25,958 bases of DNA from a virus. Of this stretch, positions 1-25,958 are shown in pieces. Numbering within the stretch: the stretch's first letter is position 1; the number at the start of each line of letters is the position of its first letter. The translations under genes and the position numbers were made by a program. Under the pieces are notes generated by a model. That model saw nothing but the letters and a program-made list of their open reading frames with translations. It ran no database searches and was not told where the DNA came from. The DNA lies in the IMG/VR virus record IMGVR_UViG_3300044729_000849, positions 1 to 25,958 of that record, one strand, 5' to 3'.

Positions 1-873
1 GAGAATCCTGAAATCTTGCAGATGGCTGACGGCAAGTCAGGCATCTTGGGTGTTGTCAAAGGTGGCGACATCCAGCAGTTGCAACTAAATCCTGGTTACA
101 AAACCGACACAGCCCTCGACCGTTTGGAGCGCCAAGAACGTCTTGAAGGCGCGATACCCGCCGAGTTCGGCGGAGAGTCCGCAACCAATATCCGAACTGG
201 TCGCCGCGGCGAAGCCGTTCTTTCTGCGACCGTGGATTACCGTGTACAAGAAGCACAAGAAATCTTTGCCAACTCGTTACTCCACGAGGATAAAATCGCA
301 ATCGCATTAGAGAAAGCCTATTGGGGTTCTCAACCTAAGACGTTCTTCATGTCTGGTCGTATGACACAGGGACAGGAAACGTACACGCCGATGAAGGTGT
401 GGCAGACCGACTACCACTTCGTTTCATATTCGGCTGCTGGCACCGACGTCAACAACCTGATTATCGGCTTGGGTCAACGTCTTGGTACTGGTTTGATGTC
501 GAAAGAATCTGCCCGCGAAGCAGACCCGCTGATTTCGGACCCCGACTTTGAGCATGACCGCATCATCGCAGAAGGCGTCGAAGACGCCCTGCTCGCATCT
601 ATCCAGCAGCAGGCAGCCAACCCGCAAGGCCCATACCAGCCAGAAGACCTCGCCTATTTGACTCGTCTCGTTGTGGAGCAAGATGTTCCGTTGTTTGAGG
701 CTGTGGCAAAAACTGATGAGCGTGCCCGTCAACGCCAAGCCGAAGCAATGCCGCAGGGTTCCCCTGAGACGATGCCAGGGTTAGCGATGCCAGGTATGGG
801 TGCTGAGGCACCTGTGGCTGGTCCTGCTGGCGCACCGCCGTTAGAAGCATTACTCGCACAACTCGGGGGATAA
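1..873 (+). CDS. Phage portal protein, C-terminal part (5' end outside window)
   Basis: The reading frame is open from the first base, so this is the last 290 residues of a longer protein. The portal is the dodecameric ring at one capsid vertex through which DNA is packaged and ejected. What is visible: a mixed alpha/beta section with a conserved-looking EFGGESATNIRTGRRGE stretch near residues 55-71, typical of the portal clip/stem region in phages of this kind. After about residue 235 comes a Pro/Ala/Met/Gly-rich tail, a common portal C-terminus. Position supports the call: it is followed by virion proteins and then scaffold and capsid, and a terminase would be expected just upstream. The family is recognised from overall resemblance and context only. 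It ends in TAA directly abutting the next ATG. Confidence 0.72.
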   Translation, partial: ENPEILQMADGKSGILGVVKGGDIQQLQLNPGYKTDTALDRLERQERLEGAIPAEFGGESATNIRTGRRGEAVLSATVDYRVQEAQEIFANSLLHEDKIAIALEKAYWGSQPKTFFMSGRMTQGQETYTPMKVWQTDYHFVSYSAAGTDVNNLIIGLGQRLGTGLMSKESAREADPLISDPDFEHDRIIAEGVEDALLASIQQQAANPQGPYQPEDLAYLTRLVVEQDVPLFEAVAKTDERARQRQAEAMPQGSPETMPGLAMPGMGAEAPVAGPAGAPPLEALLAQLGG

Positions 874-1224
874 ATGGTTCAGCCACAGTTCAAAGGTCAA
901 ACATACGGTGAGGGTGCCGCACAGGAACGTCGCGTTCAAGCGATGCCAACTGGTTCAGCACCAACTCAGCAGCGTGCACAACAGGCGGCTCGTCGCGTCG
1001 CGCCTGCTGCCCCTGGTTCGTTGACTTCTCCGACTGCTCGTCCTGATGAGCCGATTACTGCTGGTGCACCTTTTGGCGAAGGCCCAGGTCCCGAAATATT
1101 ACCCATTCCAGTTGCTCCAGCATTGGGGTCACAACCTGATTTGGCTGAACGGGTACGCGTAATTGCTGCTCAATTCCCTAACGCCGCCTTGCTTGGACTT
1201 CTTGCCGAACTGGAATCACAGTAA
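874..1224 (+). CDS. Small Ala/Pro/Gln-rich virion-associated hypothetical protein
   Basis: A 116-residue protein whose ATG abuts the portal stop codon. Residues 1-85 are low complexity (Gln, Ala, Arg, Pro, Thr), including repeated QQRAQQAARR-like sequence, and are probably disordered. The last 30 residues (from about PDLAERVRVIAA) look like one or two amphipathic helices ending in a leucine-rich stretch. I recognise no catalytic motif. Short disordered proteins with a helical tail are common directly downstream of the portal in actinophage-like genomes and may be portal accessory or minor head proteins, but that role is inferred from position only. The stop codon overlaps the next start (TAATG), which suggests translational coupling. 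Confidence 0.6.
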   Translation: MVQPQFKGQTYGEGAAQERRVQAMPTGSAPTQQRAQQAARRVAPAAPGSLTSPTARPDEPITAGAPFGEGPGPEILPIPVAPALGSQPDLAERVRVIAAQFPNAALLGLLAELESQ

Positions 1225-1613
1225 TGCCAGGACCCCTCGACTCTCAATATCAGCAAATTGAAGACGTCGTAAATTCGCGCCTATCTCGCCGCGAAACCTA
1301 CGGCAAAATGTATAACGAACAACACGCCCTTCGGTTGGGTGAAGCGTACATGATGTATCCATGGGTCAACCCAGAAATTTTAGTTAGCACGGTGCTTTCC
1401 GATAACGAAGCCGCATTGCCCGCAATCGCCAAATATGCGGCAACCAAAATGATGGAAATGGGGAAAACGCCAGCAGACATTTCAAAAGAGAATGACCAAC
1501 AAGAACAATTAAGTGCTCGCTATATCGAAAAAGCGATAGAGGTTGACCCATCGGGCGACATTCTTTTGCGCGACATGCGTGATGGTTTGCGAATGGGACG
1601 CGCCTATGGCTGA
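1224..1613 (+). CDS. Hypothetical helical protein between portal and giant virion protein
   Basis: A 129-residue, charged, predominantly helical protein beginning at an ATG that overlaps the previous stop by one base (TAATG). The central part (EQHALRLGEAYMMYPWVNPEI and what follows) has the look of a helix, a Pro/Trp turn, and another helix. The C-terminus is rich in Arg, Met and Gly. There are no membrane segments, signal peptide or nuclease motifs. Its stop overlaps the start of the giant downstream gene by eight bases, so the two are very likely translated together; it may be a partner or chaperone of that protein, although this is inference from gene order. I do not recognise the family by name. 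Confidence 0.6.
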   Translation: MPGPLDSQYQQIEDVVNSRLSRRETYGKMYNEQHALRLGEAYMMYPWVNPEILVSTVLSDNEAALPAIAKYAATKMMEMGKTPADISKENDQQEQLSARYIEKAIEVDPSGDILLRDMRDGLRMGRAYG

Positions 1614-4600
1614 AAATAAGGGCTGGTGGGAGGATACAAAAAGTACCGTCGGCGAAAAATACCGCTCAGGCGTTTCATGGGCCGACAGAGCACTGTCCAA
1701 CATCACCCCCGATATCATCGAAAAGCCCCTTGTTAGCGTTATCGACTACGCCATCAAACCCGCAGTTAGGTCATCGCTGGCTGCCGCGCAAGACGCAAAT
1801 ACTTTGCTCACATGGGTGGGCAGCGAACAATGGAAAACGCTCACCAACACCCACAACAAAAACGAAACATTTGGCGAGTTTTGGGATAAGTTCCGTAAAC
1901 AATTTATATACGGTTCGGGAACAGCAGACATGGGTACGGGATTCGTTCCTGGTGGACCCGCGGCACAAAGCGCACAGGCTGGCATTCAGGCCGAACGCGC
2001 ACGGGTTGGCTCACATGCCTTCACTTACGGACGTGCAGCAGCATATCCACTGGTAAAACTCAACGTCATCAGCGAAGACGACTTCACCCATAGAGTAATC
2101 AGTGGAACCATCGACTTGGGCGTGTCACTAAAAAATCCCGTAGACCCATTTAACTGGTTGCCAGGATTCCGCCCAGGAACCACCGCACAAACCTCGCGGG
2201 TTGGTGTTGGCGGAGTCCGCATCTCAAACTACGAAGATTTCACAAAAGCATTCAACGACCTTGAGGACCGTGTAATCGCTGCTCAGCAATCTGGAGCCAA
2301 ACTCAATCCGTCGCAAGCGTCAGACCTCAAGCAATACCGAACTTTCACACAGAATCTTGCGCCAACCGTAGACCGAGAAGTTCTTCTTCTTAGCGGTCAA
2401 CGCCACCAATTCAAAGGGTTCGATACCCAGAAACTTTTCGATGTATGGAAACCACGCGTTGATGAAGCGCTTGGTGACGCATACAACAAAATTGGTTTAG
2501 TCCGCGATGTTTTGCCGACCATCATTCAAGACAACTATTCCAGGTGGAAACAATCTGCCGCAGGCACACAATGGGCAACCGACCTCTTACAATCCGTCCG
2601 CTCTGGGGACCTGGACGCTGGAGAACTATGGCGAACAGTCCTCAAACGCGAAGGCATATTGGCCGCAAAATCCCTTGTCGACAACCTACGAAACCCCGCA
2701 ACTGACGTCACGGATGTTTGGAATGTCCTTGACCAAGCCCGCGCATCATTCAATACTGGCTATAACGTCCGCAACGTTGGCAGAAGCACACTCGACACCC
2801 TTCGCATGGGGCAGGCCAACATCATCAAAATCGTTGCACAAAAACGTGGCAGCCGACTACTTGAAACCTTGCCCGAATCCACCCGAATCGGATTCACCGA
2901 CATCGAACAATCCGCCCGCAACGTCGACGACCTTCTCGGCACATTCGGATTTGAATATACAGAACGAAACATGTGGCTAGACAAATTCGCTGGCGTCATG
3001 GCCAATGGAACCAAAGACGAATTTTTTACTTTTATGCGCGATTTTGAAGCAAACGCCATTGGAAAACGACTTCGCCAACTATCTGGACAAATTACCCAAG
3101 AAGAACAAACACTTGCCCGCGCCCTCGAAGCACAAACACGACAGGCTGCAGGAAAAACATTGAAGCGAGCCGAACAGCGCCTCGTAGCCGACATCCCCAA
3201 CCTGACAGCAAAAGCACAAAAAGCACAACAAGCAGCCAAAACCGCGACAACGATTCTCACCGACGAACAAATCGACGCCCTCACATCCTGGAGCCAAAAA
3301 CTCCGCGATGAAGTTATGGGTTTCAACTACAACGATTTGACAACAAACGTTCCACTTCCATACATGGAACCAGGATTCCAAGGCCCATTACGGACGAGTC
3401 AACTAATGGCTGACGATTACTACATTATTCCACCACAAGTCATCGACGAAGTAAGCAGGCTAAATAGCCGTTTCGGTGCGTTTCTTGGGCGCCAAGCAGC
3501 AGGAGGTGGAGTCAGTAAAGCATCCGCCAAAACATACGAGGCTGCACGTAACGCAACCATCGGCTATATGACAAATTATTGGAAACCAGCAGCCGTCATC
3601 AAACTTGGCCACACCATGCGCGTCGGGGTCGAAGAAGCATTCCGAGTCAATTTAAGCGGAATTCTTGAACACCCGATGGAATGGGTCCTCACTGTTTTTG
3701 GACGAAAACTGGGTGTCGACGCAGCAGGAAACCCCATCCCACGCAAAATTGCCAACCTTCAAAAATTTTGGAATACCCTCGAACAAGCACAAGAACAATA
3801 CAACGAAGCCCTATTTTTCCAAAGTGAACAAACACGCGGAGTCACACTCACCCCAGCCCAACAAAAACTTGTCAACATGGTTGACGAACTAGAAACAAAA
3901 GTCAAAGACCTTGAAGCACGAATCCCCAACGAGGAATTTGAAATTTACAATTCCCTGATTGGGCCGCGAAGCCGTGGCGCATGGATGTCTGCAACTAACG
4001 AATATACGCCGACAATGATAAATATGCGCGAACGGGGAGCAGTCCAATTCCCAGAACGTGTCGATACAGCAGACAACCCCACACCCGCTGCAACTAGAAA
4101 ATCATGGGTTAACGGATTGACACACGAACTTGCGGACATGAACTCCATGCCCGACTACCGCCGCATCGCACAACGAAGCCTTGACCCCACCGATAAAATC
4201 ACCATCAACGGAAAAACTGCCTCTATCACAGACCACGTAACCGCTGGCGAAACCCACCCATACACTGGCGCCCCGCTGTCTAACGATTTCGATGCCGTAA
4301 AACTCTGGCTATACCAAGGCGAAGGACGTCAATTTTTTGAAGGCTACTTTGAAAATATCGCCAACCTAAAAACATCGTACCGTAACGGCGGATATGACAA
4401 CTATGCCATAGCCTCAGAACGCGCAGAACTTATTTACGACGTCGACATCGCCCATCACACTGGGGGCGACCCGCAACTTTTAGAAGTTGTCGCCACTGGA
4501 AATTTCGGTGGACAAAAAGCAATTTTCAAACAATCAAGTGGCAGGGGCGTCGCATCAGCCCCACTCACTGATTACATTTCGGGAACGTTTATTGACGCAC

Positions 4601-6564
4601 CACACGCCCCAATCAGGGTCAGGGTTTTCCCGCGCATGGAAACCGTTGACCCCAACATGGCTTTCAGTGCTAGGGGATTTCGCAACACCCTTGACAAATT
4701 CAACAGCGCACTCAACGTGCTGTACCGCGGGTATTTTGAAGGAATCTACGGACGCACATCTGACTTTTTGTCTCGCGGACCAGCATGGAAAGCGAACTAC
4801 TGGAACCGCATGGAAGAACTCCTACAATTCATGTCCCCAGAAGAAGCGCAAAAGGCATTAGTAAGTGCCAGAAAAGCACGTGTATCGAAACCCCGTTTGG
4901 ACCGCCTCTCCGTTCAGGCAGCGTTAGCCAACGGCGCTGGGACTGTGGAAGATGCCGACAAACTTGCTGGCGCATTTGCAACAAAAACCACCAACGACTT
5001 GCTTTACAAGGGTTCCCGCTCATCACTCGCCCAACAGCACAAAGTCACAATTCCGTTCCTGTCTTCATTTGTAGAAGTGTTTACAACGTGGAGCAAACTC
5101 GCCTCACAATCGCCACGCATCATTCGCAACACTGCCAACTTTTTACAAACCGCCGAAGAAGAAGGCTATATCTACCGCAATGAGTACGGCGAAAAAGTAT
5201 TAGAACTACCGATGACAGGAGCCATGGCTCGCATGTTTATCGGCAAAGACTCCGACCCAATCAACAACTTCACCATAAGCCTCAAAGGTTTAAACCTTGT
5301 CACCCAAATGCGCCCAGGTGTCGGCCCCGTAGTCCAATACCTTTACGACAAAATCTTTCCAGACCCCAACAACTTCGAACAACTACGCGAATTTATTTCG
5401 CCGTTCGGCGCCCCAAATATCGAAGAAGGGGGTTTGTTTTCTCCATTCACCCCAGCATCTCTCAATGACTTCTTGTCAACGTTCGGCACAGATGAGGCCA
5501 GATTTGGGGACGCAATACGCGCCTTTTTTGGTGACCCAACAGAGAAGGATTATTACCGTCGCGGAGTTATCAGAATGCACCAACACCTCACCAATACCCA
5601 AGGCGACAAATATCTTGGACGTGATGGCGTGGAACAATCATGGGAAGATGCGCGAGAAGCCATGAATATTCTTCACCGCTATCGTGCCGCCACCGCAGCA
5701 CTTGGACCAAGCGCACCAATGACCTCATGGATAGCAAAAACAAAATTTGGCAACATCGACCTTGCTGTCTTGCTTAGTGACTTGTCGCTCAAAGAACAAG
5801 AAGCCGTTAAAGGAGGGCAACCTTCGCATGTCGGATTTGGCAAATGGTTGGACCAGTGGGGCGAACTTGTCTGGGTTTACTCAGGTCGAATCACTAGGGG
5901 GACCGTTGGCGGATTGCAAGCCACACGCGAATGGCAAAACTGGGCTAAAGAAAACGGCGAACTTCTCGACAAATACGAATCTGTCGCTGGGTATTTCGGT
6001 CCCCAAACTGGCGAACTCGACATTGAGGTTTGGCGTCAGCAATATGAAACTGACCTACGTGGTGTTCAAGACCTAGAAAAAGCCACGGAACAGTCTCATC
6101 AGCGAATGGGCGATTACGTCTATTACAAATTTATCAACAGTGTCCCCATGGAACTACGCAAAACCCCACAGTTCAGGGCGCAACGCGACAGCATTCTTAA
6201 CGATATTCAAGAAGACCTCCCGCTATGGTTGCGCCCCTCCGAACGAACCGTTGACATCAACAAGCGAACCCGAACCCAAATTGAAGAATTGCGCGGACTG
6301 GCCAAAGACCCCAAGTACCAAGACAACCCATTGGTTAAAGCCGTCGCAGAATATTTCGATATTCGCGACCAAAGCCTCGCAAACTTCCTCGAAGCAAATC
6401 CTAAAGTAACCGTAGAATCATGGGTCAAGGACAACAAATCAAGCCTTGCTTTGCGCCGCCACTTATCGGAAGTTGTTGCCCCAGCCATCGTTGCCAAGTA
6501 CCCCGAGTTCACTTCTCTGTGGGACAGAGTATTATCTAGTGAGTTCGCACCAGTGACAGAGTAA
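1606..6564 (+). CDS. Giant internal virion / DNA-ejection-type protein (1652 residues)
   Basis: This is the largest gene in the window. The frame is open upstream to 1543, but ATG 1606 is preferred because it gives an ATGGCTGA overlap with the preceding stop, as elsewhere in this genome. The protein is mostly helical and Gln/Lys/Asp-rich. Probable coiled coils lie near residues 498-552 (heavily Ala/Gln/Lys) and 754-773. Conserved-looking C-terminal blocks lie near residues 1053-1075 (DFLSRGPAWKANYWNR) and 1133-1166 (a GSRSSLAQQHKVTIPFLSSF segment), a signature I associate with very large virion proteins of actinophage-like genomes. I see no lytic transglycosylase, protease or polymerase motif. 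It lies between the portal and scaffold in a genome with no tape measure gene, so a podoviral ejectosome/core role is the best reading; function is inferred. Confidence 0.66.
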   Translation: MAENKGWWEDTKSTVGEKYRSGVSWADRALSNITPDIIEKPLVSVIDYAIKPAVRSSLAAAQDANTLLTWVGSEQWKTLTNTHNKNETFGEFWDKFRKQFIYGSGTADMGTGFVPGGPAAQSAQAGIQAERARVGSHAFTYGRAAAYPLVKLNVISEDDFTHRVISGTIDLGVSLKNPVDPFNWLPGFRPGTTAQTSRVGVGGVRISNYEDFTKAFNDLEDRVIAAQQSGAKLNPSQASDLKQYRTFTQNLAPTVDREVLLLSGQRHQFKGFDTQKLFDVWKPRVDEALGDAYNKIGLVRDVLPTIIQDNYSRWKQSAAGTQWATDLLQSVRSGDLDAGELWRTVLKREGILAAKSLVDNLRNPATDVTDVWNVLDQARASFNTGYNVRNVGRSTLDTLRMGQANIIKIVAQKRGSRLLETLPESTRIGFTDIEQSARNVDDLLGTFGFEYTERNMWLDKFAGVMANGTKDEFFTFMRDFEANAIGKRLRQLSGQITQEEQTLARALEAQTRQAAGKTLKRAEQRLVADIPNLTAKAQKAQQAAKTATTILTDEQIDALTSWSQKLRDEVMGFNYNDLTTNVPLPYMEPGFQGPLRTSQLMADDYYIIPPQVIDEVSRLNSRFGAFLGRQAAGGGVSKASAKTYEAARNATIGYMTNYWKPAAVIKLGHTMRVGVEEAFRVNLSGILEHPMEWVLTVFGRKLGVDAAGNPIPRKIANLQKFWNTLEQAQEQYNEALFFQSEQTRGVTLTPAQQKLVNMVDELETKVKDLEARIPNEEFEIYNSLIGPRSRGAWMSATNEYTPTMINMRERGAVQFPERVDTADNPTPAATRKSWVNGLTHELADMNSMPDYRRIAQRSLDPTDKITINGKTASITDHVTAGETHPYTGAPLSNDFDAVKLWLYQGEGRQFFEGYFENIANLKTSYRNGGYDNYAIASERAELIYDVDIAHHTGGDPQLLEVVATGNFGGQKAIFKQSSGRGVASAPLTDYISGTFIDAPHAPIRVRVFPRMETVDPNMAFSARGFRNTLDKFNSALNVLYRGYFEGIYGRTSDFLSRGPAWKANYWNRMEELLQFMSPEEAQKALVSARKARVSKPRLDRLSVQAALANGAGTVEDADKLAGAFATKTTNDLLYKGSRSSLAQQHKVTIPFLSSFVEVFTTWSKLASQSPRIIRNTANFLQTAEEEGYIYRNEYGEKVLELPMTGAMARMFIGKDSDPINNFTISLKGLNLVTQMRPGVGPVVQYLYDKIFPDPNNFEQLREFISPFGAPNIEEGGLFSPFTPASLNDFLSTFGTDEARFGDAIRAFFGDPTEKDYYRRGVIRMHQHLTNTQGDKYLGRDGVEQSWEDAREAMNILHRYRAATAALGPSAPMTSWIAKTKFGNIDLAVLLSDLSLKEQEAVKGGQPSHVGFGKWLDQWGELVWVYSGRITRGTVGGLQATREWQNWAKENGELLDKYESVAGYFGPQTGELDIEVWRQQYETDLRGVQDLEKATEQSHQRMGDYVYYKFINSVPMELRKTPQFRAQRDSILNDIQEDLPLWLRPSERTVDINKRTRTQIEELRGLAKDPKYQDNPLVKAVAEYFDIRDQSLANFLEANPKVTVESWVKDNKSSLALRRHLSEVVAPAIVAKYPEFTSLWDRVLSSEFAPVTE

Positions 6565-6566
6565 CT

Positions 6567-7511
6567 ATGGAAAATTTGACCGACAACCAAAAAATCAAAT
6601 ACGCGGAGTTAACACCTGCGCAACAAAAAATTGTTGACACTGCCCCAGTTTCACAAAAAGGGATTGTTGTTGAAGCGATGTGGGCGGGGAATAATGCGGA
6701 ACAAATTGTTGGCGGAGGACCACAAACGACAACGACCACCACTGTCCCGATGTCTGGCACTGGTATAGGTGGAAGCAACACCGTGTGGACTGGCGACCAA
6801 GGAACTGGGAATCAACCAGCAGACCTCAGCCAATCATACGCCCAGGGCGCAATTGGGGTATCTGGCCAACGTCGATTGCAAATTTTGCAAAAGGCTGGCG
6901 GAGGATTTGAAACAAAAGCCATTCCTGGCAGTTACACGGGATTCCAACCCAATGTACAGGGAACCCCTTACGGAGCGATGCCCGCTAATGTCCGCTACTT
7001 TGATGGAGACGAATTTGAAATCGCTAATTTCAAACCAGAAGAAATAGCGACCATCCAGCAAAGGATGAACAAGGCTGGCATCCTAGGGAAAAACTATCGA
7101 ATCGGTTTGGCCGACCCTGAAACCGTTGAAGCATTCAAACAAGTCTTGGGGCAAGCCAACACAAACGGCACAAACTGGACGAGTGCCCTTGGCTCTCTTT
7201 TGTCCACCCCACGCCAAGGCACTGGACTTTCATACCGAGTTTCCAACCCAGACGACATACGCAAAGTCATTCAGCAGACCGCAGGAACTGTTCTTGGTCG
7301 TAGCGCAGATGCGGCATTGGTTGACCGTCTCGTCAAATCATACCAACAGTTGCAAATTCAAGAGCAACAAGGCGTTATCACATCTGGTGGCGCACGGTCG
7401 CAGGCTCCAGAATTGCGCGTATTCGCAGAACAGCAGTTACGTCAAAAGTCTGGTGCCGATGCTGATGCTTTTAGATTTGCTCAAGCAGCCAAAACAGTGA
7501 TGGGAGGCTAA
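6567..7511 (+). CDS. Virion-associated protein with Thr/Gly-rich N-terminal region
   Basis: A 314-residue protein starting two bases after the giant gene's stop. Residues 1-45 form a short helical region (LTPAQQKIVDTAPVSQKGIV). Residues 50-90 are a Thr/Gly/Ser-rich linker. Residues 95-190 are mixed alpha/beta, and the C-terminal third is helical. Near residues 225-270 there is a PDDIRKVIQQTAGTVLGRSA-like block with a Gly-Arg turn and a following acidic/hydrophobic helix. I have seen this arrangement in virion proteins that travel with large ejection-type proteins of actinophages. No enzymatic motif was found. It is the first of three consecutive proteins of about 300-360 residues between the giant protein and the scaffold promoter; together they look like a minor-virion or ejection complex, inferred from context. 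Confidence 0.55.
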   Translation: MENLTDNQKIKYAELTPAQQKIVDTAPVSQKGIVVEAMWAGNNAEQIVGGGPQTTTTTTVPMSGTGIGGSNTVWTGDQGTGNQPADLSQSYAQGAIGVSGQRRLQILQKAGGGFETKAIPGSYTGFQPNVQGTPYGAMPANVRYFDGDEFEIANFKPEEIATIQQRMNKAGILGKNYRIGLADPETVEAFKQVLGQANTNGTNWTSALGSLLSTPRQGTGLSYRVSNPDDIRKVIQQTAGTVLGRSADAALVDRLVKSYQQLQIQEQQGVITSGGARSQAPELRVFAEQQLRQKSGADADAFRFAQAAKTVMGG

Positions 7512-7513
7512 TC

Positions 7514-8437
7514 ATGGCACAAGAAAACAAAAACAAAACAGACCAGGAACGCCTTGATGCTCTTGTTCAGAACATCCGCGAAAACTACCCAGAATACGCC
7601 ATCTTCTTCGATAACGATTTTGGTGGATACTCTCAAGAAGTTCGTGACCTTCTCATCGAATACGCTGTCGACCCAGAATATTCGAAGGATTTGTTTGATA
7701 CGAAATTCCAACAAACTCAATACTTCTTGCAGGTTGACAAAGACATCCAAAACTGGAACAAGGCCACACCAGAAGTCAAACGTTCGCTCACCGAAGCCCA
7801 AGTTGATGCGATTCGCACCAACTACGGCAACCTATTCAAAGACGAAATCGAACTACAACGAGTCGCTGAAGGTGCAGCACGTCAAAACCTGAAAGGTACA
7901 CGTCTACGAAGTTTCGTTTTCTCGCAACTGTCCGAAACCAACAAAGTCCAGGCCGCAGTCACCTCGACGTTGGATGCTGACGCGATTCGAGCCGTCGGCG
8001 AGGAATACGGATACAGGGTGAGCAATACCGAAATTGAATCCATTTTGACGGGCAAACCCGAAATTGGTACTGCGTCAGTCCTAACCGAACAGGGTTTGCG
8101 GACAAGGGCAAAAATGGCCGTCATGGGGGAAATGCCACATTTAAAACAGCAACTAGACGCTGGTTTGACCATTAGACAAATCTTCAAGAACTACCAACAG
8201 GAAGCGGCAGAAGTTCTTCAAACCGACCCGAACACAATCAGTTTCACAAACCCAAAGTGGCGTGCCGCATTGTCCAAGCGGGACGAAAACGGCAATGTTC
8301 GCCAACTATCCTTGGCTGAATGGAGACAAGAATTGCGTAGCAACCCCGACTATGGATACCAGTTCACACCCCAAGCGAACCGTGACGCCACCGACCTTGC
8401 GCTAACCCTGGCTCGCGCATTCGGAAAGGTGATGTAA
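7514..8437 (+). CDS. Helical virion-associated protein, probable ejection-complex component
   Basis: A 307-residue, strongly helical, charged protein, with ATG two bases after the previous stop. Residues 15-90 contain a pattern I associate with minor virion proteins of actinophage-like viruses: a tyrosine/phenylalanine-rich opening, then LLIEYAVDPEYSKDLFDTKF, then QTQYFLQVDKDIQNWNKATP. In those proteins an assembly of short helices ends in an aromatic motif. The remainder consists of repeated helix-turn-helix-like units without catalytic residues. There is no signal peptide or membrane segment. Its place between two other proteins of similar size and directly upstream of the scaffold/capsid unit suggests it is packaged in, or helps assemble, the virion core. 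The exact role is unknown. Confidence 0.55.
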   Translation: MAQENKNKTDQERLDALVQNIRENYPEYAIFFDNDFGGYSQEVRDLLIEYAVDPEYSKDLFDTKFQQTQYFLQVDKDIQNWNKATPEVKRSLTEAQVDAIRTNYGNLFKDEIELQRVAEGAARQNLKGTRLRSFVFSQLSETNKVQAAVTSTLDADAIRAVGEEYGYRVSNTEIESILTGKPEIGTASVLTEQGLRTRAKMAVMGEMPHLKQQLDAGLTIRQIFKNYQQEAAEVLQTDPNTISFTNPKWRAALSKRDENGNVRQLSLAEWRQELRSNPDYGYQFTPQANRDATDLALTLARAFGKVM

Positions 8438-9523
8438 ATGAGTAACGTGCCACTTGGTCCTATTGAACTTCCCGAGTTGCGTCAACAACTTGACGAAGCG
8501 CTCGCTAATCAAACCCCAGAACAGGCTGCCGCTTTACGGGCAACGTTGGGTATGGATACGCCCACAAGATTGCCAGGGGATATGGGGGAAAGACCAAGTG
8601 GGGTTGCTGGTCTTGTGACTCTTCCAGACACGGTGCCAACAGATAACACCACCCCAGGTGCGGGTTCTTCCGCTTTCGAACCACGCGCCGACGCACGCAA
8701 CACCATTAGGGCAGCGTTGACTACTTTCGGATTGGAGGGTCTTGCGGATGTCGTTTATGGTGAATACACAATGGAGCGTGTAAATATTTCCAACCCCGAT
8801 GCCGTTCTATTCTCTATCCGAAATACTCCCCAGTATCAACAAAGATTTGCAGCCAACTCCAAGAGAGCCGCAAAGGGACTACCTGAATTGGACCCTGCCA
8901 CTTATCTCGCATTGGAAAATCAGTACCGTGACCTTATGCGGTCTAGCGGTTTGCCAGTCGGTTTCTATGACCAAACGTCGGATTTCGAAAAACTTCTTGA
9001 AGGCGATGTTTCCCCATCGGAACTGTCGACGCGTGTTACCGAAGGTTATCGTAAAGTTTCCGAAGCGGACCCACAAGTAAAACAGCAGATGCGGGAACTT
9101 TACAATGTTGATGAGGCTGGTTTGACTGCCTATTTTCTTGACCCTGACCGCGCTACTCCACTTCTGGTTCGTCAGGCCAACGCAGCCAGTATTGCTGCCC
9201 GTGCTAAAGAACAGGCAAATTTGAGGCTTTCCGCTGCTACTGCAGAGGATTTGGTGGCTCGCGGCTACACCGCTGAGCAAGCCCAGGCTGCGTTCCAGAG
9301 GGCTGGTCAGTTGGCTGGTCTCTATCAGGAGATGGGCGGAGAAACAGCCCTCACTGAGGAGCAGAAGGTTGGGGCGGCTCTCGGGTTCGATGTGCAGGCA
9401 CAGCAGGAGTTGGAGCGTCGTCGCGCTCAACGTGTCGGAGAGTTCATGGGCGGCGGCAGTTTCGCTCGCACCTCGGGCGCCACATCGGGCACAGTTGAAA
9501 CGGGTGTCGGTACCGCACAGTAG
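8438..9523 (+). CDS. Virion-associated protein with NTPQYQQRF motif
   Basis: A 361-residue protein whose ATG abuts the preceding stop, with an AAAGGTGA ribosome-binding site just upstream. The first 85 residues are Pro/Gly/Thr-rich and probably flexible. Residues 90-300 are helical and carry a chain of motifs that look familiar from uncultured phage virion proteins: SIRNTPQYQQRF (a peptide found where a protein describes 'terminal tyrosine then RF' helices), then LPVGFYDQTSDFEKLL, then AYFLDPDRATPLLVRQANAA. The final 25 residues are Gly/Ser/Thr-rich. No enzymatic motif was found. It is the last gene before the promoter at 9529, so it ends the portal-proximal transcription block. A minor virion or ejection-complex role is inferred. 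Confidence 0.55.
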   Translation: MSNVPLGPIELPELRQQLDEALANQTPEQAAALRATLGMDTPTRLPGDMGERPSGVAGLVTLPDTVPTDNTTPGAGSSAFEPRADARNTIRAALTTFGLEGLADVVYGEYTMERVNISNPDAVLFSIRNTPQYQQRFAANSKRAAKGLPELDPATYLALENQYRDLMRSSGLPVGFYDQTSDFEKLLEGDVSPSELSTRVTEGYRKVSEADPQVKQQMRELYNVDEAGLTAYFLDPDRATPLLVRQANAASIAARAKEQANLRLSAATAEDLVARGYTAEQAQAAFQRAGQLAGLYQEMGGETALTEEQKVGAALGFDVQAQQELERRRAQRVGEFMGGGSFARTSGATSGTVETGVGTAQ

Positions 9524-9528
9524 GGTAC

Positions 9529-9565
9529 TTGACATGCGTAGACGATGATGTGCTACAGTTAGCAC
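9529..9565 (+). promoter_or_regulatory. Promoter of the scaffold-capsid unit with dyad over the -10
   Basis: TTGACA at 9529-9534 and an extended -10 TGC-TACAGT at 9551-9559 are separated by 19 bases. A perfect inverted repeat GTGCTA-CAGT-TAGCAC (9550-9565) covers the -10 and the start region. The site lies in the longest gene-free stretch of the late region, just after a stop codon and about 65 bases before the scaffold ATG. The -35 match is exact for a housekeeping sigma factor; the spacer is slightly long but the TGn extension compensates. The dyad could be a repressor or activator site, or a stem at the transcript's 5' end. Confidence 0.68.
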
Positions 9566-9583
9566 GTCACATAAGACAACAGC

Positions 9584-9606
9584 CACCAGGAACCTCCAAC
9601 CTGGTG
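9584..9606 (+). promoter_or_regulatory. Stem-loop in the scaffold mRNA leader
   Basis: Seven-base arms CACCAGG and CCTGGTG enclose a nine-base loop containing CCTCC. The ribosome-binding site AAAGGAG (9612-9618) and scaffold ATG (9626) follow directly. The loop can pair with four bases of that site, so the element might tune translation or simply protect the 5' end; no function is shown. Confidence 0.4.
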
Positions 9607-9625
9607 TGGGTAAAGGAGTGAGCCA

Positions 9626-10078
9626 ATGTCAAACGTCCACGAGTTCGAAGACGAAACTGGCGATGAGGCACCGAAGGACCCAGTGCGGGCACGGATGCGT
9701 CAACTCGAAAAAGAGTTGAAGGCTAAAGAGCAAGCATTGACGGAAGCGGAAGCACTCAAACGCGAATATGCGTTTGTGAAGGCGGGAATCCCAATGGATA
9801 ACCCGATGGCTAAGTATTTCGTAAAAGGTTACGAAGGTGAAATCACCCCCGAGGCGATTAGGACAGCGGCGGAAGAAGCCCGACTCATTCAGGCGGCTGC
9901 GGATAATGCGCAAGCCAAGTCTGAGGCTGACGCTTGGAATCGCATTACGCGAGCACAACGCGCTGGCGAGACGAGCGAACCCGTTGTTGACTGGAATACC
10001 AAACTCAACCAGGCTCGTAACCAGGATGAAGTGATGCAGATTTTGGCTCAAGCAAGGCAAGAAGCAGAAAACATCTAG
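9626..10078 (+). CDS. Capsid scaffolding protein
   Basis: A 150-residue, highly charged protein with an acidic N-terminus. A probable coiled coil spans residues 20-50 (RMRQLEKELKAKEQALTEAE) and is followed by a block FVKAGIPMDNPMAKYFVKGY and GEITPEAIRTAAEEAR. This combination of coiled coil, a short 'KAGI..P..YFVKGYEGE' segment and a helical tail is characteristic of scaffolding proteins encoded next to major capsid genes in many siphoviral and podoviral genomes. The protein acts inside the assembling procapsid and leaves or is degraded before packaging. AAAGGAG lies eight bases before the ATG. The gene is driven by its own promoter and is followed by a hairpin and then the capsid gene, as expected for a head-assembly pair. 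Confidence 0.82.
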   Translation: MSNVHEFEDETGDEAPKDPVRARMRQLEKELKAKEQALTEAEALKREYAFVKAGIPMDNPMAKYFVKGYEGEITPEAIRTAAEEARLIQAAADNAQAKSEADAWNRITRAQRAGETSEPVVDWNTKLNQARNQDEVMQILAQARQEAENI

Positions 10079-10103
10079 CCCGCAGGCCCCCGTGCCTGTC
10101 GGG
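10079..10103 (+). other. GC-rich hairpin between scaffold and capsid genes
   Basis: CCCG-CAGGC (10079-10087), loop CCCCGT, then GCCTG-T-CGGG (10094-10103) gives a nine-pair stem with one bulged T. There is no T-tract afterwards, so it is unlikely to be a full terminator. It starts directly after the scaffold stop and precedes the capsid ATG by 18 bases. It may act as an mRNA processing or stability element raising capsid output over scaffold. Confidence 0.5.
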
Positions 10104-10121
10104 GGAAAGCAATAACAGGTA

Positions 10122-11084
10122 ATGTCCAAGACACAACAGAGCAGCCTGCTCACAGACCAGGTTGCATTTGACAGGATTGCGTACTTCGCACTCCGCTCCG
10201 AACTTCTGTTCGACGCGGTTGCAGACGTGATGCCAGTCGCACAAGCAATGCCAGGTTCAAGCGTGAAGTTCACCATCTTCAACGACTTGAGCGAAAAGAC
10301 CAGCACCCTCACCGAGGACACCGACGTCACCCCAGTGGTGATGGGCGACAGCCAAGTTGAAGTGACGCTGGATGAGTACGGCAACGCCGTCAACACCACC
10401 GCCAAGTTGCGTGGCACCTCGTTCCTTGACGTGGATGCAGCAGCCGCGAACCTCGTTGGTTACAACGCTGGTATCAGCATCGACGGAGTTATCCGTGACG
10501 TGCTTGCCGCTGGCACCAACGTCGTGTACGGCGGTGGCGGAACCACCACCCCAACGGCTCGCAACAACATTGCGGCAGCAGACATCATTGAGGCGAACGA
10601 CGTTCGCCGCATTGTTGCTGCTCTTCGCAAGGCCAACGCCGTTTCGTTCAACGGCATGTACATGGGTTACATCCACCCCGATGTAAGTTACGACCTCCGT
10701 CGCGAGACGGGTGTTGCGTCGTGGCGTGACCCGCACGTGTACAGCGACCCAGCAGGTATCTACAACGGCGAAATCGGAGCCTTCGAAGGTGTGCGTTTCA
10801 TTGAGACGCCACGTGCGAAGATTTTCGAGAACGCCTCGAACGGCTCAGGCTCGACGGGCACCGTGGATGCGTACTGCACCCACATCTGTGGACGTCAGGC
10901 ACTCGCCAAGGCTCACTCGATTGTGGATGGCAATGGCGCGTTCCCACGCGTTGTGCGCGGTCCAGTGGTCGACGTGCTCCAGCGCTTCCAGCCTGTCGGC
11001 TGGTACTGGCTTGGTGGCTACGCACGATTCCGCGAGGCTTCGCTGCGTCGCATTGAGTCGTCGTCGTCGCTCGGCGCGAACTAA
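10122..11084 (+). CDS. Major capsid protein, N4-gp56-like (HK97-fold)
   Basis: A 320-residue protein forming the icosahedral shell. It matches the N4-gp56-type major capsid layout: helical N-terminus with a FDRIAYFALRSELLFDAVAD segment, a VKFTIFNDLSEKTSTLTED strand-and-loop region (residues 48-66), VEVTLDEYGNAVNTTAKLRG near residues 79-98, SFNGMYMGYIHPDVSYDLRR near 176-195, and the late block IYNGEIGAFEGVRFIETPRA near 213-232, where the glycine-rich turn before the ET residues is the clearest family mark. Length fits the family. Codon choice is strongly biased toward C-ending codons relative to neighbouring fibre genes, in keeping with very high expression. It follows the scaffold gene and is followed by a strong terminator. 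Confidence 0.88.
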   Translation: MSKTQQSSLLTDQVAFDRIAYFALRSELLFDAVADVMPVAQAMPGSSVKFTIFNDLSEKTSTLTEDTDVTPVVMGDSQVEVTLDEYGNAVNTTAKLRGTSFLDVDAAAANLVGYNAGISIDGVIRDVLAAGTNVVYGGGGTTTPTARNNIAAADIIEANDVRRIVAALRKANAVSFNGMYMGYIHPDVSYDLRRETGVASWRDPHVYSDPAGIYNGEIGAFEGVRFIETPRAKIFENASNGSGSTGTVDAYCTHICGRQALAKAHSIVDGNGAFPRVVRGPVVDVLQRFQPVGWYWLGGYARFREASLRRIESSSSLGAN

Positions 11085-11097
11085 GTAATTAGTTCAG

Positions 11098-11158
11098 ACA
11101 GAATCGGTGGGGGGGCGGGGTTTCCTCCCCTACCCCGCTCCCCCCACTTCTGTTTTTC
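11098..11158 (+). terminator. Strong intrinsic terminator after capsid gene
   Basis: ACAGAA (11098-11103) pairs with TTCTGT (11148-11153). Inside it, GTGGGGGGGCGGGG pairs with CCCCGCTCCCCCCAC around the apical loop. A run of five T then CT follows directly. This is the clearest rho-independent terminator in the window and closes the scaffold-capsid unit. Confidence 0.88.
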
Positions 11159-11167
11159 TGCTATCAT
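11159..11167 (+). promoter_or_regulatory. Possible extended -10 promoter element (TGCTATCAT)
   Basis: TGC-TATCAT follows directly on the terminator and ends 17 bases before the ATG at 11185, with GAGG between. No -35 hexamer is evident because the terminator stem occupies that position. If active, the leader would be about ten bases. It is supported mainly by the same TGCTAnnnT form at 9551, 19984 and 23559. Confidence 0.35.
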
Positions 11168-11184
11168 TTTGCGCGAGGTAACTG

Positions 11185-11553
11185 ATGTCGATTTCTAACT
11201 ACGCCGAATTGAAGATTCTTGACCACCTGACTGGTCGCGCCGCTTGGACTGCACCATCCACGGTGTACATCAAGTTGCACACGGGCGACCCTGGCGAAGA
11301 AGGCACGAGCAATGCGGCAACGAATACTGACCGCAAATCGGCTTCGTGGTCGGCTGCCTCATCTGGTTCTATTGCGACCTCTGCAACCTTGGAGTGGACA
11401 AACGTTTCCACGACCGAAACGTACAGCCATTGGTCAGCCTGGGATAACTCAACTGCTGGCAACTGTTTGTGGACTGGTGCCCTCTCTGCTTCTGCTGCGG
11501 TTACCGCTGGTGACACTTTCCAAATCACTTCGTTGACGCTTTCGTTGGACTAA
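11185..11553 (+). CDS. Small virion protein, probable head decoration or fibre-base protein
   Basis: A 122-residue beta-rich protein with a GAGGTAA ribosome-binding site. Near residues 26-40 is the motif VYIKLHTGDPGEEGT, followed by alternating Ser/Thr/Ala strands, a YSHWSAWDNSTAGNCLWTG segment and a C-terminal FQITSLTLSLD strand. The sequence 'LHTGDPGEEG ... Trp-rich middle ... gain of function strand' is a recurring signature of small phage structural proteins encoded next to capsid or tail-fibre genes. No enzyme motif, signal peptide or membrane segment is present. Directly downstream of the capsid terminator and upstream of fibre genes, it could coat the head or form a fibre attachment; the family is recognised, the exact role is not. 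Confidence 0.6.
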   Translation: MSISNYAELKILDHLTGRAAWTAPSTVYIKLHTGDPGEEGTSNAATNTDRKSASWSAASSGSIATSATLEWTNVSTTETYSHWSAWDNSTAGNCLWTGALSASAAVTAGDTFQITSLTLSLD

Positions 11554-11566
11554 GGGGTAGCCCGTA

Positions 11567-12796
11567 GTGGCGACCAATTTTCCTACATCTTTGGATTCTT
11601 TGACGAATCCTACGTCTACGGATTCGCTGACGTCTCCTTCTCATGCTGGTCAGCATGCTGATGCGAATGATGCGATTGAGGCTTTGCAGGCGAAGGTTGG
11701 TGTCAATTCGTCTGCGGTGACGTCATCGTTGGATTATAAGGTTGAGGGGTTGTTGGCTGTTTCGCAATCAAATCGGAATGTTGTTGTCAATGGTGCGATG
11801 CAGGTTGCGCAACGTGCCACTTCGGTGACTAGTAATACTGCTGGTGGTTATTTGACGGCGGATAGGTTCAACTTTCTTGTTTCTAGTTTTGGGACGTGGA
11901 CTCAGGATATCCAGAATGATGCACCTACAGGTTCTGGGTTTCGTAAGTCGTTGAGGATGCTTTGCACTACTGCTGATGCGTCTCCTGCTGCTGGCGATAA
12001 TGGTGCTATTCAGCAGAGGTTTGAGGGCCAGAACTTGCAACAGTTTGCAAAAGGCACTTCTTCAGCCAAGCAGTTCACGTTGTCGTTTTGGGTGAAGTCG
12101 AATGTGACTGGCACCTATATTGCTGAACTTGATGACCAGGATAATAGTCGTTCTGTGTCGGCTTCATATAGTATTTCGGCTTCTGCTACTTGGGAGAAGA
12201 AGACGATTACTTTTCCTGCGGATACGACTGGCGCGTTTGACAACGATAGCGCTCATAGTTTGTCGGCTAATTTTTGGCTTGGTGCTGGTACGACGTTCAC
12301 GAGTGGGACTTTGGCAACGAGTTGGGCGTCTCGCACCAATGCGAATCGTGCTGTCGGTCAGGTGAATGTTGCTGCTGCTACGAACAACTATTGGCAAATT
12401 ACGGGTGTGCAGTTGGAAGTTGGTGCGGTTGCGACACCGTTCGAGTTTGAGGACTATGGCACGACGCTGGCAAAGTGTCAGCGATATTATTGGCGAGGCG
12501 GCAACGGCTCACCAGGCATATTCAACGGTTCAAACACCGCGAGGTATAGCGTCACGTTTCCAACCTCAATGCGTGCAGCCCCAACCGCAACAGCAATTGC
12601 GGCCCCCATTGTCATAAATCCGACCATTGCAGAACAACAAACAGGTTCCCAAACGACCAATTTTTCTGTTACGGGTTTTGGCGCAAGCGTTGATTACTCT
12701 GTTGCACAAATACAGTTCGGCGGATTTTCAAGCGGAGCAGACGGCAGACCGACCACATTGCTGAATACCGCCCTTGAGTTTAGTATCGAGTTGTGA
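11567..12796 (+). CDS. Tail fibre / receptor-binding protein with carbohydrate-binding-like domain
   Basis: A 409-residue fibre protein starting at GTG with GGGGTAG upstream. Residues 1-60 are a Thr/Ser/Leu-rich adaptor ending in SHAGQHADANDAIEALQAKV, a short helix typical of fibre trimerisation or virion attachment. Residues 68-290 form a jelly-roll-like domain opened by NRNVVVNGAMQVAQRAT and TADRFNF and closed by VQLEVGAVATPFEFEDYG then LAKCQRYYWR, a common phage sugar-binding fibre domain. The last 110 residues are a separate beta-rich C-terminal domain likely exposed at the tip. Codon style changes near 12470, just at this domain boundary: T-rich before, A/C-rich after. This suggests exchange of the tip domain. 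Confidence 0.8.
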   Translation: MATNFPTSLDSLTNPTSTDSLTSPSHAGQHADANDAIEALQAKVGVNSSAVTSSLDYKVEGLLAVSQSNRNVVVNGAMQVAQRATSVTSNTAGGYLTADRFNFLVSSFGTWTQDIQNDAPTGSGFRKSLRMLCTTADASPAAGDNGAIQQRFEGQNLQQFAKGTSSAKQFTLSFWVKSNVTGTYIAELDDQDNSRSVSASYSISASATWEKKTITFPADTTGAFDNDSAHSLSANFWLGAGTTFTSGTLATSWASRTNANRAVGQVNVAAATNNYWQITGVQLEVGAVATPFEFEDYGTTLAKCQRYYWRGGNGSPGIFNGSNTARYSVTFPTSMRAAPTATAIAAPIVINPTIAEQQTGSQTTNFSVTGFGASVDYSVAQIQFGGFSSGADGRPTTLLNTALEFSIEL

Positions 12797-12987
12797 TGTC
12801 CAACTACGAAATCAGAATCATTCGGGACACCTATACTGGTCAGATTTCTGGTGAGTCAATTATGCGTTGGAACGGCAACGGCACAATTTCTTGCATCCCA
12901 CCAGACCCAGCGAACACGGATTATCAAAAGTATCTTGAATGGATTTCTGCTGGGAATATTGCAGAAAAAGTTGAATTGCAAGGGTAG
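12796..12987 (+). CDS. Small fibre-associated protein
   Basis: A 63-residue protein. ATG 12796 is chosen over GTG 12793 because it gives the TGATG overlap used throughout this genome. It contains an N-terminal beta hairpin (NYEIRIIRDTYTG), a Trp, a CIPPDPAN turn and DYQKYLEWISAGN, a short helix. This last piece, of the form 'N.dYq.YL.W...GN', is familiar from small proteins next to fibre genes in marine and freshwater phages. It may be a fibre chaperone or a small fibre-tip component, but nothing in the sequence proves either. Its position between two fibre genes is the main support. Confidence 0.6.
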   Translation: MSNYEIRIIRDTYTGQISGESIMRWNGNGTISCIPPDPANTDYQKYLEWISAGNIAEKVELQG

Positions 12988-12990
12988 TCA

Positions 12991-14121
12991 ATGACTACCT
13001 ACAACAATTCCGCTTACACCTATAACCAAGCAGGCGTCACCTACAACCAGGTTGTCGTCGCACGCACCGCGACAGGCACAGGCACAGGCAGCGAATACGC
13101 AGTCATCCCAGCCAACCCCAGCCCCAACGGGCTAACCGACTTCCAATTCGCATACCGCAACACCCCCGCCTTCTACACAGGCGTAACAACCATCACCCGC
13201 ACCGCCACAGGTTCGGGCAGTGGAACCGCATCCGCAACAGGTGTGCGTGTGGTCTTGCGTACTGCTACTGGTTCAGGCACAGGCACCGAAACTGCCGCAG
13301 GGCTACGTATCGTCCCACGAGAAGCCACAGGCTCAGGCGCAGGCACCCAAACTGCGGAAGGTTCACGAGTCCTGCAACGCACAGCGACAGGCTCAGCGAC
13401 AGGCACCCAAACCGCTGACAGTCTCACCATCCGTATTGCCACAGCCACGGGTTCTGGGGTGGGCACGCAGACAGCCACAGGTGTTACTACTTTCATCCGT
13501 ACGGCAACGGGTTCGGGTGCTGGCACAGAATCAACATCGGTTGTCTATGTGCGTGTCCGTACCGCTACGGGTTCGGGGACGTCATCAGAGTCTGCCCAAG
13601 CCCTCGAAATCCTTCCACGCACCGCCACGGGGAGTGGTCAAGCAACCACAGACAGTGTTGCAATCGGGCTGCTTATCATTCTTAGGGCTGCGACTGGTTC
13701 TGGGGCGGGCACCCAAACTGCATCATTCATCCGCGGCTTGCTTCGTACTGCCACAGGTTCAGGCACGGGCACTCAAGAGTGCATCGGTGCGCGTCTGGCT
13801 ACCGCTACTGGCACTGGCTCTGGTATCGGAACCAGCACAACAACCACATTCAAGAACCTCGTGTTCCGCACCCCATCAACCACGGAGATTGCCCCCGCTG
13901 ACCGTAACGACATGACTGTTTCGGGTCGCCTGTTCCGTTACGCCGAACCCACCTACGCTGGCATCAACATCTACAAACTCACTGACGGCTCCTATACGTC
14001 AGTTGAGCAACGGGACTATGACTTGATTTCAAGGGTCTATTGGGGCGGCACATTGAACGTCGTGACCGCCGAAGAGAAGGCTGACCTGGTTGCAGCAGGC
14101 TATGGTGATTACGTCTCATGA
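12991..14121 (+). CDS. Repeat fibre protein, eleven Thr/Gly/Ser-rich repeats of about 20 residues
   Basis: A 376-residue protein. The N-terminus (1-70) is Tyr/Asn/Thr-rich with a first degenerate repeat at residues 25-34. From residue 71, a repeat beginning TATGSGxGT recurs at 71, 91, 111, 131, 151, 171, 191, 211, 233, 253 and 271. Each unit is a Gly/Ser/Thr turn followed by a short hydrophobic strand often ending in Arg, so a beta-helix or beta-roll rod is likely. The last 55 residues form a globular domain with KLTDGSYTSVE, RVYWGG and AAGYGDYVS, which recurs in the next gene. No signal peptide is present. It is probably a virion fibre; the high Thr/Ser content and the glycosyltransferase genes downstream make it a plausible glycosylation substrate, which is inference. 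Confidence 0.7.
   Translation: MTTYNNSAYTYNQAGVTYNQVVVARTATGTGTGSEYAVIPANPSPNGLTDFQFAYRNTPAFYTGVTTITRTATGSGSGTASATGVRVVLRTATGSGTGTETAAGLRIVPREATGSGAGTQTAEGSRVLQRTATGSATGTQTADSLTIRIATATGSGVGTQTATGVTTFIRTATGSGAGTESTSVVYVRVRTATGSGTSSESAQALEILPRTATGSGQATTDSVAIGLLIILRAATGSGAGTQTASFIRGLLRTATGSGTGTQECIGARLATATGTGSGIGTSTTTTFKNLVFRTPSTTEIAPADRNDMTVSGRLFRYAEPTYAGINIYKLTDGSYTSVEQRDYDLISRVYWGGTLNVVTAEEKADLVAAGYGDYVS
13201..13860 (+). repeat. Eleven in-frame coding repeats, mostly exactly 60 bases
   Basis: Units begin at 13201, 13261, 13321, 13381, 13441, 13501, 13561 and 13621 (exact 60-base spacing), then 13687, 13747 and 13801. Each starts with codons for (T/E/A)ATGSG or a close variant. Wobble positions differ between units while the amino acids stay, so selection appears to act on the protein and the array is not a recent DNA expansion. 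Confidence 0.85.
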
Positions 14122-14402
14122 GCATCTTCAGACCACCAACCGACGACTTCATGGTGTTGGGTATTCCACCCAAGGAGTTTGATTCTCAAGAGGCGCGGAT
14201 GGCATATTCGCTGTTCAAACATTTCGATGCCGAACCTCGCGGTAGGAACGTGTTCCTACTCACCAACGGCACCTACACGGAGAACGAACCGAACGACATC
14301 ACCACCATCTCCAAGGTGTATTGGGGTGGGACGGATAACCAAGTGTCGGCTGATGAAGTTGCTAGTCTTACTGCGGCAGGTTACGGCGCATACATTTCGT
14401 AG
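14118..14402 (+). CDS. Small virion protein, duplicate of the preceding fibre's C-terminal domain
   Basis: A 94-residue protein whose ATG overlaps the previous stop by four bases (ATGA). The N-terminus FRPPTDDFMVLGIPP is a typical opening of this small phage family. The rest aligns by eye with the last 55 residues of the repeat fibre: LLTNGTYTENE against KLTDGSYTSVE, SKVYWGGTDNQVSADE against SRVYWGGTLNVVTAEE, and AAGYGAYIS against AAGYGDYVS. The two therefore share a domain, probably used for attachment to or assembly on the virion, and arose by duplication or share a common building block. It is soluble, with no membrane segment and no enzyme motif. Confidence 0.65.
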   Translation: MSIFRPPTDDFMVLGIPPKEFDSQEARMAYSLFKHFDAEPRGRNVFLLTNGTYTENEPNDITTISKVYWGGTDNQVSADEVASLTAAGYGAYIS

Positions 14403-14408
14403 GGGAAA

Positions 14409-14642
14409 ATGAAACACGCAGAAACACACCCGACACTCGACGTTGAAGGCTGTTTCGCTTGCCGTATTTCGCATGTGCGCATGTCTGGGTCTGCGATGCC
14501 AACACGCCACAACGTCCAACACTTGAACGCGAAAGAGAAACAGTTAGACAAAGACCTGGATGCCTACAAGCGCATCCGTCGCACTGGCGGGCAGCCAACG
14601 AAGATTGACGGGTCAGCCAAACTAGAAAAAATAGCCGACTGA
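14409..14642 (+). CDS. Small CxxC protein (possible zinc knuckle)
   Basis: A 77-residue protein with a GGGGAAA ribosome-binding site. The N-terminus has HPTLDVEGCFACRISHVRMS: a Cys-x-x-Cys pair with nearby His residues (5 to 8 and 17) that could bind metal. The C-terminal half is a charged helix (LNAKEKQLDKDLDAYKRIRR) ending in GGQPTKIDGSAKLEKIAD. The same small protein, with the DVEGCF(A/G)C opening and the 'AYKRIRRTGxQP' ending, looks familiar from many actinophage genomes, where its function is unknown. It overlaps the next start by one base (TGATG) and lies between the fibre and glycosyltransferase genes. DNA or protein binding are both open. Confidence 0.6.
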   Translation: MKHAETHPTLDVEGCFACRISHVRMSGSAMPTRHNVQHLNAKEKQLDKDLDAYKRIRRTGGQPTKIDGSAKLEKIAD

Positions 14643-15346
14643 TGCGGCTCACCATCTACATCCCGACATACAAGCGACCAGACATTGACGCATGTTTGGC
14701 GAGCATCATGCCCCAGATTGTTGAAGGCGTAGAAGTAATCGTAAGCGACAACGACGGGTACGCAGAACAGTTCGTAGCCAAATACAGCGGTGTCCAATAC
14801 TCCAAGCGCAAACATAACATTGACGGCGACCCAAATGTTTTCAGGGGGCTGTCTATCGGGTCTGGGGACTACGTGTGGATTATCGGGGATGACGACACGC
14901 TGTTGCCTGGGACCATCAAGAACTTGTTGCCGATGCTTGATGGAACTGACCGCATCCTGCATTATTCGGCTAATGCGGGAGAAACACTGCCAGGGTTCAA
15001 AGGGACTACACGCCAATACATTCAGACGCTAAAAGATAAATCGGTGTTGGTTGCGTCGACGTTGATTACTTCGTCGGTGTGGCGTCGTGACGCGATGAAT
15101 CTGCGGTTGGGGTTGGACAAGATTGACACTAGATACCCGTTGGCGTGGGCGGCATTGGCGATGCAAACCATCGCGGTCATGCCGATGCCAACAATCACCG
15201 TCGGGCATATTTACCGCGACAACGCGTTTTCGTTCTTTGGCGAAGTAATTGACGAATATCTCGCCGCCTTGTCTGCGCAACACGATTTGCCCCGTATCCC
15301 CTTTGGGGATGCGTGCCGCTGGAACTTTGTCAGCGTATCGGAATGA
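14642..15346 (+). CDS. Glycosyltransferase, GT-A fold (family 2-like)
   Basis: A 234-residue enzyme expected to transfer a sugar from a nucleotide-sugar donor to an acceptor. The N-terminal half carries the GT-A signatures in order: IPTYKRP at 7-13 (opening of the nucleotide-binding strand), VIVSDNDG at 32-39 (nucleotide contact), and WIIGDDDTLLPG at 79-90, where the DDD is the metal-binding DxD motif. Length is short for the family, and no membrane segments are visible. The start is set by the TGATG overlap with the preceding gene, and the stop overlaps the next glycosyltransferase start by four bases, so the two are very likely made together. Substrate unknown; virion proteins or host glycans are both possible. 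Confidence 0.85.
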   Translation: MRLTIYIPTYKRPDIDACLASIMPQIVEGVEVIVSDNDGYAEQFVAKYSGVQYSKRKHNIDGDPNVFRGLSIGSGDYVWIIGDDDTLLPGTIKNLLPMLDGTDRILHYSANAGETLPGFKGTTRQYIQTLKDKSVLVASTLITSSVWRRDAMNLRLGLDKIDTRYPLAWAALAMQTIAVMPMPTITVGHIYRDNAFSFFGEVIDEYLAALSAQHDLPRIPFGDACRWNFVSVSE

Positions 15347-16446
15347 ACTACCAATCTTGGTTGGGGTATCCACACCCGCGTTACGGGTACGGTGCAATGT
15401 TCAAAGGGTTCATGGACCACGTGCCCAAGGATGTGACGTTGCACGAACATGCGAGCGTCATGGTCAACATGATGCAGCCATACCAAATCAAAACGTTCTA
15501 CAAGAATCAGTGGCGAGCCTGTTTCACGATGTGGGAATCCACCCAACTCAACCAACGATTCATTGACTGGATGAACGTCTACGACCAAATCATCGTCCCT
15601 TGCGACCATAACGTTGAGTTGTTTTCTCGGCATCACAAGAATGTGCATAAGGTTCCGTTGGGGGTGGACACAAAGATTTGGAAACCCAAACAGCGACCAG
15701 CCAACCCCAGGTTCAGGTTTCATGCTGGCGGGTCACAGTGGTTGCGTAAAGGGTTGGACATCGTGTTGGAGGCGTTCAAACTTGCTGACCTTGACGCCGA
15801 ACTCCACCTCAAACCAAACCCTGAAGCACACGGCGTACCTGACCTCAAGTTGCCTGACAACGTGTTTATGCACCGAGCCTGGTTCACCGACCAAGAAACC
15901 ATCGACTACTTTCATCAAGCCGACTGCTACATCGCCGTCACGAGAGGTGAAGGTTTCGGGTTGATGCCGTTGCAGGCAATGGCGTGCGGTATCCCAACGA
16001 TTCTCAATGACTCCTCGGGACAGAAAGGTTTCGCTTATCTCGCCCCGTTCGTTCTGGGCCACAAGCCGTCACCGTCAATCTATGGTGGCGACTGGGACGA
16101 AACCGACCCACGGGAGTTGGCGGAGGCAATGCGTGAAATGTACGCCAACCACAACACCTATCTGGCGTGGGCTAAAGCCAAACTGCCCGAGGTTCGCAAA
16201 TGGTCCTGGACATCGGCTGCCCGCCAACTCGCAGACACTTTGCCCGCAGGAACCCTGCTCACCGACCTTGCAACCGAGACGGCTACCCTCTGGCATCACG
16301 TCACCTTGAAACGCAGCCTCCAATGCGACATCGCAGGCAAGACGTACAAGTTCATCAAAGGGGAGCCGTTGCGGGTACCTGAAGGGGTGCTTGACGTTGT
16401 GCTTGCTGCTGGCTATGTTGATACGTATACAGTGGAGGCACGATGA
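15343..16446 (+). CDS. Glycosyltransferase, GT-B fold (GT4-like), with extra C-terminal domain
   Basis: A 367-residue enzyme. ATG 15343 is chosen over GTG 15313 because of its ATGA overlap with the preceding gene. Family features: HKVPLGVDTKIWKP near 102-115, SQWLRKGLDIVLEAF at 131-145 (first strand-loop of the donor domain), and TRGEGFGLMPLQAMACGIPT at 200-219. In the last block the usual second Glu of the E-x7-E motif is Gln (residue 211), which could alter but need not abolish activity. The N-terminal acceptor domain is shortened, lacking the usual GG loop. From about residue 325 there is a tail (KTYKFIKGEPLRVPEGVLDV, then LAAGY) not expected in GT4 enzymes; it may anchor the enzyme or bind a virion partner. 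Confidence 0.83.
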   Translation: MNYQSWLGYPHPRYGYGAMFKGFMDHVPKDVTLHEHASVMVNMMQPYQIKTFYKNQWRACFTMWESTQLNQRFIDWMNVYDQIIVPCDHNVELFSRHHKNVHKVPLGVDTKIWKPKQRPANPRFRFHAGGSQWLRKGLDIVLEAFKLADLDAELHLKPNPEAHGVPDLKLPDNVFMHRAWFTDQETIDYFHQADCYIAVTRGEGFGLMPLQAMACGIPTILNDSSGQKGFAYLAPFVLGHKPSPSIYGGDWDETDPRELAEAMREMYANHNTYLAWAKAKLPEVRKWSWTSAARQLADTLPAGTLLTDLATETATLWHHVTLKRSLQCDIAGKTYKFIKGEPLRVPEGVLDVVLAAGYVDTYTVEAR

Positions 16447-16583
16447 AAAAGACCAAGGTACAAAAAGTTATGGGCGAATATAAGCGCGGAACGCTGAAGT
16501 CGTCATCAGGCAAAAAGGTAACCAAGCGCAAGCAGGCTGTTGCCATCGCACTTTCGGAGGCTCGCCGTGCAAAGAAAAAGTAA
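16443..16583 (+). CDS. Small basic protein, DUF6496-like
   Basis: A 46-residue, Lys/Arg-rich protein starting at an ATG that overlaps the glycosyltransferase stop (ATGA). The sequence KVMGEYKRGTLKSSSGKKVT, then RKQAVAIALSEARR, is the recognisable pattern of the DUF6496 family: a 'vM.E...GtLkSgsGk.Vt.RkQAiAIAlseA' peptide found in phages and bacteria. About a third of residues are Lys or Arg. It has no membrane segment. Function of the family is not known to me; nucleic-acid binding would fit the charge. It is the first of five consecutive basic small proteins and overlaps the next one by 17 bases. Confidence 0.8.
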   Translation: MKKTKVQKVMGEYKRGTLKSSSGKKVTKRKQAVAIALSEARRAKKK

Positions 16584-16728
16584 GAAAGCGTTCTGGGACA
16601 AAAAGAACCCGAACAAAAAATCTAAGCCGTTGACCCCGAAGCAGAAGTCTGCCGCGAAACGACGTGCCGCCGATGCGGGTCGCCCCTACCCGAATCTTGT
16701 CGATAACGCGTGGGCTAAACGTCAATGA
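16567..16728 (+). CDS. Small basic protein with KPLTPKQKSAAKRRAADAGR motif
   Basis: A 53-residue protein from GTG 16567, which has a good CGGAGG ribosome-binding site six bases upstream; the earlier TTG at 16540 lacks one. The conserved centre KPLTPKQKSAAKRRAADAGR, followed by PYPNLVDN, is a familiar peptide of small proteins from marine and freshwater phages. There it sits among late genes, but its function is not known. It is strongly basic at the N-terminus (KSKKAFWDKKNPNKKSK), helical in the centre, and ends in an Asn/Pro turn and WAKRQ. The stop overlaps the next ATG by four bases. Binding to DNA or to an acidic virion protein is possible. Confidence 0.75.
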   Translation: MQRKSKKAFWDKKNPNKKSKPLTPKQKSAAKRRAADAGRPYPNLVDNAWAKRQ

Positions 16729-16979
16729 GTATCAACTATCGAGGTGAACGTTTTGCTGGCTACAACAAGCCCAAAGCAACACCAAGCCACCCCAAGAAAT
16801 CCCATGCGGTACTTGCCAAATCTGGTAGCGAAGTCAAACTGATTCGCTTCGGACAAAAGGGTGTCAAAGGTTCCCCAGAGGGCAGTGCCCGCAACCGTGC
16901 GTTCAAAGCCCGTCACGCCAAGAACATTGCCAAGGGCAAGATGTCTGCCGCATATTGGGCTGACCGCGTAAAGTGGTAG
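16725..16979 (+). CDS. Conserved small phage protein with SAAYWADRVKW C-terminus
   Basis: An 84-residue basic protein overlapping the previous stop by four bases (ATGA). Residues 30-84 carry a highly conserved-looking block: VKLIRFGQKGVKGSPEGSAR, then RAFKARHAKNIAKGKMSAAY, then WADRVKW at the very end. I recognise this from many podovirus and cyanophage genomes as a small protein of unknown function near structural or packaging genes. The RFGQKG turn, the RHAKNI helix and the invariant Trp-rich end suggest a compact nucleic-acid-binding or virion component. No cysteines or membrane segment. Its strong conservation compared with its lysine-rich neighbours suggests it is the functional core of this cluster. 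Confidence 0.78.
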   Translation: MSINYRGERFAGYNKPKATPSHPKKSHAVLAKSGSEVKLIRFGQKGVKGSPEGSARNRAFKARHAKNIAKGKMSAAYWADRVKW

Positions 16980-16986
16980 TCTTTCC

Positions 16987-16994
16987 AAGGAGGT
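16987..16994 (+). promoter_or_regulatory. Perfect ribosome-binding site AAGGAGGT
   Basis: An eight-base exact anti-16S match, seven bases before ATG 17002. It is the strongest such site noticed in the window and supports the 38-residue lysine-rich protein as a real, highly translated gene. Confidence 0.85.
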
Positions 16995-17001
16995 AACACC
17001 C

Positions 17002-17118
17002 ATGAGCAAGTACAAGTCCAAGGCTGCCAAGATGCGTCACGAGAAGTCTGAGTCCAAGAAGGAACAGATGATGGAGTACGGCAAGATGAAGCGCGGTAAG
17101 AAGGGCAAGCGTAAGTAA
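17002..17118 (+). CDS. Lysine-rich microprotein, 38 residues
   Basis: A 38-residue protein that begins MSKYKSKAAKMRHEKSESKK and ends in a run of Lys, Arg and Gly. Roughly 40% of residues are Lys or Arg. It is preceded by a perfect AAGGAGGT site, which argues strongly that it is translated despite its size. Its stop overlaps the next start (TAATG). No fold can be predicted beyond a short helix and a basic tail. Similar proteins could neutralise packaged DNA, decorate an acidic virion surface, or act on host ribosomes or nucleoid early in infection; the sequence does not discriminate among these. Confidence 0.7.
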   Translation: MSKYKSKAAKMRHEKSESKKEQMMEYGKMKRGKKGKRK

Positions 17119-17276
17119 TGCCTCTCCCAAAGAACAAGAAGTCTTCCGTGAAGGGCGCTCCTGCGAAGGAGTATCGTCCTGCACCGAAAGCGAAGAAGGG
17201 CAAGCGTACTCGTAAGTCGTCTGCCAAAGCACAAGCAGGTTCGTTCCCAGGGTACGGTACCTACGGAGTAAGATGA
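17118..17276 (+). CDS. Lysine-rich microprotein, 52 residues
   Basis: A 52-residue, Lys/Arg/Ser/Ala-rich protein whose ATG overlaps the preceding stop by one base and whose stop overlaps the connector-like gene by four bases (ATGA). Residues 1-36 (for example APAKEYRPAPKAKKGKRTRK) are basic and probably disordered. The C-terminus switches to GSFPGYGTYGVR, a short aromatic/glycine peptide that could be a docking tail. The mixed tail differs from the fully basic ends of its neighbours. I do not recognise the family. Tight coupling to the connector-like gene downstream points to a late, structural or assembly-related role, by context only. Confidence 0.66.
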   Translation: MPLPKNKKSSVKGAPAKEYRPAPKAKKGKRTRKSSAKAQAGSFPGYGTYGVR

Positions 17277-18157
17277 CGACAGTTGCGACGGTCCTGAACA
17301 GGGCTTCGCGTCAGATGTTGGCAGGGGTCGTTGAAGAACGCAACAAGTTGGCGACAAGCCTCGATAGCAGCACGACAAGTGTTGTTCTGTCTTATGACCT
17401 TGGCGGCTTTCGTGCTGGTTCTGTATTCGAAATTGAATCAGAACTCTTTTACGTTTGGGAAGCGAACACGGCAACCAAAACGCTCACAGTGGAACGAGGA
17501 TTCAGCGGCACGACCGCTGCGGCTCACTCAGCCAACGTACTTGCTACGGTCAATCCGCGCTTCCCGCGAGCGCAAATGCTCGATGCAGTAAACGCTGAAC
17601 TGGACGACTTGTCGTCAACGATGAACGGACTGTTCCGTGTCGTCACTACCGACCTCACCTATAACGGTTCGGACCGTCAAATCAACATTACGAACTCTGG
17701 AACAATTATCGAACTGTTGGATGCACGTCTCCGCTATCTTGCCGACGACCATCCTGTGTTGAGTTACGTGCGTCTACAAACAGGTTTGCCAACAACCGAT
17801 TTCGCGTCAGGGAACACGCTCGTGTTTGATGAGCCTGTGATGGCAGGTTCGGTACGTGTGCGTTATAAGGCCCCGTTTGTGCGTGCCACCGCAGAGTCAT
17901 CCGACTTGACCACCAACTGCTTCCTGCCTGCTACGTGTGATGACATTGTGGAAACTGGTGTCATTTTGCGGATGATGAACGGACGTGAAATCAAACGAAA
18001 CTTCATTGAGGCTCAGGGGGATACGCGTCGACCTGATGAGGTTCCTCCTGGTGCTGTTCGTGATTCGGTTACAAGTCTTGCCCGTTTGCGTCGTGAGCGT
18101 ATTATTGCGGAGGCGGCACGTTTGAAGGCGCAGTACCCAATCAAGTTTAGGAAGTAG
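17273..18157 (+). CDS. Putative head-tail connector / adaptor protein
   Basis: A 294-residue protein. The N-terminal 95 residues are beta-rich (DSSTTSVVLSYDLGGFRAGS, a FEIESELFYVWE strand) and end in VERGFSGTTAAAHSANV followed by VNPRFPRAQMLDAVNAELDD. The 'ERGxxGTTAxxH' loop leading into an NPRFP helix is a signature I associate with podoviral-type adaptor or tail-completion proteins and also with fibre adaptor domains. Residues 130-210 are a second beta domain; the C-terminus is a basic helical tail (SLARLRRERIIAEAARLKAQ). It immediately precedes the large nozzle-like gene, which fits an adaptor joining portal to tail. Assignment rests on context plus motif resemblance. Confidence 0.6.
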   Translation: MTTVATVLNRASRQMLAGVVEERNKLATSLDSSTTSVVLSYDLGGFRAGSVFEIESELFYVWEANTATKTLTVERGFSGTTAAAHSANVLATVNPRFPRAQMLDAVNAELDDLSSTMNGLFRVVTTDLTYNGSDRQINITNSGTIIELLDARLRYLADDHPVLSYVRLQTGLPTTDFASGNTLVFDEPVMAGSVRVRYKAPFVRATAESSDLTTNCFLPATCDDIVETGVILRMMNGREIKRNFIEAQGDTRRPDEVPPGAVRDSVTSLARLRRERIIAEAARLKAQYPIKFRK

Positions 18158-18160
18158 CCG

Positions 18161-20014
18161 ATGGCTACGCTGACGCGTTTCAAAGACGCTTTCCGTCCAG
18201 CAACATCGTTCTATACAGGGACGGGTGCAACCCAGTTAGTTCCCGACGTTTTCCCTGTCGCTATCAACGGTCGCCCGTACATGGTGGACATGAAGGCGAA
18301 CGCGTTCAACCGCCAGTTCGATGCCCGTGTTCGTGACTCGGTTGACCAGTCAACGGAACCTGGCGAAGGTGCGTTGAACCCGCAGGGTTTGTGGCGTCGT
18401 TCGCAGTCATCGTGGCACTACGGGGCAGGGCAACAGTATTCGGATACGGCTGACGCTGAGGCGTACAGGTTCTATACAAGCAAGGGTGTGGACCCGTGGA
18501 CGAAAGGTCGGCTTAGCCTGTTGAAGGATACGACGAACGTGTACCCAACTTCGGGTACGAACTTGTATGCGGTGACTGCTGATGGTCGCCTCTATGGAAC
18601 TGACGGACAGACCGTTAGATACACCAGCGATTTCGTGACGGTCACAACGGTGACAGGTACCAAAACATCAAACTTGTATTCGATTACGTCTGACGGCTAC
18701 AACGTGTTCTACTCGTACGCCAACGGCGACATCGACCAAACAAAAGCAGACATCTCCACTTCGTCGGCGTACATCACGGGCATTGAGGCTGGCATCCTGG
18801 CTTACGTCAGGGGGCGTCTGATGGTCGCAGGTCAGGGTACCGATAAACGCAAGATTTGGAACATCACCACCCCAGCACAGTCGTCAGCGAATAACCCGTC
18901 TCCGCTCTACACGCATCCGAACACCAACTGGAACTGGGTCGGTTTCGCTGCTGGACAAACCCACATCTATGCCGCAGGCTACGCAGGCAATACGAGCATC
19001 ATCTACAAGACGCAAATCCAAGCCGATGGCACAGCACTTGCCATCCCAACCGCAGCCGCCGAACTACCCCTCGGAGAAATTGTCCAATCCATCTACGGCT
19101 ACCTCGGCTACATCATCCTGGGTACGACCACAGGATTCCGTTTCTGCTCGGCAGACACCGACGGCAACCTCACCGTCGGACCACTCGTACAAACAGGTGC
19201 AGCAGTCGGAGCGATGGCAGGCATCGGTCAATACGTCTACTTCTCATGGTCCAACTTTGACTCCACCTCAACAGGCATCGGACGCATGGACATCTCCGTG
19301 TTCATCTCCCCTAACCAGCCCGCGTACGCAACCGATTTGATGGCTACGGCACAAGGTACGGTGCAGTCAATCCACGAGTTCCAAAACAAGCCACTCTTCA
19401 CCGTCTCAGGTGTCGGCGTGTTCACACCCCACGCCACCAACCTCGTCTCCTCTGGCTACCTACGTTCAGGCATCTACCGTTGGGGTGTCCCAGATGCCAA
19501 GTTCATCCCCAAACTTGACTTGCGCTGCCTGCCGTTGAAAGGTTCAGTCACGATGGCGGTGGCATCAGACGGCGGAGACTTCTTCGACTTTGCCACCCTG
19601 TCCACCCCGAACGTCAAAGAAAAAACGTTCGACGGGCTAGAAGACAAAGTGTTCGAAGCCGAAATCAAAGTCACCCTCGCCCGTGATGCCGTAACCAGCA
19701 CAGGACCCACCCTCACCCGTTGGATGGCACGCGCCTACGCCGCCCCGCTACGCTCCCAAATCTTCTCCGTCCCCCTCATCATGCACCACAAACTGTCTAT
19801 CAACGGACGCGAATACTGGCAGGACGTCGACCGCGAACTTGCCTACCTGCGCGACCTTGTGGAAACCCCCCGAGTGGTCACCTACCAGGAGAACGAAGAA
19901 ACGTTCGCGGTGGTAGTGGAGAACGTGCAGATGCAGATAGCCCAGTTGGTGAACGCCCATCGGACGAACGACTTTGAAGGTACTGCTATAGTCGTCATGC
20001 GTAGTGTAAGATAG
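18161..20014 (+). CDS. Large tail nozzle / tail-tip-like protein, probable beta-propeller
   Basis: A 617-residue protein. The first 120 residues are a conserved-looking cap: VFPVAINGRPYMVDMKANAF, then RVRDSVDQSTEPGE, then GLWRRSQSSWHYGAGQQYSD. The middle (about 125-430) is made of repeated four-strand blades rich in Gly, Thr and Asp, for example LYAVTADGRLYGTDG and LYSITSDGYNVFYSYANGD, as in beta-propellers. The C-terminal 170 residues add further beta domains, ending with a Val-rich segment. In short-tailed phages the tail tube ends in a propeller-containing nozzle ring, directly after the adaptor gene, as here. Assignment is by architecture and context. Codon style is T-rich up to about 18600 and C/A-rich from about 18960, so the gene may be mosaic. 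Confidence 0.62.
   Translation: MATLTRFKDAFRPATSFYTGTGATQLVPDVFPVAINGRPYMVDMKANAFNRQFDARVRDSVDQSTEPGEGALNPQGLWRRSQSSWHYGAGQQYSDTADAEAYRFYTSKGVDPWTKGRLSLLKDTTNVYPTSGTNLYAVTADGRLYGTDGQTVRYTSDFVTVTTVTGTKTSNLYSITSDGYNVFYSYANGDIDQTKADISTSSAYITGIEAGILAYVRGRLMVAGQGTDKRKIWNITTPAQSSANNPSPLYTHPNTNWNWVGFAAGQTHIYAAGYAGNTSIIYKTQIQADGTALAIPTAAAELPLGEIVQSIYGYLGYIILGTTTGFRFCSADTDGNLTVGPLVQTGAAVGAMAGIGQYVYFSWSNFDSTSTGIGRMDISVFISPNQPAYATDLMATAQGTVQSIHEFQNKPLFTVSGVGVFTPHATNLVSSGYLRSGIYRWGVPDAKFIPKLDLRCLPLKGSVTMAVASDGGDFFDFATLSTPNVKEKTFDGLEDKVFEAEIKVTLARDAVTSTGPTLTRWMARAYAAPLRSQIFSVPLIMHHKLSINGREYWQDVDRELAYLRDLVETPRVVTYQENEETFAVVVENVQMQIAQLVNAHRTNDFEGTAIVVMRSVR
19984..19992 (+). promoter_or_regulatory. Possible extended -10 promoter element (TGCTATAGT)
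   Basis: TGC-TATAGT lies within the last codons of the nozzle-like gene, 28 bases before the ATG at 20021. The -10 hexamer differs from TATAAT at two positions and carries the TGn extension. No TTGACA-like -35 is seen at the right distance. It would drive the second fibre module and matches the form found at 9551. Confidence 0.42.
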
Positions 20015-20020
20015 GACAAC

Positions 20021-20560
20021 ATGCCAGCAGTAACTCGCAGACAATATAAGGGCGCAGCGGCGCAGACGACCATTACGAACGCTTTGGCGGCTGGTGATAC
20101 GTCGGCTACGTTGGCTGCTACTACAGGCTGGCCTTCAACGGCAGCCGTCCCCTTCTATGTTGTCATCAGTCCTGGGACTGCGAGCGAGGAGAAGTGCAGC
20201 GCCACCATCTCAGGCTCCGTGCTAACCCTGGCTCGTGCGCAGGATGACACGACTGCTCAGAGTCATGCGTCTGGTGCGACGATTTACCCTGTGTTCACGG
20301 CGGATGATGCTGATGAGGCGAACAAGTTCACGTCTGCGATGACTGCTCGTGGTGATTTGTTGACGATGAACTCGTCGGTGGACCCGACGCGTTTGGCTGT
20401 TGGTTCTGCGAATACGGTGTTGACTTCGAATGGTTCTGACCCGTCTTGGGGGACTGTTGCTTCGGGGATGATTGCTGACGGTGCGGTAACTGTCGCCAAA
20501 TTGGTGGCTGGGATTGCGCATGATGACCAGTTCGTTCTCGCAGGACAAATCTTCGGCTAG
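20021..20560 (+). CDS. Tail fibre attachment protein
   Basis: A 179-residue protein starting seven bases after the nozzle-like stop, with AGGACAAC upstream. N-terminal half: RRQYKGAAAQTTITNALAAG, a TTGWP turn, PFYVVISPGTASEEKCS, then LARAQDDTTAQSHASGATIY. This is the widespread fibre-adaptor domain in which a 'EEK(C/V)...RGxDgTtAxxH' loop resembles the N-terminus of the connector-like gene. The C-terminal half has TARGDLLTMNSSVDPTRLAV, then LTSNGSDPSWG, a familiar fibre shaft or trimerisation segment (the S-DP-W turn). It probably links further fibre proteins to the tail. The stop is followed by a short gap with AGGAG and then the next fibre gene. Confidence 0.7.
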   Translation: MPAVTRRQYKGAAAQTTITNALAAGDTSATLAATTGWPSTAAVPFYVVISPGTASEEKCSATISGSVLTLARAQDDTTAQSHASGATIYPVFTADDADEANKFTSAMTARGDLLTMNSSVDPTRLAVGSANTVLTSNGSDPSWGTVASGMIADGAVTVAKLVAGIAHDDQFVLAGQIFG

Positions 20561-20572
20561 CATAGGAGCATC

Positions 20573-20935
20573 ATGGCAACATTCAGCAAAATTCCTCTCA
20601 GCGGTTCCACGGATGGTCGTGGTATTCACATTGACGATGCCGCAACCCCAGGCAAAACGATTCATACTGGTTCTACGAACACGTCAATAACTGATGAGAT
20701 TTGGTTGTATGCAGCGAATTATGATACGACTGACCGCAAGTTGACGATTGAGTGGGGTGGTGCAACTGCTGGTGGCGACATCATGGAGATGACCATTACC
20801 GCTGAATCAGGTCTTGTTTTGATTGTTCCTGGTCTAATTATCAAAGGTAATGCGACTCCGTTGGTTGTTGCTGCTTTTGCTGCTACGACTAGCGCTATCA
20901 ACATTTTTGGTTATGTGAACCGCATCACCGCATAG
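20573..20935 (+). CDS. Small conserved fibre-module protein
   Basis: A 120-residue, beta-rich protein with a TAGGAGC ribosome-binding site. It runs PLSGSTDGRGIHIDDAATPG, TIHTGSTNTSITDEIWLYAA, then VPGLIIKGNATPLVVAAFAA, ending in YVNRI. The pattern 'STDGRGI...HT...DEIWLYAxN...GLxLxVPGLxxxG...INIxGYVNRI' is a recurrent small protein in phage fibre modules of marine and freshwater origin. It has no signal peptide; its hydrophobic C-terminal part is compatible with a compact beta-sandwich rather than a membrane segment. Probably a fibre head or collar protein; function inferred from context. Confidence 0.62.
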   Translation: MATFSKIPLSGSTDGRGIHIDDAATPGKTIHTGSTNTSITDEIWLYAANYDTTDRKLTIEWGGATAGGDIMEMTITAESGLVLIVPGLIIKGNATPLVVAAFAATTSAINIFGYVNRITA

Positions 20936-20942
20936 GTGTCTG

Positions 20943-21851
20943 ATGTCTAGGTTTGGTCAGCGCACTCGTTCTGGTGAAAGCATCGCAACATTCGGGAAGC
21001 GACCTACGCCTTCGCTTAGCGTGAAACTTGTTGAGTTTCTCGTCGTCGCTGGTGGCGGCTCAGGTGCGGCTGGAACTGGTAATGGCGGCGTTGGTGGTGG
21101 TGGCGCAGGCGGTTATCGTGCTGCCGTTGTTGGTGAGAACTCTGGTGGTGGTGCTTCGGCAGAAAGTTTTCTTGCGTTTGTTACTGGAAATACTGTCACT
21201 GTCACTGTTGGTGCTGGCGCATCAGCGGCATCAGCGTCAAACGGCATCAAGGGAAGCAACAGCGTGTTTGGGTCAGTCACCAGCATTGGCGGTGGTGGCG
21301 GACAGAAATCATCAAGCGCAACTGGGGAAGGTGGCTCAGGTGGCGGCGGTTCGGAAACTATTAGTGGCGGTGCGGCTGGAACGGCAAATCAAGGTTTCGC
21401 TGGTGGAAACGCCGCTTTCGGTGGTGGTGGTGGTGGTGGTGCTGGCGCTGTTGGCGCGAATGGGTCTGGCAACAATGGTGGGGCTGGCGGTACAGGTGTC
21501 GCATCATCTATTACTGGCTCATCTGTCACTCGTGGCGGCGGTGGCGGCGGCGGTGCGCAAGACGGCGGAACTTCTGGTGGTGCTGGCGGTTCAGGTGGCG
21601 GCGGTGCTGGCGCACTTCCATCATCAAACGGAACTGCTGGAAGTGCTAACACTGGTGGCGGCGGCGGTGGTACCCGTGGTAGCAGTTCTGGTGCTGGCGG
21701 TTCTGGCATTGTCATCATTCGCTACGAAGGAACTGCAACGCTCGCATCTATCGGTGCAGGTCTAACAAGCACCACAGACACATACACATCAGGTGGCAAG
21801 ACTTACCGCTACTATTCTTTTACTGCTGGAACGGACACGGTGACTTTCTAA
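20943..21851 (+). CDS. Glycine-rich tail fibre / receptor-binding protein
   Basis: A 302-residue protein. After a short basic start it opens with LVEFLVVAGGGSGAAGTGNG, the entry to the polyglycine fibre domain seen in many phage receptor-binding tips. The middle 200 residues are about half glycine, arranged in runs such as AFGGGGGGGAGAVGANGSGN, expected to pack as a polyglycine II sandwich with variable loops. It exits through GSGIVIIRYEG, then a C-terminal strand region (TYTSGGKTYRYYSFTAGTDT). A run of GGT codons around 21420-21440 is slippage-prone, so tip length could vary. The stop overlaps the next start by one base (TAATG). It is likely a host-recognition protein. Confidence 0.8.
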   Translation: MSRFGQRTRSGESIATFGKRPTPSLSVKLVEFLVVAGGGSGAAGTGNGGVGGGGAGGYRAAVVGENSGGGASAESFLAFVTGNTVTVTVGAGASAASASNGIKGSNSVFGSVTSIGGGGGQKSSSATGEGGSGGGGSETISGGAAGTANQGFAGGNAAFGGGGGGGAGAVGANGSGNNGGAGGTGVASSITGSSVTRGGGGGGGAQDGGTSGGAGGSGGGGAGALPSSNGTAGSANTGGGGGGTRGSSSGAGGSGIVIIRYEGTATLASIGAGLTSTTDTYTSGGKTYRYYSFTAGTDTVTF

Positions 21852-22141
21852 TGGCTCACTACGCATTTATTACCGCAGGTGTTGTCACCGAAGTAATCGT
21901 TGGGCGTGATGAGGATGACCTAGCAGAAGGCGTCTCGTCGTGGGAAAATTATTATGCGACGAAGCGAACGGGTCAGGTCTGCAAACGAACTTCATACAAC
22001 ACTTACCGCGACGAGAATGGGGTTTCACATCACCTATTGGGTGGCACTCCATTCAGGGGTCAATACGCAGGCATTGGCGATATCTACGACGCTGAACTTG
22101 ACGAGTTCGTGACACCACCTGTTGAGGATGCGCCCGAATAA
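21851..22141 (+). CDS. Small fibre-module protein with KRTSYNTYRDENG motif
   Basis: A 96-residue protein beginning MAHYAFITAGVVTEVIVGRD, followed by SSWENYYATKRTGQVCKRTS, YNTYRDENGVSHHLLGGTPF and RGQYAGIGDIYDAELDEFVT. This 'HYAFIxxGVVxxVIvG... WE.yY... KRTSYNT..G.H..GG.PFRG.yAgIGd.YD' order is a very common small phage protein found next to fibre genes in myoviruses, podoviruses and siphoviruses alike. Its function is unknown; it may form a compact fibre-end or baseplate-type module. It overlaps the exported-protein gene downstream by 14 bases. Confidence 0.75.
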   Translation: MAHYAFITAGVVTEVIVGRDEDDLAEGVSSWENYYATKRTGQVCKRTSYNTYRDENGVSHHLLGGTPFRGQYAGIGDIYDAELDEFVTPPVEDAPE

Positions 22142-23435
22142 CAGCCTTCGATGGCTGATATTTCTCCCAGCAGCAATCCTCGCGCTCGCTGCCCCAGCCA
22201 AAGCCGACGCACAACCAGGACTCAACGCCGTTGGTTACACCTATGAGCCGACAGGCATCCCCCTCCGCGTAGACGACCTCTACCCAACCTGCGGGTCAGA
22301 GACAGAAAACAACATCAACCGCAACTTCAACGGCGAACCATTCCAAAACTGCGGATACGACCTCTTCATGGTTCACTACACAGGATTCATCACCCTCCCC
22401 GAACATGAGACGATTCAGTTCATGGTCGCAGCCGACGACGGCGGCACCATCCAAATCGCAGACACCGAGTTCGGCACATGGAACATCAAAGGCTGCTCAT
22501 GGAGCCAGCAAGTCAGCCTTGATGTTGGGGCTGGCACGTATCCGTTAGACGGCTGGTTCTTTGAATGGGGTGGCGGAACCTGCTACATGCTCGCCTGGAA
22601 CATTGACAACGAAGGCTGGGCCATCGTCCCTGATGAGGCGTTCACTCAAACCTCCACCCCACCAACCACCACGACCACGGTGCCTGAAACAACCGTACCT
22701 GAGACGACTGTTCCTGAGACGACGTTGCCAGAGACAACTACGACTGAGCCTGTTACCACGACTACAGAGTTGGTTACGACAACTACTGAACAAACCACGA
22801 CCACAACTACGACAACAACTACGACGACGACTGTTTATGTGCCGCCAGCAACCACCACCACAGAACCCGAGCCAGAACCCGAGCCAGAAACTACAACGAC
22901 TACGGAACCTGTCGAGGAGGAAGAGCCTCCCCTTGACAGCACGCCTCCTCAGCCAGAAGACGACGAGCCACAGGACTCAACTCCTGAGACTCCTCCGACA
23001 ACCGAGCCTGAAATGCCTCAACCCGAAACAACGCTAGAAACAGAAACGACACCAGAAGAAACATTCCCAGAACAGGAAACAGAAGAAGAATCATCAGAGT
23101 CAACCATACCCGAGGAGCCGACATCGGAGCAAGCATTGGTGTTCGCCACCAACCCAGAGGTACTCGCGACCATCAGCAACGAGGAAGCCGAAGCAATCTT
23201 TGAAGCCCTCGACCTGTCCACCCTTGATGAGAGTCAGGTGGCTGAACTGGTCGCCGCAGTCCAAGACGCCCCCACCGAAGTCAGGGAAGCGTTCGAAGAG
23301 AAAGTGGACATCTTCAAAGAAGGGCTGGATGATTATATTCCTACGGGTTCCAACATCCCTGTCGGGGAACGTCGCGCCCTTATTGCCATTGGTGCGGCTA
23401 TCACGGCTGCGGGTGCGACTAGGATACGCCGATAA
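22128..23435 (+). CDS. Exported PA14-like surface protein with Thr-rich linker and C-terminal anchor
   Basis: A 435-residue protein. ATG 22128 gives a clean signal peptide (basic start, hydrophobic LIFLPAAILALAAPAKADA, predicted cut after ADA at residue 28). Residues 30-172 are a lectin-like, PA14-type domain: NNINRNFNGEPFQNCGYDLF, a MVHYTGFITLP strand, an AADDGG turn at 101-106 (acidic pair that commonly holds calcium for sugar binding), KGCSW, and GGGTCYMLAW. Four Cys (55, 75, 123, 152) could form two disulfides. Residues 174 to about 335 are Thr/Pro/Glu low complexity. The end is helical, with SNIPVGERRALIAIGAAITA then AGATRIRR, a short hydrophobic segment flanked by Arg. Probably displayed on the host envelope during infection; its role in lysis or exclusion is unknown. 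Confidence 0.76.
   Translation: MRPNNSLRWLIFLPAAILALAAPAKADAQPGLNAVGYTYEPTGIPLRVDDLYPTCGSETENNINRNFNGEPFQNCGYDLFMVHYTGFITLPEHETIQFMVAADDGGTIQIADTEFGTWNIKGCSWSQQVSLDVGAGTYPLDGWFFEWGGGTCYMLAWNIDNEGWAIVPDEAFTQTSTPPTTTTTVPETTVPETTVPETTLPETTTTEPVTTTTELVTTTTEQTTTTTTTTTTTTTVYVPPATTTTEPEPEPEPETTTTTEPVEEEEPPLDSTPPQPEDDEPQDSTPETPPTTEPEMPQPETTLETETTPEETFPEQETEEESSESTIPEEPTSEQALVFATNPEVLATISNEEAEAIFEALDLSTLDESQVAELVAAVQDAPTEVREAFEEKVDIFKEGLDDYIPTGSNIPVGERRALIAIGAAITAAGATRIRR
22647..23130 (+). repeat. Thr/Pro/Glu low-complexity linker coding region
   Basis: The linker of the exported protein consists of ACN and GAN codon runs: repeated ACTGTTCCTGAGACG-like units (V/L-PETT), then poly-threonine, then PEPEPEPE and acidic stretches. 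Synonymous codons vary between units, so it is not a simple microsatellite, although length variation is likely. Confidence 0.7.
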
Positions 23436-23605
23436 TGAAACGCGTCCTTGACTACATCACTGAAAACTCGTGGACCTTAGCGGGCACGGGGCTAGTACTT
23501 ATTACCCTTTCGGGTCCGACATTGCGTCAAGCGCTATGGATTACTGGTGTAGCACTGGTGCTACACTCTGTGCTGACCTTCACGATAGGGGAAGACAGTG
23601 AGTAG
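23435..23605 (+). CDS. Small two-segment membrane protein
   Basis: A 56-residue protein, ATG overlapping the preceding stop by one base (TAATG). The sequence has two hydrophobic segments: LAGTGLVLITLSG at about residues 15-27 and ALWITGVALVLHSVLTFTI at about 33-51. They are joined by a short PTLRQ loop. The end is acidic (GEDSE). This is the size and form of an accessory holin, antiholin or inner-membrane lysis protein. It sits in front of the predicted holin and endolysin and overlaps the holin start by eight bases, so it is very probably made with them. I cannot assign it to a family by sequence. It also contains the dyad at 23547-23566. Confidence 0.68.
   Translation: MKRVLDYITENSWTLAGTGLVLITLSGPTLRQALWITGVALVLHSVLTFTIGEDSE
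23547..23567 (+). promoter_or_regulatory. Perfect dyad with TGCTACACT promoter-like element inside the membrane-protein gene
   Basis: Arms GTGTAGCAC (23547-23555) and GTGCTACAC (23558-23566) are separated by TG. TGC-TACACT (23559-23567) matches the extended -10 form at 9551. No good -35 is visible; TTACTG at 23541 is too close. The half-sites GTGCTA/TAGCAC are those of the scaffold promoter dyad in reverse order. It could serve the holin-endolysin genes just downstream. Confidence 0.4.
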
Positions 23606-23855
23606 ATTCATGGAAGTAGCAAACAAGACCTTCGCAAAGTTCCTCGACTTGGGGCAACGTCTCTTCTCCCTCTTCCTTGCCAACGCCCTCCCAGCCGTCA
23701 CAGGCGGCGCAGTCATCGGCGTATCAGTAGCCAAGTCCGCCCTCCTCGCAGGCTTCATGGCAGTCGTACAGGTCGTCCAGAAACTTGCTGCCGCCTCCAC
23801 CGACGGAGAGTTGACGAGTGAAGAAATCGCGGAAGCGTTCGGCAAGAAGGCGTAG
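23598..23855 (+). CDS. Putative holin (r1t-like)
   Basis: An 85-residue protein from GTG 23598 (eight-base overlap with the membrane protein gene). The layout resembles r1t-type holins: a short amphipathic start FMEVANKTFAKFLDLGQRLF, then SLFLANALPAVTGGAVIGVS and ALLAGFMAVVQVVQKLAAAS as two hydrophobic segments, and a charged acidic C-terminus (ELTSEEIAEAFGKKA). Holins accumulate in the cytoplasmic membrane and open it at a set time so that the endolysin reaches peptidoglycan. It is the gene directly upstream of the endolysin, the classic order. No Cys; the single charged loop between the segments is small. Confidence 0.7.
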   Translation: MSRFMEVANKTFAKFLDLGQRLFSLFLANALPAVTGGAVIGVSVAKSALLAGFMAVVQVVQKLAAASTDGELTSEEIAEAFGKKA

Positions 23856-23859
23856 CCTT

Positions 23860-24414
23860 GTGGCAACACAACTCCCCATTGTCAAAGTCGCCCTCTGTTC
23901 CCACCTGAAAGGGGTAAAACCTGGTGAACTCGGTCCTGAACTTCTTCGCGGTATTGAAGGCAAAGGCAAACTCCATCATTGTGCGGCTGACGCATACGAA
24001 GCAATGGACGCAGCCGCCAACGCCGAAGGTATCGACCTCTCCCCAACCTCGCAAGCGGACACCTACCGTTCGCTCGAAACCCAAGAGTATGGCTTCTACC
24101 AAAGGCACACCGATAACCCGAACAAGAAACTCCTCAAGCAAAAGCCGCGCATCTACAAAGGCAAAGCGTGGTACCTGAAGAAAGGTATGGCGCCGATGGC
24201 GGTGCCAGGTACCTCGAACCATAACCTTGGTATCGCTATCGACATCGCTAACGCCAGCGGCGCTCGCTTGGCGTGGATGTTGAAGAACGCTCAACGCTTT
24301 GGATTTAGTTGGGAGTTGCAAAGCGAACCCTGGCACCTGCGTTTTGTAGCGGGTGATGTGACACCTGAAGCCGTGAAATCCTGGCTCGCTACACGTCCCG
24401 CACCAGAGGCGTAG
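23860..24414 (+). CDS. Endolysin, M15 family peptidase (VanY/D-Ala-D-Ala carboxypeptidase-like)
   Basis: A 184-residue zinc peptidase that cuts peptide cross-links or stems of peptidoglycan. GTG 23860 is chosen (four bases after the holin stop) over earlier in-frame starts inside the holin gene. Motifs in order: DTYRSLETQ at 67-75 (Arg near the active site), TSNHNLGIAIDIA at 118-130 giving zinc ligands His121 and Asp128, and SEPWHLRF at 155-162 giving catalytic Glu156 and zinc ligand His159. The catalytic set is complete. There is no separate cell-wall-binding domain, only a catalytic domain with a short basic start, so it is a compact lysin. Preceded by a holin and followed by a holin-like gene. 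Confidence 0.9.
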   Translation: MATQLPIVKVALCSHLKGVKPGELGPELLRGIEGKGKLHHCAADAYEAMDAAANAEGIDLSPTSQADTYRSLETQEYGFYQRHTDNPNKKLLKQKPRIYKGKAWYLKKGMAPMAVPGTSNHNLGIAIDIANASGARLAWMLKNAQRFGFSWELQSEPWHLRFVAGDVTPEAVKSWLATRPAPEA

Positions 24415-24698
24415 TGGACGCCAACGCCGCACTTATCGTTGCTGCGGCGGTCACAGCAGTTGGCGGCATCATCGTCGCCATTATCCAACAGTTCAAGAAG
24501 GAAAACCATACCGACCATCAGGTCGTTGTCGGCTTGCTGCATGTGCTACGTAAGTCTCAGATGCGGGTAGAGGACAAGGTTGACAGGGTTGACGAACGGC
24601 TATCCAACCACCTAGAGTTCCACGCGACTGAGGGGATGCTTGACAATGGGCGAACAATTCACCAAGATGGAGTTGAAGGCATTAGCAAGATTTCTTAG
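24414..24698 (+). CDS. Holin-like membrane protein (DUF2746-like)
   Basis: A 94-residue protein from a GTG that overlaps the endolysin stop by one base (TAGTG). Residues 4-25 form one hydrophobic segment (ALIVAAAVTAVGGIIVAIIQ). A charged region follows (QFKKENHTDHQVVVGLLHVL), then a helical, coiled-coil-like part (EDKVDRVDERLSNHLEFHAT). A single N-terminal membrane segment with a cytoplasmic coiled coil is the DUF2746 arrangement found downstream of lysins in mycobacteriophages. That makes a second holin or lysis regulator the natural guess. The last 18 residues overlap the start of the following gene. Confidence 0.65.
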   Translation: MDANAALIVAAAVTAVGGIIVAIIQQFKKENHTDHQVVVGLLHVLRKSQMRVEDKVDRVDERLSNHLEFHATEGMLDNGRTIHQDGVEGISKIS

Positions 24699-24828
24699 GA
24701 AGGTCTACCCTGGGGCAGCCGACCAAGATGACTTGTGGAATCTGATAAACAAAGTCGAACAACTCACAAGGGGGAAACAATATGCACGACCCGACCGCAG
24801 GCGCGGAGATTCTTCTTCGGGCACATGA
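24646..24828 (+). CDS. Small helical protein overlapping both neighbours
   Basis: A 60-residue protein from ATG 24646, preferred to TTG 24640; a GAGGGG stretch lies upstream. It overlaps the preceding gene by 53 bases and the following gene by 47 bases, both in other frames, which is unusual for this genome. The sequence (EQFTKMELKALARFLRKVYP, then AADQDDLWNLINKVEQLTRG) is amphipathic-helical with a Trp and looks like a real protein rather than chance; the C-terminal 15 residues are Arg/Ser-rich and may be read-through of the overlap. Function unknown. A shorter product or non-expression is possible. Confidence 0.5.
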   Translation: MGEQFTKMELKALARFLRKVYPGAADQDDLWNLINKVEQLTRGKQYARPDRRRGDSSSGT

Positions 24829-25132
24829 ACTGATTACACGCGACAGGCAACACGCCTACTCGCATCCGCTCGAAGATTATTCGCGCACAGTTTCCATCTA
24901 CAACGCACTCAAAGGCGACGATGTGATGACCGCTGAAGACGGCATCCTGTTCATGGTGTGCGTCAAACTCTCACGACTGATGAACGAACTCGACAACGGG
25001 TTGGACATCCCCGACAACATCATCGACCTCGCAGGGTATGTTGGCTGTTTACAGATGGTGCGTGAAGCATCAAGCCGTACGACAGCAGAGTTGGCACGCA
25101 TGTTCAAAACTGGTGAAACGTACGCCCAGTGA
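24782..25132 (+). CDS. DUF6378-like phage protein
   Basis: A 116-residue helical protein with a strong AAGGGGGAAAC ribosome-binding site. It runs ILLRAHELITRDRQHAYSHP, LEDYSRTVSIYNALKGDDVM, and ILFMVCVKLSRLMNELDNG, then NIIDLAGYVGCLQM. The order 'a..Li..DR...Y..P..d..r......l.g....ed..l.m...KlsRl......D...DlaGY' is the DUF6378 signature of phage and prophage proteins. The all-helical layout resembles the MazG/dUTPase-like fold, but no catalytic ExxED motif is apparent, so no enzymatic activity is claimed. It is the first gene of the DNA-metabolism section and overlaps the next start by four bases (GTGA). Confidence 0.75.
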   Translation: MHDPTAGAEILLRAHELITRDRQHAYSHPLEDYSRTVSIYNALKGDDVMTAEDGILFMVCVKLSRLMNELDNGLDIPDNIIDLAGYVGCLQMVREASSRTTAELARMFKTGETYAQ

Positions 25133-25560
25133 AGAACAGCGATTGGGACATCAAGTCCAACACATTCAACTTCTCTGAGGATTTGAAGTACGGGCAGATG
25201 GGTGAGAAACGCATCCGCAAAATGTTGGAGTCCCTCGTCGAAGGCTCATTCGAAGTGAAGTCAGACCGCTACCGCAACGGCAACATGGCAATAGAGATGC
25301 GTCAGAACCCACGCAAATGCGGCAAATGGATACCATCAGGACTACAGGTAACAAAAGCACAGTGGTGGGTATACATCTTCTCAATGGACGGTGGCTTCAT
25401 CATCGTCGCCGTTGACCGCCTCAAGCGTTTCATTGACGCGAACAAAGACACTCTTGAGTCCCGCGACTTCGCTCGCCGTTCAGACAACCCTGCGTGGGGC
25501 TACCTGTTGAAACCCGCGGATGTATGTTCCCTTCTTTATGATGCGAGGTACGACAAATGA
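25129..25560 (+). CDS. Putative PD-(D/E)XK nuclease-like protein
   Basis: A 143-residue protein from GTG 25129 (overlap GTGA). The core resembles small PD-(D/E)XK phage nucleases: Glu26 in QMGEKRI, FEVKSDRYRNGNMAIEM at 41-57 (E42-V-K44 as the E-x-K pair, Asp46, and Glu56 after the Gly-Asn turn), SGLQVTKAQWWVYIF at 70-84 and a C-terminal helical part. This 'EVK.D.....GN..iE......SGl..t.A.ww.y' run is a familiar marker in phages of resolvase- or exonuclease-like proteins. The upstream Asp of the classic motif is not obvious, so activity is uncertain. It is near a YqaJ-type exonuclease, in a DNA-processing context. Confidence 0.62.
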   Translation: MKNSDWDIKSNTFNFSEDLKYGQMGEKRIRKMLESLVEGSFEVKSDRYRNGNMAIEMRQNPRKCGKWIPSGLQVTKAQWWVYIFSMDGGFIIVAVDRLKRFIDANKDTLESRDFARRSDNPAWGYLLKPADVCSLLYDARYDK

Positions 25561-25835
25561 ACGCCTGCCCCTGGTCACTTGTAGCAATCCATTGGATTGA
25601 CGCGTTCGACTCTGCGAACGGATGGATAAACACCAGGGACTATAAACCCAAAGCACAACACGTCGTCTCAGTTGGCTGGCTATGGCCCGACATTCTTGAA
25701 GGTTACTTGTCGGTAACATGCTCATGGTGCCCCGATGAGGAACCAGAAATGGACACCATCGGCATGGTCACCCACATCCCGCTTGGCATGGTGCAGAAAG
25801 TAGTGATGTTGGGCAACCCCCAATTTGATGCTTGA
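25557..25835 (+). CDS. Small hypothetical phage protein
   Basis: A 92-residue protein overlapping the previous stop by four bases (ATGA). It reads VAIHWIDAFDSANGWINTRD, then VVSVGWLWPDILEGYLSVTC, SWCPDEEPEMDTIGMVTHIP, ending in KVVMLGNPQFDA. The type 'W.Da....GW......s.Gwl.......v......d..........IP...v.....L' is a very common small phage protein whose function is unknown. It is rich in Trp and has two Cys, with a beta-strand then helix order and no membrane segment. It closes this gene block; a promoter lies across and after its end. Confidence 0.65.
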   Translation: MNACPWSLVAIHWIDAFDSANGWINTRDYKPKAQHVVSVGWLWPDILEGYLSVTCSWCPDEEPEMDTIGMVTHIPLGMVQKVVMLGNPQFDA

Positions 25836-25869
25836 CTTTGTTACACCCCTCCTGTACGGTGAACAGGAG
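25832..25869 (+). promoter_or_regulatory. Promoter with dyad over the -10, in front of the exonuclease gene
   Basis: TTGACT (25832-25837) and TACGGT (25855-25860) are 17 bases apart. A perfect seven-base inverted repeat CTCCTGT (25849-25855) / ACAGGAG (25863-25869) straddles the -10 and start region with a seven-base centre. The ribosome-binding site GAGAAAGG and ATG 25899 follow. The arrangement, a -35/-10 pair with an overlapping dyad, mirrors the scaffold promoter with different sequence, so it may be a separately regulated (early or middle) promoter. Confidence 0.6.
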
Positions 25870-25898
25870 AACCACACAACTTAGAGAAAGGTACCGTA

Positions 25899-25958
25899 AT
25901 GCTTACGCAAATCGCCAAGCCAACGCACGGCTCACAAGAATGGTTGAACGCCCGTTGG
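25899..25958 (+). CDS. YqaJ-type phage exonuclease, N-terminal fragment (3' end outside window)
   Basis: Only 20 residues are available. They begin MLTQIAKPTHGSQEW and continue with LNARW. The 'G..EW...R' opening is the typical start of YqaJ-type/lambda-exonuclease-like proteins, in which the Trp and Arg precede the first catalytic strand. Such enzymes resect DNA ends for recombination, often with a partner annealing protein. AGAAAGG lies seven bases before the ATG. The assignment is likely but rests on a very short stretch. It follows the DUF6378 and nuclease-like genes, which fits a DNA-metabolism module. Confidence 0.5.
   Translation, partial: MLTQIAKPTHGSQEWLNARW

Follow-up and report, generated by a model that had tools for sequence, protein, structure and literature searches.

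A nearly fixed 20-residue repeat in a probable virion fibre protein of a putative podovirus

The stretch of viral DNA analysed in this study (the window, 25,958 nucleotides of IMG/VR record IMGVR_UViG_3300044729_000849) encodes a 376-residue repeat protein, P0001 (12991..14121, +), composed of an N-terminal segment, a repeat shaft and a C-terminal domain. Upstream of it lie the gene for the major capsid protein (10122..11084, +), a gene for a 122-residue protein (11185..11553, +) that matches PF23140 (podophage GP4 fiber I gp80, E 1.1e-30) and PDB entry 8jou (E 7e-10), and a second fibre gene (11567..12796, +) that falls in PHROG 4492, tail fiber. Labels of the 122-residue neighbour conflict, being GP4 fibre in Pfam and head protein in PHROG 240 and RefSeq. 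Directly downstream, with a 4-base overlap, is the gene for P0002 (94 residues, 14118..14402, +), followed by two overlapping glycosyltransferase genes (14642..16446, +), one GT2-type (14642-15346) and one GT4-type (15313-16446), and by two structural-type genes (17273..20014, +) in PHROG 7578 and 11667, both of unknown function, which from their position and size may encode a tail adaptor and a nozzle. Two further open reading frames of the window deserve mention. A 1673-residue frame at 1543-6564 gave only sub-threshold Pfam hits and no PHROG or NCBIfam match, and the Streptomyces phage FlowerPower has an uncharacterised gene of 4.9 kb at a similar location. A 437-residue frame at 22122-23435 had no Pfam or PHROG match; read by eye, its start resembles a secretion signal, a long segment is rich in Thr, Pro and Glu, and the C-terminus is hydrophobic.

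The N-terminal segment of P0001 (residues 1-69; 12991..13197, +) holds a YN-rich start, an isolated unit at R25 (base 13063) that had been overlooked in the earlier note, and a TDFQFAYRNTPAFYTG module, which is found in relatives too, either at the start or internally. Eleven tandem units with the motif R-T-A-T-G-S-G-x-G-T... follow (13198..13866, +), the array beginning at base 13198. Counted from the Arg before TATG, the units start at residues 70, 90, 110, 130, 150, 170, 190, 210, 232, 252 and 272 (bases 13198 to 13804); seven are 20 residues long and the remaining four measure 22, 20, 20 and about 21, the last one merging into the C-terminal domain with its register set by alignment. The TATG motifs start at 13201, 13261, 13321 (here EATG), 13381, 13441, 13501, 13561 and 13621, which bears out the earlier claim that eight units lie exactly 60 bases apart, that is, in seven steps of 20 residues, and the next two steps of 66 and 60 bases were also read correctly. 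The final step of 54 bases, however, is a register slip inside ATATGTGSGIGT; in the last unit ATATGTGSGIGTS repeats its own dipeptides, and TATG, TGTG and GSG overlap. The idea that steps of 22 and 18 residues cancel and restore the total length was rejected, because the SGxGT register and the ungapped alignment to two relatives, L001 and L002, give a last step of 20, and the array is a pure multiple of 20 plus two residues. With this 20-residue register, 105 residues run from the last unit to the end of the protein, the same number as in L001, L002, L003 and L008. Our automatic scanner had placed the last window anchor four residues early (a step of 16), and the alignment led us to correct this step manually to 20. 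The sole 22-residue unit, RTATGSGQATTDSVAIGLLIIL (13618..13683, +), has a counterpart in that a +2 unit is present in most relatives as well. The 20-residue period is far above chance: residue identity at lag 20 is 0.457, and the best value over lags 5-60 in shuffled controls reached at most 0.234 with single residues and 0.307 with two-residue blocks (2000 shuffles each). Even lags outscore odd lags throughout, a sign of residues that alternate. An antisense open frame of 117 residues (13173-13526, -) overlaps the repeats and is likely a by-product of the repeated codons.

The DNA of the units has diverged much further than the motif. Pairwise identity between window units is 0.37-0.68, and across 45 unit pairs codons agree at 32% of third positions and 67% of second positions. 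The silent variation described in the earlier note is confirmed, since the same codon was used in only 155 of 451 same-residue comparisons (34%). When synonymous codons were permuted, 29.7% (sd 2.1) were expected to be the same, so silent sites are nearly but not wholly randomised, with a small residual excess of shared codons (p 0.0185). The blank result of Tandem Repeats Finder, which reported no array at the P0001 repeats, fits with this silent variation. Replacement change between units is restricted: mean pS is 0.69, with pN of 0.125 in eight core positions and 0.548 elsewhere. Compared with L001, L002 and L008, dN/dS over the repeat region is 0.15, 0.09 and 0.19, respectively, values that are approximate with dS above 1. 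Window units are 0.69-0.77 identical to their positional orthologues and 0.46-0.50 to other units, and of the 11 units, 10, 8 and 8 have their positional counterpart as the closest unit in the same three relatives, respectively. From the near-random silent sites, the dN/dS of 0.09-0.19 and the closeness of units to their positional orthologues, it follows that the repetition in P0001 is old, position-fixed and selected, in agreement with the earlier proposal of long-term selection on a 20-residue structural period. Recent slippage or duplication of DNA without structural meaning could draw on the slight excess of shared codons and on a unit pair in L043 that is 83% identical in DNA, the most alike in any of 30 proteins. 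We consider it highly improbable and reject it, since the window units are merely 37-68% alike with silent sites near random, orthologous units are the most alike, and dN/dS is well below 1.

Relatives were collected in two scans of viral contigs, the first of which gave L001-L003 and the second the best 80 of 146 relatives. Step lengths were counted after merging identical proteins into 66 distinct ones and by a scan without penalty on step length, leaving aside L004-L007 (window pieces or repeats of L001 and L002), L064 (broken frame) and L086-L117, which served in the comparison of gene order only; the scanning anchor alternates residues and by itself favours even step lengths. These 66 proteins, drawn from the best 80 of 146 relatives, have 680 steps, of which 589 span exactly 20 residues and 59 span 22; a length of 21 occurs four times, 24 once, 16 three times and 40-48 in 24 cases, and none is 17, 18, 19 or 23. 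Unit length is thus conserved among relatives, a point on which the earlier note had let its proposal stand or fall. The same picture holds in a set of 30 proteins below 88% identity, freed of four truncated proteins and close copies, where 268 of 317 steps are 20 and 25 are 22 (again from the best 80 of 146 relatives). The period does admit exceptions, as the steps of 22 and of 40-48 demonstrate; the long steps, by reading, mostly hold an inserted TDFxFxY...FYxG-like module or a skipped degenerate unit. The number of units per protein varies from 8 to 15 among the matches listed. Indels between close relatives are often whole units, with one gap of 40 between L065 and L069 (90% identical), two of 40 between L022 and L035 and one of 20 between L041 and L063; more distant pairs show mixed gap lengths. 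In L064 (about 3983-4955) the repeat gene is split over two reading frames, by a frameshift or an assembly error. Over 268 units, positions 1-10 are conserved as Arg (83%), Thr (83%), Ala (94%), Thr (80%), Gly (75%), Ser (75%), Gly (99%), any residue, Gly (97%) and Thr (65%), and positions 11-20 read Q/S/E, T/S, A, T, G, L/V, R/V/H, I/V, A/R/V and P/L. Ala or Gly alternates with Thr or Ser through positions 2-13, and position 1 is Arg or Lys in most units of each of the 30 proteins.

The C-terminal domain of P0001 (13867..14118, +) is shared by the relatives, and their C-termini are more alike (mean identity 0.49) than their N-termini (0.40), which suggests that it may be the constant end of the protein. 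P0002 is a stand-alone paralogue of this domain, 45% identical to P0001 residues 304-376. In most relatives its gene adjoins the repeat gene, and in 50 of 59 records among the matches listed it is found in the interval from the repeat gene to the next tail gene. Both the domain (1.4e-4) and P0002 (7.7e-7) match the PHROG 8987 profile, as does FlowerPower gp38 (9.4e-35); a direct profile comparison with FlowerPower gp38 is weak (probability 19 over 29 columns). A sequence-profile search of solved structures gave no match for the C-terminal domain.

The gene order around P0001 recurs in the relatives. Upstream of the repeat gene, among the matches listed and in counts that include near-identical records, a GP4-fiber-I-like gene is present in 78 of the 79 records that reach far enough, a capsid gene in 65 of 66 and a second fibre gene in 11 of 81. 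Phage records with a homologue of the 122-residue protein number 669, and 650 of these are from Mycobacterium phages; in mycobacteriophage Phlyer the homologue comes after minor tail genes. The capsid protein is about 45% identical to capsids of the Streptomyces Beephvirinae and the gene order is similar, so that on sequence grounds the source virus appears to be a podovirus related to that group; PMC9753666 presents FlowerPower, a member of the group, as a podovirus by electron microscopy.

Among the matches listed, 44 of 59 records carry glycosyltransferase genes in the interval that separates the repeat gene from the next tail gene, and about a third of the repeat residues are Thr or Ser. 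Both observations would suit a disordered, mucin-like Thr/Ser-rich linker glycosylated by the adjoining phage enzymes. We regard such a linker as unlikely, because our queries found no glycosyltransferase in the other 15 of the 59 records listed, L065 has only short unrelated open reading frames in that slot, and the Thr/Ser fraction is hardly different with and without these genes (0.338 versus 0.321 in 18 and 6 non-redundant proteins). An exact unit length and position-specific Gly and Ala are also unexpected for disorder. The cassette itself (14642-16446 in the window) varies in type between relatives and is absent from some, and L001, L003 and L056 have a methyltransferase gene upstream too.

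Sequence searches gave P0001 no function. No match was found in Pfam or NCBIfam, all PHROG matches are of unknown function, and none of these three collections placed it in a family named tail fibre. By tblastn with the whole of P0001, a consensus-like repeat, the C-terminal 90 residues and L063, no match appeared among named phage isolates, in a search that had the low-complexity filter on and possibly left out near records. A pattern search of bacterial genomes returned 58 matches and no confirmed relative. Against solved structures, sequence profiles returned only three designed helical proteins (E 0.0053 or worse), which were judged compositional and rejected. Our literature search found no description of a TATGSG 20-residue repeat.

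Single-chain prediction, which the earlier note had proposed as a check on a beta-roll or solenoid rod, gave a regular two-strand pattern in both AF2 models, at a pLDDT of only about 30-50 in the repeats. The full-length model, built from 28 sequences (the set of 30 without L046 and L062), has a pLDDT of 29-39 up to residue 280; from residue 291 onward, the C-terminal domain included, values lie mostly at 63-91. The six-unit fragment, built from 44 six-unit windows, many of which MAFFT slid by whole units with thinned ends, has a mean pLDDT of 47.7 and pTM of 0.33, and two strands in almost every unit. Over all 122 residues this low-confidence fragment aligns to SufD (Z 12.0, rmsd 1.9) and SufB (Z 10.7, rmsd 1.7) as well as to many other right-handed beta-helices; beta-helix enzymes also head the list for the full model (Z 8.8 and 8.6). 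In BFVD only two rows fell below E 0.001, an unnamed 400-residue protein and an 85-residue uncultured phage protein. Such VIA-align and Foldseek rows, drawn from low-confidence repeat regions, do not count as proof of a fold. PMC11795689 reports that AF2 is biased to unrealistic beta-solenoids for perfect repeats and names stacked charges as a warning sign, and with the low model confidence this is why we do not take the SufD and other beta-helix alignments as proof.

Two folds for the shaft appear about equally likely, each falling somewhat short of an even chance. The first is a parallel beta-solenoid formed by a single chain with one 20-residue coil per unit, to which the beta-helix alignments of both models point. 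Against it stand the low confidence of both models in the repeats, the AF2 bias for perfect repeats and the Arg of position 1, which is present in 83% of units and would stack as an unpaired stripe of charge in a tightly packed solenoid.

The second fold is an obligate trimer of interweaving chains, like a triple beta-spiral or otherwise interwoven, in which a unit would be common to three chains. Units shared by three chains are found in many viral fibre shafts. Monomer confidence that is low despite a clean period, units of two strands whose turns are rich in Gly, and a neighbourhood of fibre genes are consistent with a trimer, whereas the nearly fixed length of 20 residues is stricter than in adenovirus-type fibre shafts, where loops vary.

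With either fold, we think it probable that P0001 forms a fibre on the virion of a short-tailed phage, most plausibly a tail fibre or appendage, with a shaft made of a strict 20-residue beta repeat. Its gene is flanked by the capsid and GP4-fiber-I-like pair and by putative tail genes, and the fiber-I relative upstream places it in a likely fibre module. The tail assignment comes wholly from gene order and neighbours, and a head fibre is possible because the neighbour upstream bears the name of a head protein in PHROG 240. In the preferred reading of a virion fibre, the middle of P0001 would be a rod of stacked 20-residue units with two short beta strands each, one around positions 17-4 (hydrophobic L16 and I18, then R-T-A-T) and the other around positions 8-14 (x-G-T-Q-T-A-T). 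The number of units, 8-15 in relatives, would fix the rod length, and the conserved C-terminal domain would anchor or cap the rod. The data directly show the period with its conservation and the selection that maintains it, as well as the gene order and the common C-terminal domain; we infer the location in the virion, the rod shape and the end that attaches. More speculatively, and with the balance clearly against it at present, the TATGSGxGT array could be an undescribed fibre fold, a beta rod packed by Gly and Ala, faced by Thr and Ser and marked by a stripe of Arg, with 20 (or 22) residues per step. A group of uncultured podoviruses would use it as a ruler of adjustable length, with the conserved C-terminal domain on one side and N-terminal modules that can be swapped on the other. 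As it stands, the finding is an ordinary one for a phage fibre. Should the rod prove real, the relatives would offer a natural series of shafts of 8 to 15 units, allowing structure and adsorption to be studied as a function of fibre length. They would also provide a clean test of whether predictors that work on one chain take interwoven viral fibres for beta-solenoids.

P0001 can be compared with four known systems. The low-confidence model resembles right-handed beta-helix proteins such as SufB and SufD, pectate lyases and phage tailspikes; unlike in these, the units of P0001 are Thr/Gly/Ala-rich and of nearly fixed length, and our searches found no sequence relation. GP4 fiber I gp80 (PF23140, 8jou) has a relative encoded just upstream, whereas P0001 itself showed no relation to it in any search made. 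FlowerPower and the other Beephvirinae are like the window in capsid, in comparable gene order and in gp38, which shares PHROG 8987 with P0002 and the P0001 C-terminus, but differ in that tblastn, within the limits of filter and record coverage given above, did not find the TATGSG repeat protein in them. The fourth is PHROG 23524, whose profile P0001 matches over the repeats and C-terminus (E 5e-74, best stretch residues 115-375). This family, together with the 146 related IMG/VR places of which the best 80 were fetched, shares both the repeat and the C-terminal domain with P0001, and differs from the present work in being catalogued only, with function unknown and no assigned structure. The sequence family is therefore not new, and the interest of P0001 lies in its unusually exact period and in the fold.
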